Source: Marisediminicola senii (GTDB lineage Bacteria > Actinomycetota > Actinomycetes > Actinomycetales > Microbacteriaceae). Taken from it: a stretch of DNA of 64,000 nucleotides. The notes under the pieces are model-generated. The model was given only the letters and a program-made list of their open reading frames with translations, ran no database searches and had not been told where the DNA came from. The position numbers and the translations under genes were made by a program. This document shows, piece by piece, positions 1 to 64,000 of this stretch. How positions within the stretch are numbered: the first letter of the stretch is position 1; each line of letters starts with the position of its first letter. The DNA lies in NCBI RefSeq assembly GCF_011057645.1, contig NZ_JAALGE010000004.1, positions 1 to 64,000 on the forward strand, read 5' to 3'.

Positions 1-2513
1 CGTCCTACCTGCTCGCCTCCGACACCGTCGGCGCGTACGCCAAGGACCTCGGCTACGAGACGCCGGCCGACGCGGTCGCGGCGGTCGTCGCATCCATCCC
101 CGGCCGCGACCTCGAGGGGGTCACCTACGACCGCCTCTGGGACTACTACGCCGACACCGAGGTCTGGGGCACCGAGAACGCCTGGCAGATCCTCGTCGCC
201 GACTACGTCGCGACCGGCGAGGGCACCGGCATCGTGCACCAGGCACCCGCGTACGGCGAGGACGACCAGCTGGTCTGCGCCGCCGCCGGCATCCCGGTGA
301 TCATCTCCGTCGACGAGGGCGGCAAGTTCCTGCCGATCATCGCCGAGGTCGAGGGCCTGCAGGTCTTCGAGGCGAACAAGACGCTCGTGCAGCTGCTGCG
401 GGCGAGTGGACGGATGCTGCGGCTCGCGAGCTACGAACACAGCTACCCGCACTGCTGGCGATGCCGCAACCCGCTGATCTACAAGGCGGTCTCGAGCTGG
501 TTCGTGCGCGTCACCGAGTTCCGCGACCGGATGGGCGAGCTCAACGAAGACATCACCTGGGTTCCCGAGAACGTCAAGCACGGGCAGTTCGGCAAGTGGA
601 TCGGCGGCGCCCGCGACTGGTCGATCTCGCGCAACCGCTATTGGGGTTCGCCCATCCCGGTGTGGAAGAGCGACGACCCGACCTACCCGCGCATCGACGT
701 GTACGGCTCGCTCGACGAGCTCGAGGCCGACTTCGGCGTGCGCCCGACCGACCTGCACCGCCCGTACATCGACGAGCTGACCCGCCCGAACCCCGACGAC
801 CCGACCGGAAAGTCCACGATGCGCCGCATCGAAGACGTGCTCGACGTCTGGTTCGACTCCGGGTCGATGCCGTTCGCGCAGGTGCACTACCCGTTCGAGA
901 ACCAGGACTGGTTCGAGAACCACAACCCGGCCGACTTCATCGTCGAGTACATCGGGCAGACCCGCGGCTGGTTCTACACGCTGCACACCCTGTCGACCGC
1001 GCTGTTCGACCGGCCGGCCTTCAGCAACGTGATCAGCCACGGCATCGTGCTCGGCTCCGACGGGCAGAAGATGTCGAAGAGCCTGCGCAACTACCCCGAT
1101 GTCAGCGAGGTGTTCGACCGCGACGGTGCAGACGCCATGCGCTGGTTCCTGATGTCGTCGTCGGTGATCCGCGGCGGCAACCTCGTCGTCACCGAAGAGG
1201 GCATCCGCGAGGGCGTTCGCCAGTTCCTGCTTCCGCTGTGGAACACGTACTACTTCTTCACCCTGTACGCGAACGCCGCGACCGGCGCCGCCATCGATGG
1301 GGTGGATGCTGCGGCCGACGCCCCCTCCGGCACGGTACCTCGCGGCTACGAAGCGCGCTGGCGCACCGACTCGCCCGACGTGCTCGACCGCTACCTGCTC
1401 GCCAAGACCCACAGGCTGATCTGCGACGTCACCAGCGAGCTCGAGGCGCTCGACAGCCCGACCGCCGCGTCGCTGCTGCGCGACTTCGCCGACGTGCTCA
1501 CCAACTGGTACGTGCGCCGCAGCCGCGCCCGCTTCTGGGAGGGCGACGCCGACGCGTTCGACACCCTCTACACCGTGCTCGAGACGGTCACCAGGGTCGC
1601 CGCCCCGCTCATCCCGCTCGTCGGCGAGGAGATCTGGCAGGGCCTCACCGGTGGCCGGAGCGTGCACCTCGAGAACTGGCCCGACAAGGACCTGTTCCCC
1701 GAGGATGACGGCCTGGTCGCCACCATGGACCGGGTGCGCGAGATCGCGTCATCCACCCTCGGCCTTCGCAAGTCCACCGGCAACCGGGTGCGTCTGCCGC
1801 TGGCCGAGCTCACCGTGGTCACGGCGACGACCGACGGGCTGGATGACTTCGCCGACATCCTGCGCGACGAACTCAACGTCAAGCGGCTCACGCTGCGCCC
1901 GCTGGGTGACGCGAGCCTCGAGCAGTTCGGTATCCGCCAGCGCCTGACGGTGAACGCCAGGGCGGCGGGACCCCGCATCGGCAAGGCCGTGCAGACGGTC
2001 ATCCGCGCCGCGAAGTCCGGCGACTGGACGGCCGACGGCGACGGCGCGGTGGTCGGCGGCGTCGCCCTGCAGGCCGGCGAGTTCGAGCTCGAGCTGCAGG
2101 CGGCAGACGACGCGCAGGCGATCGCGTTCCTGCCGGGCGGCGGGTTCGTGATCCTCGACACGGCGATGACCCCCGAGCTGGTCGCGGAGGGCCTCGCGCG
2201 CGACCTCGTGCGGGCGGTGCAGGATGCCCGCAAGGCCGCGAAGCTCGACGTGAGCGACCGCATCGTCCTGTCGCTGTACTTCGCCTCGGAGGACGAGCAC
2301 CGCGGGGTGCGCGAATTCGAGCGGGTCATCGCCGACGAGACCCTCGCGGTCAGCCTCACCTCCAGCTGGCACCCGCCGGCTGAACTGCAGACCGCCGTGG
2401 CCACCGCCGGGTCGGTCGGCGCACACCGGGCCACCATCCCGGCAGCGGCATACTCGAACCAGAGCGACATCGTCATCGAGATCTCGGTGCAGGGAAGGAG
2501 CGTCGATGTCTGA
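1..2513 (+). CDS. ileS: Isoleucyl-tRNA synthetase, 3' part (5' end outside window)
   Basis: Charges tRNA-Ile with isoleucine in the cytoplasm (class I synthetase). The reading frame is already open at base 3 and runs about 836 codons to the TGA at 2511-2513. The first part of the protein, with the HIGH motif, lies upstream of the window. Visible are the end of the CP1 editing region ([15 protein letters not shown]), the catalytic-domain stretch [11 protein letters not shown], and KMSKS at fragment residues 356-360. A tRNA-binding anticodon domain follows ([12 protein letters not shown]), then a long C-terminal domain typical of the roughly 1,100-residue actinobacterial/eukaryote-like IleRS form. 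The end overlaps the folC start by 8 bases, so the two genes are probably cotranscribed. Identification is firm; only the N-terminus is unseen. Confidence 0.97.
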
Positions 2514-4047
2514 CGCACGGAACGACGGCAACGACTACGACAACGACAACGACAACGGGTCGGGCGACGAGCCGGACCGCAACCCGTTCGCCGAACTGGG
2601 CACCGACCCGGAACTCGGCGGCGACCCGCTGTTCGCCGACGACCGCGAGGAGTACGCGAACGAGTCGCGGCTCACTGACGATCCCGAGCTCGGCGACGAT
2701 GCGCTCTTCCAGGTGCAGGCCGACCGGGTGTACGGCGCACTTCTCTCGCGCGTGGGCGAATCGGCGCCCGAGCCGCGGCTCGCCGCGACCCGCCGCGTCG
2801 TCGAGCTGCTCGGCGACCCGCAGCGGTCGTACCCGATCATCCACATCACCGGCACCAACGGCAAGACCAGCACCAGCCGCATCGCCGAGAGCATCCTGCG
2901 CGCGTACGGACTGCGCACCGGCCTGATGACCAGCCCGCACCTCGTGCGCGTGAACGAGCGCATCGTGATCGACGGCGCCCCGATCAGCAACGAGGCGCTC
3001 GTCGCGAACTGGGATGACATCAGCCCCTACCTCGACCTCGTCGACGGCGAGCTCGACACGGCGGGGGAGCCGCGGCTCACCTACTTCGAGGCGCTCACCG
3101 CCCTGGCGTTCGCGAGCTTCGCGGATGCCCCGGTCGACGTCGCCGTGGTCGAGGTCGGCATGGGCGGCGAATGGGATTCCACCAACGTCGGCGATGGGCA
3201 GGTCGCGGTGTTCACCCCGATCTCGCTCGACCACACCGCGCGGCTCGGCAACACCGTCGTGGAGATCGCCAGGACCAAGTCCGGCATCATCAAGCCGCTC
3301 GCCAGCGTCGTGTCCGCCGCCCAGACCCCCGAGGTGCAGGCCGAGCTCACCAGGGCAGCCGGCATGACCGAATCCACCGTCGTCGCGCAGGACACCGACT
3401 TTCGCGTACTCGAGAACGTGGTGGCCGTCGGCGGCCAGATGCTCAGCGTGCAGGGGCTCGCCGGAACCTACAGCGACCTGTTCCTGCCGCTGTTCGGCGA
3501 CCACCAGGCGCAGAACGCGGCCGTCGCGATCGCCGCCGTCGAGGCATTCCTCGGTGGCGGAAGCCAGATGCTCGTCGGCGACGTGCTCGCCGAGGGCCTC
3601 GCGACCGCGACGTCCCCCGGCCGCCTGCAGGTGGTGGGAACCGACCCGACCGTGCTCGTCGACGCCGCCCACAACCCGGACGGCGCGCGCGCCCTCACCG
3701 CCGCCCTGCGCAGCTACTTCACCTTCGACGAGGTCATGGTCGTCATCGGCGTGCTCGACGAGAAGGACGGCCGCGGCATCGTCGAGGCGATTGCCCCCAT
3801 CGCGACCAGGTTCGCCGTCACCCGGTCGAGTTCACCGCGCTCGGTCGACGTCGACGCGCTGGCCGACGTGGTCGAGGAGGTCGCGGGCGACGGCATCACG
3901 ACCCGCTTCGACGAATTGGTCGAGGCCGTGGCATCCGCCCGCGACTGGGCAGCGCAGGGCGAGAAGCGCGCCGTGCTCGTCACCGGCTCCATCACGCTGG
4001 TGGGCGACGTGATCGCCCTGGCCGACGCGGAGGGCTGGAAGGGATGA
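2506..4047 (+). CDS. folC: Bifunctional dihydrofolate synthase / folylpolyglutamate synthase
   Basis: Adds glutamate to dihydropteroate and to reduced folates (Mur-ligase family, ATP-dependent). The 513-residue protein has the P-loop GTNGKTS at residues 116-122, the [13 protein letters not shown] substrate-binding stretch, the central Mur-ligase region ([14 protein letters not shown]) and the C-terminal glutamate-ligase segment [16 protein letters not shown]. The start ATG at 2506 is preceded by AGGGAAGGAG (2491-2500) and lies inside the end of ileS. About 65 N-terminal residues are very acidic (Asp/Asn/Glu-rich, with near-repeats of TDPELG and DDPELG) and precede the normal FolC start, so the protein is longer than the usual 430-460 residues. 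The extension looks disordered. Its last bases overlap the next gene as ATGA. Confidence 0.96.
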
Positions 4048-4451
4048 GCGGCAGGGGCCGTTCCGCCTCCCGGCCCGCACCACGGCGGCGGGGAGCCACC
4101 GAGTCGCTGCTGTCGGTGGTGCTCGTGCTCGAGTCGCTGCTCGTGTTCTTCGTCACCCTCGTGGTGTTCGCGCTCGACGTTCTCGAGCCCACCCCGGCAT
4201 TCGTCGGCGGCGGGCTGTTCTTCGTCGCCACCCTCGTGCTCGCCCGCCTGCAGCGCTTCGAATGGGCGATCTGGCTGGGCTGGGTCGTGCAGGCGCTCCT
4301 CATCGCGAGCGGATTCCTCGTGCCGATGATGTTCTTCATCGGCGTCGGCTTCGCCGCCCTGTGGACCTACTGCTACATCACCGGGCGCCGCCTCGACATC
4401 CGCAACTCGGCCTTCCCGCCGGCAGACCCGCCAGCAGGCCCCACCGGCTGA
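4044..4451 (+). CDS. DUF4233 family membrane protein
   Basis: A 135-residue integral membrane protein of unknown function. After a basic N-terminus (SRPAPRRRGATES) come about four hydrophobic helices (LLSVVLVLESLLVFFVTLVV; FVGGGLFFVATLVLA; WAIWLGWVVQALLIASGFLV; MMFFIGVGFAALWTYCYI) and a short proline-rich tail. DUF4233 proteins are typically encoded between folC and ndk in actinobacteria, and that position plus the topology is the basis of the call. Start ATG 4044 forms an ATGA overlap with the folC stop, implying translational coupling. Nothing visible suggests enzymatic activity. Confidence 0.88.
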   Translation: MSGRGRSASRPAPRRRGATESLLSVVLVLESLLVFFVTLVVFALDVLEPTPAFVGGGLFFVATLVLARLQRFEWAIWLGWVVQALLIASGFLVPMMFFIGVGFAALWTYCYITGRRLDIRNSAFPPADPPAGPTG

Positions 4452-4469
4452 CCCTTCCATCCCGCAGTT

Positions 4470-4517
4470 CCACCGACGCACCATTCCACCCACGCACCAC
4501 GTCACCTACGCACCATA
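4470..4517 (+). repeat. Three tandem 16-bp repeats upstream of ndk
   Basis: Three consecutive 16-bp units (4470-4485, 4486-4501, 4502-4517) share the pattern CACC-N-ACGCACCA; the core ACGCACCA is identical at 4476, 4492 and 4508. The array ends where the ndk ribosome-binding site begins. Function is unknown. It could bind a regulator or be a neutral duplication. Confidence 0.8.
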
Positions 4518-4528
4518 AAGGAACCACC

Positions 4529-4948
4529 ATGACCGACATCCAGGAGACCCTGGTCCTCATCAAGCCCGACGGCGTCGTGCGCGGACTCACCGGCGACATC
4601 ATCAGCCGGCTGGAGGCGAAGGGGTACCGCATCGTCGACCTCAAGCTCGTGCAGGCGAGCCGAGTCCTGCTCGCCCAGCACTACGAGGAGCACGTCGGCA
4701 AGCCGTTCTACGAGCCCCTCGTCGAGTTCATGGAGAGCGGACCGGTCGTCGCCGTACGCCTCGCTGGCCACCGCGTGATCGAGGGCTTCCGATCCCTCGC
4801 AGGTGCCACCGACCCGACCGTCGCCGCTCCCGGCACCATCCGCGGAGACCTCGGGCGTGACTGGGGCACCGCCGTGCAGCAGAACCTCGTGCACGGCTCC
4901 GACTCGCCCGAGTCGGCCGAACGCGAACTGGCCCTCTGGTTCGACTGA
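4529..4948 (+). CDS. ndk: Nucleoside-diphosphate kinase
   Basis: Transfers the gamma-phosphate of ATP to NDPs through a phosphohistidine, balancing NTP and dNTP pools. The 139-residue protein is the normal length for the family. It begins ETLVLIKPDGVVRGL and carries the active-site His in NLVHGSDSPESAERE (residues about 116-130), where the N-x-x-H-G-S-D-S signature is intact. RBS AAAGGAA lies at 4517-4523, about 5 nt before ATG 4529. The upstream DUF4233 gene ends 77 bp away, and the gap is filled by three 16-bp direct repeats. The next gene converges from the other strand 36 bp downstream, with no obvious terminator hairpin between them. Confidence 0.98.
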   Translation: MTDIQETLVLIKPDGVVRGLTGDIISRLEAKGYRIVDLKLVQASRVLLAQHYEEHVGKPFYEPLVEFMESGPVVAVRLAGHRVIEGFRSLAGATDPTVAAPGTIRGDLGRDWGTAVQQNLVHGSDSPESAERELALWFD

Positions 4949-4984
4949 GACCGGTGGATGCTGCGGCTCGCCCGATCGCGCCGA

Positions 4985-5584
4985 CTACAGGTAGCTGATC
5001 ACGTCGAGCCGCAGCTGCGCCACCACGGCGATGGCGAGGTAGCACGCCACGCTGATCAGCGGCACCCACCCGTACGCCGACGCCAGCACGCGGCGAGGGC
5101 CACGGGGAAGCCGCAGGTTGCCCGCCGACGCGTTGTACAGCGTCACCGCGAGGAACAGCGGAATGGTCACCGACCACACGACCATGCACCACGGGCACAG
5201 GGTGCCGAGCACGAAGATGCTCTGAGTCACCAGCCAGACGACGAACGCCAGCGCCCCGGCCAGCCCGATGTTGAACAACACCCAGAACCACGCGGCGAAG
5301 CGCCCGCCGGCGAGCACCGCCATGCCCACCACGATCACGGCCGCGAACCCCGCGATGCCGATCAGCGGGTTGGGAAAGCCGAACACCTCGCCCTGCGCCG
5401 ACGTGAGGTTGCGGCCGCACTGCACCAGCAGGCTGAAGTCGCAGCCCAGCGCGGCCTGCGGGTCGGCCAGCAGCACGAACTTCTCCAGGGTCAGCGCGAA
5501 CGCCGCCGTGAAGCCGATCGCCCCGGCGACGACCAGGAAGACGGCGAGCGCGACAGGTCGGCCGGGGGAGCGGGTGCTGGTCAT
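4985..5584 (-). CDS. Vitamin K epoxide reductase (VKOR) family membrane protein
   Basis: Likely reoxidises or works with a periplasmic thiol oxidase, passing electrons to quinone (bacterial VKOR/DsbB-like disulfide-forming role). The 199-residue protein has about five hydrophobic helices and the four family cysteines: C48 and C56 in the loop CDFSLLVQCG, and the active-site pair C130-P-W-C133. No fused thioredoxin domain is present. ATG 5584 is chosen because a -10 hexamer GATAAT sits exactly 6 nt upstream (5591-5596), fitting a leaderless mRNA; in-frame codons further upstream lack a start signal and run through the divergent promoter. It is divergent from rne and convergent with ndk. The partner DsbA-like protein is not in the window. 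Confidence 0.9.
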   Translation of the reverse strand: MTSTRSPGRPVALAVFLVVAGAIGFTAAFALTLEKFVLLADPQAALGCDFSLLVQCGRNLTSAQGEVFGFPNPLIGIAGFAAVIVVGMAVLAGGRFAAWFWVLFNIGLAGALAFVVWLVTQSIFVLGTLCPWCMVVWSVTIPLFLAVTLYNASAGNLRLPRGPRRVLASAYGWVPLISVACYLAIAVVAQLRLDVISYL

Positions 5585-5929
5585 GATCGGATTATCGCAC
5601 CCGCCCAATGCGGGAATAATCCGCGGTCGTGCGATAATTTGGTGACGTCGACCGGGCCGCGCCCGATGCGACACCAAAGAACTCTCCGGGCACCGAGCCG
5701 GACCGCTCGTCACTTGAAGCGTCGGATAGCCAGTTCCGAGAACCACGACCGAAGACGATCGCGACCAGAGCCAACGAAACACGAGTGCCGCGCAATGCGC
5801 GCGACATCTCCACCACGGCCGGAAGCGCAACGTGAGAATTCGCGGAGGATCGCGACAGCGAGCCACCGCACGAGAGAGTACCCGGACGAGTAGCGCGGCT
5901 GGCCGTCACGGGCAAGGAGTGCACCAGTA
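5585..5929. other. 345-bp divergent intergenic region (VKOR / rne) with symmetric -10 boxes
   Basis: No gene is visible here. A perfect 10-bp inverted repeat, ATTATCGCAC (5591-5600) and GTGCGATAAT (5629-5638), is separated by 28 bp, and each arm contains a GATAAT -10 hexamer reading outward. Between the arms lies CCCGC-CCAAT-GCGGG (5600-5614), a further short inverted repeat. If the plus-strand GATAAT at 5633-5638 is used, rne has a leader of about 285 nt, which would fit leader-mediated control of RNase E-type genes known in other bacteria. The rest (5640-5913) shows nothing I recognise. Confidence 0.6.
5591..5596 (-). promoter_or_regulatory. -10 element of leaderless VKOR-family gene
   Basis: GATAAT on the minus strand, 6 nt before ATG 5584. 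A -35-like TTATTC lies 17 nt further upstream. The spacing predicts a transcript beginning at or next to the start codon. Confidence 0.55.
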
Positions 5930-8830
5930 ATGGTGGATAACAACAACATGGAACAGGCGCCGCGCAGGCGCAAGAGCCTCTTCGGAGCCCGTAAGACCAA
6001 GGCAGTCGACGACCCGATCGATGGGGCGCCGCTGATGCCGTCCGGCAGCATCGACACCGGCGCCGGCCAGCCCGAGTCGTTCGAGGCACCGGCCGACGAG
6101 ACCCCGCCCGACGCCGCGGGTGACGACACCACCGGTGGCGACACCGCCGGTACGGACACCACGGACGTCGACGGCGCCGTCGAGCAGGCCCCCGTCGAGC
6201 AGGCCACTGTCGACACCGCGTCACCGCCCGCCAGGGCCCTGCCGTCGACGTCCCTGATCTTCCAGGCCCCCGACCTGCCGGCATACGTGCCCCGCGAATC
6301 GTCGAGGGACGACCGCGGCGGCCGCGACGCCGGCCGCGGCGACGGTGGCAGGGGAGACAACCGCGATGGCGGCCGCGACAGCGGCAACCGCCGCGGCGGG
6401 GCGACCGACAGCTTCGGCCGCACCGACAGCGACCGCGACCGTGACCGCCAGGATCGCGACGACGACGAGTCGAGCACGGTCCGCCGCCGCTCACGCCGCC
6501 GCACCGGCGAAGAGGACCGCAACGCGCCCAACCCGCCCAACACCGTCATCAAGGTTCGCCCGCCCCGCCCGGAGCCCGAGCTCATCACCGAGCCGCAGCG
6601 CATCAAGGGCTCCACCCGCCTCGAGGCGAAGAAGCAGCGCCGCCGCGACGGCCGCGACGCCGGGCGCCGCCGCACCGTCATCACCGAGGCCGAGTTCCTC
6701 GCCCGCCGCGAGAGCGTCGACCGCACCATGGTGGTGCGCTCCAAGCTCGACCGTATCCAGATCGGCGTGCTCGAAGACGGCGTGCTCTCCGAGCACTACG
6801 TCGCCAAGGCGCAGGACGCCAGCCTGATCGGCAACGTCTACCTCGGTCGCGTGCAGAACGTGCTCCCGAGCATGGAAGCCGCGTTCGTCGACATCGGCCG
6901 CGGCCGCAACGCCGTGCTCTACTCCGGCGAGGTCGACTGGGATGCCGCGGCCGCCGACAGCGGCAACGGCAGCCAGGCCCGTCGCATCGAATTGGCGCTG
7001 AAGCCCGGCGACACCGTGCTCGTGCAGGTCACGAAGGACCCGATCGGCCACAAGGGCGCCCGGCTCACCAGCCAGGTGTCGCTGCCGGGCCGCTACCTCG
7101 TCTACGTGCCCAACGGGTCGATGAACGGCATCAGCCGCAAGCTGCCGGACACCGAGCGTGCGCGCCTCAAGAAGGTGCTGAAAGAGGTGCTGCCCGAGAA
7201 CGTCGGCGTCATCGTGCGCACCGCGGCCGAGGGAGCCACCGACGAGCAGCTGACTCTCGACGTCAACCGGCTCACCGCGCAGTGGGCGCACATCAGCGAG
7301 ACGGTCGAGAAGGCCCAGGCGCCTGCGCTGCTGCACAGCGAGCCCGACCTGCTGGTCAAGATCATCCGCGACGTCTTCAACGAAGACTTCCAGAAGCTCG
7401 TCATCGACGGGGACGACGCCGCGGAGACCATCTCCACCTACCTCGCGCAGATCGCCCCCGACCTCATCGACCGCATCGAGAAGTACGAGGGCGAGAAGGA
7501 CTCGTTCGACGAGTACCGCATCTCCGAGCAGATCGAGAAGGCCCTCGACCGCAAGGTCTGGCTGCCCTCCGGCGGCTCGCTCGTCATCGACCGCACCGAG
7601 GCGATGACCGTCGTCGACGTCAACACGGGTAAGTTCGTCGGATCCGGCGGCAACCTCGAAGAGACCGTCACCAAGAACAACCTCGAAGCGGCAGAAGAGA
7701 TCGTGCGCCAGATGCGGCTGCGCGACATCGGCGGCATCATCGTCGTCGACTTCATCGACATGGTGCTCGAGACCAACCGCGACCTCGTGCTGCGCCGCCT
7801 GGTGGAGTGCCTCGGGCGGGACCGCACCAAGCACCAGGTCGCCGAGGTCACCTCGCTCGGGCTCGTGCAGATGACCCGCAAGAAGCTCGGACTCGGCCTG
7901 CTCGAATCGTTCAGCGAGAACTGCGAGGCGTGCGCCGGCCGCGGCATCATCGTCAACCACGACCCGCTCGTCGCGCACCGCCAGTCGCCGCAGCCCGAGA
8001 CCGGCCGCCGCGGCCGCAAGGGCGCGAACACCAACGGCGGAGGCGGCTCGTCCGCCCCGTCGACCTCGGCGCCCAAGTCGGGCGGTGGCACGCACGCCAT
8101 CACCGACGACGTGCGCAGCGCGCTCGCCAAGATCGCGACCTCCACCATCACGCAGGCGGATGCGGCATCCGTTCCCCTCGATGCCATCGCCGATGCCGCG
8201 GTCGCCGCGGTCATCGACACCCCGGTCACCCCGGCGGCATCAGAGGCCGACGCGCCGCAGTCCGGCGGCTCGAACGGCCAGCAGTCGAACGGCCAGCAGT
8301 CCGGCAGCCAGCAGGGGTCCGGCCAGCAGGGTGGCAGCCAGCAGGGGTCCGGCCAGCAGTCCGGGCGCCAGTCTGGTCGTCGCGAGCCGCGCCGTCGCGC
8401 GTCGTCCTCGGGGTCCGCAGCCCCCGCGGCCATCACCCCGGTGACCACGGAGCAGGCGCCGGCAGCACCCGGCTCGACGCCGCCGCAGCCGATCGTGGTC
8501 CCCGCGGTCACGACCGATGCCGCTGGCGTCGTCACGGTCGCCGAGCCCGTCTCGTCTGCCCCGACGCTGATCGAGATCCCACAGAAGAAGGTCGTGCGCA
8601 CGCCGCGCAAGATGTCGACGCACGACGCCGAGCAGATCCTCGACTCCGTGCTCGACGCCCTGCCGGAGCCCCGGCCGTCCGGCCAGGGTCGCAGCACCCG
8701 CACCTCGCGCCGTGCCTCGTCGTCCGGCACCGTCACGGCCGAGGCGCAGGGCGCGGCACCGACCAGCGCGCAGTCCGACGTGCCAGCCGACGCTGGCTCG
8801 TCCTCCGACGCGGTCGGCTCCGGCAGCTAG
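5930..8830 (+). CDS. rne: Ribonuclease E/G family endoribonuclease
   Basis: Cleaves single-stranded RNA in rRNA maturation and mRNA decay. The 966-residue protein has a long charged N-terminal extension (residues 1 to about 275, rich in Asp, Arg and Gly). An S1-like RNA-binding domain follows (from IQIGVLEDGVLSEHYVAKA, about residue 277). The catalytic DNase-I-like domain has a metal-binding Asp in TVVDVNTGKFVG (about residue 562) and DIGGIIVVDFIDM (about 600). The Zn-link CEACAGRG is at about 665. The C-terminus is a low-complexity Gln/Ser/Gly tract (8262-8375) and a basic/Ala-Pro tail. The layout, with catalytic core between two disordered arms, is that of actinobacterial RNase E. RBS AAGGAG at 5914-5919 supports ATG 5930. 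Confidence 0.96.
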   Translation: MVDNNNMEQAPRRRKSLFGARKTKAVDDPIDGAPLMPSGSIDTGAGQPESFEAPADETPPDAAGDDTTGGDTAGTDTTDVDGAVEQAPVEQATVDTASPPARALPSTSLIFQAPDLPAYVPRESSRDDRGGRDAGRGDGGRGDNRDGGRDSGNRRGGATDSFGRTDSDRDRDRQDRDDDESSTVRRRSRRRTGEEDRNAPNPPNTVIKVRPPRPEPELITEPQRIKGSTRLEAKKQRRRDGRDAGRRRTVITEAEFLARRESVDRTMVVRSKLDRIQIGVLEDGVLSEHYVAKAQDASLIGNVYLGRVQNVLPSMEAAFVDIGRGRNAVLYSGEVDWDAAAADSGNGSQARRIELALKPGDTVLVQVTKDPIGHKGARLTSQVSLPGRYLVYVPNGSMNGISRKLPDTERARLKKVLKEVLPENVGVIVRTAAEGATDEQLTLDVNRLTAQWAHISETVEKAQAPALLHSEPDLLVKIIRDVFNEDFQKLVIDGDDAAETISTYLAQIAPDLIDRIEKYEGEKDSFDEYRISEQIEKALDRKVWLPSGGSLVIDRTEAMTVVDVNTGKFVGSGGNLEETVTKNNLEAAEEIVRQMRLRDIGGIIVVDFIDMVLETNRDLVLRRLVECLGRDRTKHQVAEVTSLGLVQMTRKKLGLGLLESFSENCEACAGRGIIVNHDPLVAHRQSPQPETGRRGRKGANTNGGGGSSAPSTSAPKSGGGTHAITDDVRSALAKIATSTITQADAASVPLDAIADAAVAAVIDTPVTPAASEADAPQSGGSNGQQSNGQQSGSQQGSGQQGGSQQGSGQQSGRQSGRREPRRRASSSGSAAPAAITPVTTEQAPAAPGSTPPQPIVVPAVTTDAAGVVTVAEPVSSAPTLIEIPQKKVVRTPRKMSTHDAEQILDSVLDALPEPRPSGQGRSTRTSRRASSSGTVTAEAQGAAPTSAQSDVPADAGSSSDAVGSGS
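8262..8375 (+). repeat. Gln/Ser/Gly-coding imperfect tandem repeat in rne
   Basis: Repeated units of about 15-30 bp built on GGCCAGCAGTCC / GGCAGCCAGCAGGGGTCC encode SNGQQ, SGSQQ and GSGQQ blocks. The tract is in frame, low complexity and likely to vary in length between strains. Confidence 0.75.
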
Positions 8831-8871
8831 GGTCGATCGCATGCGAATGCATCGTGACCTGGGGAGAACGC

Positions 8872-9897
8872 GTGGGTAGCAGGGTCGTCGAACGGCCACC
8901 GCGACAGCTCAGCACTGCCACGGTGGCCGGCCTGCTCATCGGCGTGCTGGGGATCGCGGGGCTGTTCACGCTTCGTGCCCTCACCCCGGCGATGGGCGAG
9001 CTGAACCTCCCCAACGCCCTGCAGGACCTGCTCACGCTGAGCTACAGCGTCATCATCGAGTCGCTGCCGTTCGTCATCCTCGGCATCGTGCTGTCGATCC
9101 TCGTGCAGGTGTGGGTGCCAGACGCGTGGATCATCAGGGTGCTGCCGCAGAACCCGGTGCTCAGGCGCATGGCCATCTCGTTCCTCGGCATGTTCCTGCC
9201 GGTGTGCGAGTGCGGCAACGTGCCGCTCGCCAGGGGACTCGTCGCCAAGGGCTTCACGGTGTCCGAGTCGATGACCTTCCTCATCGCGGCCCCGATCCTC
9301 AACCCGATCACCATCATCACCACCCACCAGGCGTTCGGCTTCGACGACGGCATCCTCGTCGCCCGCCTGCTCGGCGGCTTCGCGATCGCCAACCTCATCG
9401 GCTGGATCTACAGCAGGCACCCCGACCAGGAGTCCCTGCTGACCTCGCGCTTCGCCGCGGAATGCCGGGTGGTGGATGCCGCTGCCGCACGTCGCTCGAA
9501 CGGCCGCAAGAGTGTCGACCTCTTCGCCCGCGAGGCCGGCGTCATCATGCCGGCCCTGTTCATCGGCGCCATCATCGCAGGCATCGTGCAGGTCGCCGTT
9601 CCCCGCTCGGTGCTGGTCAGCCTCGGCAGCAACCCGCTGTGGTCGATCCTCGCGATGATGGTGCTCGCCTTCGTCATCTCGATCTGCTCCAACGTCGACG
9701 CGTTCTTCATCCTCCCGTTCGCCGGAATCTTCCTGCCGGGATCCATCGCGACGTTCCTCATCCTCGGGCCCATCATCGACATCAAGATGCTGGCGATGAT
9801 GCGCACGACGTTCCGCACGAGCACCCTGGTGCAACTCACGGCGGTGGTCTCCCTGATGGCCGCCCTGATCGGATTGGTGGTCAATTTTGTGGCGTAA
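8872..9897 (+). CDS. UPF0718/ArsP-like (YraQ-type) predicted permease
   Basis: A 341-residue membrane protein with about eight to nine hydrophobic helices in two related halves. The first half has the conserved cysteine loop FLPVCECGNVPLARGL (about residues 107-122) and AAPILNPITIITT. The second half has AFVISICSNVDAFFILPFAG and FLILGPIIDIKML. This is the UPF0718 permease family, which includes ArsP and YraQ; the transported ion cannot be read from sequence. GTG 8872 is chosen because GGGGAGA (8861-8867) precedes it; the frame upstream only shadows rne. The next gene starts inside its end (11-bp overlap). That gene is a TIGR03943 protein, the known partner in Bacillus YcgR/YcgQ-type pairs. 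Confidence 0.85.
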   Translation: MGSRVVERPPRQLSTATVAGLLIGVLGIAGLFTLRALTPAMGELNLPNALQDLLTLSYSVIIESLPFVILGIVLSILVQVWVPDAWIIRVLPQNPVLRRMAISFLGMFLPVCECGNVPLARGLVAKGFTVSESMTFLIAAPILNPITIITTHQAFGFDDGILVARLLGGFAIANLIGWIYSRHPDQESLLTSRFAAECRVVDAAAARRSNGRKSVDLFAREAGVIMPALFIGAIIAGIVQVAVPRSVLVSLGSNPLWSILAMMVLAFVISICSNVDAFFILPFAGIFLPGSIATFLILGPIIDIKMLAMMRTTFRTSTLVQLTAVVSLMAALIGLVVNFVA

Positions 9898-10720
9898 CGT
9901 CATCCGCTGGAACGGCATCATCCTGGTAGCCGTAACCATCGTCTCCTCGCTCTGGCTCGCCGTCACCGGCCAGCTCGTGCTGTACATCCACCCGCGCTAC
10001 GTCATCTTCACCGTGACCATGGCGATCATTGGGCTGGCGTTCGTGCTCGCGAGCTTCGCGATGCGCGCCGACCCCGGCGGAGACGACGACCACGACCACG
10101 ACCACGACCACGGCGTGGGCTCCGACCCGCTGGCCGAGCTCGATCCCACCCTCACGGGCCAGGATGCCTCGTCTCCCGCGCGCCGCCGCGCCGCCCTGTT
10201 CGCCACCCTCGGCACAGCGCTCACCCTCGTCATCGCGTTCACCCTCATCGTGCTGCCGCCCGCCACCCTGTCGTCGGCGACGGCAGGGCAGCGCAGCATC
10301 AACAGCACCGGCGTCGGCTCGGAGATCCAGTCGGTCGACGACGCGGCCACCGCCACCGACGGTGCCTTCTCGGCGTTCACCGTGCTCGACTGGGCGTCGC
10401 TGCTGCGACAGACCACCGATACCTCGTTCTACGCCGAGAAGCCCGCGAGCATGGTCGGTTTCATCGCCGACCACCCCGACGACTCCGACAACATGTTCTA
10501 CCTCACCCGGTTCGTCGTCACCTGTTGCGCGGTCGACGCGCAGCCGGTCGGCGTGCCCGTCTACCTCGAGAACTGGCGTGCCGAGTTCGCGATCGACGAC
10601 TGGGTGCAGGTCGACGGCGAGTTCGGCACCAACCCGTCGCGTGCCAGCACCGAACCGATCGTGCTGACCGTCGACGACATGGTGCCGGTCGAGCAGCCGG
10701 CCGAGCCCTACCTGTGGTGA
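9887..10720 (+). CDS. TIGR03943 family membrane protein with His-rich linker
   Basis: A 277-residue protein with two N-terminal membrane helices (IILVAVTIVSSLWLAVTG; VIFTVTMAIIGLAFVLASF). A His/Asp metal-binding-like stretch DDDHDHDHDHG follows at residues 66-76, then a third helix (LGTALTLVIAFTLIVLP) and an extracytoplasmic C-terminal domain with a CC pair (about 212-213, TCCAVDAQPVGVPV). The C-terminal domain is typical of TIGR03943/YcgQ. It starts with TTG 9887 inside the permease gene and ends in a GTGA overlap with the next gene, so three genes are translationally coupled. The His-rich loop and the permease partner suggest handling of a divalent metal. That is inference; the family has no settled function. 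Confidence 0.82.
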   Translation: MWRNVIRWNGIILVAVTIVSSLWLAVTGQLVLYIHPRYVIFTVTMAIIGLAFVLASFAMRADPGGDDDHDHDHDHGVGSDPLAELDPTLTGQDASSPARRRAALFATLGTALTLVIAFTLIVLPPATLSSATAGQRSINSTGVGSEIQSVDDAATATDGAFSAFTVLDWASLLRQTTDTSFYAEKPASMVGFIADHPDDSDNMFYLTRFVVTCCAVDAQPVGVPVYLENWRAEFAIDDWVQVDGEFGTNPSRASTEPIVLTVDDMVPVEQPAEPYLW

Positions 10721-12087
10721 CGTTCCCCCGGCTCTTCGGCACCATCGTCGGCGTTCTGGTGGTGCTCTGCGCCGTCTTCGTGTTCCTCACCTCGAGCCAG
10801 GGCCCGCGTCTCTCCGAGGTGTCGATCAGCAGCCGCCAGGTGGTCGAGCTTCCCAACCAGCAGCTGCGCTTCTTCGCCAACCAGCCCATCGCGCAGGTTG
10901 ACGAAGAGCAGGTGACCATCACGCCGGAGGCCGACTTCTCGGTCGCCACCGACGGTGACATCATCTCGGTGCAGTTCGACGAGCGGCTGCGCTACGGCGC
11001 CGAGTACACCGTCACGATCGACGGGGTCACCAATACCTTCACCGACACGGCGACCACCTTCGAGCACCGCTTCGACACCGTCGACGCCGAGCTCTACTAC
11101 CTCGACCGGGCAGACCCGGCGGTTGGCGGCGACGACGTGATCATGACCTCCGGCATCCGCGGCGGGTCGAGGTCCGTGGTGTACTCGGCTCCCGGCATCC
11201 AGGACTTCGAGGTCGTCGGCGGCCTGCTCGTGGTGGTCAGCCTCGAGGAGGATCGCACCAGCTCGATGCAGCTGGTCAGCATCGACGACCTCACGGTCGA
11301 GAACATCGTGCTGCCGGTACGCGGCACCATCGACCGGCTCGACGTCGCCGGCGACACCGGCCTGATGGGCTTCACCCTGACCAGCGCCATCGACGCCCCC
11401 GAGCCACGGGTCAACCAGTTGCTGTACTGGATGGACCTCACCGGCTCGCACACGGTCGAACCCGTGCTCGGCATCGACGGGCAGCCCATCGAGGTCATGG
11501 AATGGTTCTTCCTCCCCGACGGCAGCACCACCGCGGTCGTGCACGGAGACGACCTCGCGCTGTCGCTCATCGACCCCGCATCCGACACCCCCGGCATCCC
11601 CCTCGGGCAGTACGACGGGGTGGAGAGCGCCTCTCCCGACGGCACCACCCTCGTGGTGAGCGACATCTACAGCAGGCTCACGCTCTCGCTCGCCGACGGC
11701 ACCGAGGAGCGCATCATCGCCGCTCCCGTTGAGGGGCAGGCACCGGCCGGTGGCGACGTGCAGCTACTCGGGGAGGGAGCGGAGCGCATCCAGCAGGTCG
11801 CCGTGCTCGACGAAGAGACCGGCCGGTTCCAGAGCTACATCGTCGCCGACGACGGCGACGCGGCGCGGGTGCTGTACACGAGCGACGACGGGCGGGCAAG
11901 CATCTACGGCTTCGCGGTCTCGCCCAACAGCCAGTACTTGTCGGTCGAGATCACACCGGACGCCGCCTCCAGCGTGTCGGACGGCTACGCCATGGACCCC
12001 GTCACGACGACCGTCACCACCGTGGTGATCGACATCGAGTCAGGGCAAGTCGTCTCGAGCTTCGACGGGTTCTCGCTCGTCTGGTGA
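10717..12087 (+). CDS. Membrane-anchored protein with Ig-like and beta-propeller-like regions
   Basis: A 456-residue protein with an N-terminal hydrophobic segment (residues about 6-25, LFGTIVGVLVVLCAVFVFL) acting as signal anchor; there is no proper lipobox. The next region (about 35-110), with LPNQQLRFFANQPIAQVDEEQV and RYGAEYTVTIDGV, resembles an SbsA-type bacterial Ig-like domain. The rest consists of repeated beta-rich units with TolB/WD40-like patterns (DGTTLVVSD, SPNSQYLSVEITPD), suggesting a beta-propeller. GTG 10717 overlaps the preceding TGA. Function is unknown. Its coupling to the permease/TIGR03943 pair suggests an extracytoplasmic sensor or binding partner. Domain calls are by pattern only. 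Confidence 0.65.
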   Translation: MTFPRLFGTIVGVLVVLCAVFVFLTSSQGPRLSEVSISSRQVVELPNQQLRFFANQPIAQVDEEQVTITPEADFSVATDGDIISVQFDERLRYGAEYTVTIDGVTNTFTDTATTFEHRFDTVDAELYYLDRADPAVGGDDVIMTSGIRGGSRSVVYSAPGIQDFEVVGGLLVVVSLEEDRTSSMQLVSIDDLTVENIVLPVRGTIDRLDVAGDTGLMGFTLTSAIDAPEPRVNQLLYWMDLTGSHTVEPVLGIDGQPIEVMEWFFLPDGSTTAVVHGDDLALSLIDPASDTPGIPLGQYDGVESASPDGTTLVVSDIYSRLTLSLADGTEERIIAAPVEGQAPAGGDVQLLGEGAERIQQVAVLDEETGRFQSYIVADDGDAARVLYTSDDGRASIYGFAVSPNSQYLSVEITPDAASSVSDGYAMDPVTTTVTTVVIDIESGQVVSSFDGFSLVW

Positions 12088-12121
12088 TGGATGCTGCGCC
12101 GCCGTCACCGGAGCGGCCGCG

Positions 12122-12397
12122 TCACGGCGCGCTGCGACGCTCCCGCTGCGTCACCCGCAGGCCGCTCGCCCGCAACCGCACCACGAGTTCCCGCACGGTC
12201 ACCGGGATGGCGCCCGCGGCGACGAGCTCGGCATACCGGGCTTCCGGCACGTCGTAGTGGTCACGATCGAACGCCCGGCGGGGGATGCCCATGGCCTGGG
12301 CGAACGCGTGGAGCTCGGCCAGTGACGAATCGCTGACCAGATGCGCCCACAGGGTGTCGTGCGCCGGCCAGATAGGCTGGTCGATGAGCACGGGCAT
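12122..12397 (-). CDS. DUF4031 domain protein
   Basis: A 91-residue soluble protein starting MPVLIDQPIWPAHDTLWAHL, with SLAELHAFAQAMGIPRRAFDRD and HYDVPEARYAELVAAGA. These are hallmarks of the small DUF4031 family, which occurs alone or fused to other domains in actinobacteria; no activity is established. A leaderless promoter fits the start: TAGACT at 12404-12409 (minus strand) lies 6 nt before ATG 12397. It converges on the propeller-protein gene and is divergent from rplU. Confidence 0.8.
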   Translation of the reverse strand: MPVLIDQPIWPAHDTLWAHLVSDSSLAELHAFAQAMGIPRRAFDRDHYDVPEARYAELVAAGAIPVTVRELVVRLRASGLRVTQRERRSAP

Positions 12398-12403
12398 GGG
12401 CCG

Positions 12404-12409
12404 AGTCTA
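12404..12409 (-). promoter_or_regulatory. -10 element of leaderless DUF4031 gene
   Basis: TAGACT on the minus strand, exactly 6 nt upstream of ATG 12397. No ribosome-binding site is present. Confidence 0.55.
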
Positions 12410-12529
12410 TGGTCGTCTCGGACTCCGGCCCGCGGCCGAAACCGCCCACGACGCGCCGGGGCTCCGGTTTGACCGGAACACCGCCCATCGAGTATCGTGG
12501 CTCCTTGGTGTGCGCTGGGCTGAGTCCGC

Positions 12530-12535
12530 TTGACA
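12530..12535 (+). promoter_or_regulatory. Candidate -35 box of the rplU-rpmA operon
   Basis: An exact TTGACA lies 51 nt before the rplU start. The matching -10 is not clear (AATCTT at 12553-12558 is poor at 17-bp spacing). I see no structure that clearly matches a known L21 leader in 12536-12585. Confidence 0.4.
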
Positions 12536-12585
12536 CGCCAGTCTTCTCTCTGAATCTTTCAGATCCGAATAGTTAGGGTTTCAAC

Positions 12586-12894
12586 GTGGTTTACGCAGTT
12601 GTGCGCGCCGGTGGTCGGCAGGAAAAGGTCGAGGTCGGCACGATCGTCGTACTCGACCGCATCAAGGCCGACGAGAACGGCAACATCGCACTCGCGCCGG
12701 TGCTCCTCGTCGACGGTGAGACGATCACCCACGATGCAGACGCCCTGGCCAAGGTCACCGTGACCGCCGAAGTCATCACCGACCTCCGCGGCCCGAAGAT
12801 CGTCATCCAGAAGTTCAAGAACAAGACCGGGTACAAGGTTCGCAAGGGTCACCGCTCCGAACTCACCCGCGTCAAGATCACCAGCATCAACTAA
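12586..12894 (+). CDS. rplU: 50S ribosomal protein L21
   Basis: Large-subunit protein binding 23S rRNA. The 102-residue sequence is typical: [17 protein letters not shown] at the N-terminus and the RNA-binding tail [20 protein letters not shown]-type motif. The start is GTG 12586; the purine-rich AGTTAGGGTTT upstream is a weak RBS. rpmA follows after 33 bp, the usual bacterial pairing of L21 and L27. Confidence 0.98.
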
Positions 12895-12927
12895 CACCCA
12901 CCACCACTCTTCAGGAGCTGAACACTC

Positions 12928-13176
12928 ATGGCACATAAAAAGGGCGCAAGCTCCACCCGCAACGGTCGCGACTCGAACGCGCAGTACCTCGGCGTCAAGC
13001 GCTTCGGTGGCCAGGTCGTCAAGTCGGGCGAGATCATCGTCCGCCAGCGCGGCACGCACTTCCACCCCGGCGTGAACGTCGGACGCGGCAAGGACGACAC
13101 CCTGTTCGCCCTCGCCCCCGGTGCGGTCGAATTCGGCGCGAAGGGCGGCCGCAAGGTCGTCAATATCGTCGCGTAG
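12928..13176 (+). CDS. rpmA: 50S ribosomal protein L27
   Basis: Large-subunit protein whose N-terminus reaches the peptidyl-transferase centre. The 82-residue protein begins [20 protein letters not shown] without the cleavable extension seen in Firmicutes L27. [21 protein letters not shown] is the family core. RBS CAGGAGCTG (12912-12920) precedes ATG 12928. It is followed by a strong UUCG-loop hairpin before obgE, consistent with a ribosomal-protein mRNA ending here. Confidence 0.98.
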
Positions 13177-13191
13177 CTTTCTGCAGTATCC

Positions 13192-13219
13192 GTGACAGCG
13201 AGCTTCGGCTCGCTGTCAC
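13192..13219 (+). terminator. Perfect 12-bp hairpin with UUCG tetraloop after rpmA
   Basis: Stem GTGACAGCGAGC (13192-13203), loop TTCG, stem GCTCGCTGTCAC (13208-13219), followed by TGTTT. It is probably a terminator, or an attenuator or stabiliser between rpmA and obgE; the U-tract is short. Confidence 0.75.
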
Positions 13220-13304
13220 TGTTTAACCACCCGCATCACCCGGCCGGCGGCAGTCGCCGCCGGCCCCGCATCAACCGCCGCGACCGCGGCACGAAGGGAG
13301 CATG

Positions 13305-14894
13305 ATGGCTACCTTCGTGGACCAGGTCACGCTGCACCTCAGGGCAGGGAACGGCGGCAACGGCTGCGTCTCGGTCAAACGGGAGAAGTTCAAGCCCCTC
13401 GCGGGCCCCGACGGCGGCAATGGCGGCGACGGCGCCGACATCGTTCTCGTCAGCGACACCCAGACCACCACCCTGCTCGGCTACCACCACTCGCCGCACC
13501 GCTCGTCGCAGAACGGCGGCCCCGGCATGGGGGACCACCGCAGCGGCTTCCAGGGCGAGGAGATGACGCTCATCGTGCCCGTCGGCACCGTCGTCAAGGA
13601 CACCGATGGCAACGAACTCATCGACATGGTCGAGCCTGGCATGCGATTCGTCATCGCCCCCGGCGGCCAGGGCGGTCTCGGCAACGCCGCGCTCGCCTCC
13701 ACCAAGCGCAAGGCTCCCGGCTTCGCCCTGCTCGGAACGCCGGGCTGGGAGGGCGACGCCGTCCTCGAGCTCAAAGTCGTCGCCGACGTCGCCCTCGTCG
13801 GCTACCCGTCGGCCGGCAAGTCGTCGCTCGTCGCCGCGATCTCGGCCGCCAAGCCCAAGATCGCCGACTACCCGTTCACCACCCTGCACCCCAACCTCGG
13901 CGTCGTCCAGGCCGGGGACAACCGCTACACCGTCGCCGACGTGCCCGGCCTCATCGAGGGCGCCAGCGAAGGCAAGGGACTCGGCCTCGAATTCCTGCGC
14001 CACGTCGAACGCTGCACAGCACTGCTGCACGTACTCGACTGCGCGACGCTCGACCCCGGTCGCGACCCGATCAGCGACCTCGACGTCATCCTTGGCGAAC
14101 TCGCCGCATACCCGGTGCCGGAAGGCCAGCTCCCGCTGCTCGACCGCCCCCAGTTCATCGCCCTCAACAAGGTCGACGTCCCGGAGGGCAAGGACCTCGC
14201 CGACCTCGTGCGCCCCGAGCTCGAGGCGCGCGGCTACCGCGTGTTCGAGATCTCGACGGTGAGCCACGAGGGCCTCCGTAGCCTGTCGTACGCCCTCGGG
14301 GACATCGTCGCCGCGGGTCGCGCAGCCAAGGCATCCGACGCAGACAAGCCCCGCATCGTGCTGCGCCCCACCGCCGTCAACGACGGCGGCTTCACCGTCA
14401 AGGTCGAGGGCGGCTCCGGCGGCAACATCTACCGCGTCGTCGGCGCGAAGCCCGAACGCTGGGTTCACCAGACCGACTTCACCAACGAAGAGGCCATCGG
14501 CTACCTCGCCGACCGCCTCGCCAAGCTCGGCGTCGAGAACGAACTGTTCAAGTCGGGCGCCTCGGCCGGCTCCACGGTCGTCATCGGCAAGGGCGACGGC
14601 GTCATCTTCGACTGGGAGCCCACCCTCACTTCGACCGCGGAGCTCGCGACCGCGCCTCGCGGCACCGACCCGAGGCTGATCGACAACGCCCGTCCGACCC
14701 ACGGCCGTCGCCGCGAGACGTACCTCGAGCGCATGGACGCCAAGACCGCCGCGCGAGAAGAGCTCCTCCGGGAGCGCAAGTCCGGCATGTGGACCGACGA
14801 CGACGGCTTCGCCGTCGAACGCCCCGCAACCGCGCCGGTGGGCGCTGACGGCGACAGCGACAGCGACAGCACGGGGGAGTCCGGCCGCGAATGA
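13305..14894 (+). CDS. obgE: GTPase ObgE/CgtA
   Basis: Ribosome-associated GTPase acting in late 50S assembly and stress control. The domains are in order. The glycine-rich Obg fold covers residues 1 to about 160 ([18 protein letters not shown]). The G domain has the P-loop [10 protein letters not shown] (about 166-175), switch [20 protein letters not shown] and [10 protein letters not shown]-terminal OCT domain follows ([18 protein letters not shown]), then an acidic tail (DGDSDSDST). Two adjacent ATGs (13302, 13305) exist. The second is chosen because GAAGGGAG (13293-13300) would leave only 1 nt before the first. The end overlaps proB as ATGA. Confidence 0.96.
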
Positions 14895-15712
14895 CCGGTA
14901 CCTCCACCCGGCCCGACCTCGTCGACGGCCCCATCGCGTCGAGAGCGCTCATTCCGAGGGCGCGTCGCATCGTCGTGAAGGTCGGGTCATCCTCGATCAG
15001 TGGGCCGAACGCCGGCCAGATCGCGCCGCTCGTCGACGCGCTGGCGACCGCGCACGGGCGGGGCTCAGACGTGGTGCTCGTCTCCTCGGGGGCGATCGCC
15101 ACCGGCATCCCGTACCTCAAGCTCGACGAGCGTCCCACCGATCTCGCCACCCAGCAGGCGGCAGCGGCGGTCGGGCAGAACGTGCTCATCTACCGTTACC
15201 AGGACAGCCTCGACCGCTATGAGATCGTCGCCGGCCAGGTGCTGCTCACCGCGGGCGACATCGAGAACGCCGTGCACCGCAGCAACGCCCAGCGCGCGAT
15301 GGAGCGCCTGCTGGGGCTGCGCATCCTGCCCATCGTCAACGAGAACGACACCGTCGCCACCCACGAGATCCGCTTCGGCGACAACGACCGCCTCGCGTCG
15401 CTCGTCGCGGAGCTCATCGGGGCCGACCTGCTGCTGCTGCTCTCCGACGTCGACGCGCTCTACACGAAGCCACCGGCCGAGCAGGGCGCGAAGCGCATCG
15501 ACAGCGTCGCCTTCGGCGAAGACCTCTCGGCCCTCACCTTCGGCTCACCCGGCGCGGCCGGCGTCGGAACCGGGGGAGCCGCAACCAAGGTCGCCGCCGC
15601 CACCTACGCCGCCGCGCACGGCACACCGGTGCTGCTCGCCGCCACCTCGCAGGTCGCCGCGGCGCTCGACGGCGCCCAGCTCGGCACCTGGTTCGAGGCC
15701 GCTCGCCGCTGA
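14891..15712 (+). CDS. proB: Glutamate 5-kinase, short form without PUA domain
   Basis: First step of proline synthesis: phosphorylates glutamate to gamma-glutamyl phosphate. The 273-residue amino-acid-kinase fold has [52 protein letters not shown] and the ATP-site [16 protein letters not shown]. It stops there, while the E. coli enzyme (about 367 residues) continues with a PUA domain, so this is a PUA-less type. It is coupled to obgE by an ATGA overlap. proA follows after a 49-bp gap with its own leaderless promoter, so proBA is not a single tight unit. Confidence 0.96.
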
Positions 15713-15749
15713 CCCGGCCGGCCACCGCGCCGGCCCATCCCGCCGGTCC

Positions 15750-15755
15750 TAGACT
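15750..15755 (+). promoter_or_regulatory. -10 element of leaderless proA
   Basis: TAGACT ends exactly 6 nt (TGCGGG) before ATG 15762. This arrangement predicts a leaderless proA transcript separate from the obgE-proB message. Confidence 0.55.
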
Positions 15756-15761
15756 TGCGGG

Positions 15762-17030
15762 ATGCCTGACGCTCACTCGACCACGCTGTCACTGGCCGAC
15801 ATGCTCCTCGACGCCCGCACCGCGGCGCGCTCCCTCGCCACCGCCACCACCGCGAGCAAGGACGCCGCCCTGCACGCGATCGCCCGCGCCGTGACCGACG
15901 GCACGGACCGCATCGTCGCGGCGAACGCCCTCGACCTCGAGCGCGCCCGCGAGACGGGCCTCCCGGAGGGCATGCGGGACCGCCTCCGCCTCGACGCCGA
16001 CCGCATCGCCGGGCTCGCCGCCGCGGTCACCCACGTCGCCTCCCTCACCGATCCGGTGGGCGAATCCATCCGGGGCAGCCGCCTCCCCAACGGCCTCACC
16101 GTCACCGAGGTGCGCGTGCCATTCGGAGTGGTCGGCGTCATCTACGAGGCCCGCCCCAACGTGACCGTCGACATTGCCGCCCTCGCCCTCAAGAGCGGCA
16201 ACGCCGCGGTGCTCCGCGGCGGAAGCGCTGCGCAGCAGACCAACCGCGTGCTGGTCTCCCTCGTCCAGGGCGCCCTCGACTCGGTGGGCATCCCCGGCAC
16301 CGCGGTGCAGACCATCGACGAGTTCGGTCGCGACGGTGCCCGCGAGCTCATGCGGGCCCGTGGCTTCATCGACGTGCTCATTCCCCGCGGCAGCGCGAAC
16401 CTCATCGACACCGTGGTGCGCGAGTCGACCGTGCCCGTGATCGAGACCGGGGCCGGCGTCGTGCACGTGTTCCTCGACGAGAGCGCCGACCTGCGGTGGG
16501 CCACCGACATCGTGCAGAACTCCAAGGTGCAGCGCCCCAGCGTGTGCAACGCCCTCGAGACCCTGCTCGTGCACGAGGCAGCCGCCGAGCGCCTGCTCCC
16601 CACCGTGCTGGGCGAGCTGCGCGCCGCAGGCGTCACCGTGCACGCCGACCAGCGCACGCTCGGCATCTTCGCCGACGCCGTCCCCGCCACAGAAGAGGAC
16701 TGGGCGACCGAGTACAACTCGCTTGACATCTCGGTCGCCGTGGTCGACGACCTCGATGCCGCACTGCGACACATCGACCGCTACTCCACCCACCACACCG
16801 AATCGATCGTGACCGAGAACGTGCGCAATGCCGAGCGCTTCCTCGCCGAGGTCGACTCGGCCGTCGTCATGGTCAACGCCTCGACGCGGTTCACGGATGG
16901 CGCGCAGTTCGGGTTCGGCGCAGAGGTCGGCATCTCGACCCAGAAGATGCACGCGCGCGGCCCGATGGGGCTCAGCGAACTGACCAGCACCAAGTGGGTC
17001 GTGCGCGGCTCCGGTCAGGTTCGCGGCTGA
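15762..17030 (+). CDS. proA: Glutamate-5-semialdehyde dehydrogenase (gamma-glutamyl phosphate reductase)
   Basis: Second step of proline synthesis: NADPH reduction of gamma-glutamyl phosphate. The 422-residue aldehyde-dehydrogenase-fold protein has VPFGVVGVIYEARPNVTVD, ALKSGNAAVLRGGS, the catalytic Cys in QRPSVCNALETLLVHE (about residue 261), and the C-terminal STRFTDGAQFGFGAEVGIST, all canonical for ProA. Length is normal. A 9-bp hairpin at 17038-17059 just after the stop may terminate it. Confidence 0.97.
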   Translation: MPDAHSTTLSLADMLLDARTAARSLATATTASKDAALHAIARAVTDGTDRIVAANALDLERARETGLPEGMRDRLRLDADRIAGLAAAVTHVASLTDPVGESIRGSRLPNGLTVTEVRVPFGVVGVIYEARPNVTVDIAALALKSGNAAVLRGGSAAQQTNRVLVSLVQGALDSVGIPGTAVQTIDEFGRDGARELMRARGFIDVLIPRGSANLIDTVVRESTVPVIETGAGVVHVFLDESADLRWATDIVQNSKVQRPSVCNALETLLVHEAAAERLLPTVLGELRAAGVTVHADQRTLGIFADAVPATEEDWATEYNSLDISVAVVDDLDAALRHIDRYSTHHTESIVTENVRNAERFLAEVDSAVVMVNASTRFTDGAQFGFGAEVGISTQKMHARGPMGLSELTSTKWVVRGSGQVRG

Positions 17031-17037
17031 CACACGG

Positions 17038-17059
17038 CGGGCACCCGGCAGGGTGCCCG
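17038..17059 (+). terminator. Hairpin after proA
   Basis: CGGGCACCC (17038-17046), loop GGCA, GGGTGCCCG (17051-17059), 8 nt after the proA stop. There is no U-tract, so termination is only probable. Confidence 0.5.
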
Positions 17060-17079
17060 AGGCCGGGCGTCGGCACCGG

Positions 17080-17085
17080 TACGCT
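17080..17085 (+). promoter_or_regulatory. Candidate -10 box of the nadD-region operon
   Basis: TACGCT lies 37 nt before ATG 17123, between the proA hairpin and the first gene of the next cluster. No convincing -35 is visible. Confidence 0.35.
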
Positions 17086-17122
17086 AGAACGTGAGCCCTT
17101 GCGGCCCCGAACGGAGAATCCC

Positions 17123-17317
17123 ATGTCATTGCTCGCAGTAGTCGCCGCCGCCATTCCCGAAGAGGGGGCGTCCGAGCTGTCGGTGTTCCTGTACCCGGCC
17201 ATCTCCGCGATCGTCTTCACCGCCCTCGCGTTCGTTACCTGGAGCTTTCGCGACGTCGCGAACCGCCACAGCCACAAGACCCAGGGTTCTGCGGGCCACG
17301 GCGGCGACCACCACTAG
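17123..17317 (+). CDS. Small single-pass membrane protein, function unknown
   Basis: A 64-residue protein: short N-terminus, then a hydrophobic helix (SVFLYPAISAIVFTALAFVTW, about residues 20-40), then SFRDVANRHSHKTQ and a His/Gly-rich tail ending GGDHH. ATG 17123 is preceded by CGGAGAA (17112-17118). Comparable small proteins with a WSFRDVANRH-type motif are commonly encoded just upstream of nadD in Microbacteriaceae, from recollection of the family. No function is known. It sits 9 bp before nadD and is likely cotranscribed with it. Confidence 0.75.
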   Translation: MSLLAVVAAAIPEEGASELSVFLYPAISAIVFTALAFVTWSFRDVANRHSHKTQGSAGHGGDHH

Positions 17318-17326
17318 GCCGGCGTC

Positions 17327-17932
17327 ATGGTGACAGGGCAGAGCCCTGCCGCTCCCCGCATCGGGGTGATGGGTGGAACCTTCGATCCCATCCACCACGG
17401 CCACCTCGTGGCCGCGAGTGAGGTTGCCCAGTCGTTCGGCCTCGACGAGGTCATCTTCGTCCCCACCGGTCAGCCATACCAGAAGACCGACGTGACGCCG
17501 GGTGAGCATCGCTACCTGATGACCGTCATCGCCACGGCATCCAATCCCATGTTCACCGTCAGCCGGGTCGACATCGACCGTGAGGGTCCGACCTACACGA
17601 TCGACACCCTGCGCGACCTGCGCGCCCAGCGACCCGACGCCGAACTGTTCTTCATCTCGGGTGCCGACGCCGTCGCGCAGATCATCGACTGGAAGGATGC
17701 CGCGGAACTCTTCTCCCTCGCCCACTTCGTGGCCGTCTCCCGCCCCGGCCACAAGCTCAGCGTTTCGGGATTACCGCAGCACGACGTAAGCTTGCTCGAA
17801 GTTCCCGCGCTGGCAATCTCGTCTACCGACTGCCGTGGCCGGGTGAACCGGGGATTCCCGGTGTGGTATTTGGTACCAGACGGTGTCGTTCAGTACATCT
17901 CCAAACACCATCTCTACCGGAGCAGCAAATGA
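17327..17932 (+). CDS. nadD: Nicotinate-nucleotide adenylyltransferase
   Basis: Adenylates NaMN to NaAD in NAD synthesis. The 201-residue nucleotidyltransferase has the signature [19 protein letters not shown] (residues about 13-31), with the (H/T)xGH motif, and the C-terminal [13 protein letters not shown], a variant of the ISSTxIR motif with Cys in place of Ile. ATG 17327 is used; a later start would remove only non-conserved residues. Its end overlaps the next small gene (ATGA), and rsfS follows further on, the common nadD-rsfS neighbourhood. Confidence 0.95.
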
Positions 17933-18141
17933 CCTTGAGTGATGAACAGACTCCGCGGCAGCATGAGGCGCCGCTCAGTCGGCGTCAGGTGCGCGACCTC
18001 GCGCGCGACAATGCGCCGGCGGCCGATGGCATCACCGACGAAGCGCGCCAGCGTCGCGAAGAGGCCGAGCCCCGCCGTGGCTCGGGTGGCCGCCGCGTGC
18101 GCTGGAACCCGTCACTCGGCGACGAAAGCGAAAACCCATGA
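17929..18141 (+). CDS. Small basic protein with [12 protein letters not shown] motif
   Basis: A 70-residue, highly charged and probably disordered protein. Its recognisable feature is [15 protein letters not shown] (residues about 15-29), which recurs as TLTRRQLRALRAQAEA in the product of the next gene. It overlaps nadD (ATGA at 17929-17932) and the following gene (ATGA at 18138-18141), so the three are tightly coupled. I do not recognise a function. Coding is supported by the two overlaps and by codon composition like its neighbours. Confidence 0.7.
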
Positions 18142-19676
18142 TCTCAGGCAGCGGCGAGACCGAGGAGTCGGCGGCAGACCGGGCGAACGAGACCCCCGCC
18201 GTGCTCCCGCCCCCCACCGTGGTGCCGTCGCACACGGTATCGATGGCCGTCGTCACCGCCCCCGACAGCTCTGCCGCGATCGAACGCGACGCCACCGGTT
18301 CGGGATCCCGCCGGGCCACCTTCTCCCCGCTGCCCGCCGGCGCGCAGGAGATCGCGTGGGAGGAGTCCTCGTCACAGGCCGACGCATCGACGCCCGCCGC
18401 CGACGCACCAGCATCCGCAGCCGACGGTGCAGCGGCACCGCAGACCCTCACCCGGCGCCAGCTGCGCGCCCTCCGCGCGCAGGCCGAGGCCGAGGGGCGC
18501 CCCGCGCCCGTCGTGCAGTCGCTCGCCACCGGCATCTTCAGCGTCATCCCGCCCGCCGAGGCCGACCAGGCAGCGCAGGCCGACCAGATCGCCCGCGCCG
18601 AGCGCGCCGCCGCAGCAGAGCAGGCCGCCGAAGCGGAATATGCCGCGTCCGGGGGTGTCGTCGACGCCGAGGTGGTCGACGCCGACCCCGCTACCGATGG
18701 TGCAGACGCTCGGACCGACTCTGCTGTGGAGGTCGAGGTGGTCGCCGTAGGGACCGGCCCCGACGCGGCGCATGACGACGTGATCGAGGCCGAGGTCGTC
18801 GACGAGACGCGCCCAGGTCGTCCGTCGCCGTTCCAGGCGCTGTTCTTTCCCCGCCGTCGCGGTGCTGCCGCAGCTGCGGCCGCCGCGGCGCCTGCCGCCG
18901 CTGCCCCCGGCGCGGCAGACGAGACGCCGGCAGACGAGGCACCGGCGAACAAGGCACCTGCAGACGAGGCACCCGCAGGCGAGGCGTCCACCGACACGGC
19001 ACCGGCCAACGCCGTGGACGTGGCAGCCGCAGACTCGGCCAGCGGCACCGCAACCGACGGGCGCGACGACGTTGCAGCAGATGACACTGCGGCCGCGGCA
19101 TCCACCGATGTCTCCACGACCGACACCGCCACCGACGACGGCTTCCTGTCCGACGAGGAGCAGGCCGACCACATCGAGCCCGCACCCCTCGACGCGATCG
19201 CCCCGTTCGGCGAGTGGCCGGCCCAGGATCCGCTGACCGCGCCAGAGTCGGCCGACGCGGCTACCGAGCTCCCCGTCACCACGGGGGCGATCACCACCAA
19301 CGCCCTCGTGCTGCCCACCGTGCCGGCCGAGCAGGGCGACGCCGTCATCGCGCCGCTCACCAGCACCGGCGAAGTGCTGCTCACCGGGTCGATCGACCTG
19401 CCGCGCACCTTCGGCTCCACCGGTGCGCACCCCGTGCTGTTCGACCACCCCGACGTCGACGCGCTCATCGACGCGAACGACCGCGACGACGTGGTCTCCG
19501 ACGCCGCCCCGGTGCGCGCCGTCAACGCGGTCAGCAGCGCCTCGTCGTCCGGCTCGGTCATCGAGTCGCCGATGCGGCCCGCCTCGCGCCTCCCGCTCGT
19601 CATCGGCCTCGCGGCCATCGCTGCGGTACTCATCACCATCGGTGTCGTCGTCGGCGTCGCCCTCGACATCCTCTAG
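18138..19676 (+). CDS. Ala/Asp/Glu-rich protein with C-terminal membrane anchor
   Basis: A 512-residue protein of low complexity, rich in Ala, Asp, Glu, Thr and Pro. Features: TLTRRQLRALRAQAEAEGR (about residues 110-128); degenerate repeats of ADEAPA (about 255-285); and a C-terminal transmembrane helix (LVIGLAAIAAVLITIGVVVGVAL) with only a few residues after it, as in tail-anchored or C-in proteins. There is no signal peptide, so the long acidic part is probably cytoplasmic. Sharing the RRQ motif with the overlapping upstream gene suggests both belong to one lineage-specific set. Function is unknown. Confidence 0.7.
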   Translation: MISGSGETEESAADRANETPAVLPPPTVVPSHTVSMAVVTAPDSSAAIERDATGSGSRRATFSPLPAGAQEIAWEESSSQADASTPAADAPASAADGAAAPQTLTRRQLRALRAQAEAEGRPAPVVQSLATGIFSVIPPAEADQAAQADQIARAERAAAAEQAAEAEYAASGGVVDAEVVDADPATDGADARTDSAVEVEVVAVGTGPDAAHDDVIEAEVVDETRPGRPSPFQALFFPRRRGAAAAAAAAAPAAAAPGAADETPADEAPANKAPADEAPAGEASTDTAPANAVDVAAADSASGTATDGRDDVAADDTAAAASTDVSTTDTATDDGFLSDEEQADHIEPAPLDAIAPFGEWPAQDPLTAPESADAATELPVTTGAITTNALVLPTVPAEQGDAVIAPLTSTGEVLLTGSIDLPRTFGSTGAHPVLFDHPDVDALIDANDRDDVVSDAAPVRAVNAVSSASSSGSVIESPMRPASRLPLVIGLAAIAAVLITIGVVVGVALDIL

Positions 19677-19800
19677 TGCGCCGCTCGCCAGTGCACTTCC
19701 CATCACGCCCGCGGCCAGCCAGCCGGCAGGCAGCCCGGTCGGGGCGACCCGACCCGGCCCCCACGCATTCCACCCCGTCGCTCTTACCCGTCAGGACCCT

Positions 19801-20244
19801 ATGACTGCTTCCGATCACGCCACCGACCTCCTCCAGCGCGCCGCCGTGGCCGCCGACTCGAAGGGCGCAGAAGACCTCGTCGCGCTCGACGTCTCCGGCC
19901 CGCTGCCCCTCACCGACGTGTTCCTCCTCGCGACCGGCCGCAACGAACGCAACGTCGTCGCGATCGCCAGCGAGATCGAGGACCGCCTGATCGGTGCCGG
20001 CTCCAAGCCGCTGCGCCGCGAGGGCCGCGCAGAGGGCCGCTGGATCCTGCTCGACTTCGGCGACCTCATCGTGCACGTCTTCCACGAGGAAGACCGCATG
20101 TTCTACTCGCTCGAGCGCCTGTGGAAGGACTGCCCGGTCATTCCGATCGACCTCCCGGCAGACCGCGGCGCCGACCGCGACACCGACACCGACACCGACC
20201 GCGCTACTGGCGCGAACCCCGACGCGTCCCCGTCTGCTGGGTAG
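19801..20244 (+). CDS. rsfS: Ribosome silencing factor RsfS
   Basis: Binds L14 and blocks subunit joining in stationary phase. The 147-residue protein has the family core: GAEDLVALDVSGPLPLTDVFLLATG, NVVAIASEIEDRL, GRWILLDFGDLIVHVFHEEDRMFYSLERLWKD-type sequence. After residue about 118 it carries an acidic DTDTDTD tail not found in typical RsfS of about 110-130 residues. ATG 19801 follows CAGGA. The 124 bp separating it from the preceding gene show nothing notable. Confidence 0.95.
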   Translation: MTASDHATDLLQRAAVAADSKGAEDLVALDVSGPLPLTDVFLLATGRNERNVVAIASEIEDRLIGAGSKPLRREGRAEGRWILLDFGDLIVHVFHEEDRMFYSLERLWKDCPVIPIDLPADRGADRDTDTDTDRATGANPDASPSAG

Positions 20245-20261
20245 TACCCGTCGGCACGTCG

Positions 20262-21260
20262 GTGGGCGCCAGCATTCCGGCTGAGGCACCACTGCCGCGC
20301 TGGCGACGTCGACCGGACGACGTCCCCGTCGCGGTCGCGTCTGTCGACGCCTGGGCCGGGGGTGCGGCCATGCGCGAGCTGGTGATCGAATTCGGTGGAT
20401 GCATCGGCGAGCGTCACGGCGACGACCTCCTGCGCTACCTCGACGACGTCTCTGCCGAGCACTGGGACTTCCGTCGCGGCCGGGAACGCAACGAGTCCAT
20501 GCGAGCCGACCTCACCGCGCGGCAACGCTCCGCGGTGGGCGACCTCGCGCCGCTGCTCGGACTCGCCGGCCTCGAGACACCGCCAGGGGCGCGCTACGAC
20601 ACCGTGCTGATGACCGGTGGCATGGTGCGCGCGGGCATCGTGAAGCCCCGGTTCGTGCGGCAGCTGCTCGATGGCGGCCTGGCCGCGCGTCACGTCGTCT
20701 TCCTCGGGGCGTTTCGGCCGTTCGGCGGTGACGAGCACGCCCTGGCAGCCGCACTCGGGGTGACCGCCGGGGGCCGCGCCGCCGACAACGAGGTCGATGC
20801 GATGGTGTGGGGCATGCAGCAGGCGTTCGACCTGCGCGAGCCTCCGGCAGAAGACGGTTCGGGCGACGTCGCTCCGGCCGCGGCGTGGCGCGAATACCGG
20901 TGGGAGCAGAACGGCGTGCGGCTGAGCGTCGTCGCCGCGGCATCCACCGACCCCGACAACCGCCGCGCGAACACCGTCGACACCTACCGGTTCTGGGCCG
21001 GGCGCACCAGGGCGGCCGACGAGCTGTCGACGCTGCTCGTGACGACCCCGGTGTACGTTCCGCACCAGCTCGCCGGTGCCATCGAGACCCTGGGAGTCGA
21101 GCACGACATCGCGGTCGACGCCGCGGGTGTCAGCGCCGCCGCCTCCGACCTCGGCGCCCTCACCCAGCGATTCACCGCCGGCCATCACCTGCAGGAGCTG
21201 CGGTCTGCCATCCGCAGCATGCGGTCGCTGCGGGCGGCGCTGGTGCGCGCCACCGGGTGA
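20262..21260 (+). CDS. Conserved protein, possibly DUF218/YdcF-like fold
   Basis: A protein of about 332 residues downstream of rsfS. Segments that recall DUF218 (YdcF/ElyC-type) proteins are YDTVLMTGGMVRAGI, then RRANTVDTYRFWAGRTRAADE (an NTxxT-like motif), then LLVTTPVYVPHQLAGAIETLG. This resemblance is by eye and needs a profile search. No membrane helix or signal peptide is seen. The start is uncertain: GTG 20262, 17 bp after rsfS, is the best-placed codon. A later ATG at 20370 would drop a proline/arginine-rich leader. Confidence 0.6.
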   Translation: MGASIPAEAPLPRWRRRPDDVPVAVASVDAWAGGAAMRELVIEFGGCIGERHGDDLLRYLDDVSAEHWDFRRGRERNESMRADLTARQRSAVGDLAPLLGLAGLETPPGARYDTVLMTGGMVRAGIVKPRFVRQLLDGGLAARHVVFLGAFRPFGGDEHALAAALGVTAGGRAADNEVDAMVWGMQQAFDLREPPAEDGSGDVAPAAAWREYRWEQNGVRLSVVAAASTDPDNRRANTVDTYRFWAGRTRAADELSTLLVTTPVYVPHQLAGAIETLGVEHDIAVDAAGVSAAASDLGALTQRFTAGHHLQELRSAIRSMRSLRAALVRATG

Positions 21261-21283
21261 TCGGCGAGCTGGCGGCTCTGTAA

Positions 21284-21311
21284 CCGGTTACCGCGTCGCC
21301 GGTTACCGCGT
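21284..21311. repeat. Short direct repeat CCGGTTACCGCGT
   Basis: Two copies (21284-21296 and 21299-21311) lie between convergent genes, the second over the 3' end of the ABM-domain gene. A TAACCGGTTA palindrome covers 21281-21290. No clear role. Confidence 0.6.
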
Positions 21312-21875
21312 AGCGCGGGTAGGGCGTCGCATCAGCCACGGTCGCAGCGCCCGCGTCACGAACGGCATCGCGAGGTAGGTCATGACCGGGGTGACCAGAA
21401 CGACGGTGAGCAGCACCCGCAGCGGCAGCGGCCAGTCGCCGATGAGAGGCGACAGCAGCCAGTTCGCGCCGAGGCTCAGCGGGTAGAACACGATGAAGAT
21501 GCTGATCATCTGCTTCCAGCGCGGGGGAGCGGATGCCGCGGTCGGAATGACCTCCACCGAGCGCGGTTCGTCGAACCACCCCTCGATGCCGGTGCGTTTC
21601 TCCGTGCGCGAATCCTCCACGAGCCCCATCGCGCTCGCGATCCACCAGGCCCGCTCGGGTGACTTCTCCCACGTCTCGAGGCTGGCCGCGTCGGCGAAGC
21701 GGAACAGCATGTGCCACTCCGGCGACAGCGGATCGGGCCGCACCCATCCGGAACCGAGGTAGCCGGGGGAGGCGCTGAGTAGGTCCTGCCCGGCGCGCGC
21801 CCACGCCGACACCTCCTTGACCCGGTCGGGCGAGACGGTTCGCGTGATCGAGATGGTGATCGGATCAGAAGTCAT
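21303..21875 (-). CDS. ABM-domain protein with C-terminal membrane helices
   Basis: A 190-residue protein. The N-terminal half (residues about 5-100) is an antibiotic-biosynthesis-monooxygenase-type dimeric alpha/beta-barrel (VSPDRVKEVSAWARAGQDLLSASPGYLGS, HMLFRFADAASLETWEKSPERAWW). Residues about 120-175 contain two membrane helices (MISIFIVFYPLSLGANWLL; LRVLLTVVLVTPVMTYLAMPF). This two-part architecture is known in ABM-superfamily proteins of actinobacteria, without assigned substrate. The N-terminal domain would face the cytoplasm. A -10-like CAGACT lies 6 nt before ATG 21875 (21882-21887), a weaker leaderless pattern. Confidence 0.8.
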   Translation of the reverse strand: MTSDPITISITRTVSPDRVKEVSAWARAGQDLLSASPGYLGSGWVRPDPLSPEWHMLFRFADAASLETWEKSPERAWWIASAMGLVEDSRTEKRTGIEGWFDEPRSVEVIPTAASAPPRWKQMISIFIVFYPLSLGANWLLSPLIGDWPLPLRVLLTVVLVTPVMTYLAMPFVTRALRPWLMRRPTRATR

Positions 21876-21966
21876 GGCACCAGTCTGCCCGCGTCGCGAG
21901 AGAGTCCAGAAGTGTAGTAACTTGGTCTAGTTGCCTTCTTGGAGCTTCTATCCAGGAGGGCGATAT

Positions 21967-22040
21967 GGGTCCATGGCGCAGCCCGGTAGCGCACCTGCAT
22001 GGCATGCAGGGGGTCAGGGGTTCGAATCCCCTTGGATCCA
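21967..22040 (+). tRNA. tRNA-Ala (anticodon GGC)
   Basis: A full cloverleaf can be drawn. The acceptor is GGGTCCA/TGGATCC with one G-U pair; the D-arm is GCGC-AGCCCGGTA-GCGC. The anticodon stem CCTGC/GCAGG has loop ATGGCAT, giving anticodon GGC. The T-arm contains GGTTCGAATCC. The discriminator is A22040 and CCA is not encoded (followed by CCC). A terminator hairpin follows 33 bp later. No integrated element lies beside it. Confidence 0.96.
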
Positions 22041-22073
22041 CCCGAGTAACGAGCATCACCAGCTACACCAGCG

Positions 22074-22104
22074 AAAAGGCCGCCCCACGGGGCGGCCTTT
22101 TCTG
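22074..22104 (+). terminator. Rho-independent terminator after tRNA-Ala
   Basis: Stem AAAAGGCCGCCCC (22074-22086), 2-nt loop, stem GGGGCGGCCTTTT (22089-22101), then CTG. It is a classical GC-rich hairpin with a U-run on the plus strand and an A-run that would serve the minus strand too. Confidence 0.9.
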
Positions 22105-22124
22105 TTGCTTCAGCTAGTGCGTTG

Positions 22125-22343
22125 TCACCGATGCAGCAGCGTCATGGCGGTGATCGACCCGACGACGAATGCCGTGCCGCCCCCGATCATCGCGAACGCT
22201 TCCATCTCGGTAACGGTGCCGACGGCGCTGCCCTGAAGGAACAGGGTCACCGCCACGAACATCAGTGCGACGATCCCCGTCGTCGCAGCCAATCCGAAAA
22301 ACCACCCGATCACTCGTCGGGGCCCCCACCCAATGCTGTCCAT
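22125..22343 (-). CDS. Small membrane protein, function unknown
   Basis: A 72-residue protein with two hydrophobic helices (VIGWFFGLAATTGIVALMFVAVTLFL and MEAFAMIGGGTAFVVGSITAM) and a short C-terminus. ATG 22343 (MDSIGWGPRRV) is preferred over a TTG 36 nt upstream because family-like small proteins start just before the first helix; neither has a clear RBS. It reads toward the tRNA terminator, which could also stop this transcript. No function is recognised. Confidence 0.6.
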   Translation of the reverse strand: MDSIGWGPRRVIGWFFGLAATTGIVALMFVAVTLFLQGSAVGTVTEMEAFAMIGGGTAFVVGSITAMTLLHR

Positions 22344-22457
22344 AACTCGAATGATGCACCCGGCGCCCGACAGGGGCAAGGGACGCGCCGAAAAGACGCG
22401 TTCGCGTTACCGAAAGCGCGCCGTGCGGCGCATGGCACGTGCACCGCGCACCCCGCG

Positions 22458-23966
22458 TCAGCCGCGGGATGCCGCGACCGGTGCGCCGTCGCCCACCCAG
22501 ACGTTGCCGGACATGGCGATGGGCGTCGTGCTCGGCGAGACGACCGCGCAGCCGCCGATCCTGGTGTCGCGGGCGAACGTGTTGCCCGTCACCGAGATGC
22601 CCCGCAGCGGTCCGTGTGATTTCTGGACCATGTTGATCGAGCACGCGCCGCCGCCGATCCAATTGCCCGCGATCGTGACGTTCGACACGGGGCCGCGATC
22701 CTGCGTGATCATCACGGCGGCATTCCTGGCACCGCTGATCGCGTTGCCCGTGATGCGCACGTTCGACCCGGTCTGGATCTGGATCGAGTCGTCGTGGCTC
22801 GCGCTTCCGCCCTGGAACGGGTCGCTCGCGAAGTGCAGGTTGTCGTGCAGCCACGAATCCTCGATCACGACGTTGCCCCCGGTGAGGTGCACGCTGTCGA
22901 CGACGTGGTGCAGGTTCACCCTGGTGAGGGTGAAGTTGTAGCCGTAGACGCCCTGCATGGCGGGGGAGGGATCGGACGGCGCGATCTCGGTGTCGACGAC
23001 GCGCAGGTTCGCGTGCCCGCCGAGGTTGTTGACCAGCGCCATCACGCCCGTCGACGGCGTGCCGCGCACGATCGAGTTGCGGATGGTCACGTTCGCCGCC
23101 TTGACGATCACGTCGCCGCGGATGTCGAGCGCCGAGATGACCGCTCCCGGAGTCGTCACGGTGAGCGTGCCGTTGTGCACGGTGAGGGGCGTGCCGGCCG
23201 GAACGCCGGTGGTCGCCGCATTCGGCTGCCCGGCGGGGCGCGCGGGCGTGGCGGGCGTCGCTGGTGCCGCTGGCCTGACCTGCGCGGGCGCCGCAGCCGG
23301 TGCCGGTGCCGGTGCCGGTGCGGGCATCGAGTAGCCGACGACGGTCGTGCGCATCTCGACGCTGGCCCGCTCGCTCGACATCGTCAGGCGACCGGCATAC
23401 CCGCCGGGCACCGGGAGGGTCATCGTCGCCGTCGGACGCTGGTTCAGTCGCGCGGTCAGCACGCCCGTCCTGTCCCCCGACCCGAGCGTCGCGGTCACGG
23501 CGGTGTCGCGCCACGCGCCGCGCGCTTCGAAGCGCAGGGTGATGGATGCGGCGCCCGCCGGCACCCCGGCGATGGCGACCGATGCGCTGCCCCCGGTCGG
23601 CACCACGACGGTCGGCTGGCCGATGCTGACGGATACCGCGGCCGGCGCAGCTGCGGCGAACGCGCCCCCCGGCGGCGGAACGACGAGCACCGCGGTGAGG
23701 GCGACGGCCGCCCCCAGGGCGATCGATCGCGCGGTTCCCCGTCGCGCGGTTCCCCGTCGCGCGGTTCCCCGACGGCGAGACGATGTGGACAGGCGTGCTT
23801 CAGTGACGAATGTAGGAAAGATGACGTTGACCGATTCCGTGTGAACCGTTCGATCCCCCGAGAGAACGAGCGGAGCGGCCCCCGATGGCCACGTTGCGGA
23901 TGATTGTGATACCCGCTGCAGACGTTCGTCAAACCGAGGAGAAATCCGTCGTCCATCATGGACCAC
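22458..23966 (-). CDS. Exported right-handed beta-helix repeat protein
   Basis: A secreted protein of about 500 residues. It has an Arg-rich n-region made of three RGTAR repeats, a hydrophobic segment (SIALGAAVALTAVLVV), an Ala-rich cleavage zone (GGAFAAAAPA) and a beta-sandwich-like region of about 110 residues. A Pro/Ala linker follows (APAPAPAPAAAPAQ), then a pectate-lyase-type parallel beta-helix with repeating turns (NVTIRNSIVRG, NLRVVDTEIAP, NVVIEDSWLHDN, NVRITGNAISGA, NVTIAGNWIGGG, ISVTGNTFARD). Its substrate is not evident. The start is unresolved: GTG 23966 is the nearest in-frame start upstream of the signal sequence, with ATG 23996 and ATG 24011 as alternatives. Confidence 0.75.
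   Translation of the reverse strand: MVHDGRRISPRFDERLQRVSQSSATWPSGAAPLVLSGDRTVHTESVNVIFPTFVTEARLSTSSRRRGTARRGTARRGTARSIALGAAVALTAVLVVPPPGGAFAAAAPAAVSVSIGQPTVVVPTGGSASVAIAGVPAGAASITLRFEARGAWRDTAVTATLGSGDRTGVLTARLNQRPTATMTLPVPGGYAGRLTMSSERASVEMRTTVVGYSMPAPAPAPAPAAAPAQVRPAAPATPATPARPAGQPNAATTGVPAGTPLTVHNGTLTVTTPGAVISALDIRGDVIVKAANVTIRNSIVRGTPSTGVMALVNNLGGHANLRVVDTEIAPSDPSPAMQGVYGYNFTLTRVNLHHVVDSVHLTGGNVVIEDSWLHDNLHFASDPFQGGSASHDDSIQIQTGSNVRITGNAISGARNAAVMITQDRGPVSNVTIAGNWIGGGACSINMVQKSHGPLRGISVTGNTFARDTRIGGCAVVSPSTTPIAMSGNVWVGDGAPVAASRG
23729..23773 (-). repeat. Three 15-bp tandem repeats in the signal-peptide coding region
   Basis: GCGCGGTTCCCCGTC occurs at 23729-23743 and 23744-23758, with a one-base variant at 23759-23773. 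Being a multiple of 3, changes in copy number add or remove RGTAR blocks in the signal-peptide n-region without a frameshift. Confidence 0.9.
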
Positions 23967-23978
23967 TCCGCCGGGTGT

Positions 23979-24003
23979 GCCCCCAATGGGGGCCATTGCC
24001 CCC
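23979..24003 (-). promoter_or_regulatory. Three-arm alternating inverted repeat upstream of the beta-helix gene
   Basis: Arms GCCCCC (23979-23984), GGGGGC (23988-23993) and GCCCCC (23998-24003) allow two mutually exclusive hairpins (loops AAT and CATT) just before the likely start. One candidate ATG lies within it. It may be an operator or an RNA switch; no proof. Confidence 0.4.
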
Positions 24004-24179
24004 AACCTCATGCCCGGTCGTGTCGTCACGCCTCGTGACCTGCGTTTTTGACCGGCGCTGGATGCGGCGGCGCCACGTCTCGCCGCGGGATCGCCGACTC
24101 TCCACACCCGACCAAATCGGCATCAACCACTGGTTGAGGGTTCTGTACCCCGAGCGCACCCCTCATCCGGCCCGAACAT

Positions 24180-24218
24180 GACTCTGCGCCGCACGGTCAC
24201 ACCGTGCGGCGCAGAGTC
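24180..24218 (-). terminator. Perfect 18-bp hairpin after the formaldehyde dehydrogenase gene
   Basis: GACTCTGCGCCGCACGGT (24180-24197), loop CAC, exact complement at 24201-24218. It lies 10 bp beyond the fdhA stop codon. There is no U-run, but length and position suggest a terminator or mRNA 3'-end stabiliser. Confidence 0.7.
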
Positions 24219-24227
24219 GGGTGACTG

Positions 24228-25439
24228 CTAGTCGAGGTAGCCGTTCGGGTTCAGCACGTACTTCGTCGCCGCTCCCGCGTCGAACTCCGCATAGCCGCGC
24301 GGGGCGTCGTCGAGCGAGATCGCCTTAGCGTTGACGTTCTTGCCGATCGATACCTTGTCGTGCAGGATCGCCATCATCAGCTGGCGGTTGTACTTCATCA
24401 CGGGGCACTGCCCGGTATTGAACGACAGCGACTTCGCCCAGCCGGTGCCGAGGCTCAGCGACAGCGAGCCCTTCTGGGCGGCCTCGTCGACGCCGCCCGG
24501 GTCGCCGGTCACGTAGAGCCCGGGAATGCCGAGGGCGCCTCCGGCCGTCGTCACGTCCATCAGCGAGTTGAGCACCGTGGCCGGTGCCTCGCCCGCATCC
24601 TTGCCGTGCCCGCGCGCCTCGAAGCCCACGGCGTCGACGCCGCAGTCGACCTCCGGAACGCCGAGGATCTGCTCGATCTGGTCGGCGAGGTCACCCGCCG
24701 TGAGGTCGATCGTCTCGCAGCCGAAGCTGCGGGCCTGCGCGAGGCGGTCGGCGTTGAGGTCGCCGACGATCACGGCTGCCGCGCCGAGGAGCTGCGCGCC
24801 GGTCGCCGCGGCGAGCCCGACCGGACCGGCGCCGGCGATGTACACCGTGGAGCCGGGCCCGACGCCCGCGGTGACCGCACCGTGGAACCCGGTCGGGAAG
24901 ATGTCCGACAGCATCGTCAGGTCCATGATCTTCTCGAGTGCCTGGTCGCGGTCCGGGAACTTCAGCGCGTTGAAGTCCGCGTACGGCACGAGCACGTACT
25001 CGGCCTGGCCGCCCACCCAGCCGCCCATGTCGACGTAGCCGTAGGCGGCTCCGGGGCGGGCGGGATTGACGTTGAGGCAGATGCCGGTCTTGCGTTCCTT
25101 GCAGTTGCGACACCGGCCACAGGCGATGTTGAACGGCACGGAGACGATGTCGCCGACCTTGATGAATTCGACGCCGGGCCCGACCTCGACGACCTCACCG
25201 GTGATCTCGTGGCCGAGCACGAGGTTCGCGGGTGCGGTGGTGCGACCGCGCACCATGTGCTGGTCGGATCCGCAGATGTTCGTGGCGACGGTCTTGATGA
25301 TCGCGCCGTGCGGTAGCTTGCGCCCGATATTGGCCGGGTTCACCCCCGGCCCATCCTTCAGTTCGAACGTGGGGTAGTCGATGTCGATGACCTCGACGAC
25401 CCCGGGGGACTTGTAGGCAACTGCTTTGTTCCCTGACAT
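24228..25439 (-). CDS. fdhA: Glutathione-independent formaldehyde dehydrogenase (Zn, NAD-dependent)
   Basis: Oxidises formaldehyde to formate with tightly bound NAD, without glutathione (Pseudomonas putida type). The 403-residue MDR protein has catalytic-zinc ligands C56 (NICGSDQH) and H77-E78 (GHEITG). Structural-zinc cysteines C107, C110, C113 and C121 lie in CGRCRNCKERKTGIC. The LSDIFPTGFHGA stretch contains the active-site Asp, and the Rossmann motif is AGAGPVGLAAA. The long insert after VEVIDIDYP and the ending YVLNPNGYLD match this subfamily, not ordinary alcohol dehydrogenases. RBS GAGGAAGG lies upstream of ATG 25439. It is divergent from fdhD, which fits a formaldehyde-to-formate theme. 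Confidence 0.92.
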   Translation of the reverse strand: MSGNKAVAYKSPGVVEVIDIDYPTFELKDGPGVNPANIGRKLPHGAIIKTVATNICGSDQHMVRGRTTAPANLVLGHEITGEVVEVGPGVEFIKVGDIVSVPFNIACGRCRNCKERKTGICLNVNPARPGAAYGYVDMGGWVGGQAEYVLVPYADFNALKFPDRDQALEKIMDLTMLSDIFPTGFHGAVTAGVGPGSTVYIAGAGPVGLAAATGAQLLGAAAVIVGDLNADRLAQARSFGCETIDLTAGDLADQIEQILGVPEVDCGVDAVGFEARGHGKDAGEAPATVLNSLMDVTTAGGALGIPGLYVTGDPGGVDEAAQKGSLSLSLGTGWAKSLSFNTGQCPVMKYNRQLMMAILHDKVSIGKNVNAKAISLDDAPRGYAEFDAGAATKYVLNPNGYLD

Positions 25440-25620
25440 GTATAGCCTTCCTCGGTACTACTGCGGACCGGTCGGTGCGACCGCTCGTGCGACCGCAGTG
25501 CGGTGCCCGGTTGGTATGCCCATTCAAGTGACCCGCCCTGGGAATGACAAGCAGAAACATGAAAGAGAATAGGTTTATCGCTCGCTTGTGGCGTGGTCCG
25601 TCAACTGTTAGGCCTGAAGC

Positions 25621-26547
25621 ATGAAGAGACACATCGCACGCCGTCGCGTGACCCGGCTCACCGTGGGGGAATCCCCGATCACGCGCGAGGACTACCTCGC
25701 CGCGGAAGAGCCCCTCGAGATCCGCGTCAACGGGTCGTCCCTCGTCATCACCATGCGCACGCCCGGCCACGACGTCGACCTCGCGGCGGGCTTCCTCGTG
25801 TCAGAGGGCGTCATCTCGAGCGGCGACGACTTCGCGATGGCCCGCTACTGCGCCGGCGCCACCGACGAGGGGGTCAACACCTACAACATCCTCGACGTGA
25901 CGCTCGCCGCCGGTGTCGCAGCCCCCGACCCGAGCCTCGAGCGCAACTTCTACATGACCAGCTCCTGCGGGCTGTGCGGCAAGGCCAGCATCGACGCGGT
26001 GCGCACCCAGTCGCAGTGGAGCGTCGGCGACGACCGCATGACGATCGACCCCGCAGTGCTCGTCACCTTCCCCGACCTGCTGCGCGCCGAGCAGGCGGTC
26101 TTCGATCGCACCGGAGGGCTGCATGCGGCTGCCCTGTTCGATGCCACCACCGGCCGCCTGCTCGTGATGAGGGAAGACGTCGGGCGCCACAACGCCGTCG
26201 ACAAGGTCGTCGGCTGGGCGGTCAAGGAGAACCTGCTGCCTCTGCGGAACACCGTGCTGATGGTCTCGGGCCGCGCGAGCTTCGAGCTCACGCAGAAGGC
26301 GCTCATGGCCGGCATCCCGATGCTCGCCGCCGTCTCCGCACCGTCCTCCCTCGCGGCAGAGCTCGCCACCGAGTTCGGCATGACGCTCGTCGGGTTCCTG
26401 CGTGGGCAGTCGATGGTGATCTACGCCGGGGCGGAGCGCATCGTCGCGCCGATACCGCAGCCCGACGCCGCCATCGCGCCGCTACCGCAGGCGGAAGCGG
26501 CCACCGAGCCCGAACGCCAGCCGACGGGTACCCCGGTCAGCGTGTGA
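25621..26547 (+). CDS. fdhD: Formate dehydrogenase accessory sulfurtransferase FdhD
   Basis: Transfers sulfur from a cysteine desulfurase to the Mo-bis-MGD cofactor needed by formate dehydrogenase. The 308-residue protein has the family signature: the CGLCGK loop (C116 and C119), GRHNAVDKVVGWA, LMVSGRASFELTQKALMAG and the C-terminal FGMTLVGFLRG. A Pro/Ala-rich tail of about 30 residues (IPQPDAAIAPLPQ) follows the conserved domain. No formate dehydrogenase subunit is in this window, so its client lies elsewhere. It is convergent with moeA, sharing a hairpin. Confidence 0.95.
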   Translation: MKRHIARRRVTRLTVGESPITREDYLAAEEPLEIRVNGSSLVITMRTPGHDVDLAAGFLVSEGVISSGDDFAMARYCAGATDEGVNTYNILDVTLAAGVAAPDPSLERNFYMTSSCGLCGKASIDAVRTQSQWSVGDDRMTIDPAVLVTFPDLLRAEQAVFDRTGGLHAAALFDATTGRLLVMREDVGRHNAVDKVVGWAVKENLLPLRNTVLMVSGRASFELTQKALMAGIPMLAAVSAPSSLAAELATEFGMTLVGFLRGQSMVIYAGAERIVAPIPQPDAAIAPLPQAEAATEPERQPTGTPVSV

Positions 26548-26552
26548 TGCGC

Positions 26553-26578
26553 GCCCGTGCCGTCACCACGGCACGGGC
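26553..26578. terminator. Hairpin between convergent fdhD and moeA
   Basis: GCCCGTGCCGT (26553-26563), loop CACC, ACGGCACGGGC (26568-26578). The hairpin overlaps the moeA stop codon and last codons and could act in both directions. No U-run. Confidence 0.6.
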
Positions 26579-27759
26579 ATGACCGGCACGGGGTCGCCGG
26601 CGCGCGCACCCGGCGGCGCGCAGACCAGCACTCCCGCCGCGTCGGCGAGTCCGCGCAGCATCCCGGATCCGCGCCACGCGGTCGGCACGGCCCGGCCGTC
26701 GACCAGGTGGTAGGGGAGCAGCCGAGTGCTGTCTCCCGCGGGGCTGATGTCGGTGGCGAGCACGACGCTGCCGCAGGTCGGCTCCGCGTCGCCGTGCATC
26801 GCGGCGAGGAGCGGGCGCACCAGGGTGAGCACGCCCATCATCGCCGCGAGCGGATTTCCGGGCAGGCCGACGACGAACTGGCCGCTGTCGAGACGCGCCA
26901 GGATCGAGGGTGACCCCGGCCGCATTGCGATGCCGTCGACCACGATGGTCGCGCCGAGCGCGACCAGGGTGTCGCGCAGGTGGTCGGCCGGGGAGTCGCC
27001 GGTGCCGCCGGTGGTGATCACCAGGTCGGTGCCGCGCAGCAGCTCGCGCACGGTCGCGATCGACAGGTCGAGGTCGTCGCCGATGCGGCGGGTCGCGGTC
27101 ACGTCGGCGCGCAGCGCGGCGAGCACGGCGGGGAGCATGACCCCGAAGCTGTCGCGCACGATTCCGGGGGCGGGGATGCCGCTCTCGACGACCTCGTCGC
27201 CGGTGAGCAGCAGGCCGACGCGTGCGCGGCCGCGCACCGCGATGGCGTCGACGCCGGTGGATGCCGCGACCGCGAGGTGCACGGGGTTGAGCGTGGTGCC
27301 GGCCGGGATGACCACGTCGCCCGCGCGGTACTCCGAACCGCTGGGGCGGATGTCGGCGCCGGGCCCGAGCGGCTCCCGCCCGGTGTCGGTGCGCTCGGTC
27401 AGCACGCCGCCGTCGGTGAGGTGGCCGTGCTCGGTGCGCAGGATTCCCGTGGTGCCGGGCGGCACGAGGCCGCCGGTGACGATCGCCGCCGCGGCGCCGT
27501 CCGACAGCGGTGGTGCGCTGCCCACCGCGCGGGTGATCGTGGCGCCGCCGTCACGCAGGCTCCACGGGGCGTCGCCCGAGACGGCCCAGCCGTCCATGGC
27601 CGACGACGCGTAGTGCGGGATGTCGGTGAGGGAGGCGAGGTCGGCGGCGAGGGTGCGGCCGGCGGCGTCGGCGAGGGCTACCTCCGCCGGCGGGAGGGGT
27701 GACGCGACGTCCCAGGCCGACCGGTGTGCGGCGTCCCAGGCGACGGCGTCACGCTTCAT
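26563..27759 (-). CDS. moeA: Molybdopterin molybdenumtransferase MoeA
   Basis: Inserts molybdate into adenylated molybdopterin. The 398-residue protein shows YASSAMDGWAVSG near the N-terminus, then IVTGGLVPPGTTGILRTE, then DIRPSGSEYRAGDVVIPAGT. The MoCF_biosynth domain includes VGLLLTGDEVVESG, DLVITTGGTGDSPADHL and QFVVGLPGNPLAAMMG, and a C-terminal domain IV follows. ATG 27759 lies within the last codons of the upstream mobA fusion gene (11-bp overlap), so the two are coupled. The start is set by that overlap and by MKRDAVAWDAAHRSAWDV matching the usual beginning of short actinobacterial MoeA. Confidence 0.95.
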   Translation of the reverse strand: MKRDAVAWDAAHRSAWDVASPLPPAEVALADAAGRTLAADLASLTDIPHYASSAMDGWAVSGDAPWSLRDGGATITRAVGSAPPLSDGAAAAIVTGGLVPPGTTGILRTEHGHLTDGGVLTERTDTGREPLGPGADIRPSGSEYRAGDVVIPAGTTLNPVHLAVAASTGVDAIAVRGRARVGLLLTGDEVVESGIPAPGIVRDSFGVMLPAVLAALRADVTATRRIGDDLDLSIATVRELLRGTDLVITTGGTGDSPADHLRDTLVALGATIVVDGIAMRPGSPSILARLDSGQFVVGLPGNPLAAMMGVLTLVRPLLAAMHGDAEPTCGSVVLATDISPAGDSTRLLPYHLVDGRAVPTAWRGSGMLRGLADAAGVLVCAPPGARAGDPVPVMPVPW

Positions 27760-28771
27760 CGGTGCCCGTCGCCTGCGGTGCTGCCCTGCACAGTCCGAGG
27801 GCCACGTCGATGGCGGCATCCATCGCCTGCTGGGGGTCTGCGGCACCCGCGGCGGCGAACCCGGCCGCATAGCCGGCGACGAAGGTCGTCAGCGGCGCCG
27901 CCGGACGGATGACGGAGTGCGCGGCCTCGCCGGCGAGGTCGAGCACGGCGTTGATGTCGACCGGCACGTCGGACATGTCGTAGGCGGCGGTCAGCTCGGC
28001 GGTCCAGTCGGTCAGGATGGTGTTCTTGTCGCGGGTGTCGGCCATGGTGTGCTCCGTGTCGTCGGTGTGGGTGGCGGTGCTGGTGTCGGTGTCGGTGTCG
28101 GGCGGCGTGGGTGCCGTGGGTGCTGCGGGTGTGGCGGCCGGCGGGGCGTCGATCCCGAACGCGGCGGCGTCGTGCCAGGTGTCGACGTCGTCGGTCGATC
28201 CGGCGGGCAGGTCGATGGGTGCGGGGGAGAGCTGCCCGACCAGGCCGAACACCGACAGCCCGTCGAGGGTGCCGGCGGCGCGGTGCCGGTCGGCGGCGGC
28301 GGTCAGGGCCGCGGTCGGGTAGACCGCGGCGAGGGGCTGCAGCCGACCCGCGACGTCGCGCCCGACGAGGCCGGTGCCGACCGTGCCGGAGCGCGCGGCC
28401 GCCATGAGGGCGGAGGCGGCATCCTGCACGCGTGGCATGTCGCAGGCGAGCACGAGGGTGACGTCGCTCGGCTCGGCGGTATGGCTCGGCTCGACGGTGT
28501 CCTGCGGGGTGTGGGGGGTGGATGCCGCGGCGGCGAGCAGCGCGAGGCCCGCGGCGATCCCGGCAGCGGGGCCGCCGAACGCGGGTTCCTCGCGGGTCAC
28601 GGGTGCCCGCGGGGTGGTCACCGGGCCGACGACCACGACGCGGTCGGCATCAGCGACGGCATCGAGCGTGCGATCGAGCAGCGTCGAGCCCTCGAATTCG
28701 AGGAGCGCCTTCGCGGTGGTGCCGAGGCGGGACGACCGTCCGCCGGCGAGCACGATGGCATGGATGATCAC
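27749..28771 (-). CDS. mobA: MobA-like molybdenum cofactor guanylyltransferase fused to DUF6457
   Basis: A 340-residue two-domain protein. Residues 1 to about 210 form a MobA-type NTP-transferase with IVLAGGRSSRLG (6-17), EPAFGGPAAGIAAGL, VTLVLACDMPRV (metal-binding Asp) and LQPLAAVYPTAAL; it would attach GMP to Mo-molybdopterin. After an Ala/Pro and Asp/Thr-rich linker (DTDTDTSTATHTDD), residues 243-340 form a DUF6457 domain (ILTDWTAELTAAYDM, AHSVIRPAAPLTTFVAGYAAG). An internal ATG at 28045 (M243) has CGGAG 6 nt upstream and might also start the second domain alone. The GTG start 28771 follows a TACTCT hexamer by 5 nt. It overlaps moeA. Confidence 0.85.
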   Translation of the reverse strand: MIIHAIVLAGGRSSRLGTTAKALLEFEGSTLLDRTLDAVADADRVVVVGPVTTPRAPVTREEPAFGGPAAGIAAGLALLAAAASTPHTPQDTVEPSHTAEPSDVTLVLACDMPRVQDAASALMAAARSGTVGTGLVGRDVAGRLQPLAAVYPTAALTAAADRHRAAGTLDGLSVFGLVGQLSPAPIDLPAGSTDDVDTWHDAAAFGIDAPPAATPAAPTAPTPPDTDTDTSTATHTDDTEHTMADTRDKNTILTDWTAELTAAYDMSDVPVDINAVLDLAGEAAHSVIRPAAPLTTFVAGYAAGFAAAGAADPQQAMDAAIDVALGLCRAAPQATGTDEA

Positions 28772-28850
28772 ATTCCAGAGTAACCGGCCCCGCGGAGGCG
28801 ACCGGTCAGGGAGACAGTGGGTGAGGTTGAGGCAGCCGGGCGTGGGCGCC

Positions 28851-29111
28851 TCAGCCGACCAGTGGTGCGCTGAACCGGCCGTCGAGCGCGAGCGCCCTCG
28901 CCACGTGGTCGAGCGATGCGAACGACACCGATTCCCACGGCCGGGAGATGCGGGTGAGGACGAACCCGTCGGTGTCACGGGCGACGAAGCCGAGCACGCA
29001 TTCGCTGCTGCCGGCCGGAAAGCGCCGGTCGGAGATGCGCCACTCGGTGGGGGAGAGCCGGTCGAAGCTGATGTCCGCCATCGCACGGTTCGCACAGGAA
29101 CTGTTCGTCAT
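28851..29111 (-). CDS. Small conserved-looking protein, function unknown
   Basis: An 86-residue soluble protein containing DISFDRLSPTEWRISDRRF, VLGFVARDTDGFVLTRISRPWE and SLDHVARAL. The mix of polar and hydrophobic residues and the presence of AAGGGG before ATG 29111 support real coding. A second ATG (29081, MADISFDRL) could also be the start. No known family is recognised and no neighbour is overlapped, so it may be a separate small transcription unit. Confidence 0.6.
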   Translation of the reverse strand: MTNSSCANRAMADISFDRLSPTEWRISDRRFPAGSSECVLGFVARDTDGFVLTRISRPWESVSFASLDHVARALALDGRFSAPLVG

Positions 29112-29283
29112 GGTGGCCCCTTAGCTTCGGTGTCGTCGTCGACATGTCGATGCTACGGAGAAGCAACCTGTGAACGCACGGGGTTGCCAGATGGTGCATG
29201 AGCGGCTATCAGCTTGAAACGGCCGCCACGATCACCCCGGGAGCGCAGGGAACGAGCCACGACGCTCTGGGCGAGCCCCGGTG

Positions 29284-29613
29284 TTAGTCGGTGTCGAGGT
29301 TCTCGTCGAACTGGCCGGGGTCGAGCGGGCGCGACTCGGGTGCCAGGAGCCCCTCGACGTGCTTCTCGATGGCGGCGATCGCGTCGTCGTCGTCGAGTTC
29401 CTCGCGGTCCATGACCTCGGTCACCACCATGAGCTGGCTGGCCGGCCCGATCACGAGCTGGGCGCGGCCCTCCGTGCCGGCCGGGGTGACCACGGGGATG
29501 TCGATGGAGTCCGATGACTCGCGCATGGCCAGGGCGCGTGCGTAGGCGAGCACGGCGACTGCGGTGCGGTCACCGGTGACCACCGAACCGCTGGCGTAGA
29601 AGATTCGCTTCAT
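29284..29613 (-). CDS. Conserved hypothetical protein (109 aa)
   Basis: A soluble 109-residue protein beginning MKRIFYASGSVVTGDRTAVAVLAYARALA, with DIPVVTPAGTEGRAQLVIGPASQL and an acidic C-terminal third (EELDDDDAIAAIEKHVEGL, ending DENLDTD). It follows the DUF7882 gene by 15 bp on the same strand, so the two are probably cotranscribed. No membrane helix or signal peptide. Function is not recognised. Confidence 0.7.
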   Translation of the reverse strand: MKRIFYASGSVVTGDRTAVAVLAYARALAMRESSDSIDIPVVTPAGTEGRAQLVIGPASQLMVVTEVMDREELDDDDAIAAIEKHVEGLLAPESRPLDPGQFDENLDTD

Positions 29614-29628
29614 GATCAGTGCCGGGCG

Positions 29629-29952
29629 TCAGCCGCCGGTCGATTCTCCCGTCGGGCGCAGTTCGTCGCTGAGCTGGAGGCCCTGGTTGCTGTTCGCCGA
29701 GGTCATCAGCGCTTCGACCCATTCGCGGTTCAGGCTTGGCATCTTTCCTCCGCTGTACTTGAAGTACAGCGGGATGGCGTCGCTCAGCCACACCGTGCTG
29801 CGGCCGTCGCCGATGTTGGGGTCGTCCTTCCAGGAGAAGTAGAACGATTCGCCGCGGCGCAGCTTGGCGCCGATGACGACCTGGAGGTGCGCGAGAACAC
29901 GATCGTCGAAGCCGATCTCGACTCCGGATGCGCCATACAGGAGCTTTCCCAT
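29629..29952 (-). CDS. DUF7882 family protein (often mis-called ATP-dependent DNA ligase)
   Basis: A 107-residue protein, MGKLLYGASGVEIGFDDRVLAHLQVVIGAKLRRGESFYFSWKDD in outline, with a conserved middle (IPLYFKYSGGKMP) and LNREWVEALMTSANSNQGLQL near the end. This compact family is abundant in Microbacteriaceae, where databases sometimes label it a ligase; it has no ligase KxDG motif and is far too short. A strong RBS (AAGGAG, 29964-29969) precedes ATG 29952. Function is unknown. It forms a likely two-gene unit with the gene at 29284-29613. Confidence 0.8.
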   Translation of the reverse strand: MGKLLYGASGVEIGFDDRVLAHLQVVIGAKLRRGESFYFSWKDDPNIGDGRSTVWLSDAIPLYFKYSGGKMPSLNREWVEALMTSANSNQGLQLSDELRPTGESTGG

Positions 29953-30165
29953 GATGACTCCTTCAAGGCTGGGGGTGAGCGGACGACGCAGGTGTAGCAG
30001 CGACGGCCGGATTGCACAATACCTGACAATTCTACGGGGCCAAAACGCACGCGCCGTGCCGTGGCACCCCCGTCACGACGGCCGGGAATCGGCGTGGGGC
30101 ACCGCACCGCCACGGTCGCGGGGGCGATAATCGGGGGGCACCCGAATACGAGCATTGGACACGGC

Positions 30166-30549
30166 ATGAACGAGAAAGACCTGATCGAGCACTGGACCAC
30201 CGCGCGGCGCCACATCATCGCGGCACAACTCGGCCCGATCTTCCTCCTCACCTCGACGATCGCCCTGCTGCAGTTCGGGCTCGCCGACGCCGAACTCGTC
30301 GTGCGGCTCGCCGCCGCCGGCATCCTGCTCGCATCGGGACTGCTCGGGGCGGCATCCGAGATCGCCGCGGCTCGCGAGGGACGTGCCGTCGCCGCCGACC
30401 TCGCAGCGCTCGGGGCCACCACCAGCCTCGGCCGGTCGGTCGTAGCAGCGGCGCCATGGACCGTGCTCGTGAGCATCGTGGCGCCGGCGATCTTCGTCGC
30501 CATCTTCGTGTTCCTGCTCGCCGCGCTGTTCGTGCCCGGCCTCGCCTGA
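30166..30549 (+). CDS. Membrane protein, function unknown (127 aa)
   Basis: A 127-residue protein with a polar N-terminus (NEKDLIEHWTTARRHIIAA) and about four hydrophobic segments (PIFLLTSTIALLQFGLA; LVVRLAAAGILLASGLLGAAS; VVAAAPWTVLVSIVAPAIF; VAIFVFLLAALFVPGLA). ATG 30166 has no strong RBS; GATAAT at 30125-30130 could be its -10. It is convergent with the SDR gene 25 bp downstream. No family is recognised. Confidence 0.65.
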   Translation: MNEKDLIEHWTTARRHIIAAQLGPIFLLTSTIALLQFGLADAELVVRLAAAGILLASGLLGAASEIAAAREGRAVAADLAALGATTSLGRSVVAAAPWTVLVSIVAPAIFVAIFVFLLAALFVPGLA

Positions 30550-30574
30550 GCCGGTTCCCAGGCGGCGAGCCCGG

Positions 30575-32113
30575 CTACCAGGCTGCGGGCTTGTAGTCCT
30601 TCAGGAACACCCCGTAGATGTCCTCGCCCCGCTCGCCCATCACGATCGGGTCGTACACGCGCGCCGCGCCGTCGACCAGGTCGAGCGGGGCGTGGAAGCC
30701 CTCCTGCGCGAGGCGGATCTTGGTCGGGTGCGGGCGTTCGTCGGTGATCCAGCCGGTGTCGACGCTCGTCATCAGGATGCCGTCCGATTCGAACATCTCC
30801 TTCGCGCTCGTGCGGGTGAGCATGTTGAGCGCGGCCTTCGCCATGTTGGTGTGTGGATGCCCCGGTCCCTTGTACCCGCGCCCGAACTGCCCCTCCATCG
30901 CCGAGACATTGACGACGTAGGTGCGCCTGGCGCCTGAGGCACGCATGGCCCCCCGCAACCGGCTGACGAGCAGAAACGGCGCGGTGACGTTCGCCAGCTG
31001 CACCTCGAGCATCTCGAGCGGATCGACGTCGTCGACGACCTGGGTCCAGCTGTTGCTGTCGTGGTGGTCGGGCACCAGCCCGCCGGCGTCGATGGCGGTG
31101 CCGTCGGCGAGGCGGTCGAGCGACGACGATCCCGCGGCCATCGCGAGCGCCGACAACCGGTCGCCGTTCAGCCCGTCGGTGGCCAGTGCGTTCGCGGTCA
31201 GTCCGGCGGTCGCGAGCAGCGCCGGGTGCGCGGTGACCGACGCGGCCAGCGCCTGCGGGTGCGCGTCGCTGGTGTGCCCGAACGACAGCACCTCGGGCAG
31301 CGGGCCGTCGGGCGACGGCTGCGACTCGGCCGCGGTCAGCGGGGCGTACGACCCGGCGGAGCGGCGCACGGTCTGCGCGGCGTTGTTGATGAGGATGTCG
31401 AGCGGCCCGGCCGCGACCATCGCGTCGGTGAGGCCGATCACCTGCGCGGGGTCGCGCAGGTCGATGCCGACGATGCGCAGGCGGTGCAGCCAGTCGGCCG
31501 AGTCGGGCAGGCCCGTGAAGCGGCGCACGGCGTCGCGGGGAAAGCGCGTGGTGATGGTGAGGTGGGCACCGTCGCGCAGCAGCCGCAGCGCGATATGCAT
31601 GCCGATCTTGGCCCGGCCGCCGGTGAGCAGCGCGCGGCGTCCGGTGAGGTCGGCGTGCGCGTCGCGCTTGCCGTGGCTCATCGCGGCGCAGTCCGGGCAG
31701 AGCTGGTGGTAGAACGAGTCGACCACCGTGTAGCGCTGCTTGCAGATATAGCAGGGGCGCGCCTTGTGGAACTCCCCGGCACCGGTGGCCGCCCCGCTGA
31801 TCGCCAGGGTGACGCCGCGGGTCTCGTCGTCGACCCGGTCGGGGGCGCCGGTCGCGGTCGCGGCGACGACGGCACGGTCGGCGTCGGCGATCACGGCGCG
31901 CTTCTCCAGCCGGCGGGTCTTCTTGACCGACTTGAACATGCGCGCGGTCGCCCTGCGCAGCGCGATGACGTCGGGGTGATCCTCGCCGAAGCCGTCGACC
32001 TCGGCCATCACCCGCAGCGCCGTGGCGAGGTCGGTGGGGTCGATGGCCTCCCTGGCCGCACCGGGGCGGTCGGAGTCGGTTGGCGAAGCGGGGTGGTCGT
32101 TGTCGAGTGGCAC
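30575..32113 (-). CDS. Two-part SDR-family protein with N-terminal Cys4 motif and no catalytic Tyr
   Basis: A 512-residue protein. The N-terminal part contains a probable zinc site, C121-x2-C124 and C139-x2-C142 (CYIC...CPDC). The C-terminal part is a short-chain dehydrogenase/reductase fold: Rossmann TGGRAKIG (164-171), DLRDPAQVIG, LINNAAQTVRR, and VVNVSAMEGQF with the catalytic-type Ser. The expected YxxxK is replaced by HPHTNMAK (K about 425): four residues before the Lys is Thr, not Tyr. Standard SDR chemistry is therefore doubtful. GTG 32113 is chosen as the last start before charged residues begin. It is divergent from the nucleoside hydrolase gene. Function is unknown. Confidence 0.78.
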   Translation of the reverse strand: MPLDNDHPASPTDSDRPGAAREAIDPTDLATALRVMAEVDGFGEDHPDVIALRRATARMFKSVKKTRRLEKRAVIADADRAVVAATATGAPDRVDDETRGVTLAISGAATGAGEFHKARPCYICKQRYTVVDSFYHQLCPDCAAMSHGKRDAHADLTGRRALLTGGRAKIGMHIALRLLRDGAHLTITTRFPRDAVRRFTGLPDSADWLHRLRIVGIDLRDPAQVIGLTDAMVAAGPLDILINNAAQTVRRSAGSYAPLTAAESQPSPDGPLPEVLSFGHTSDAHPQALAASVTAHPALLATAGLTANALATDGLNGDRLSALAMAAGSSSLDRLADGTAIDAGGLVPDHHDSNSWTQVVDDVDPLEMLEVQLANVTAPFLLVSRLRGAMRASGARRTYVVNVSAMEGQFGRGYKGPGHPHTNMAKAALNMLTRTSAKEMFESDGILMTSVDTGWITDERPHPTKIRLAQEGFHAPLDLVDGAARVYDPIVMGERGEDIYGVFLKDYKPAAW

Positions 32114-32155
32114 ACCGGAGTTTAACCGCTGTGCGCGGTGTGGCACGGTTGACCC

Positions 32156-33169
32156 ATGCCCCCACTGCATTCGTCGACCCAGCACCAGCCACCCCTGCGC
32201 CTGCTGCTCGACTGCGACCCCGGACTCGACGACGCGCTCGCCCTGCTGCTCGCCCACGCCGACCCGGCACTGCAGCTCGTCGCCGTCACCACGGTGGGCG
32301 GCAACGTGTCTCTCGAGAACACGACACGCAACGCGTTGCAGCTGCGGCAGTACCTCGGGTTCGAGCGGGTCCCGGTCGCGGCCGGTGCGCCGGCGCCGCT
32401 CGCGCGGCCGGCCAGGTCCGCGGCGCATGTGCACGGGGAGGAGGGCCTCGGTGACGTGCGCCTGCCGGTGGCGGGCGCCGCGGCATCCACCGCCCATGCC
32501 GTCGACACCATCGTCGATACCCTCCGCGACAGCCCAGGCGACGTGCACCTCGTGGCGACTGGGCCGCTCACGAACATCGCCCTCGCGCTGCGGCGGGAGC
32601 CGCGCATCGTCGAATGGGCGGCGTCGTTCGTGATCATGGGCGGCTCGTACACTCGCGGCAACGCGACCCCCGCCGCGGAGTTCAACATCTACGCCGACCC
32701 GGAGGCCGCTGCCGAAGTGTTCGCCGCCAACTGGAACGTCGTGATGATCGGCCTCGACGCCACGCTGCAGGCCATCGCCACGCCGACGATCGTCGATCGG
32801 ATGCGCGCGCTGGGCTCCCTCGGCACCGAATTCGCCGTGCCGCTGTCGACCTTCTGGACCGACCCAAACGACGCCGACTGGCCGGGGCAGGCCGTGCACG
32901 ACGTGTGCGCGGTCGCCTACGTCGCCCGCCCCGACCTGTTCGTCTCGCGTCCTGCGCTCGTGCGCGTCGAGACAGAGGGGGAGTACACCTCTGGCATGAC
33001 CGTGGTCGATTTCAACGCTGCCGACCCCGACGCTGCCGACCCCAACGCGACCGTGGTCACCACCGTCGATGTCGACGCCTTCTGGGATTACGTGCTCGGG
33101 GTGTGGGCACTTGTGGCACCGGAGATCGACGACCGTGCGGCGCACGCGGGGGAGCGCACCCGTGGCTGA
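32156..33169 (+). CDS. Inosine/uridine-preferring nucleoside hydrolase
   Basis: Splits nucleosides into base and ribose (purine/pyrimidine salvage). The 337-residue protein has the family signature DCDPGLDDALALLLAHAD (residues about 19-36, Ca-binding Asp cluster), VTTVGGNVSLENTTRNAL, the VHLVATGPLTNIALAL loop, SFVIMGGSYTRGN and PAAEFNIYADPEAA, and the later VHDVCAVAYVARPDLF with the metal-binding Asp and His region. Substrate preference cannot be read. Its end overlaps the helicase start by 8 bp, so the two are cotranscribed. Confidence 0.92.
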   Translation: MPPLHSSTQHQPPLRLLLDCDPGLDDALALLLAHADPALQLVAVTTVGGNVSLENTTRNALQLRQYLGFERVPVAAGAPAPLARPARSAAHVHGEEGLGDVRLPVAGAAASTAHAVDTIVDTLRDSPGDVHLVATGPLTNIALALRREPRIVEWAASFVIMGGSYTRGNATPAAEFNIYADPEAAAEVFAANWNVVMIGLDATLQAIATPTIVDRMRALGSLGTEFAVPLSTFWTDPNDADWPGQAVHDVCAVAYVARPDLFVSRPALVRVETEGEYTSGMTVVDFNAADPDAADPNATVVTTVDVDAFWDYVLGVWALVAPEIDDRAAHAGERTRG

Positions 33170-35720
33170 ACCTGGCACCGCACCGCACCCCGATCGGCTG
33201 CTCGACCGCATTCCCGACCAGTGGGACCCGGATGCCGCGTACACGGGGTTCGAGGAATGGGCGGAGGGCCGCGGGCTGCCCCTCTACCCCGCCCAGGCCG
33301 ACGCGCTGATCGAGATCGTGTCGGGCGCCAACGTCATCCTCAGCACCCCGACCGGAACCGGCAAGTCGCTCGTCGCGATGGGGGCGCACTTCGCCGCGCT
33401 CGCCGAGGGCAAGCGCAGCTACTACACGGCGCCGATCAAGGCCCTCGTCTCGGAGAAGTTCTTCGCCCTCGTCGAGGTGTTCGGCGCAGCCAACGTCGGC
33501 ATGGTCACCGGCGACTCGTCGGTGAACGCCGACGCCCCCATCATCTGCTGCACGGCCGAGATCCTCGCGAACGTCGCGCTGCGGCACGGCGCCGACTCCG
33601 ACGTCGACCAGGTCGTCATGGACGAGTTCCACTTCTACGCCGACCCGGAGCGCGGCTGGGCGTGGCAGGTTCCGCTGCTCACCCTGCCCAGGGTGCAGTT
33701 CGTGCTCATGTCGGCGACCCTCGGCGACGTCGAATGGCTCGCCACCGACCTCAGCCGCCGCACCAGCCGCGAGACCGCGGTCATCACCGGCGTCGACCGC
33801 CCGGTGCCGCTGCACTACTTCTACGAGACCAGCCCCGTGCAGGAGACGGTCGAAGACCTGCTCTCCACCGCGCAGGCGCCCATCTACATCGTGCACTTCT
33901 CCCAGCTCGCCGCGATGGAGCGGGCGCAGGCGCTCACCAGCATCAACGTCGCCACCCGCGCGCAGCGCGACCACATCGCCGAGGTGATCGGTGGCTTCCG
34001 GTTCACCACCGCGTTCGGGCGCACCCTGTCGCGGCTGGTGCGCTCCGGCATCGGCGTGCACCACGCCGGCATGCTGCCCAAGTACCGCCGCCTCGTCGAG
34101 CAGCTCGCCCAGCAGGGCCTGCTGCGCGTCATTTGCGGCACCGACACGCTCGGCGTCGGCATCAACGTGCCGATCCGCACCGTGCTGCTCACGGCCCTCA
34201 CGAAGTTCGATGGAACCCGGATGCGGCAGCTCACGGCCCGCGAATTCCACCAGGTCGCCGGACGCGCCGGTCGCGCCGGCTTCGACACCGCGGGAACCGT
34301 CGCCTGCCAGGCCCCGGAACACGAGGTCGAGAATGCCCGGCTGGTGGCGAAGGCCGGCGACGACGCGAAGAAGCTCAAGCGGGTGGTGCGCAAGCGCGCA
34401 CCAGACGGGTTCGTGTCGTGGGGGGAACCGAGCTTCCAGCGGTTGATCGGCGCCGAGCCCGAGACCCTCACCTCGAGCATGCAGATCACCCACTCGATGC
34501 TGCTCAACATCATCGGGCGCGGTGGCGACTCGTTCCAGATCGCCCGCGATCTGATCTTCGACAATCACGAGCCGTACAAGAAGCAGCTGGCCCTCGCCAG
34601 GCAGGCGCTCGCGATCTACCGCACGTTGCGCACCGCAGAGATCGTCAGCCAGCAGGGCGGCGGCATCGGGGGAGAGGCCGTCATCAGGCTGACCGTCGAC
34701 CTGCAGCCGAACTTCGCCCTGAACCAACCGCTGTCGCCGTTCGCGCTCGCCGTGTTCGAGCTGCTCGACCCGCCAGAGGCCGGCGATCCCGCGAGCACCG
34801 GGTATGCCCTCGACATGCTGTCGGTGCTCGAGGCCACCCTCGACGACCCGCGCCCCGTGCTGTCGCAGCAGCAGTTCATCGCGCGCGGCGAGGCGGTCGC
34901 CGCGATGAAGGCCGAGGGCATCGAATACGACCAGCGCATGGAGCTGCTCGAGTCGGTGACCCACCCCAAGCCGCTCGAGGAGCTGCTCGGCGAGGCATTC
35001 GACACCTACAGCGCGAGCCAGCCGTGGATCGGCGACTTCGAGCTGAGCCCCAAGTCGGTGGTGCGCGACCTCTACGAGCGCGCGATGACCTTCGTCGACT
35101 ACGTCAACTTCTACAAGCTCTCCCGCTCGGAGGGGCTCGTGCTGCGCTACCTCTCCGACGCCTACCGCGCCGCCAGGCAGACCATCCCCGACGAGGCGAA
35201 GACCGAAGAGCTCACCGACATCATCGAGTGGCTCGGCGAGCTCGTGCGCCAGGTCGACTCGAGCCTGCTCGACGAGTGGGAAGAGCTCACCAACCCCACC
35301 GACGCCGTCGTCGGCACCGCGGCCGTCGTGCCACCGCAGCCGCGCGGGGTCTCCGGCAACGTGCGGGCGTTCCGAGTGCTGGTGCGCAACGAGATGTTCC
35401 GCAGGGTGCAGCTCGCCGCGCTCGAGAAGTGGGACGAGCTGGGCGAGCTCGATGCGGCCGCCGGGTTCGACGCGGATGCCTGGGCGGACGCCCTCGACCC
35501 CTACTGGGACGAGCACGATTCGATCGCGACCGACGCCGACGCCCGAAGCGCGGCCATGCTCGTCATCGACGAGCAACCGCGGGCGTGGACGGTGCGGCAG
35601 ATCCTCGCCGACCCCGAGGGCGACCACGACTGGTCGATCAGCGCGACGGTCGATCTGGAAGAATCCGACGCCGCGGGCGTTGCAGTAGTGAGGGTGACGT
35701 CGGTCGGGATGCTCCGGTGA
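33162..35720 (+). CDS. Ski2-like DEAD/DEAH-box RNA helicase with DUF3516 domain
   Basis: Predicted ATP-dependent RNA helicase of 852 residues. Motif I is STPTGTGKS (about 61-69), motif II DEFH (about 153-156, VMDEFHFYAD), motif III MSAT (about 183), and motif [12 protein letters not shown] (about 364-373). GTDTLGVGINVPIRTVL is the second RecA-domain signature of the Ski2/Mtr4 group. The remaining 400 residues form the DUF3516 region found in actinobacterial proteins. GTG 33162 is supported by GGGGGAG (33148-33154) and the 8-bp overlap with the nucleoside hydrolase. A role in RNA turnover is inferred from the family. Confidence 0.9.
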   Translation: MAEPGTAPHPDRLLDRIPDQWDPDAAYTGFEEWAEGRGLPLYPAQADALIEIVSGANVILSTPTGTGKSLVAMGAHFAALAEGKRSYYTAPIKALVSEKFFALVEVFGAANVGMVTGDSSVNADAPIICCTAEILANVALRHGADSDVDQVVMDEFHFYADPERGWAWQVPLLTLPRVQFVLMSATLGDVEWLATDLSRRTSRETAVITGVDRPVPLHYFYETSPVQETVEDLLSTAQAPIYIVHFSQLAAMERAQALTSINVATRAQRDHIAEVIGGFRFTTAFGRTLSRLVRSGIGVHHAGMLPKYRRLVEQLAQQGLLRVICGTDTLGVGINVPIRTVLLTALTKFDGTRMRQLTAREFHQVAGRAGRAGFDTAGTVACQAPEHEVENARLVAKAGDDAKKLKRVVRKRAPDGFVSWGEPSFQRLIGAEPETLTSSMQITHSMLLNIIGRGGDSFQIARDLIFDNHEPYKKQLALARQALAIYRTLRTAEIVSQQGGGIGGEAVIRLTVDLQPNFALNQPLSPFALAVFELLDPPEAGDPASTGYALDMLSVLEATLDDPRPVLSQQQFIARGEAVAAMKAEGIEYDQRMELLESVTHPKPLEELLGEAFDTYSASQPWIGDFELSPKSVVRDLYERAMTFVDYVNFYKLSRSEGLVLRYLSDAYRAARQTIPDEAKTEELTDIIEWLGELVRQVDSSLLDEWEELTNPTDAVVGTAAVVPPQPRGVSGNVRAFRVLVRNEMFRRVQLAALEKWDELGELDAAAGFDADAWADALDPYWDEHDSIATDADARSAAMLVIDEQPRAWTVRQILADPEGDHDWSISATVDLEESDAAGVAVVRVTSVGMLR

Positions 35721-35749
35721 CCGCGTCGTCGCCCCGAGAGGAGCGTTCC

Positions 35750-36418
35750 ATGACCCGAGACGACGCCACATCCACCGCGCAACACACCCCGCAGCCCGAC
35801 GCCGCGCCGCCAACCGCGCCGCCCGACACCGTGCTACCCGACACCGTGCTGCCCGACACCACCACCGGCGCATTCCACGTCGTCGACGACGGAACAGCCG
35901 TGCTGTCACCGGAGGAGTTCAAGGCCGCGTTCCGCAACCACCCGGCCGGCGTCGCCGTGATCACGGCCGACGCGGGCGACGGCCCCGTCGCGCTGACCGC
36001 GACGAGCGTGTTCTCGGTGAGTGCCGACCCGCCACTGCTGGTGTTCTCGCTGTCGAAGACATCCGGCAGCACTCCCACGCTGATGCGCGCACAGACCGTC
36101 GTGGTGCACCTGCTCACCGAACGCCAGCTCGACATCGCCGTGCTCGGCGCCACCAGCGGCGTCGACCGGTTCGCCGACACCTCGATCTGGGCCCGGCTGC
36201 CGACGGGGGAGCCCTACTTCACGGCCGCCCCGGTATGGATTCGCGGCAAGGTCGTCGACCGCATGCAGGCCGGCGGCTCGACCGTGCTCGCGGTGGAGGC
36301 GCTCGAGGCGCGCTCGCCGGAGCGCGGGAGCCCGGAGGCCGACGCCGGTAATTCCCGCCCGCTGGTGTACCACAACCGCACGTGGCACGCCCTCAGCGAG
36401 GCCTCCAAGCTCGGCTGA
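35750..36418 (+). CDS. Flavin reductase family protein (FMN-binding split barrel)
   Basis: A 222-residue protein. The N-terminal 50 residues are disordered and contain a short tandem repeat (DTVLPDTVLPDT). The rest is a flavin reductase-like split-barrel: EFKAAFRNHPAGVAVITADAG, ALTATSVFSVSADPPLLVFSL, FADTSIWARLPTGEPYF and RPLVYHNRTWHAL. Such proteins reduce FMN with NAD(P)H, often for a partner monooxygenase, but none is adjacent. AGAGGAGC (35737-35744) supports ATG 35750. It follows the helicase by 29 bp, probably on the same transcript, and converges on the FNR gene. Confidence 0.88.
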   Translation: MTRDDATSTAQHTPQPDAAPPTAPPDTVLPDTVLPDTTTGAFHVVDDGTAVLSPEEFKAAFRNHPAGVAVITADAGDGPVALTATSVFSVSADPPLLVFSLSKTSGSTPTLMRAQTVVVHLLTERQLDIAVLGATSGVDRFADTSIWARLPTGEPYFTAAPVWIRGKVVDRMQAGGSTVLAVEALEARSPERGSPEADAGNSRPLVYHNRTWHALSEASKLG

Positions 36419-36459
36419 ACGGCTGGCTACCGCGTCGGCGGGGTCGCTACGGTAGTCGT

Positions 36460-37215
36460 TCAGGCGGGTACCACACCGCCGAACCGCTCGGTCTTGATGT
36501 CTGCCGCGTCGTAGCCGGCGTCGACCAGCCAGTTCGCTACCGTCTCGACGAACGGCGTCGACCCGCACACGTAGACCGCGGCGCGTTCGGCCGGTGCGAA
36601 GACACTCGCCATCACGTGTTCCCGGTCGAGTCGCTCCGGCGGTGTCGGCCAGCCGGCGGGCGTGGCGCGGCTGAAGTTCCAGGTGACCTCGAGCGGCGCG
36701 TCCTCGGCAGCGCGGCGCACCAGCTCGTCACGGAACAGCGCACGCTCCGGGGTGCGCACCGAGTACAGCAACCGGAACGGCGCCGCACTGTGGGCGTCGC
36801 CGTGGCTGCGGATCATCGACATCAGCGGAACGATGCCGGAGCCGCCACCGATGAGCTGCACGGGGCGCATGTTCTCGCCGTCGCCGGCGCGCGCCCCGGC
36901 GTGCTGGCGCCAGATGAACCATCCACCTGCCGGCCCGCGAATCTCGACCATGTCGCCCACCTCGGCGACGTCGACGAGGTAAGGCGACACCTCACCGTCG
37001 GCCAGCTTGTCGACGGTGATCTCGAGGCGCTTCGACGTGCTCGACGACGCGATCGAATACGACCTCACCGCGGTGTAGCCGTCTTCCGCAGTGAGCCGAA
37101 CATCGACGTGCTGGCCCGCGATGTGCCCTGGCCAGTGCGGGATGTCGATCACCAGGGAGCGGGTGCCAGGGGTCTCGGTCCAGGCCTCGGTGATGCGCCC
37201 GGGTGCCCAGGTCAC
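36460..37215 (-). CDS. FNR-type FAD/NAD(P)H oxidoreductase, partner of molybdoenzyme
   Basis: A 251-residue ferredoxin-reductase-like protein: FAD-binding RSYS at 51-54 (AVRSYSIASS), then GGGSGIVPLMSMI (123-135) of the NAD(P) site, and the C-terminal AVYVCGSTPFVETVANWL. There is no [2Fe-2S] domain, so electrons must pass directly or through another carrier. Start GTG 37215 overlaps the stop of the upstream sulfite-oxidase-like gene (GTGA), which marks a functional pair. Likely role: pass electrons between NAD(P)H and the molybdopterin enzyme. That is inferred from the coupling. Confidence 0.85.
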   Translation of the reverse strand: MTWAPGRITEAWTETPGTRSLVIDIPHWPGHIAGQHVDVRLTAEDGYTAVRSYSIASSSTSKRLEITVDKLADGEVSPYLVDVAEVGDMVEIRGPAGGWFIWRQHAGARAGDGENMRPVQLIGGGSGIVPLMSMIRSHGDAHSAAPFRLLYSVRTPERALFRDELVRRAAEDAPLEVTWNFSRATPAGWPTPPERLDREHVMASVFAPAERAAVYVCGSTPFVETVANWLVDAGYDAADIKTERFGGVVPA

Positions 37216-37805
37216 CAATAGCGCTGCTCACGCCACGGGTCGCCGTACATGTGGTACCCGTTCTGCTCCCAGAACCCCGGCTCGTCGTTCTCCATCATGC
37301 GGATGCCCCGCACCCACTTGGCGCTCTTCCAGAAGTACAGGTGCGGCACGAGCAACCGGGCGGGCCCGCCGTGCTCTGGCTCGAGCGGCTTGCCGTCGAA
37401 CTCGAACGCCACCCACGCCTTGCCGCCCATCAGGTCGGCGAGCGGAACGTTCGTCGTGTACCCGCCGTAGGAGTACGCCATCGTGAAGCCGGCGGAGGTC
37501 TCGATGCCGTCGAACAGGGTGTCGAGCGACACTCCCCGCCAGCCGGTTCCGAACTTCGACCAGCTCGTGACGCAGTGGATGTCGGTGGTCACGTCGGCGA
37601 TCGGCAGCGCCATCAGCTCATCCCACGACCAGCGGTGCTGCAGGCCGTCCTCGGTCTCGATCGTGAACTGCCACTCCTCGTGGGTCACCCGCGGTGTCGG
37701 TCCAGCCGACAGCACCGGAAAGCTCTCGGTGAGGTATTGCCCCGGGGGCAGCCCCGGGGTGTCCGGCCGACGCCTGCCCGAGAAACCCGACGAAAACAGC
37801 CCCAT
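37212..37805 (-). CDS. Sulfite oxidase-like molybdopterin-dependent oxidoreductase (small, cytosolic)
   Basis: A 197-residue protein that is essentially one oxidoreductase molybdopterin-binding domain. It has DIHCVTSWSKFGTGWRGV, with C78 as the expected Mo ligand, then YTTNVPLADLMGGKAWVAFEFDGKPLEPEHGGP, LVPHLYFWKSAKWVRGI, and the ending GDPWREQRYW. There is no Tat signal, no haem domain and no dimerisation domain, unlike YedY/MsrP or eukaryotic sulfite oxidase, so it is probably cytoplasmic. GGGAG before ATG 37805 supports the start. It is coupled to the FNR gene, and MoeA/MobA are encoded 9 kb away. The substrate is unknown. Confidence 0.88.
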   Translation of the reverse strand: MGLFSSGFSGRRRPDTPGLPPGQYLTESFPVLSAGPTPRVTHEEWQFTIETEDGLQHRWSWDELMALPIADVTTDIHCVTSWSKFGTGWRGVSLDTLFDGIETSAGFTMAYSYGGYTTNVPLADLMGGKAWVAFEFDGKPLEPEHGGPARLLVPHLYFWKSAKWVRGIRMMENDEPGFWEQNGYHMYGDPWREQRYW

Positions 37806-37897
37806 GGCGGCGCTCCCTGATTGCGTGTGGATGAATAGCGACCAATGCTCGCTCAGCCTAACCACGCCCCCGGGGCTTGGCGAGGGTGCGCACAGCC

Positions 37898-37903
37898 TAG
37901 GGT
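37898..37903 (+). promoter_or_regulatory. -10 element of leaderless alpha/beta-hydrolase gene
   Basis: TAGGGT, 6 nt (TGGTGG) before ATG 37910. Confidence 0.55.
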
Positions 37904-37909
37904 TGGTGG

Positions 37910-38770
37910 ATGCGACCCCTCGGCTCCCTGCACGGCGCGCGCCGCAGGGCCTCCGACCGGCTGCTCGCGGCCACCACGCGGCGATCGGGCGAGAAGTCCC
38001 GCCGCCGCATCGTCAGCCGCCGGTCGTACGACATGGTCGACCTCGCGGAGTTCACCGTCGCGACCCGACACTACGCGGGCCCCGTAGGCGCCGACTCCGC
38101 CACCGTGCCAGCCTTCGTGCTGGTGCACGGCATCGGCATGTCGTCGCGCTACTTCGACCAGCTCGCCGAGCGGCTCGCGCAGTACGGCAGTGTGCACCTG
38201 ATCGACCTGCCGGGGTACGGACGATCCGCCACACCGCCACACGACACCACGATCAGCGACCACGCCCGTGTCGTCGGCCTCTTCGTGACGACCCTCGGCC
38301 ACCGGCATCCCGTCATCGTCGGCCACTCGATGGGAACGCAGGTCGTCACCAGCCTGCTGGCGCAGCGGCCGGAGATCACCGACCGCCTCGTGCTCATCGC
38401 CCCCACCATCTACCCGGGGCGACGATCGAGCATGGCGCAGGCACTCTCTCTGCTGGCCGACATGCCCCGCGAGCCGTTCCGGGCCCAGTGGACGGTCACC
38501 ACCGACTACCTGTTCCGCAGCGGCATTCCCTACTACCTGACCCAGTTGCCGCACCTGGTCGGCGACCAGATCGAGGGACGCCTCGCGTCGATCACCGCGA
38601 GAACGCTGGTGATCCGCGGCACCCGCGACCCGATCGTTCCGCTGCACTGGGCAGAGAACGTGACGTCGCTGCTGCCGGACGCGACCCTCGTCGAGGTCGA
38701 CGGCCCGCACATCGTGATGGCGGCGTCTCCCGCGCGGGTGTGCGAGCTGATCGTGGCGCACGCGCGATGA
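37910..38770 (+). CDS. Alpha/beta-hydrolase
   Basis: A 286-residue hydrolase of unknown substrate. After a basic N-terminus (GARRRASDRLLAATTRRSGEK) come FVLVHGIGMSSRYFDQLAERL (oxyanion-hole region), LIDLPGYGRSATPP, the nucleophile elbow GHSMG (about 138-142), the acid TLVIRGTRDPIVPL and the His in VDGPHIVMAASP. No signal peptide. The gene overlaps the next lipase-like gene by ATGA (38767-38770), so two hydrolases are coupled. A leaderless promoter precedes it. Confidence 0.88.
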   Translation: MRPLGSLHGARRRASDRLLAATTRRSGEKSRRRIVSRRSYDMVDLAEFTVATRHYAGPVGADSATVPAFVLVHGIGMSSRYFDQLAERLAQYGSVHLIDLPGYGRSATPPHDTTISDHARVVGLFVTTLGHRHPVIVGHSMGTQVVTSLLAQRPEITDRLVLIAPTIYPGRRSSMAQALSLLADMPREPFRAQWTVTTDYLFRSGIPYYLTQLPHLVGDQIEGRLASITARTLVIRGTRDPIVPLHWAENVTSLLPDATLVEVDGPHIVMAASPARVCELIVAHAR

Positions 38771-39462
38771 GCGAGGTTCCATCGACGCTCGTGCGGCGGC
38801 TCTGGCTGCACTATGTCGACTGGGTATACGCGGCCTACTGGGAGGCCAGGCACGCCATCGCACCGCGGGCCACCCACGACTTCACGTCGGGGTCGCTCGT
38901 GCCGGTGCTGCTGCTGCCCGGCGTGTACGAGACCTGGCGCTTTCTCGAGCCGGTCGCAGCCCTCGCCAACGCACTCGGACACCCGGTGCACGTCGTGCCG
39001 AGCTTCGGGTACAACCGCGGGTCGATCCCGTCGATGGCCGAGCTCGCCCAGCGGTACCTCGACGACAACGACCTGCGCGACGTGATCATCATCGCCCACA
39101 GCAAGGGCGGCCTGATCGGCAAGCACATGATGGTGACCGACGACACCGACGGCCGCATTGCGCGCATCATCACCGTCAACACCCCGTTCGGCGGGTCGGT
39201 GTGGGCCAGGTATGCCCTGCGGCGCACGCTGCGCGAATTCTCGCCCAATGACGTGACCCTCGCCGCCCTCACCGGGCTCAGCGCTTCGAACGCGCGCATC
39301 ACGTCGATCTACAGCGCAGACGACCCGATCATCCCCGGGGGCAGCGAGCTGGCCGGGGCCGTCAACATCACGCTCCCGCTCGTCGGCCACTTTCGGGTGC
39401 TCTCGTCGCCGCTGCTGCTGAGCACGATCCGTCATTTGCTGAGACCGCCGGCCGGGCCCTGA
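38767..39462 (+). CDS. Lipase-like alpha/beta-hydrolase
   Basis: A 231-residue protein with PVLLLPGVYETWRFLEPVAALANALGH at the start of the fold and the nucleophile motif AHSKGG (Ser about 113). IVTVNTPFGGSVWARYA-type sequence is typical of triacylglycerol-lipase-like proteins, with IYSADDPIIPGG for the acid and LVGHFRVLSS for the catalytic His. No signal peptide, so it is probably intracellular. It is coupled to the preceding hydrolase. Substrate is unknown; lipid or ester hydrolysis is inferred. Confidence 0.82.
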   Translation: MSEVPSTLVRRLWLHYVDWVYAAYWEARHAIAPRATHDFTSGSLVPVLLLPGVYETWRFLEPVAALANALGHPVHVVPSFGYNRGSIPSMAELAQRYLDDNDLRDVIIIAHSKGGLIGKHMMVTDDTDGRIARIITVNTPFGGSVWARYALRRTLREFSPNDVTLAALTGLSASNARITSIYSADDPIIPGGSELAGAVNITLPLVGHFRVLSSPLLLSTIRHLLRPPAGP

Positions 39463-39481
39463 CCGGGTCGTCGGCCGCCCG

Positions 39482-39487
39482 CATAAT
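39482..39487 (+). promoter_or_regulatory. -10 element of leaderless MFS gene
   Basis: CATAAT, 6 nt (GGGGGA) before ATG 39494. The spacer also resembles a weak ribosome-binding site. Confidence 0.5.
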
Positions 39488-39493
39488 GGGGGA

Positions 39494-40909
39494 ATGGAGC
39501 GACGACAGCGGCTGGTACTCGCCATCGCCGTGCTCGCGTCGTTCGTCGCATTCCTCGACGGGTCGGTCATCAACGTCGCGCTGCCCGCCATCACCGACGA
39601 ACTCGGCGGCGGCCTCGCCCTGCAGCAGTGGGTCGTCGACGCCTACCTGATCACCCTCGGCTCGCTCATCCTGCTGGCGGGATCGCTCTCCGACGTATTC
39701 GGTCGCATCGTGGTGCTGCGCTTCGGCCTGGTCGGCTTCGGCATCGCGTCCGTGCTGTGCGCCATCGCCCCGACCGGCGAGTTCCTCATCGTCTCCCGTG
39801 CCCTTCAGGGCATCGCCGGGGCACTGCTCGTGCCCAGCTCGCTGGCCATCATCCTGTCGAACTTTCGCGATGCCGCCCAGGCGAAGGCGATCGGGCAGTG
39901 GACCGCGTGGACCGGCGGGGCGTTCATCGCCGGACCGCTGCTCGGCGGAATCTTCGTCGACCTGCTGTCGTGGCGGCTGGTCTTCGCCATCAACATCGTC
40001 CCCATCGTCATCACCCTGTGGCTGCTGTCGCGGCTCGGGCAGCGCGACGAGCGGCAGGTCGGTGTGCGTGTCGACTACCTGGGGGCGGTGCTCGGCGTGG
40101 TGGGCCTCGGCGCCCCGGTGTTCGCGCTCATCGAGCAGGGCAACCTGGGCTGGCGGGACCCGCTGATCTGGGGCACCATGCTCGTCGGCGTGCTCGCCTT
40201 CGTGGCCTTCATCGTGCGGCAGCGCCTCGCGACGAACCCCATCATGCCGCTCGGCCTGTTCTCGATCCGCAACTTCTCGGTGGGCAACGTCGCCACGGTC
40301 GCCTTCTACGCGGCCCTGTCCCTCGGCGGCTTCGTGGTGACGGTGTACCTGCAGCAGTCCGCCGGCTACACGGCGACCGCCGCGGGTGCTGCCTTTCTGC
40401 CCGTCACGCTGCTCAGCATCGCGCTGTCGTCGTTCTTCGGCGGACTCGCCGGTCGGTACGGCCCCCGCCTGTTCATGGCGGTGGGTCCGGTGCTCGCCGG
40501 CATCGGCTACCTGCTGATGCTGGGCATCGACACGGACGCCGCATACCTCACCGACGTGCTGCCTGGCGTGCTGGTGTTCGGCCTCGGGCTGTCGGTGACG
40601 GTCGCGCCGCTCACCGCCGCGATCCTCGGCTCGATCAGCGTGAGCCAGGCGGGCATCGGCTCGGCCGTCAACAACGCGATCTCGCGCATCGCTGGCCTGG
40701 TGGCGATCGCGCTGATCGGGGTCATCGTCGGTCCGTCGCTCGACGGCATGGGCTTCGAACGCGGGGTGCTGGTCACCGCGGCGCTGTTCTTCGCCGCCGC
40801 GATCGTCTCGGCAGTCGGCATCCGAAACCCGTCGACGGCGCGGGCGGCGAAACCCGTGCCGGTGCCCGCGACGACCATGCCGCTGCCCCGCCAGCAGTCG
40901 CAGTGCTGA
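39494..40909 (+). CDS. MFS transporter, DHA2 (EmrB/QacA) drug-exporter type
   Basis: Predicted proton-driven exporter, 471 residues with about 14 hydrophobic helices. The first helix carries the DHA2 motif VAFLDGSVINVALPAI. QQWVVDAYLITLGSLILLAG and GSLSDVFGRIVVLRFG (MFS motif A) follow, then RALQGIAGALLVPSSLAII, then WTAWTGGAFIAGPLLGGIFVD (motif C-like). The C-terminal half ends with a short Pro/Gln-rich tail. Substrate is unknown. It is a single-gene unit convergent with the UbiA gene 33 bp away. No regulator is adjacent. Confidence 0.92.
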   Translation: MERRQRLVLAIAVLASFVAFLDGSVINVALPAITDELGGGLALQQWVVDAYLITLGSLILLAGSLSDVFGRIVVLRFGLVGFGIASVLCAIAPTGEFLIVSRALQGIAGALLVPSSLAIILSNFRDAAQAKAIGQWTAWTGGAFIAGPLLGGIFVDLLSWRLVFAINIVPIVITLWLLSRLGQRDERQVGVRVDYLGAVLGVVGLGAPVFALIEQGNLGWRDPLIWGTMLVGVLAFVAFIVRQRLATNPIMPLGLFSIRNFSVGNVATVAFYAALSLGGFVVTVYLQQSAGYTATAAGAAFLPVTLLSIALSSFFGGLAGRYGPRLFMAVGPVLAGIGYLLMLGIDTDAAYLTDVLPGVLVFGLGLSVTVAPLTAAILGSISVSQAGIGSAVNNAISRIAGLVAIALIGVIVGPSLDGMGFERGVLVTAALFFAAAIVSAVGIRNPSTARAAKPVPVPATTMPLPRQQSQC

Positions 40910-40942
40910 CCGGCTGCCCCCAGGCCGACTGACTGGTGGGCC

Positions 40943-41806
40943 CTAGCCGACGAGCCGCTCGCCTGAGGTCGCGAGCAGCGCGACGTTGAGCAGTGCCGAG
41001 ACCATGATGAGGCGGAACAGCAGCCGCGACGGCTTGCGGCTCCACGACAGCCACACCCCGGCGATCGCGATGCCGATGGTCGCGATCAGGCCGATCGACT
41101 GGGCTTCTGCGGGCTGGCCGGACGGGCCGGCGAACGCGACGATGGATGCTGCCGCGAGCACGACCCAGGTGAGGATGCCGGTGAGCTTCGCGCCGATGCG
41201 GTGCGGGAGGCCGATCACGCCGGTCGCCCGGTCGTCGTCGAAGTCGGGCAGCACGTTCGCGAGGTGCGCGGCGACGCCGAGCAGGGCCCCCATCACCATC
41301 GCCCACCACGCGGCCACCGCCGGCTGGGGCATCGACAGGGTCACGATGGTGGGCAGCAGCCCGAAGCTCACGACGTAGGGCACGACTGAGAACACGGTGC
41401 TCTTGAGCCCGGCGTTGTACGACCACGCCGACGCGATGAACACCGCGTGTGCGAGGGCGGCCCACCAGCCAAGCGGAATGGTGAGCACGATCGAGAGCGC
41501 GGCGGAGGAGAAGGCCGCCGTGCGCACCGTCGACGCCTCGATGAGGCCCGCCGCGACCGGCTTGTCCTGCCGGCCAGCCTCGCGGTCGCGGTCGGCGTCG
41601 ATCCAGTCGTTCGACAGGCCGACCGACGCCTGGTTGGCGATCACGGCGAGGCCGAGCAGCAGCAGGCGCCACGGCTCGAGGCCGATGCCGATGCCGAGCA
41701 CGACGGCGACGATGGTGACCGTGACGGTGGGGCCGGGGTGGGTCGAGCCGAGCAGCGCACGCATGGCATCGCGCCGCGGGGTCTCCCGGCGGTCGAATTC
41801 GCTCAT
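40943..41806 (-). CDS. UbiA family prenyltransferase
   Basis: A membrane prenyltransferase of 287 residues with about eight helices. It has the first Asp-rich motif NDWIDADRDREAGRQDKP (residues 66-83, NDxxDxxxD type) and the second, DFDDDRATG, both needed to bind Mg-prenyl diphosphate. The acceptor is unknown. Last gene of a four-gene minus-strand operon; ATG 41806 overlaps the quinone-reductase stop as ATGA. With a quinone-reductase-like partner, a quinone or related isoprenoid role is possible but not shown. Confidence 0.88.
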   Translation of the reverse strand: MSEFDRRETPRRDAMRALLGSTHPGPTVTVTIVAVVLGIGIGLEPWRLLLLGLAVIANQASVGLSNDWIDADRDREAGRQDKPVAAGLIEASTVRTAAFSSAALSIVLTIPLGWWAALAHAVFIASAWSYNAGLKSTVFSVVPYVVSFGLLPTIVTLSMPQPAVAAWWAMVMGALLGVAAHLANVLPDFDDDRATGVIGLPHRIGAKLTGILTWVVLAAASIVAFAGPSGQPAEAQSIGLIATIGIAIAGVWLSWSRKPSRLLFRLIMVSALLNVALLATSGERLVG

Positions 41807-42834
41807 GGCACCAGCAGGAGCTTGCCGATGTGGTCGGAGCGCTCCATTCGCTCGTGTGCACGGCGGGCGTCGGCCAGCGGCATCCATTCGTCGACGACCG
41901 GCGAGACGGTGCCCGCCTCGATGAGTGGCCACACGGAATCGATCACGGCACGCACGATCTCGTTCTTCTCGGCGAGGGGTCGTGCGCGCAGGCTCGTGGC
42001 GTGCACGCTGCCCCAGGTGCCCATCAGCGCGCCGATGTTCAGTGTTCCGGCCTCGCCGCTCTGGTTTCCGATCAGCACGAGGCGCCCGTGGCGGTTCAGT
42101 GACTGGATGCTGCGCGCGACGTATTCGCCGCCGATCGGGTCGAGGATCACGTCGACGCCGGTGCCCCCGGTCTCGTCGGCGATGCGGGCGACGAAGTCAT
42201 CGCTGCGGTAGTCGATGAGGATGCTCGCGCCCAGCGCGGCACAGGCGTCGAGCTTGCGCGCCGAGCCCGCCGTCACCGCGACCCGGCTGCCGAGGGCCGC
42301 CGCGATCTGGATGGCCATGGTGCCGACGCCGCTCGATCCGCCGTGCACGAGCAGGGTCTCACCCGGCTGCAGGCGCCCGACCATGAACACGTTGCTCCAC
42401 ACTGTGGCGACCGCCTCGGGCAGCGCCGCGGCGTCGACGAGGTCGACCCCGGCGGGAACGGGCATCAGCTGGCCGACGTTCGCGACGGCCTGGCTGGCAT
42501 ACCCGCCACCGCCGAGCAGTGCGCACACCCGGTCGCCGACGGCCCAGCCGGGGTAGGCGCCGGTCGCGCCGTCGCCGGCCGCGCGGCTGTCGGCCGCACG
42601 AGTAGCGACCCCGTCGCCGAGGGAGCGGATGGTGCCGGAGACCTCGAGTCCCGGCCAGTCGGGGGAGCCGGGAGGGGGCGGGTACCGGCCCTCGCGCTGC
42701 GAGATGTCTGCCCGGTTCACCCCGGCGGCGGCGACGTCGATGACGACCTGTCCCGGCCCCGCGACCGGGTCGGCGACCTCGCGTTCCCGCAACACACTGG
42801 CGTCACCCGGCGTGGTGATCTCGATGACCCTCAT
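41803..42834 (-). CDS. NAD(P)H:quinone oxidoreductase (zeta-crystallin-like MDR)
   Basis: A 343-residue medium-chain reductase without zinc ligands. It begins RVIEITTPGDASVL, then VAAAGVNRADISQREGRYPPPPG, PGLEVSGTI, LLVHGGSSGVGTMAIQIA (NADPH-binding AxxGxxG-type), GVDVILDPIGGEY and HGRLVLIGNQSG. This is the PIG3/quinone oxidoreductase group. It overlaps the preceding hydrolase and the following UbiA gene by ATGA each, so translation is coupled through the operon. Confidence 0.92.
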   Translation of the reverse strand: MRVIEITTPGDASVLREREVADPVAGPGQVVIDVAAAGVNRADISQREGRYPPPPGSPDWPGLEVSGTIRSLGDGVATRAADSRAAGDGATGAYPGWAVGDRVCALLGGGGYASQAVANVGQLMPVPAGVDLVDAAALPEAVATVWSNVFMVGRLQPGETLLVHGGSSGVGTMAIQIAAALGSRVAVTAGSARKLDACAALGASILIDYRSDDFVARIADETGGTGVDVILDPIGGEYVARSIQSLNRHGRLVLIGNQSGEAGTLNIGALMGTWGSVHATSLRARPLAEKNEIVRAVIDSVWPLIEAGTVSPVVDEWMPLADARRAHERMERSDHIGKLLLVP

Positions 42835-43865
42835 GGCTCCACCGTAGTTGTCGCGGGGCCCGTCGCCTCGCCGAGCGCGCGGGGTAGGCCGAGGGACGCG
42901 AGCACCGCGAACGGGCGCTCCACGTGGGCGAAATGGCCGCAGTCGGCGATGACGGTGCCGACGCTGTGCGGCAGCACTCCCCGCATCGCGTCGAGGTCGG
43001 CGTCGGTGACGAACACGTCGCGGTCGCCCTTGACCTGCGCGACGGGGCATCGCACACCCGACCACGCGGCACGGGCGTCGTACCCGCGCGCCACGCGGGC
43101 GGCTGCCGCGAACGACCGGGGCCGCAGTTCGTGAGCCGTCGCGATGGTCGTCGAGCGTGGCATCCACAGCCCGTGTCGGTACAGCGGTGCGAAGATGACG
43201 CGCATCAACCCGGTCGGCTCGAGCGCCGTGGCGATGCGTGCGGCCACGCTGCCGAACGGCGAGAGCAGCTGCATGATGCGCCACAGCATGGTGAACCCCG
43301 GCACGACGGAGAAGTTGCGCAGCGGGTGGTCGACCCCGGCGATGATCGAGAACGTGGTGGCCGAGACCATCGACACCGAGGTCACGCGGTCGGGCCAGAT
43401 CGACGCCATGTGCATGCCGACGAAGCCGCCCAGCGAGTGCCCGACGAGATCCCACTCGGTGTAGCCGAGTTCGTCCATCGCCGCGGCGACGAGGCTGCCG
43501 ATCGCCTCGACCGTGACGTCGGCGGTGTCGTGCGTCATGCGCGCGTCGCCCCACCCCGGCAGGTCGAGCAGCACCGGGTCGGCGAACGGGGTGCCTGCGG
43601 CGTCGGCGGCGCGCAGCAGCGGGGTCCAGGTGGTCCAGGATCCGGCGGCTCCGTGCAGGAAGACGGTGGCACGGGTGGATGCCCGTGCCGGCCGGTGGCG
43701 CGCGACGCAGGTGCCGAGCTCGTTGCTGACCTCGGTCGAGCGCAGCCCGAGCGACGCGGCATCCATGTCGAGCTCGAACGGGGCGTACCCGTCGGCCGCA
43801 CGGGAGCGGCGGCTCCGGCTGCTGTCGTGGGGGCGGCTGCCCCGGCGGTGTTCCCGGTCAGGCAT
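42831..43865 (-). CDS. Alpha/beta-hydrolase
   Basis: A 344-residue protein with an Arg/Ser-rich N-terminal stretch of about 40 residues, then VFLHGAAGSWTTWTPLL, LLDLPGWGDARM, the nucleophile elbow GHSLGG (Ser144), the acid in KGDRDVFVTDADL and the His in CGHFAHVERP. This is a haloperoxidase/epoxide-hydrolase-like fold of unknown substrate. It starts 8 bp inside the end of the FUSC gene and ends in an ATGA overlap with the quinone reductase gene: second gene of the operon. Confidence 0.88.
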   Translation of the reverse strand: MPDREHRRGSRPHDSSRSRRSRAADGYAPFELDMDAASLGLRSTEVSNELGTCVARHRPARASTRATVFLHGAAGSWTTWTPLLRAADAAGTPFADPVLLDLPGWGDARMTHDTADVTVEAIGSLVAAAMDELGYTEWDLVGHSLGGFVGMHMASIWPDRVTSVSMVSATTFSIIAGVDHPLRNFSVVPGFTMLWRIMQLLSPFGSVAARIATALEPTGLMRVIFAPLYRHGLWMPRSTTIATAHELRPRSFAAAARVARGYDARAAWSGVRCPVAQVKGDRDVFVTDADLDAMRGVLPHSVGTVIADCGHFAHVERPFAVLASLGLPRALGEATGPATTTVEP

Positions 43866-44982
43866 CGGGGGAGCCGACGAGTTCCTCGCGGATGCGGCGC
43901 AGGTCTTCGAGCAGGGCGCCGACGATGATCCAGTGCTCCGGGTCCGGCGCCATCACCACGAGCGGCGCGGTGAGCGCCGGCAGGTCGGCCGTGATCACGG
44001 GCACCTCGCGGCCGGGGCGCGCCGTCGTACCCCCGGTGCCGCGGGCGCCGCGGCTGCCGCGTCGGGCGGAGCGACCCGGCGTCGATTCGCTCGGTGGCTC
44101 GACGGTGCGGGCGAGCAGCCGCACGTCGTGGGCCGCCCGGCTCAGCTCGTGCCCGATCGCGGGCACCACCGGGTCGTCGAGCAGCGCCGGGTCGTAGCCG
44201 TCGCGCACCGCCCTTGTCATGCCGAGCGTGCGGGTGACCAGGATCGACAGCCTGGCCAGCGCATCGCGGTTGCGCTGGATCGCGTCGCGATACCTGCTCG
44301 CCCGCGGGTTGAAGGTCAGGCTCTCCTCGGCGGCGTCGATGGCGTCGGATGCGGCGGCCTGCAGCGGCCGCAGGCCCCGCGCCTGCGCCATCAGCTCGGC
44401 CAGCTCCGCACTGGTGCGCGGGGTGCTGAGCGCCCCGGCGAGGTTCTCCAGGGTCGACGCGAGCCCGACGGCGAGCCGCCCGACGGCCAGCCGGGCGGGG
44501 GAGAGCAGCACGGGGGGCACGATCAGCGCGTTCACGATCAGGCCGACCACGGCGCCAATGATGGTCTCGATGATGCGATCGACCGCGTAGGCGGGCGACT
44601 GGGTGCCGATCGCCAGCACGAGCATCGCGCTGATCGGGATCTGGTTGGACGACCCCGGCGTCAGCTTGAGCGCCCACGCGATGAGCAGCGACACGACGAT
44701 GATGCCGAGCACCACCCAGCTCTCCCGGCCGAGCACCAGGCCGGCGGCGTAGGCGATCACCACGCCCACGATCACCCCGATGCTGCGCTCGACGCCCTTG
44801 GCGAGCGACTGGTTGACGCTGGGCTGCACGACGAGCAGCGCGGCGATGGCGGCGAAGATCGGTAGGGGCTGCGACAGCAGGGCGGCCGAGATGACCCAGG
44901 CGAGGATCGCGGCGACCGACGTCTTGAGCACCTGCAGCAGCGGGCTGCGTGCCGACGCGCGGATGGTCGCTATCGGCCTCAT
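43858..44982 (-). CDS. FUSC/aromatic-acid-exporter family membrane protein
   Basis: A 374-residue protein. The N-terminal half has about six helices (LKTSVAAILAWVISAALL, IFAAIAALLVVQPSVNQSLAKGVERSIGVIVG, WVVLGIIVVSLLIAWAL, IIETIIGAVVGLIVNALIVPPVLL) typical of the FUSC/ArAE group. The C-terminal half is a soluble helical domain with a Ser/Arg/Gly-rich loop. It is probably an efflux component for aromatic or organic acids. First gene of the operon with hydrolase, quinone reductase and UbiA. A leaderless promoter, TAGCCT 6 nt before ATG 44982, drives it. Confidence 0.85.
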   Translation of the reverse strand: MRPIATIRASARSPLLQVLKTSVAAILAWVISAALLSQPLPIFAAIAALLVVQPSVNQSLAKGVERSIGVIVGVVIAYAAGLVLGRESWVVLGIIVVSLLIAWALKLTPGSSNQIPISAMLVLAIGTQSPAYAVDRIIETIIGAVVGLIVNALIVPPVLLSPARLAVGRLAVGLASTLENLAGALSTPRTSAELAELMAQARGLRPLQAAASDAIDAAEESLTFNPRASRYRDAIQRNRDALARLSILVTRTLGMTRAVRDGYDPALLDDPVVPAIGHELSRAAHDVRLLARTVEPPSESTPGRSARRGSRGARGTGGTTARPGREVPVITADLPALTAPLVVMAPDPEHWIIVGALLEDLRRIREELVGSPDA

Positions 44983-44988
44983 CAGTAC

Positions 44989-44994
44989 AGGCTA
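44989..44994 (-). promoter_or_regulatory. -10 element of leaderless FUSC operon
   Basis: TAGCCT on the minus strand, 6 nt (GTACTG) before ATG 44982. It faces away from the -10 of the divergent dehydrogenase gene at 45005-45010; the intergenic space is only 34 bp. Confidence 0.6.
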
Positions 44995-45004
44995 TCGCTG
45001 GCGC

Positions 45005-45010
45005 TATCGT
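45005..45010 (+). promoter_or_regulatory. -10 element of leaderless dehydrogenase pseudogene
   Basis: TATCGT, 6 nt (GAGCAG) before ATG 45017, so the promoter appears intact even though the gene has a stop codon. Confidence 0.5.
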
Positions 45011-45016
45011 GAGCAG

Positions 45017-46051
45017 ATGAAGGCCGCCATGCTGCACGCCCCGTTCGACGTGCGGGTCGACGAGGTGCCGGAACCGCGCATCACCCGCGGCGACGAGGCC
45101 ATCGTGCGCATCACCCACAGCGCCATCGGCGGCGACGACCTCGCCGCCTATCGCGGGGTGGGACCGGGAGCGCAGCGCCGGCTCGGCAGGGAGTGCATCG
45201 GCATCGTCGAGGCCACCGGCCCCGAGGTGCGGGGGGTCGCGGTCGGCGACCTCGTGGTGATGCCGCCGCTGTTCAGCGACAGCACCTGCCAGGAGTGCCT
45301 CGCCGGCCAGTCGAGTGGATGCCGCAGCGCCACGCACTGGGGGACGAGCGGCTAGGACGGCGCACAGGGCGACAAGGCGCGTGTGCCGTGGGCCGATGCC
45401 AACTGTGTCGTGGTGCCGGGCGACGGCATGACGGATTCGATGCTCACCGCACTCCTGCCGCTCTCCGGCGTGCTCGGCACCGGGCACCACGCCGCGGTCG
45501 GCGGGAGGGTGCGCCCCGGCAGCACGGTCGTCGTCGTGGGCGACGGCGCCGTCGGGCTGTGCGCGGTCGCGGCCAGCCGCCGCCTGGGCGCGAGCCGCAT
45601 CATCCTGGCCAGCACCCGCGAGGCGCGGGCCGCGATCGGGCAGTCGTTCGGGGCCACCGACATCGTCACCGCGCGGGGCCCGCTCGCCGCCGAACGCATC
45701 CGCTGGCTCACCGACGACCTCGGGGCCGACAGCGTGCTGGAATGCGCGGGCACCGACGCCGCGTTCGCGCTGGCGCTCGCTGCGGTGCGGCACGGCGGCG
45801 ACATCGGCCTCGCCGGCCACCCGCCAGCGCTCGCCGACCCGCAGCTGCGTCACACGCTCGACCACGGCATCGGCGTGAAGGGCGGCGCGGCCCCCATCGG
45901 GAGCACCCTGCGCCGCCTGCTACCCGACGTGCTCTCCGGGATGCTCGACGTCTCGGCGATCTTCGACCTCACGGTGTCGCTGCACGACGTGGCGGTCGGC
46001 TACCGCGCGATGCACGAGCGCACCGCGATCAAGGCGCTCATCCGCACCTGA
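45017..46051 (+). pseudogene. MDR-type (alcohol dehydrogenase-like) gene with in-frame amber stop
   Basis: Reads as one 345-codon frame broken by a TAG at 45353-45355 (codon 113); the same frame continues without shift to 46051. Part 1 (112 residues) starts KAAMLHAPFDVRVDEVPEP and ends CRSATHWGTSG. Part 2 starts DGAQGDKARVPWADANCVVV and has VVVVGDGAVGLCAVAASRR and VLECAGTDAAF. The catalytic-zinc residues are also changed: the usual CGSD is GGDD (residues 38-41) and GHE is GRE (57-59), and one structural-zinc Cys is missing. The first piece alone lacks NAD binding. It is a real pseudogene, a sequencing error, or a read-through gene. Confidence 0.8.
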
Positions 46052-46103
46052 CGCGCGCCGCTCACCCCGCGCTGTTCACCGCGCGCTGCTCACCCAGTGC
46101 CAT

Positions 46104-47891
<1,788 letters not shown>

Positions 47892-47908
47892 CGCCTCAGT
47901 CAAGCAGT

Positions 47909-47914
47909 TAGCGT
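47909..47914 (+). promoter_or_regulatory. -10 element of leaderless G6PD-family gene
   Basis: TAGCGT, 6 nt (TGACGG) before ATG 47921. Confidence 0.55.
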
Positions 47915-47920
47915 TGACGG

Positions 47921-49291
47921 ATGACCGACTCCCCACGTTCCCTTGTCATTCTCGGAGCGGGCGGGGACCTGACGTCCCGGCTGCTGCTGCCCGGCGTCGG
48001 GCAGTTCCTCGCCAGCGACCGCAGCGTGCCCGTGCAGCTGATCGGCGTGGGCATGGATGCGATGAGCGACGCCGACTGGCGGGCCAGGGTGACCGCGTCA
48101 TTCGACAAGGGCAAGGCCAGCGGGGAGCGGATCGACGCCCTCGTCGCCTCCACCGTCTACCTGCAGGCCGACGTCACCGATGCCGACGACCTCGCCCGCA
48201 TCTTCGCCGCGTGCACCGGCGTGCCGGCGGTGTACTTCGCGCTGCCCCCGGCCGTCACGCAGGCTGCCTGCCGCGCGCTGACCGCCGACGCCATCCCCGA
48301 TGGCACCGTGTTCGCGCTCGAGAAGCCGTTCGGCACCGACCTCGAGAGCGCCAGGCAGCTCAACCGCGAGCTGGCCGAACTGCTGCCGGAAGACCAGCTG
48401 TTTCGCGTCGACCACTTCCTCGGCAAGTCGACGGTCATCAACATGCTCGGGCTGCGGTTCGCCAATCGCATCTTCGACCCCACCTGGACCGCCGAGCACA
48501 TCGAGGGCATCGAGATCGTGTTCGACGAGCCGCTCGGCCTCGAGGGCCGGGCCGGCTACTACGACACGGCAGGTGCCCTCGTCGATATGATCCAGAGCCA
48601 CCTGCTGCTCGTGCTCGCCCTGGTCACGCTCGAGCCGCCGAGCAGCGTCGAATCCGACGACCTGCGGGGAGCGGTGAACACCGTGCTCGCGGCGACCCGC
48701 CTCGACGGAGACGGCCCCACCGCGTGGAGCAGGCGAGCGCGCTACACCGGCGGCACCATCGACGGACGGGACTTTCCGTCGTACGTCGATGAGCCCGGCG
48801 TGGTCCCATCCCGCAATACCGAGACGCTCGCCGAGCTCTCGGTCGCCATCGACAACGCCCGCTGGGCCGGGGTACCGATCCGGTTGCGCTCCGGCAAGGC
48901 CGTGGCGGGCCTGCGCAAGGAGGTCATCGTCACCTTCAAGGACGTGCGGCACCTTCCGAAGGGCCTCGAGGGAACGCAGGTGCCCAACCGGCTCGTCATC
49001 TCGCTCAGCCCGGACGAGCTCTCCCTCGACCTGAACATCAACGGCGAGGGTGACCCGTTCACGCTCGACCGGGTCACGCTGGCCTCGAGCTTCGCGCCGG
49101 GCGACTTCGGTCCGTACGGCGAGGTACTGGCGGGCATTCTCTCCGGCGACCCGATCCTCTCGGTGCGCGGCGACGTCGTGGAGGAGTGCTGGCGTATCGT
49201 GCAGCCCGTGCTCGACGCGTGGAGGGCGAACGAGGTGCCGCTCGAGGAGTACGCGACCGGATCGACCGGCCCCGCGGGCTGGCCGGTCTGA
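47921..49291 (+). CDS. zwf: Glucose-6-phosphate dehydrogenase family protein
   Basis: Predicted to oxidise glucose-6-phosphate with NAD(P) at the head of the pentose-phosphate pathway. The 456-residue protein has LVILGAGGDLTSRLLLPGV (dinucleotide binding, residues about 8-26), AIPDGTVFALEKPFGTDLESA, the active-site sequence FRVDHFLGKSTV (about 161-172) and PIRLRSGKAVAGLRKEV. The family signature is usually RIDHYLGKE; here the last residue is Ser and Tyr is Phe. It is a divergent type, shorter than the usual 490-510 residues, and lies away from opcA/tal/tkt. It might be a paralogue with another hexose-phosphate substrate. A hairpin terminator follows at 49319-49345. Confidence 0.82.
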   Translation: MTDSPRSLVILGAGGDLTSRLLLPGVGQFLASDRSVPVQLIGVGMDAMSDADWRARVTASFDKGKASGERIDALVASTVYLQADVTDADDLARIFAACTGVPAVYFALPPAVTQAACRALTADAIPDGTVFALEKPFGTDLESARQLNRELAELLPEDQLFRVDHFLGKSTVINMLGLRFANRIFDPTWTAEHIEGIEIVFDEPLGLEGRAGYYDTAGALVDMIQSHLLLVLALVTLEPPSSVESDDLRGAVNTVLAATRLDGDGPTAWSRRARYTGGTIDGRDFPSYVDEPGVVPSRNTETLAELSVAIDNARWAGVPIRLRSGKAVAGLRKEVIVTFKDVRHLPKGLEGTQVPNRLVISLSPDELSLDLNINGEGDPFTLDRVTLASSFAPGDFGPYGEVLAGILSGDPILSVRGDVVEECWRIVQPVLDAWRANEVPLEEYATGSTGPAGWPV

Positions 49292-49318
49292 GCTCGACAC
49301 TGAGCTGGCCTGCCTGGG

Positions 49319-49345
49319 CTGTGCCGGCCTGCGCGGCCGGCACAG
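49319..49345 (+). terminator. Hairpin after the G6PD-family gene
   Basis: CTGTGCCGGCC (49319-49329), loop TGCGC, GGCCGGCACAG (49335-49345), 28 bp after the stop. No U-run. Overlapping its right arm, a 16-bp unit CCGGCACAGGGCGCAT is repeated at 49337-49352 and 49353-49368. Confidence 0.6.
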
Positions 49346-49382
49346 GGCGCATCCGGCACAGGGCGCATCCGGCGTTGCGGCG

Positions 49383-49388
49383 TATCGT
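49383..49388 (+). promoter_or_regulatory. -10 element of leaderless DUF427 gene
   Basis: TATCGT, 7 nt before ATG 49396. Confidence 0.45.
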
Positions 49389-49395
49389 GACGGGC

Positions 49396-49899
49396 ATGCG
49401 ACGTGAGCAAGCGAAGAGAGACATCCCGGGGCCCGGGCAGGAATCGGTGTGGGACTACCCGCGACCGCCGCGGCTCGAACTCATGGCCGACCCGGTCACG
49501 ATCACCCTCGGCGGGGAGGTCATCGCCTCGAGCACCCGTGCCTACCGGGTGCTGGAGACGAGTCATCCACCCACCGTGTATGTGCCCAAGGAAGACTTCC
49601 GCGACGGGGCCGTCATCCCGGCCGCCGGGCAGTCGTGGTGCGAGTTCAAGGGCCAGGCCAGGTACGTGAGCCTGCGCGGTGGTTCGGTCGTCGCTGAGCG
49701 CTCCGGCTGGTACTACCCGACGCCCACCCCCGCCTACGCCGACCTGGTCGACGCGATCGCGGTCTACCCGTCGGCCATGGACGCCTGCACCATCGCGGGC
49801 GAGACCGTACAGGCACAGGACGGCGACTTCTACGGCGGCTGGATCACGTCACGCGTCGTCGGGCCGTTCAAGGGCGCACCGGGCACCCTCGGCTGGTAG
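49396..49899 (+). CDS. DUF427 domain protein
   Basis: A 167-residue soluble protein with the DUF427 pattern: ITLGGEVIASSTRAYRVLETSHPPTVY-type strand region, VPKEDFRDGAVIPA, SWCEFKGQARYVSL, GWYYPTPTPAYADLVDAIAVYPS and the ending YGGWITSRVVGPFKGAPGTLGW. DUF427 proteins are small beta-rich proteins of unknown activity, common in actinobacteria. Its final 28 bases, including the stop codon, lie in a 35-bp unit that is repeated directly downstream. Confidence 0.9.
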   Translation: MRREQAKRDIPGPGQESVWDYPRPPRLELMADPVTITLGGEVIASSTRAYRVLETSHPPTVYVPKEDFRDGAVIPAAGQSWCEFKGQARYVSLRGGSVVAERSGWYYPTPTPAYADLVDAIAVYPSAMDACTIAGETVQAQDGDFYGGWITSRVVGPFKGAPGTLGW

Positions 49900-49947
49900 C
49901 GCCAGCGGGCGCACCGGGCACCCTCGGCTGGTAGCGCCAGCGGGCGC
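49872..49947. repeat. 35-bp tandem duplication across the DUF427 stop codon
   Basis: Copy 1 covers 49872-49906 and identical copy 2 covers 49907-49941, with 6 further bases of a third. Each copy includes the last DUF427 codons and the TAG. The array ends at the stop of the convergent App1-like gene. Identity of the copies suggests a recent slippage event. Confidence 0.95.
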
Positions 49948-51011
49948 TACAGGCTGCCCGTGCGGTGGAGGTCCTCTGCCATGCCGGCGCCGTCGGGGGA
50001 GTACACCCACGGCACGCCGCTGGTTTTGCCACGCTCCTCGGACTTCGAGCGGCCACCCGCGAGCACTGCCTCACTCGTCGACAGCTGGCGGATGGCCACC
50101 GCGCGCACGTTGTCCGGGTGGTGCTCAACGAAGGTTCCGTAGGTGTCCTCGTCGTGCTGGCCGTCGTCGCCGATGAGCAGCCACTTGACGTCGGGAAACT
50201 CCAGGGCGAGGCGCTCGAGCGACGCCTTCTTGTGCTCCTTGCCGCTGCGGAACCAGCGGTCGTGCGTCGGCCCCCAGTCGGTCAACAGCAGGGCGCCCGA
50301 CGGGTAAAGGTTGCGCGACAGAAAGCGCGAGAGGGTGGATGCCACGTTCCAGGCGCCCGTCGAGAGGTAGATGACCGGCGCACCGGGGTGATCGCGCGTG
50401 AGTCGCTCGTAGAGCACGGCCATGCCGGCTACCGGGCGCCGCGCGTGCTCATCGAGCACGAAGGTGTTCCACGCGGCGAGCATCGGGCGGGGAAGCGCGG
50501 TGACCATCACGGTGTCGTCGATGTCGGAGACGATGCCGAAGTCGACGGCGGAATCCACGATGAATACCGGTGCCTCGGCGACGGGCGACGCCTCGGTGCG
50601 GAGGGTGATCGTGTGCCAGCCGGGAGTCAGCGTCGCCTCGATGCGGGTGTCGACGACGCCGCCGCGGTCGGCACGCACGCTGTGCTCGACGCCGTCGACC
50701 GTGACGATGACCTCGACGTCGTCGATCGGCACGCTGGTGAAGCTGCGCCAGCCCCGGATGTTGCGGTAGCCGACCTCGTCGGGCGAACTGGGGCGGATGA
50801 CGGAATCCGGCTTGATGAGCAGCACGCGGCACAGCACGCGCACCCAGCCGTCTCCTCCGTACCCGGTGAACGGGATGACCGTGGCGGTGAGTCCGCGCTT
50901 TCGGGCCCGCTTCTCGCGGAACTCATGAAAGGTGTCTTCCATGCGCGCCGCGAAGTGGATGATCGGCTCGGCTGCTGTCGCAGGGGATACCGCCTTGGAT
51001 TTACGCGCCAT
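49947..51011 (-). CDS. App1-like phosphatase domain protein (DUF2183)
   Basis: A 354-residue protein. The N-terminal part (residues about 20-150) is beta-rich (VIPFTGYGGDGWVRVLCRVLL, FTSVPIDDVEVIVTVDG). It precedes a HAD-like phosphatase domain with VSDIDDTVMVT (D163-x-D-x-T167), YLSTGAWNVASTLSRFL and WLLIGDDGQHDEDTYG. This is the App1 (yeast actin-patch phosphatidate phosphatase) catalytic family, frequent in actinobacteria. Lipid phosphatase activity is inferred only from the family. No signal peptide. It is divergent from a TetR regulator 149 bp away, which might control it. ATG 51011 begins the basic MARKSKAV. Confidence 0.87.
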   Translation of the reverse strand: MARKSKAVSPATAAEPIIHFAARMEDTFHEFREKRARKRGLTATVIPFTGYGGDGWVRVLCRVLLIKPDSVIRPSSPDEVGYRNIRGWRSFTSVPIDDVEVIVTVDGVEHSVRADRGGVVDTRIEATLTPGWHTITLRTEASPVAEAPVFIVDSAVDFGIVSDIDDTVMVTALPRPMLAAWNTFVLDEHARRPVAGMAVLYERLTRDHPGAPVIYLSTGAWNVASTLSRFLSRNLYPSGALLLTDWGPTHDRWFRSGKEHKKASLERLALEFPDVKWLLIGDDGQHDEDTYGTFVEHHPDNVRAVAIRQLSTSEAVLAGGRSKSEERGKTSGVPWVYSPDGAGMAEDLHRTGSL

Positions 51012-51121
51012 GCCGGCAAGTCTTTCACGGCGGTAGGGGACAACCTGCGCGACCGCCGCATCGAGCAGAACTCCGGTTATCCACACGCCGACGTAAATCT
51101 GTGGGAGGGACCCAAAAAGAC

Positions 51122-51127
51122 TATAAT
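51122..51127 (+). promoter_or_regulatory. Consensus -10 (TATAAT) of the tetR-type gene
   Basis: Exact TATAAT, 33 nt before ATG 51161. The -35 region (CTGTGG at 51099-51104) is poor, so an activator or extended interactions may be needed. AAAGGA (51150-51155) is the ribosome-binding site. Confidence 0.6.
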
Positions 51128-51160
51128 TCTCTTCGTGTTGACCCGCTGGAAAGGACAAAC

Positions 51161-51820
51161 ATGTCATCTCTCATTGACGGTGAATCGACCGGGGTGACGA
51201 CCGTCCTTCGCAACGAACCCGTGCAGGCGAGAAGCGCTGCCCGACTGACGTCGCTCCTCGACGCTACCGCGAGCGTCGTCGCCGAAATCGGCTACGAACG
51301 CCTGACCACGGCCATGATCGCCGAGCGCGCCGGGTCGTCTATCGGCACCGTGTACCGCTATTTTCCCGACCGCCTCGCGGTGCTCAACGCGCTGACCGCG
51401 CGCTCGCTCGCCCGGTTCATGACCGAGGGCGTTCCCCGCATCGACTCGCCGGAGAACACCACCTGGCTCGACGCCATCGACGTGACGCTCGACTACTGGG
51501 TCGACGCATTCCTGTCCGAGCCCGGATTCGCATCGCTGCGGTTCGGCGACGTGCTCGACCTGCGGCCGCGACCGGAGGGGCAGACCAACAACGGCCTCGT
51601 CGCCTCGGCGGTCGTCTCGGTGCTGACCACCCGCCACGGCATGGAATCCGACGGCGACCTGCAGTTCCACATCGAGGTCGCCCTCGAGCTGTGCGACGCG
51701 GCAGTGGCCAGGGGTTTCGCGCTCGACCCCAAGGGCGACGACCGGTTCACGACCGCGGGCCTCACGACGGCGAAGAACTACCTGATCGACTTCTACGGAG
51801 ACCCGCGGGTCACGAAGTAG
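51161..51820 (+). CDS. TetR/AcrR family transcriptional regulator
   Basis: A 219-residue DNA-binding regulator. The helix-turn-helix domain is at residues about 25-72 (ARLTSLLDATASVVAEIGYERLTTAMIAERAGSSIGTVYRYFPDR in outline). The C-terminal ligand/dimer domain (WLDAIDVTLDYWVDAFLSEPGFASLRFGDV) is the variable part. Its ligand is unknown. Candidate targets are its own promoter and the divergent App1-like gene. The end overlaps the convergent DedA gene by 11 bp. Confidence 0.93.
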   Translation: MSSLIDGESTGVTTVLRNEPVQARSAARLTSLLDATASVVAEIGYERLTTAMIAERAGSSIGTVYRYFPDRLAVLNALTARSLARFMTEGVPRIDSPENTTWLDAIDVTLDYWVDAFLSEPGFASLRFGDVLDLRPRPEGQTNNGLVASAVVSVLTTRHGMESDGDLQFHIEVALELCDAAVARGFALDPKGDDRFTTAGLTTAKNYLIDFYGDPRVTK

Positions 51821-52541
51821 GGCGGTCCGGCAGGTCTTCTGCCTGCTGTTGCTCGAGGAGCTCATCCTCGGCCCGCTGGTCGATGACGGGCACGGCGTCG
51901 GCGCGCTCGCGCATGTGGCGTGCCTCCACGCGGTGCAGCAGTTTCTTGGTGGCCAGAACGATCAGGGCGAACCCGACGATGATGCCCACGAAGACGTACC
52001 CGGCGCCGTGCAACTGGTCGGAGAGCTCCCGGTAGGTGCCCGCGGCCGCCGTGCCGACCGAGACATATGCGAACGCCCACAGGATGCAGGCGGGCGTCGT
52101 CCAGGCCATGAAGGTGCGGTAGCGCATCGCGCTCATGCCGACGGTCAGCGGAATGAGCGAGTGCAGCACCGGAAGGAACCGGCTCACGAACACCGCGATG
52201 CCGCCCCGGCGATCGAGGTAGTTCTCGGCGCGCACCCAGTTGCGTTCGCCCACCCGGGCGCCGAGGCGGCTGGCGCGGATCTTGGGCCCGAAGTACCGCC
52301 CGAGCGCGAAACCGATGCTCTCGCCGCACAGGGCACCGATGATGACCGCGACCACCAGCCCGAAGTACTCGACCGGGTTCTCGACACCGGTCGCCGCGAC
52401 GATGACGATCGAGTCCCCCGGCACGACCAGCCCCACGAGCACCGACGTCTCGAGCAGGATGCCGACTCCCGCCAGGATCGTCCTCAGCACGGGATCGACG
52501 TCTTGTACGACGCCGAGGAGCCAGGAGAGTACGTCGTTCAC
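51810..52541 (-). CDS. DedA family membrane protein
   Basis: A 243-residue integral membrane protein of the DedA (VTT/SNARE-associated) family, implicated in lipid flipping and membrane homeostasis. It has LLETSVLVGLVVPGDSIVIVAA with the family's G-x-x-x-P-G-[DE] element, ALCGESIGFALGRYFG, RGGIAVFVSRFLPVLHSLIPLTVG (conserved F-x-R-[FY]-x-P) and a late helix VFVGIIVGFALIVLAT. A charged Glu/Gln/Asp tail follows. GTG 52541 overlaps the pabC stop (GTGA), so it is the second gene after pabC. Confidence 0.92.
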   Translation of the reverse strand: MNDVLSWLLGVVQDVDPVLRTILAGVGILLETSVLVGLVVPGDSIVIVAATGVENPVEYFGLVVAVIIGALCGESIGFALGRYFGPKIRASRLGARVGERNWVRAENYLDRRGGIAVFVSRFLPVLHSLIPLTVGMSAMRYRTFMAWTTPACILWAFAYVSVGTAAAGTYRELSDQLHGAGYVFVGIIVGFALIVLATKKLLHRVEARHMRERADAVPVIDQRAEDELLEQQQAEDLPDRPTS

Positions 52542-53383
52542 GCGTCGAGGGTACCGATCGGTCGTGACAATCCGCCGAATCGCCTGCGCCACAGCGCCAG
52601 CCGCCCCGGCTCCTGCGCCACCAGCGGGCCATTCGCCCACGCGGTGACGATGCGAATGCCGTGCAGCGCGTTGAGCGCCCAGATCTCGAGTCCCTCGAGG
52701 TCGGCGGGGCGGGCGAGCTCCTCGCGCACCTCGACGCCGAGCGCCGAGGCGACGGTGGTGAGGGTCTTCGCGGTCACGCTGTCCACCCGCGGCAACGAGG
52801 GGTCGGGAACGCACAGGGCGTCGCCCCGCCACCACGCGAGTGCGCAGTAAGCGCCCTCGACCACGAGGCCGTCGGGTGAGAGCAGCACCGCGTCATCCAT
52901 GCCGCGCTCCTGGGCCGCACGGCGCAGCACGCCCAGTCGCTCGAGGTCGGGACCCTTGACGGTGGGCGAGGAGCGCGGGTCCGGCCCGTCGTGGGTGACC
53001 AGCCGAATGGAGGTCGAACGCGGGGGCGCGGGGCGGAGGGTGAACCTGAGCGGGGAGTCGCCGGTGACCAGGTCGACCCGGGGAAACCAGTCGCCGGTGC
53101 GCGGGATCGCCGCGATGGCGGCGCTCCAGAACGCGTCTGTCTCGTCGGAGCCTGGCTGGGCGGTGCCTGACCAGGCAGCACCCGCGGCGGCGGCCTCGAC
53201 CCCGGCCATGAACCGCGCTCGGTGCAGGTCGATGGCGAGCGTGGAGCCGTCGGAGACGAGCCAGGAGTCCGCGACGAGCACCTGTCCGGATCGCGCATCG
53301 CGCAGGTGCGGGGCGGCGTGCTCGACGAGTTCGCCGTCAACCCATCGATAGCCTTGCGACGTCGGGGGAGCGGCGGGACTCAT
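52538..53383 (-). CDS. pabC: Aminodeoxychorismate lyase-like (class IV PLP enzyme)
   Basis: Predicted to convert 4-amino-4-deoxychorismate to p-aminobenzoate and pyruvate. The 281-residue class IV aminotransferase-fold protein has the PLP lysine in SPTVKGPDLERLG (K143), DAVLLSPDGLVVEGAYCALAWW (the E-[GA] segment) and VDSVTAKTLTTVASALGV. D-amino-acid or branched-chain aminotransferase activity is possible from fold alone, but head-to-head pairing with pabB, 11 bp apart, favours PabC. The start is supported by TACCCT 6 nt upstream (leaderless). It overlaps the DedA gene. Confidence 0.85.
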   Translation of the reverse strand: MSPAAPPTSQGYRWVDGELVEHAAPHLRDARSGQVLVADSWLVSDGSTLAIDLHRARFMAGVEAAAAGAAWSGTAQPGSDETDAFWSAAIAAIPRTGDWFPRVDLVTGDSPLRFTLRPAPPRSTSIRLVTHDGPDPRSSPTVKGPDLERLGVLRRAAQERGMDDAVLLSPDGLVVEGAYCALAWWRGDALCVPDPSLPRVDSVTAKTLTTVASALGVEVREELARPADLEGLEIWALNALHGIRIVTAWANGPLVAQEPGRLALWRRRFGGLSRPIGTLDA

Positions 53384-53395
53384 ATTCTTAGGGTA
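53383..53395. promoter_or_regulatory. Interlocked divergent leaderless promoters of pabC and pabB
   Basis: Plus strand: TATTCT (53383-53388), 6 nt, ATG 53395. Minus strand: TACCCT (53390-53395), 6 nt, ATG 53383. Each -10 overlaps the start codon of the other gene, in an 11-bp intergenic space, so the two RNA-polymerase footprints should exclude one another. Confidence 0.6.
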
Positions 53396-54879
53396 TGCGC
53401 GAACGTGTACTGCGTCATCGCGTGGACGGGTGGCTGGATGCCGAGGCGGTGTTTACCGCCCTGTATGCCGGCGACGCCCGGGCGTTCTGGCTCGACAGCG
53501 GTATCGCGGCCATCACCGGCATGAGCTACCTGGGCAGCGCGACGGTCGCGGCGACGGCCGATGCGACGCGGGGCACCGTCACCGTGACGCCGGGCGGGCG
53601 GGTCGAGGTCGTGCCGATGCTGGAGTTCCTCGGCAGGGCCCCCCGGTTGCCCGTGGGAGAGGTGGGCGGCGCACTCGGCTGGGTCGGCTGGTTCGGGTAC
53701 GGCATGCGGCGTCAGACCATGGCGGGACACCCTGGCGGGGAGGCGGATGGGCCAGGGGGTGGGCCCGGGGGTGTGCCGGTGGCTCGTGCTGGAAACGCAG
53801 AAGCCACGCAGCCCGACGCCGCGTTCCTCTGGGTCGACCGGCTCGTCGCCATCGACCATGCCAGAGGCACCGTGGAGCTGTGCGCGCTCGCCGCGGAGTG
53901 GACGCTGGAGCTGGTCGCGTGGCGCGATGACACGGTCGCCCGGCTCGATGCCGTGCGGCAGGCGGCATCCACTGGTCTGATGCCGGTCGGCGAGCCGGCA
54001 CCCGCTCCGACCGCCCCCGCCGCCGCCCCCGTCGCCACCGCGACCTGGCACGACACCGACGAGGGCTATCTCGCGAGCATCGCGGCCTGCCAGCGCGCCA
54101 TCCGCGACGGGGAGGCCTACCAGCTGTGCCTCACCACCGAGGTCACCGTCACCCCGGCCGCGGGCTCGCACCCCGACCCCGTCGCCAGCTACCTCGCGCT
54201 GCGTCGCGAGAGCCCGACCCACCACGGCGGCATGTTGCGCATCGACGACGTCACCCTGCTCAGCGCCTCGCCCGAGACCTTCCTCACGGTCAGCCGCGAC
54301 GGCGTGGTCGAGACCCGCCCGATCAAGGGCACCCGCCCGCGCGGCGACACCCCGCACCGTGACACCGAGCTGCGCGCGGAGCTCGCGGGCGACGACAAGG
54401 AACGCGCCGAGAACCTGATGATCGTCGACCTGATGCGCAACGACCTCGGCCGGGTCGCCGAACTCGGGTCGGTCACCGTCCCGCAGCTGCTCGCGGTCGA
54501 GACGTACGCGCAGGTGCACCAGCTGGTGAGCACCGTGCGGGCCCGCCTCGCGCCGGGGTTGCGGGCGATGGATGCCGTCGCGGCATGCTTTCCCGCGGGG
54601 TCGATGACCGGTGCACCCAAGCTGCGCGCCACCGAGATCGTGGCGGAGCTCGAGGGCAGGGAGCGCGGACTCTACGCCGGCGCGTTCGGCTACCTCGGGG
54701 CCGACGGCAGCGCCGACCTCGCGATGACCATCCGCAGCATCGTGATCGACGCGCGCGGCATCACGGTCGGGGCGGGCGGGGGCATCACGGCGCTCAGCGT
54801 GCCGGCGCTGGAGCTCGCCGAGGTGAAGCTCAAGGCCGGGGCGCTGCTGCGCGTGCTCGGGGTCGCGGGGGAGCGCTAG
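53395..54879 (+). CDS. pabB: Aminodeoxychorismate synthase component I (chorismate-binding)
   Basis: Converts chorismate plus ammonia to aminodeoxychorismate for folate. The 494-residue protein has an N-terminal anthranilate-synthase-I-like domain (GWVGWFGYGMRRQTM) with a Gly/Pro-rich insert near residue 120. The chorismate-binding domain has GEAYQLCLTTEVTV, LLSASPETFLTV, RPIKGTRPRGDTP (about 307-319), ENLMIVDLMRNDLGRV, and FPAGSMTGAPKLRATEI. The PIKGTRPRG signature fits PabB; in TrpE, PIAGTR is typical. pabC is next to it, which settles the assignment. A glutaminase (PabA) is not nearby. Confidence 0.93.
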   Translation: MRERVLRHRVDGWLDAEAVFTALYAGDARAFWLDSGIAAITGMSYLGSATVAATADATRGTVTVTPGGRVEVVPMLEFLGRAPRLPVGEVGGALGWVGWFGYGMRRQTMAGHPGGEADGPGGGPGGVPVARAGNAEATQPDAAFLWVDRLVAIDHARGTVELCALAAEWTLELVAWRDDTVARLDAVRQAASTGLMPVGEPAPAPTAPAAAPVATATWHDTDEGYLASIAACQRAIRDGEAYQLCLTTEVTVTPAAGSHPDPVASYLALRRESPTHHGGMLRIDDVTLLSASPETFLTVSRDGVVETRPIKGTRPRGDTPHRDTELRAELAGDDKERAENLMIVDLMRNDLGRVAELGSVTVPQLLAVETYAQVHQLVSTVRARLAPGLRAMDAVAACFPAGSMTGAPKLRATEIVAELEGRERGLYAGAFGYLGADGSADLAMTIRSIVIDARGITVGAGGGITALSVPALELAEVKLKAGALLRVLGVAGER

Positions 54880-54898
54880 GGCCTACCGGCCGCCGTTC

Positions 54899-55378
54899 TC
54901 ACTGGGAGTCCTGCTTCTCCAGCAACTCGGCGAGTTCGTCGAGCCGGGAATTCCACCCCGACGCGTGCTCGTCGAGTTCTGCCGTCATCACCTCGTGGTC
55001 GGGGTAGGCATCGGCGAAACCGGTCTCGACCACCGACAGCTGCGTTCCGCCGCGCATCTCCTCGAGGGTGAACCGCACGAGCGTCGAATTCTGCGCGGTG
55101 ACAGCCAGGTCGCTGGGTCCCCAACGAAACGCGAACACCGACGGCTCGTCGACCTCGTCGACGAGGATCGCACAGGTGCCGCGATCGTCCCAGGTGATCG
55201 AACCTCCGGCACCCGGCTCCAGCGCGTCGATGGTGGCGGAGTCGCCGAACCACTCGGCGATGAGATCTGGCTGGGTAATGGTCTCCCACACCCGGTCGAC
55301 CGGGGCCAGGATGACGAGCGTACGGTCGATCGCCGCGGCGGCGTAGTCCACGACGGCGATGGTGGGGTCGGTGGTCAT
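54899..55378 (-). CDS. SRPBCC (AHSA1/START-like) domain protein
   Basis: A 159-residue single-domain protein of the Bet v1-like fold: RTLVILAPVDRVWETITQPDLIAEWFGDS, GGSITWDDRGTCAILVDEVDEP, VFAFRWGP, LVRFTLEEMRGGTQLSVVETGF and a C-terminal helix (GWNSRLDELAELLEKQ). These are usually small-molecule binders of unknown ligand. It is convergent with pabB and divergent from leuS. ATG 55378 is used; the intergenic 55379-55580 shows no recognised element. Confidence 0.88.
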   Translation of the reverse strand: MTTDPTIAVVDYAAAAIDRTLVILAPVDRVWETITQPDLIAEWFGDSATIDALEPGAGGSITWDDRGTCAILVDEVDEPSVFAFRWGPSDLAVTAQNSTLVRFTLEEMRGGTQLSVVETGFADAYPDHEVMTAELDEHASGWNSRLDELAELLEKQDSQ

Positions 55379-55580
55379 GAGGTACTCGATTCGGGTGGGG
55401 TACTGGCAGGGCAGATCGGTGCCACGGTGTCCTGGCGGCAACGCGGTGGGTGCGCATCCATGGTCGCACCGACACGAGGTCGGTGCATGTGACGGGGTGC
55501 GCAGCATCCACCCCCTCGCTCTTTAGTAGCCTTGACTGGGCTCACGCCGCCCACACCCTCCCCGCACCGAATGAGAACCC

Positions 55581-58151
55581 ATGGCACACGAGCACGACCG
55601 CGCTGAGCGAGAGGAGTTCGACGTCGTCGCGCTCCAAGAGAAGTGGCTCGCCCGGTGGGACGAACTGAAGCCATTCGCCTCGAGCGACCCCGATGACAAG
55701 CGCCCGCGCAAGTACATCCTCGACATGTTCCCGTACCCCTCCGGCGACCTGCACATGGGCCACGCCGAGGCATACGCGCTCGGCGACGTGATCGCCAGGT
55801 ACTGGCGCCAGCAGGGCTTCAACGTGCTGCACCCCATCGGCTGGGACTCCTTCGGCCTGCCCGCCGAGAACGCCGCCATCAAGCGCGGCATCGACCCCCG
55901 CGGGTGGACCTACGACAACATCGACCAGCAGAAGCGCACCATGCGGCGCTATGCCGCGTCGTTCGACTGGGATCGCGTGCTGCACACCAGCGACCCCGAG
56001 TACTACAAGTGGAACCAGTGGCTGTTCCTCAAGATGTTCGAGAAGGGCCTCGCCTACCGCAAGGACAGCTGGGTCAATTGGGATCCGGTGGACCAGACCG
56101 TGCTGGCCAACGAGCAGGTGCTCGCCGACGGCACGTCGGAGCGCAGCGGCGCCGTGGTCGTCAAGAAGCAGCTCACCCAGTGGTACCTCAAGATCACCGA
56201 CTACGCGGACCGCCTGCTCGACGACCTCAACCAGCTCGAGGGCACCTGGCCGAGCAAGGTGCTCGCCATGCAGCGCAACTGGATCGGCCGCTCCATCGGC
56301 GCCGACGTCGACTTCGTCATCGAGGGCCGCGAAGCCCCGGTGACCGTGTTCACCACCCGGCCGGACACGCTGCACGGCGTTACCTTCATGGTCGTCGCCC
56401 CCGACTCCGAACTGGCCGCCGAGCTGGTCGCCACCGCGAGCCCCGAGGTCGGCGCACGCTTCGCCGAGTACCTGACCGGCGTGCAGAAGACCAGCGAGAT
56501 CGACCGGCAGGATGCCACGCGCGAGAAGACCGGCGTCTTCCTCGAGCGCTACGCCATCAACCCCATCAACGGGGAACGCCTGCCGATCTGGGCGGGCGAC
56601 TACGTGCTCTCGGACTACGGAACCGGCGCGATCATGGCCGTGCCTGCGCACGACCAGCGCGACCTCGACTTCGCCCGCAAGTACGACCTCCCGGTGCGCG
56701 TCGTGCTCGACACCAACGCGACCGTCACCGGGGCGATCCCGGTGATTCCGCTCGACGACGAGGGCGTTCCGTACCTGCCGGACGACGTGCCGGAGCTCGA
56801 CCCGGCTACCACGGGCGTCGCCCTCCCCGGCGAGGGACGCATGATCAACTCCGGTCCGCTCGACGGCCTGAGCAAGTCGAACGCGATCAAGCGCATCACC
56901 GAGATGCTCACCGCCGCGGGAACCGGCCGCGCCGCGCGCAATTACCGGCTGCGCGACTGGCTGATCAGCCGCCAGCGCTACTGGGGCACCCCGATCCCGA
57001 TCATCCACGGCGCCGACGGCGAGCTCATCCCGGTGCCGGAGGACCAGCTGCCCGTGCTGCTGCCCCCCACCGACGGGCTCGACCTCAAGCCGAAGGGGTC
57101 GTCGCCTTTGGGTGCCGCGACCGACTGGGTGAACGTCAAGAACCCGCTGACCGGCGAGCCCGCGAAGCGCGACGCCGACACGATGGACACCTTCGTCGAC
57201 AGCTCGTGGTACTTCCTGAGGTTCCTCAACCCCACCGACGACACCAGGGCGTTCGATCCGAAGGAGGCCGACAAGTGGGCCCCCGTCGACCAGTACGTCG
57301 GCGGCGTGACGCACGCGATCCTGCACCTGCTGTACGCCCGGTTCATCACCAAGGTGCTCTACGACCTCGGCTACGTCGGCTTCACCGAGCCGTTCAGCGC
57401 ACTGCTCAACCAGGGCATGGTGCTGATGGATGGCTCGGCCATGAGCAAGAGCAAGGGCAACTTGGTTCGGCTCAGCGACCAGCTCGACGAGCACGGCGTC
57501 GATGCCATCCGCCTCACCATGGCATTCGCCGGCCCGCCGGAAGACGACATCGACTGGGCCGACGTATCGCCCGCGGCATCGCGCAAGTTCCTCGCCCGCG
57601 CCTGGCGCCTGTCGGGAGACGTGACCAGCAGCCCCGACATCGACTGGAAGACCGGCGACCTGGCACTGCGCCGCGCGACGCACCGGTTCCTCGCCGAAGC
57701 GCCCGCGCTCGTCGAGTCGTTCAAGTTCAACGTCGTCGTGGCCCGCATCATGGATCTCGTCAACTCCACCCGCAAGGCCATCGACAGTGGCCCAGGCGGG
57801 GGAGATGCCGCGGTGCGTGAGGCGACCGAGACCATCGCCCTGGCACTGAGCCTGTTCGCCCCGTACACGGCAGAAGAGATGTGGGAGAAGCTCGGCTACC
57901 CCGCACCCGTCGCGCAGTTCGGCTGGCGCAAGGCCAACCCGGTGCTGCTCGTCGAGGAGTCGGTCACCGCGGTCATCCAGGTCAACGGCAAGGTGCGCGA
58001 CCGCCTCGAGGTCAGCCCGAAGATCGAAAAGGCAGAGCTCGAGAAGCTCGCCATGGCGTCTGCCGCGGTGCAGCGGGCCATCGGCGAGAAGGAGATCGCG
58101 GCCGTGATCGTGCGGGCGCCCCGACTCGTCAACGTTGCGCTGAAGGGCTAG
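55581..58151 (+). CDS. leuS: Leucyl-tRNA synthetase
   Basis: Charges tRNA-Leu. The 856-residue class I enzyme has the HIGH-type motif [11 protein letters not shown] (about 55-65), [16 protein letters not shown], an editing domain with [19 protein letters not shown], and the zinc-free [33 protein letters not shown], the KMSKS variant AMSKSKGN (about 617-624) and a C-terminal tail [13 protein letters not shown] follow. Length is normal. A 202-bp upstream region separates it from the divergent SRPBCC gene; I see no T-box element there. Confidence 0.98.
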
Positions 58152-58395
58152 TCAGTGGGCTGGCGGTAGCTCCAGCCGGATCAACGGCCGTTCGCGAGGG
58201 TCTCGCGGGCGGCCGTTCGCGGTGTCGCGGGGCGCTGCCTGCACCGCGCTCTCCGCACGGCCCGGCCTTCGCGGCGCTGCGTGCACGGCCCTGCCTACTC
58301 GGCACTGCACGCCCGGCCCTCCCTGCACGGCCAGACACCGGCCGGCGCACCCACACGCGACGACGGTGCACGCCCGCCGCTCCCGCACGCGTGCC
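58152..58395. other. Intergenic region leuS-comEA, no gene seen
   Basis: GC-rich sequence with short direct repeats: GGCCGTTCGCG occurs twice, near 58187 and 58211, and GCACGGCC-like words recur. No credible coding frame, RNA gene or clear terminator is visible. Confidence 0.6.
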
Positions 58396-58401
58396 TAGGG
58401 T
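58396..58401 (+). promoter_or_regulatory. -10 element of leaderless comEA
   Basis: TAGGGT, 6 nt (GCGGGC) before ATG 58408. Confidence 0.55.
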
Positions 58402-58407
58402 GCGGGC

Positions 58408-59118
58408 ATGGAGTCGCCGCCCGATCGCATCGTGGGCGGCGCGAGGGGCGGCGGCACAGGCGGCGCCCGCGTGCGGGTGGGAATCGGCGCGGTGGTGGTG
58501 CTCGTGCTGGTCGGCCTCGCGGTGGCCGTGCTCGTCGCGATGCTCGGCCAGTCCGGAACCACCCGCGTCGTCGCGCCATCCGGGCCGCCGGCACCGACGG
58601 CAGGGGGTTCCGCCGGCCTCGATCCTGGTAGCGCCCTAGCCGACCCGGGATCGGCGGCCGCGGGTGCGGGCGCGGGGATCTTCGTGCACCTGCTCGGCGC
58701 GGTGAACCGGCCGGGACTCTACGAGCTGCGCGCCGGTGACCGCGCGATCGACGCCGTCGCCGCCGCCGGCGGGTTCACCGCCGAGGCAGACCAGGCGCAG
58801 CTCAACCTCGCGCGGCTGCTCACCGACGGCGAGCAGATCTACGTTCCCGTGATCGGGGAGGTGCCGGCCGCTCCGCCGGGTGCCGGTGGCGGCGCGGGTG
58901 CAGCAGGCACCGCGGGCGGTGTTCCCGGCAAGGTGAACCTCAACACGGCCGACGAGGCGGCGCTCGACACCCTGCCGGGCGTCGGACCGGCCACCGCCCG
59001 CGCCATCCTCGAGTGGCGGGAGGCCAACGGACGGTTCACCGCCGTCGAGGACCTCCTCGCGGTCAGCGGTATCGGGGACAAGACCTTCGCCGACCTGAAG
59101 GACCTGGTGACGGTATGA
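58408..59118 (+). CDS. comEA: ComEA-like DNA-binding competence protein
   Basis: Membrane-anchored receptor that binds incoming double-stranded DNA in natural transformation. The 236-residue protein has an N-terminal membrane helix (VGIGAVVVLVLVGLAVAVLVAML, about 24-46), a Gly/Pro linker, an SLBB domain (IFVHLLGAVNRPGLYELRAGDR, AQLNLARLLTDGEQIYVPV) and a C-terminal helix-hairpin-helix pair (KVNLNTADEAALDTLPGVGPATARAIL, ISGIGDKTFADLK-like). This order is standard for actinobacterial ComEA. It is coupled to comEC by an ATGA overlap at 59115-59118. Confidence 0.94.
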   Translation: MESPPDRIVGGARGGGTGGARVRVGIGAVVVLVLVGLAVAVLVAMLGQSGTTRVVAPSGPPAPTAGGSAGLDPGSALADPGSAAAGAGAGIFVHLLGAVNRPGLYELRAGDRAIDAVAAAGGFTAEADQAQLNLARLLTDGEQIYVPVIGEVPAAPPGAGGGAGAAGTAGGVPGKVNLNTADEAALDTLPGVGPATARAILEWREANGRFTAVEDLLAVSGIGDKTFADLKDLVTV

Positions 59119-61574
59119 GTGCCCCAGGGGTCACGCGCCGCGTCGACCTTCGCCTCGCGATTCCGGCTGCCTGCGCGTGGGTGGCCGCCGCCGTCATGAT
59201 CGCGTGGCGGGATGCTGCTGCGCCCGCCGCGGTCGTCGCGTGGGCCGGCACGGTCACGGCGACGGCGGTGGTCGCTGTTCCCGCGGTGCGACGTGCGGAG
59301 CAGCGAGGTGCGGGGCCGCGGCGTGCGGGACGGCAGCGCGCGGGACGGCACCGTCCCGCACGCGCCTGGGTCGCCGTGGTCGCGCTGTCGCTCGCGGCGG
59401 CATCCGTGGTGCTCACCGCCGTGGCTGTCGCGGCACCGGACCGGCGGCCGGCGCGCATGGCGGAGGCGGCAGCATCCGGCCGCTATATCGAGGTCGAGGC
59501 GACGACGACCCAGACGGTGCTCGCCGGCACCGGATCGTTCGCGGTCACCGTGACCCGCGTGACGGTCGGCGACGAGACGCTGTCGGTGTCGGTGCCGGCC
59601 AGGGTGTTCGGGGCGGCGACCGACGACGACATCGGCATCGGGGCGGTCATCGCGGTGAACGGCACCGTCGCGGCGACCGAGGCGGCAGACGACATCGCTT
59701 TCCTGCTGTTCCCGACCGGGCCTCCCCGGCTCCTCCAGGGCCCGCCACCGGCGCTCGACTGGGCCAACGCGCTGCGGTCCACCTTTCGCGCGCAGGCCGC
59801 GACGCTGCCGGGCGACGGTGGTGCGCTGCTCCCGGGCCTCGCGATCGGCGACACCAGTGCCGTGAGCGAGGAGCTTGACACCGCGATGAAGGACTCGGCG
59901 CTCAGCCACCTCACCGCCGTCTCGGGTGCCAACTGCGCGATCGTGATCGGCCTCGTCATGCTCGCCGGCGGTGCGGCGGGCATTCCCCGCGGGTGGCGCA
60001 TCGCCCTGTCGGTGCTCGTGCTCGGCGGGTTCGTGCTCATCGTCACTCCCGAACCCAGCGTGCTGCGCGCTTCGGTGATGGCGGTGCTCGTGCTCGCGAC
60101 CCTCGGGTCGGGGCGGCCGACGCGGGGCATCCCGGTGCTGTCGCTGGCGGTGATCGGCCTGCTCGCGTTCGACCCGTGGCTCGCCCGCAGCTACGGCTTC
60201 GTGCTGTCGGTGCTCGCGACCGCTGGCCTGCTGGTGCTCGCCGGCCCTCTCACCCGCGGTATCGCGCGGTGGATGCCGACGCCGGTCGCGGCGATGATCG
60301 CCATTCCGCTAGCTGCCCAGCTGGCCTGCCAGCCGGTGCTCGTGCTGCTCGCGCCGACCATTCCCGTTTACGGGGTGCTCGCCAATGTGCTGGCTGCACC
60401 GGCCGCACCGGTCGCGACCGTGCTCGGACTCGTCGCGTGCGTCACGCTGCCGTGGCTTCCCGCGCTGCCGGGCGTCGTGGCGTTCGTCGCCTGGCTGCCG
60501 GCGAGCTGGATCGCGGGGGTGGCGACGTTCTTCGGTCCGCTACCGGGCGCGCGCCTCGCGTGGCCGGAGGGGTGGCCGGGCGCGCTGCTGGCCGCGGCCG
60601 CGACCGTGCTCGGCCTGCTGGCCACGGTGGGGGCCGGGCTCGTGGGCCCGCGGGTGCGCATCGTGGTCGTGGCCACCCTGGCGGTGGGCGTGGTGGTCGC
60701 GCTCGGCATCGCGGCGGGATCCGCCTGGCGCATCGCGGCTACCCGCCCGGCCGACTGGCAGTACGCGCAGTGCGACGTCGGGCAGGGCGACGCCGTGCTG
60801 GTGCGCAGCGCGGGCCGAACGGCGCTCGTCGACACCGGCCCCGACCCACCACTGCTGCAGTCGTGCCTCGACACCCTCGGCATCGGTCGCATCGACCTGC
60901 TCGTGCTCACCCACTTCGACCTCGACCACGTCGGGGGCAGCAGCGCCGTGGTCGGCATGGTCGACCGGGTGCTCGTCGGGCCGGCCGACGACGCCGCAGC
61001 CGAGGCCGTGAAGCGCGACCTCGCCGACGGCGGCGCCGAGGTGACGCAGGTCAGCCGGGGCGCGACCGGGGCGCTGGGCGAACTGCGCTGGAGCGTGCTG
61101 TGGCCCACCGACCCGCTGCGCGGCGTCGAACCGGGCAACGCCGCGAGCATCACCCTGCAGTTCGAGGGAGCGGGAGGATGCGCGGGTGGATGCCTCAGCG
61201 CCCTGCTGCTCGGAGACCTCGGGCAGCCCTCCCAATCTGCCCTCCTCGCGACTACCCCGGTCGGCGGGAGCGACATCGTCAAGGTCGCCCATCACGGGTC
61301 GGCCGACCAGGAACCCCGCCTGTACCGGAGGGTCGCGGCGACGATCGGGCTGATCGGGGTCGGCGCAGACAACGACTACGGGCATCCGACGGCGACCGCG
61401 CTCGACATGCTCGCCGCCGCCGGAACCGCCGCGCTGCGCAGCGACGAGAACGGCATCGTGCTGGTCGCGCCGGGGCCGGGTGGTTCGGCGGGCGGCGACG
61501 CGCTCACCGTCTGGACCGAGCGCACGGGCGAGGGCGGCAGCCGGGAGGACGCCGCCGACAGTGGCCGCCGTTAG
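59115..61574 (+). CDS. comEC: ComEC/Rec2 family competence membrane protein
   Basis: Channel for single-strand DNA uptake. The 819-residue protein has three N-terminal helices, a long periplasmic loop (OB-like), and the ComEC Competence region (HLTAVSGANCAIVIGLVML, VLRASVMAVLVLATLGSGRPT, LVLAGPLTRGIARWMPTPVA). It ends with a metallo-beta-lactamase domain with QCDVGQGDAVLVRSAGRTALVDTG and LVLTHFDLDHVGG (HxDxDH), plus VKVAHHGSADQ. All three modules are present and the metal ligands intact, so the gene looks functional. Whether the strain is competent is unknown, since no other com genes are in view. Confidence 0.94.
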   Translation: MSAPGVTRRVDLRLAIPAACAWVAAAVMIAWRDAAAPAAVVAWAGTVTATAVVAVPAVRRAEQRGAGPRRAGRQRAGRHRPARAWVAVVALSLAAASVVLTAVAVAAPDRRPARMAEAAASGRYIEVEATTTQTVLAGTGSFAVTVTRVTVGDETLSVSVPARVFGAATDDDIGIGAVIAVNGTVAATEAADDIAFLLFPTGPPRLLQGPPPALDWANALRSTFRAQAATLPGDGGALLPGLAIGDTSAVSEELDTAMKDSALSHLTAVSGANCAIVIGLVMLAGGAAGIPRGWRIALSVLVLGGFVLIVTPEPSVLRASVMAVLVLATLGSGRPTRGIPVLSLAVIGLLAFDPWLARSYGFVLSVLATAGLLVLAGPLTRGIARWMPTPVAAMIAIPLAAQLACQPVLVLLAPTIPVYGVLANVLAAPAAPVATVLGLVACVTLPWLPALPGVVAFVAWLPASWIAGVATFFGPLPGARLAWPEGWPGALLAAAATVLGLLATVGAGLVGPRVRIVVVATLAVGVVVALGIAAGSAWRIAATRPADWQYAQCDVGQGDAVLVRSAGRTALVDTGPDPPLLQSCLDTLGIGRIDLLVLTHFDLDHVGGSSAVVGMVDRVLVGPADDAAAEAVKRDLADGGAEVTQVSRGATGALGELRWSVLWPTDPLRGVEPGNAASITLQFEGAGGCAGGCLSALLLGDLGQPSQSALLATTPVGGSDIVKVAHHGSADQEPRLYRRVAATIGLIGVGADNDYGHPTATALDMLAAAGTAALRSDENGIVLVAPGPGGSAGGDALTVWTERTGEGGSREDAADSGRR

Positions 61575-61577
61575 GCT
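61572..61577 (+). promoter_or_regulatory. Candidate -10 box for holA
   Basis: TAGGCT, 24 nt before GTG 61602, overlapping the comEC stop codon. It would give a short leader containing the GGAG ribosome-binding site (61591-61594). Confidence 0.35.
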
Positions 61578-61601
61578 TGCAGGAGCGAATGGAGCACACC
61601 G

Positions 61602-62660
61602 GTGGCAACCAGAACGTCGGCGCGGTCGACCACGAGAACGGCGTCCAAGACGGCGTCCAAGACCGCACCCGCCATTCCCCAGCTGGAGTGGCACCGCGTG
61701 CGGCCCGCCCCCGTCGTGCTGGTCACCGGCCCGGAGCAGTACCTCGCCGATCGGGCGAGCGAGCTGCTGCGCGACACCCTGCGGGCAGAAGACCCGAGCC
61801 TCGAGGTCAGCGACATCGACGCCGGCTCCTACGCGCCGGGTGAACTGCTCACCCTCGCCAGCCCGTCGCTGTTCGGCGAGCCCCGCCTCATCCGCGTCGG
61901 CGCCGTCGAGAAGGGCACCGACCAGTTCTACGCCGACCTGCTCGGCTACCTCGAGAACCCGGCAGACGACGCCTACGTGCTGCTTCGGCACGGCGGGGGA
62001 GTGCGCGGCAAGAAGCTGCTCGAGGCCATCCGCGCCGGGCAGGGCGGAGGCATCGAGGTGCTGTGCCCCGAGGTCAAGAAAGACACCGAACGCTACGACT
62101 TCGCGGCCTCCGAGTTCTCGGCGCAGCACCGGCGGGTCACCTCGGGGGCGCTGCGCGCCCTGGTATCGGCATTCTCGGGCGACCTCGCCGAGCTGGCCGC
62201 CGCCTGTCGGCAGTTGCTCTCCGACTCCACCGAGGAGATCACCGAAGAGACGGTCGACCGCTACTACGCGGGGCGGGTGGAGCGCACCGCGTTCCAGGTC
62301 GCCGATATCGCCATCGCCGGCCGCTACGGCGAGGCGCTGATGATGCTGCGGCACGCGCTCGCATCCGGGGCCGACCCGGTGCCGATCGTCGCGGTGTTCG
62401 CCATGAAGGTGCGCGCGATGGCCAAGGTCTCCGGTCGCCGGGGCGGTTCCGCCCAGCTGGCATCGCAGCTCTCGATGGCGCCATGGCAGGTCGACAACGC
62501 GCGGCGCGACGCCCGCGGGTGGGACGACGACGGCATCGGTCGCTGCATCGACGTTCTCGCCGAGACGGATGCCGCGGTCAAGGGCGGCGGGCGCGACCCG
62601 GTCTACGCCCTCGAACGCATGGTGTCGGTCATCAGTTCGCGCGGCACGTCCCAGTACTGA
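61602..62660 (+). CDS. holA: DNA polymerase III subunit delta
   Basis: Clamp-loader subunit that opens the beta sliding clamp. The 352-residue protein has a Thr/Ser/Lys-rich N-terminus (TRTSARSTTRTASKTA) followed by the delta fold: APVVLVTGPEQYLADRASELL, SLFGEPRLIRVGAVEKG, AYVLLRHGGGVRGKKLLEAI, LVSAFSGDLAELAAACRQLL, and the C-terminal YALERMVSVISSRG. GTG 61602 is the start, with GGAG 7 nt upstream. The position between comEC and rpsT is the usual bacterial order. Confidence 0.95.
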   Translation: MATRTSARSTTRTASKTASKTAPAIPQLEWHRVRPAPVVLVTGPEQYLADRASELLRDTLRAEDPSLEVSDIDAGSYAPGELLTLASPSLFGEPRLIRVGAVEKGTDQFYADLLGYLENPADDAYVLLRHGGGVRGKKLLEAIRAGQGGGIEVLCPEVKKDTERYDFAASEFSAQHRRVTSGALRALVSAFSGDLAELAAACRQLLSDSTEEITEETVDRYYAGRVERTAFQVADIAIAGRYGEALMMLRHALASGADPVPIVAVFAMKVRAMAKVSGRRGGSAQLASQLSMAPWQVDNARRDARGWDDDGIGRCIDVLAETDAAVKGGGRDPVYALERMVSVISSRGTSQY

Positions 62661-62706
62661 ATGGGGCGCCGCGGCATCCATCGACCTTGGATTCTGGCAC
62701 CACGAC

Positions 62707-62748
62707 GAAGCCCCCGTCCACTGCACGAATGCAGTGGACGGGGGCTTC
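62707..62748. terminator. Perfect 19-bp hairpin between convergent holA and rpsT
   Basis: Stem GAAGCCCCCGTCCACTGCA (62707-62725), loop CGAA, exact complement at 62730-62748. It lies 46 bp after holA and 32 bp after the rpsT stop, so it can terminate both. No long U-run. Confidence 0.8.
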
Positions 62749-62780
62749 GGACAATCTGGCTGGCTACAGACTGGCTGGCT

Positions 62781-63041
62781 CTAGAGAGCTGCGACCTGCT
62801 TGGCGATGGCCGACTTGCGGTTCGCGACCTGGTTCTTGTGCAGCACGCCCTTGCTGGCGGCCTTGTCGAGCTTCTTCGAGGCGACGATCAGGGCGGCAGA
62901 CGCGGTGGCGGCGTCGCCGGTCGCGATGGCCTCGCGGGTCAGGCGCACAGCGGTCTTGACCTCGCTCTTGACGGCCTTGTTGCGCTCCTGCGACTTCTTG
63001 TTGGTGCCGATGCGCTTGATCTGCGACTTGATGTTTGCCAC
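62781..63041 (-). CDS. rpsT: 30S ribosomal protein S20
   Basis: Small-subunit protein binding 16S rRNA. The 86-residue, Lys/Ala-rich helical protein has [38 protein letters not shown] and [21 protein letters not shown]-type motifs. GTG 63041 is the start, with AGGAAG at 63045-63052 as RBS. It sits at the conserved position beside holA. Confidence 0.97.
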
Positions 63042-63193
63042 TGGTGACTTCCTGTCGTGTCTAACTGGTGTGTACGGAAACGTGCGGGGTATTGATGCTG
63101 GGGTGACACGTCGGAGTGCGTCGCGATCCGGGTCGTACCTCGGACAACTGAGGACGCATGACGGCCAACCAGCAACAATACCAGCCGGTGACG

Positions 63194-63940
63194 CTAATCG
63201 GCAATCGATTCGGGTGCGGCGCGCCCGGCGGCGTCGGCGAGCCCGCGCAGCAGCTCCCGGGTGAATGCCTCGGGCTTCGCGGCGCTCACCATGTGCGATG
63301 CGCCGGGGATCGTGACGAGCCGCCCGTCGGCCACCGCCGCGAGGTAGCGGGCGGCGTGCCAGCGGATGTGGTCGAACTGCCCGTTCACGAACAGCACCGG
63401 CATCTCGATCTTCGCGAGGCTGGTCACCGGGTCGACCCGCAGCAGGTCGACCAGCACGTCGTCCATGACTTCGAGGGCGACCCCGCCGGCCAGAACGTCG
63501 TCCGCACCCGGCGACGGCACGAGGGAACGCAGCGCTGTGTCGTTGAGCCAGCGGCCGCGGTCGGGAAGCCGGTGGATTCCCTTCGCCAGCAGCCGCCAGC
63601 CGCCGATCACGATCCTGTGCGGCACCGTTCCGCAGCTCGCGGCCAGCAACCCGCAGATGGCTCCGGGGTGGCGCGCCGCCCAGTCGATCGACAGGTACCC
63701 GCCGAGCGAGAACCCGACCAGGTACGGCGGGGTGCCGGTCGCGGCGGTAGCATCGGCTACCGCGTCGCCGATGGTCTGCATCGCGGCGCCGAGCGTGAAC
63801 CGCTCGTCCATGCGTCGGCCGTGGCCCGGTAGGTCGACGGCGATGACATGGATGCCGCGTGCCTCGAGCACCTCGCGCTGGTGGCGCCACATGGTGCTCG
63901 AGGTACGTAGCCCATGTACGAGGATGACGGCGGGGGTCAT
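63194..63940 (-). CDS. Alpha/beta-hydrolase
   Basis: A 248-residue hydrolase: [36 protein letters not shown], the nucleophile elbow [19 protein letters not shown] (acid) and [13 protein letters not shown] (His). It is a proline-iminopeptidase/BioH-like fold with unknown substrate. ATG 63940 ([10 protein letters not shown]) starts right at the fold, and TACCGT lies 7 nt before it (63948-63953), a leaderless pattern. It ends 152 bp from the rpsT start on the same strand. Confidence 0.87.
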
Positions 63941-63947
63941 GCAGTCA

Positions 63948-63953
63948 ACGGTA
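63948..63953 (-). promoter_or_regulatory. -10 element of leaderless hydrolase gene
   Basis: TACCGT on the minus strand, 7 nt before ATG 63940. Confidence 0.4.
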
Positions 63954-63966
63954 CCCAACGCCCCGG

Positions 63967-63972
63967 TAGCGT
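63967..63972 (+). promoter_or_regulatory. -10 element of the gene leaving the window
   Basis: TAGCGT, 7 nt before a possible start ATG 63980; divergent from the preceding -10 at 63948-63953. Confidence 0.4.
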
Positions 63973-63979
63973 GTGCCCT

Positions 63980-64000
63980 ATGCCGTCCCTCGCCCCGCAC
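63980..64000 (+). CDS. Possible first codons of a gene leaving the window (lepA by synteny)
   Basis: Only seven codons (MPSLAPH) are visible after ATG 63980. The leaderless promoter signature argues that a plus-strand gene starts here. In actinobacteria lepA (elongation factor 4) often lies next to rpsT, so LepA is a guess from gene order, not from sequence. Confidence 0.3.

Follow-up and report, generated by a model that had tools for sequence, protein, structure and literature searches.

A single-domain sulfite-oxidase-like protein and an FNR-type reductase paired in Marisediminicola senii and other bacteria: a possible cytosolic reductase of oxidised sulfur compounds

What might a small, presumed molybdenum protein of the sulfite oxidase fold do in the cell when its gene runs directly into that of a flavin reductase? 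The question is raised by a locus of Marisediminicola senii (GCF_011057645.1; genome of 3.24 Mb, 99.8% complete) that lies within positions 1-64,000 of the forward strand of contig NZ_JAALGE010000004.1; this whole stretch of 64,000 nucleotides is called the window below. The gene for the sulfite-oxidase-like (SuOx-like) protein occupies 37212..37805 on the minus strand, starts with ATG and encodes 197 amino acids with a single-domain sulfite oxidase fold, in which Cys78 is the only cysteine of the chain. It is followed on the same strand by the gene for an FNR-type FAD/NAD(P)H reductase (36460..37218). The letters at the junction, CGC TAT TGG TGA CCT, allow either TTG (252 amino acids) or GTG (251 amino acids) as the start of the FNR protein, and the SuOx stop and the FNR start overlap at 37212..37218 (minus strand) by 7 nt with TTG or by 4 nt (GTGA) with GTG. 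Such an overlap is consistent with translational coupling of the two genes.

Domain content, fold and active site

The preliminary description of this locus had presented a 197-residue protein with Cys78 that lacks a haem domain, a dimer domain and a Tat signal, and whose stop codon overlaps the start of an FNR protein lacking a 2Fe-2S domain. These features hold up. In Pfam at E<=0.1, PF00174 is the sole match of the SuOx-like protein (117.8 bits against a cut-off of 24), and neither the Mo-co dimer domain nor a haem domain was found. By inspection of the sequence with Kyte-Doolittle values, which is not a signal-peptide predictor, there is no hydrophobic stretch in the first 60 residues, where the highest mean over 17 residues is 0.24, and no Tat signal is evident. 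The FNR protein matches FAD_binding_6 and NAD_binding_1 above the Pfam cut-offs and NAD_binding_6 below threshold, with no Fer2 (2Fe-2S) domain at E<=0.1, which is the make-up of FNR-type reductases without 2Fe-2S. A single cysteine is present in 19 of the 24 aligned members of its family.

The SuOx-like protein was aligned and modelled with AlphaFold2 from 29 sequences, namely that of the window and those of 28 of the 80 loci from named genomes (pLDDT 88.4, pTM 0.85). Foldseek placed E. coli YedY/MsrP first (1xdy, E 2.8e-12), followed in order by chicken sulfite oxidase (SO), Thermus SO, SoxC, Pichia nitrate reductase, SorA, SorT, plant SO and PruR. The VIA-align Z values of the SUOX enzymes are close to one another (14.4-19.5), with SoxC and SorA (19.5) slightly above MsrP (17.7-18.0), so that by fold alone MsrP cannot be preferred to the others. 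The best NCBIfam model is that of MsrP (E 9.7e-12), yet it reaches only 44.8 bits against a cut-off of 207; the models for SoxC, SorT and SorA give 31.1, 26.4 and 19.1 bits against cut-offs of 420, 570 and 600. A search with the family profile returned the MsrP structure 1xdq first (E 5.7e-14), while in a search of the PDB with the single sequence chicken sulfite oxidase headed the list (E 9.6e-8) and MsrP ranked much lower (E 3.8e-4). Judged by family model, family profile and the Foldseek comparison of a predicted structure, the nearest enzyme of known function is MsrP.

The family-profile alignment with chicken SO pairs Cys78 with Cys185 and Tyr184 with Tyr322, and both Cys78, at the position of the molybdenum ligand, and Tyr184 are invariant (each 29/29). 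The position of chicken Arg138, which we take to be the arginine that binds sulfite or oxyanions, is occupied by Leu32, again in all 29 sequences. This placement comes from the family-profile alignment, which is weak there (2.8 bits), together with the VIA rows for 2a9b and 3hbp, which start with residue 28 opposite 134; both were extended by four residues without a gap. Mutant structures of the Arg138 site of chicken SO are among the Foldseek matches. The loss of the charge at this position argues against sulfite and nitrate as substrates and for neutral ones. Since Leu32 is also present in members without an FNR gene, it is not specific to the pair.

Conservation of the pair and a third gene

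The preliminary description had allowed that the pair might not be conserved or that the FNR protein might be partnered elsewhere; the pair proved to be conserved. In a survey of the class, 296 genomes were searched with each protein, and the counts refer to the best 150 matches listed for each, which are complete for the strong part because they are sorted by E-value. The SuOx-like protein has 102 matching places at 53% identity or more, that of the window included, and at 98 of them the FNR gene lies directly downstream on the same strand; the pairs come from 94 genomes, 39 genera and 21 families. Three of the four unpaired places end at contig edges (G051:C259, G060:C87 and G225:C55) and one, G225:C17, is a true exception. 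None of the 48 distant SuOx relatives among the matches listed (41-48% identity) is paired. Seen from the other gene, 100 FNR match rows have E<1e-25 (two being pieces of one gene); 99 adjoin a SuOx-like gene, and the remaining row lies near the end of a separate contig in a genome where the SuOx-like gene, too, stands at a contig end; among the matches listed, none of the 50 weaker FNR matches adjoins a SuOx-like gene. The pairing is far above chance, and from the two counts of 98/102 and 99/100 this FNR subfamily looks dedicated to the SuOx-like protein. A dedicated FNR gene suggests a second component, unlike what is expected of a lone-subunit enzyme.

Named genomes, represented by the best 80 of 296 matching stretches, give the same picture. 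The nearest relatives of the SuOx-like protein in this set are Microbacteriaceae, the FNR gene is present at 73 of the 80 loci, and Chloroflexota and Hymenobacter are among the hosts of the pair. One of the seven loci without FNR ends inside the gene; the other six, which belong to Acidimicrobia and allies (52-56% identity), lack any match in their flanks. A fused SuOx-FNR protein, which would have been proof of partnership, does not occur among the 73 loci, where the stop codon of the SuOx frame precedes the FNR start or lies a few bases from it. Selenocysteine or readthrough was also considered for Streptomyces, where some FNR rows contain a single TGA that is most simply a normal terminal stop: at the three flagged loci examined, the alignments end ERF or ERFG, with no internal stop in the part shown.

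The preliminary description also took nearby moeA and mobA genes to supply the cofactor. The genes are real, with moeA (molybdenum insertion) at 26563..27870 and a MobA-like nucleotidyltransferase gene with DUF6457 at 27749..29095, both on the minus strand; together with fdhD in the window and moaC elsewhere in the genome, they show that parts of the Moco pathway are present in M. senii. Their proximity is incidental. They lie more than 7 kb away from the pair, a moeA-like neighbour was found at 6 of the 80 named-genome loci by tblastn (7 by clustering), and since this neighbourhood is not conserved we rejected the two genes as members of the system.

A small protein encoded after FNR does recur. 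It was found by neighbour clustering and corresponds to DUF6510 (PF20120, 108 bits), present after FNR in 45 of 74 loci, always on the same strand and with -1 to 80 nt separating the matches; two of the remaining loci (L114 and L135) end too early to judge. The carriers include L068, the closest named relative of the window (81%, among the best 80 of 296 stretches). In the class survey, 49 places above the Pfam cut-off were found in 45 of the 296 genomes; 47 of them adjoin FNR, 46 in its orientation, and the remaining two are located where a contig ends. Thus, in the genomes searched, DUF6510 occurs almost only as the third gene of a SuOx-FNR operon, in actinomycetes and Chloroflexota, and it goes unnamed in the open-licence literature that we searched. 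It does not accompany every pair: there is none beside 52 of the 99 class FNR places or in 19 of 22 plasmid regions, and none was found in the M. senii genome or in five congeners searched, three of which have the SuOx-like gene. The M. senii pair differs from the three-gene operon in this respect. A separate clade of the form without DUF6510 is not upheld by the SuOx tree, on which the presence of DUF6510 needs 8 changes, of which the starred branches force 3, many forks being unresolved; scattered loss is likely. On gene content, DUF6510 is best taken as accessory and not core. The earlier idea of a minimal molybdenum redox pair therefore stands as far as the conserved pairing goes, but about every second pair comes with a third operon gene, so that the system in general can be more than the two genes.

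Gene neighbourhoods on chromosomes and plasmids

Genes for methionine sulfoxide repair lie beside the pair more often than expected. Among 171 class and named loci, msrA or msrB was found near the pair in 6 (3/97 class, 3/74 named), whereas the density of msr genes, taken from 30 of the 94 genomes with a pair, predicts 0.82. The corresponding P value is 0.0002, or 0.0016 if two near-identical Arthrobacter loci count once, and both values are optimistic because the class and named sets may share lineages. At the Arthrobacter loci L106 and L118 the order is msrB-msrA-SuOx-FNR-DUF6510, all in one direction, and the class locus L233 has matches to DUF417, an RclA-like protein and OsmC together. 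No msr match was found in the examined flanks of the other 165 of the 171 loci or in the window, and neither the 11 loci of the 41-48% group nor the six loci without FNR gave any msr, DUF417, RclA-like or OsmC-type match.

The pair is also plasmid-borne, and it was the plasmids that gave the chief hint of an oxidant-repair setting, the link to msr genes being less strong in the class and named loci. FNR relatives at E<=1e-20 occur in 139 plasmid records, including 28 from Acinetobacter, 26 from Klebsiella and 25 from Pseudomonas, and plasmids of Klebsiella and Acinetobacter give matches to both proteins; the weakest FNR relatives listed (31%) carry a 2Fe-2S annotation and probably belong to a different type of protein. 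Pairing was judged in 22 regions hand-picked to span identity levels, of which L173, L277 and L291 are the same element, L283 is without FNR in the stretch and four are without annotation. These place the pair on plasmids of E. coli, Pseudomonas aeruginosa, Aeromonas and others, and the coding sequences overlap, by eye, in 13 of the 15 plasmid pairs with both genes annotated. In this hand-picked set, which has no matched control, msrA or msrB is present in 10 of 22 regions, and at least one of msrA, msrB, DUF417, RclA-like, OsmC and glutaredoxin genes in 16 of 22. We read DUF417 and the plasmid gene annotated as mercuric reductase (RclA-like) as Rcl proteins.

Two plasmid regions carry, in this order and with other genes interspersed in places, msrA, selO, msrB, OsmC, DUF427, a reductase, SuOx, FNR, egtB, egtD and MOSC. 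In the island of pHN39-SIM, the genes for MsrB (WP_003464965.1) and MsrA (WP_003464967.1) lie approximately 5.4-6.4 kb upstream of the pair. Both accessions are Table 1 examples of subfamilies linked to chlorite dismutase in a 2022 paper (PMC9751292); by a search of that paper's text, the term 'sulfite oxidase' is absent from it. Sulfur transport genes were seen as well: pairs of Sinorhizobium and Devosia adjoin genes for YeeE/YedE thiosulfate transporters, and a SulP anion transporter gene is near one pair.

Candidate functions and relation to known systems

The reading that we favour, and to which we give about an even chance, is that the pair forms a cytosolic, NAD(P)H-driven, MsrP-like reductase of S-oxides, probably of methionine sulfoxide, that acts against oxidant damage. 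A reductase role on an oxidised sulfur compound is favoured because the oxyanion arginine is missing and because of the msrA/msrB context, and the occasional position of the pair beside methionine-repair genes suggests that it probably repairs oxidised sulfur compounds inside the cell at the expense of NAD(P)H. The preliminary description had left the substrate as an oxidised sulfur or nitrogen compound; Leu32 and the msr context tilt this towards sulfur and make nitrate and chlorate less likely. In the scheme that we infer, for molybdenum content, cellular location, electron path, nucleotide preference, direction and substrate alike, NAD(P)H would reduce the FAD of the FNR protein, which would dock on the molybdenum protein. 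Two electrons, handed over directly or via the flavin semiquinone, would turn Mo(VI) into Mo(IV), with the pterin dithiolene and Cys78 holding the metal. The substrate would be an S-oxide, either a small molecule or part of a protein, and most likely methionine sulfoxide or else a related sulfoxide that arises from hypochlorous acid and oxidants like it; Mo(IV) would withdraw its oxygen atom, leaving the reduced sulfur compound and water as products. The system would then be a cytosolic counterpart of the periplasmic MsrPQ that works without a haem membrane subunit.

Published work on MsrP suits this reading. MsrP is described as reducing methionine sulfoxide in proteins without stereospecificity, with a link to reactive chlorine stress and a protective effect against reactive chlorine species (PMC7402097), its Brucella relatives as protecting from reactive chlorine species (PMC8315932), and the FNR-type flavin reductase Fre as a potential electron donor of MsrQ (PMC5676040). 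The SUOX fold, the cysteine ligand and the best matches to NCBIfam, family profile and Foldseek are thus joined by a common reactive-chlorine context and by a possible Fre-like supply of electrons. The differences from MsrP/MsrQ (YedY/YedZ) are that the SuOx-like protein has no evident Tat signal and falls far below the MsrP equivalog cut-off, and that its conserved neighbour at the locus is a soluble FNR protein and not the haem membrane subunit MsrQ, so that electrons would come straight from the soluble partner. More tentatively, and with a chance that we put somewhat below even, the pair may represent a third cytosolic type of repair for protein-bound or free methionine sulfoxide beside the thiol enzymes: a molybdenum reductase free of haem and Fe-S, fed by NAD(P)H through its own FNR protein, blind to R and S forms like MsrP, common among actinomycetes and disseminated by plasmids, of which some confer drug resistance, in islands of chlorine and oxidant defence.

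Other functions have to be set against this one. The pair could be a cytosolic NAD(P)H-dependent reductase of an N-oxide, an N-hydroxy compound, a chloramine, nitrate or chlorate, as a haem-free analogue of the eukaryotic assimilatory nitrate reductase, which likewise has a SUOX-fold molybdenum domain driven by an FAD/NAD(P)H domain of FNR type. Pichia nitrate reductase among the fold matches and fragments of nitrate reductase FNR among the matches of the FNR protein point the same way, and a chlorate reductase that makes chlorite would suit the chlorite dismutase link of the one island. Here, however, there are two chains with neither cytochrome b5 nor a dimer domain, all 29 sequences have leucine where the oxyanion arginine would be, and repair genes for proteins and thiols are frequent among the annotated plasmid neighbours seen (18 of the 22 regions carry annotation), with no nitrate assimilation gene noticed among these; we consider this function unlikely. 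Less likely still is a cytosolic sulfite:NAD(P)+ oxidoreductase, in which the molybdenum protein would oxidise sulfite from the use of organosulfur compounds and the FNR protein would pass the electrons to NAD(P)+. The transfer from sulfite to NAD+ is downhill by redox potential, RefSeq annotates the protein as sulfite oxidase-like, and chicken sulfite oxidase leads the single-sequence search. In Gordonia, a gene of that name, and perhaps of this type, rose when organosulfur compounds were the sole sulfur source (PMC7661421). This induction and the YeeE/YedE neighbours, to which the SulP gene may be added, fit sulfur metabolism too, and they keep sulfite and organosulfur roles alive. With SO, SorA, SorT and SoxC the protein shares the fold, the cysteine ligand and the active-site tyrosine; it differs in the exchange of the oxyanion arginine for Leu32, in lacking a dimer domain and in having an FNR protein, not a haem subunit, as partner. 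The low scores of the SoxC, SorT and SorA models and the msrA/msrB context also tell against sulfite oxidation.

We regard it as similarly improbable that DUF6510 is the true redox partner, as a mononuclear Fe(Cys)4 or zinc protein between FNR and molybdenum, with genomes that lack it, such as M. senii, using another carrier or having lost the full function. Its near-exclusive place after FNR would suit such a role, and its four cysteines, C-x2-C-x21-C-x2-C, are invariant in 17 of 17 aligned sequences. The counts of pairs without it, that of the nearly complete M. senii genome among them, speak against this, as do its weak resemblances in sequence and fold, which are to zinc ribbons and none of which is significant; zinc ribbons carry no electrons. 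Its model (pLDDT 81.3) has no Foldseek match at E<=0.001, and the best VIA Z is 5.1, with the ribosomal eS27 zinc ribbons at about 4, all under the level that the tool calls meaningful. A rubredoxin was considered as well, and none is among the sequence or fold matches listed. Very improbable, finally, is a pterin- or Moco-binding sensor in place of a catalyst. PruR pterin-binding proteins do match the fold (E 1.8e-7 to 6.3e-7, Z 12.7-13.7), but true SUOX enzymes, which are larger, give better matches that cover more of the chain; Cys78 and Tyr184 do not vary, and a dedicated reductase would be hard to explain in a sensor.

Within the sulfite oxidase family, the SuOx-like protein fits group 3, which consists of single-subunit enzymes of the cytoplasm and is described as uncharacterised in a 2020 review (PMC7759655, citing Kappler 2008). 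It shares with them a single PF00174 domain, the conserved cysteine ligand, the absence of haem and dimer domains and of an evident signal sequence, and an origin in environmental bacteria. The difference from the group as described there is that a dedicated FAD reductase, and often DUF6510 too, is encoded alongside; the same review has FAD within the family only in plant nitrate reductases. Among the titles and abstract openings that our searches of open-licence papers listed, no conserved FAD partner of a SuOx-like protein, no DUF6510 and no oxidant-island setting was found. Thus the pairing, the third gene and the oxidant context look new within that literature, the group to which the molybdenum protein belongs being already known.

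For group 3-type enzymes, the dedicated NAD(P)H reductase is a likely physiological electron donor, and with such a donor in hand the activity becomes assayable at once, while the neighbouring genes give a short list of substrates. If the proposed reductase of S-oxides is real, it would provide a molybdenum route for the repair of oxidised methionine in the cytosol for which no thioredoxin is needed. If, beyond this, the pair is a third type of methionine sulfoxide repair, group 3 would gain a function and bacteria a SUOX enzyme wired to FAD. The plasmid-borne pair may bear on tolerance to chlorine-type oxidants.

Relatives lacking the reductase and placements on the tree

SuOx-like relatives without an FNR were seen in Acidimicrobia and allies at 52–56% identity to the window's SuOx-like protein (L142-L147, near 6001-6610; 2590-3189 in L147), and the genes around them suggest that they perhaps use a different electron donor. 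Close to these relatives, Pfam identifies one HTH gene and one of the Mrp/ApbC type. On a reading of the translations only, nearby genes also resemble those for cytochrome c maturation. Paralogues at 41–48% identity (L151-L161) likewise occur without FNR, and in 10 of these 11 loci the same stretch holds a gene for a PASTA-domain Ser/Thr kinase, all of these genes falling in one cluster. On the tree of SuOx-like proteins, the records of Planococcus sp. APC 4015 and Corynebacterium-like bacterium B27 (L089, L096) group among Microbacterium and Herbiconiux; it is likely that either these records are mislabelled or the genes were acquired.

Plasmid-borne genes

A Sphingomonas plasmid carries the pair directly preceded, upstream, by a gene for a VPGUxxT family thioredoxin-like (seleno)protein (L276:6138-7067). 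The second SuOx-like gene of Comamonas aquatica plasmid pB1A (L175:1577-2185) is flanked by glutaredoxin and mercuric-reductase-like genes near msrB, and no FNR adjoins it in this region. Plasmids of Sinorhizobium fredii, S. meliloti and Devosia gave FNR matches in two pieces (L286:8620-9359; L289 and L290 near 8001-8700), which reflect a broken gene or a sequence error.

Neighboring and molybdenum-related genes in Marisediminicola senii

In the window, a flavin-reductase-like gene (PF01613; 35708-36418) is convergent with the FNR, ending 41 bases from it, and was matched in only two of the 80 loci (the best 80 of 296 named-genome matching stretches). Elsewhere in the genome, two further SUOX-fold genes lie in longer frames (C99:36256-36702 and C99:41246-41650), ~4–9 kb from moaC (C99:31758-32159). 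In the window, the MobA-like nucleotidyltransferase (27749-29095) carries DUF6457 as its C-terminal domain, and a molybdenum cofactor-related function for DUF6457 is possible.
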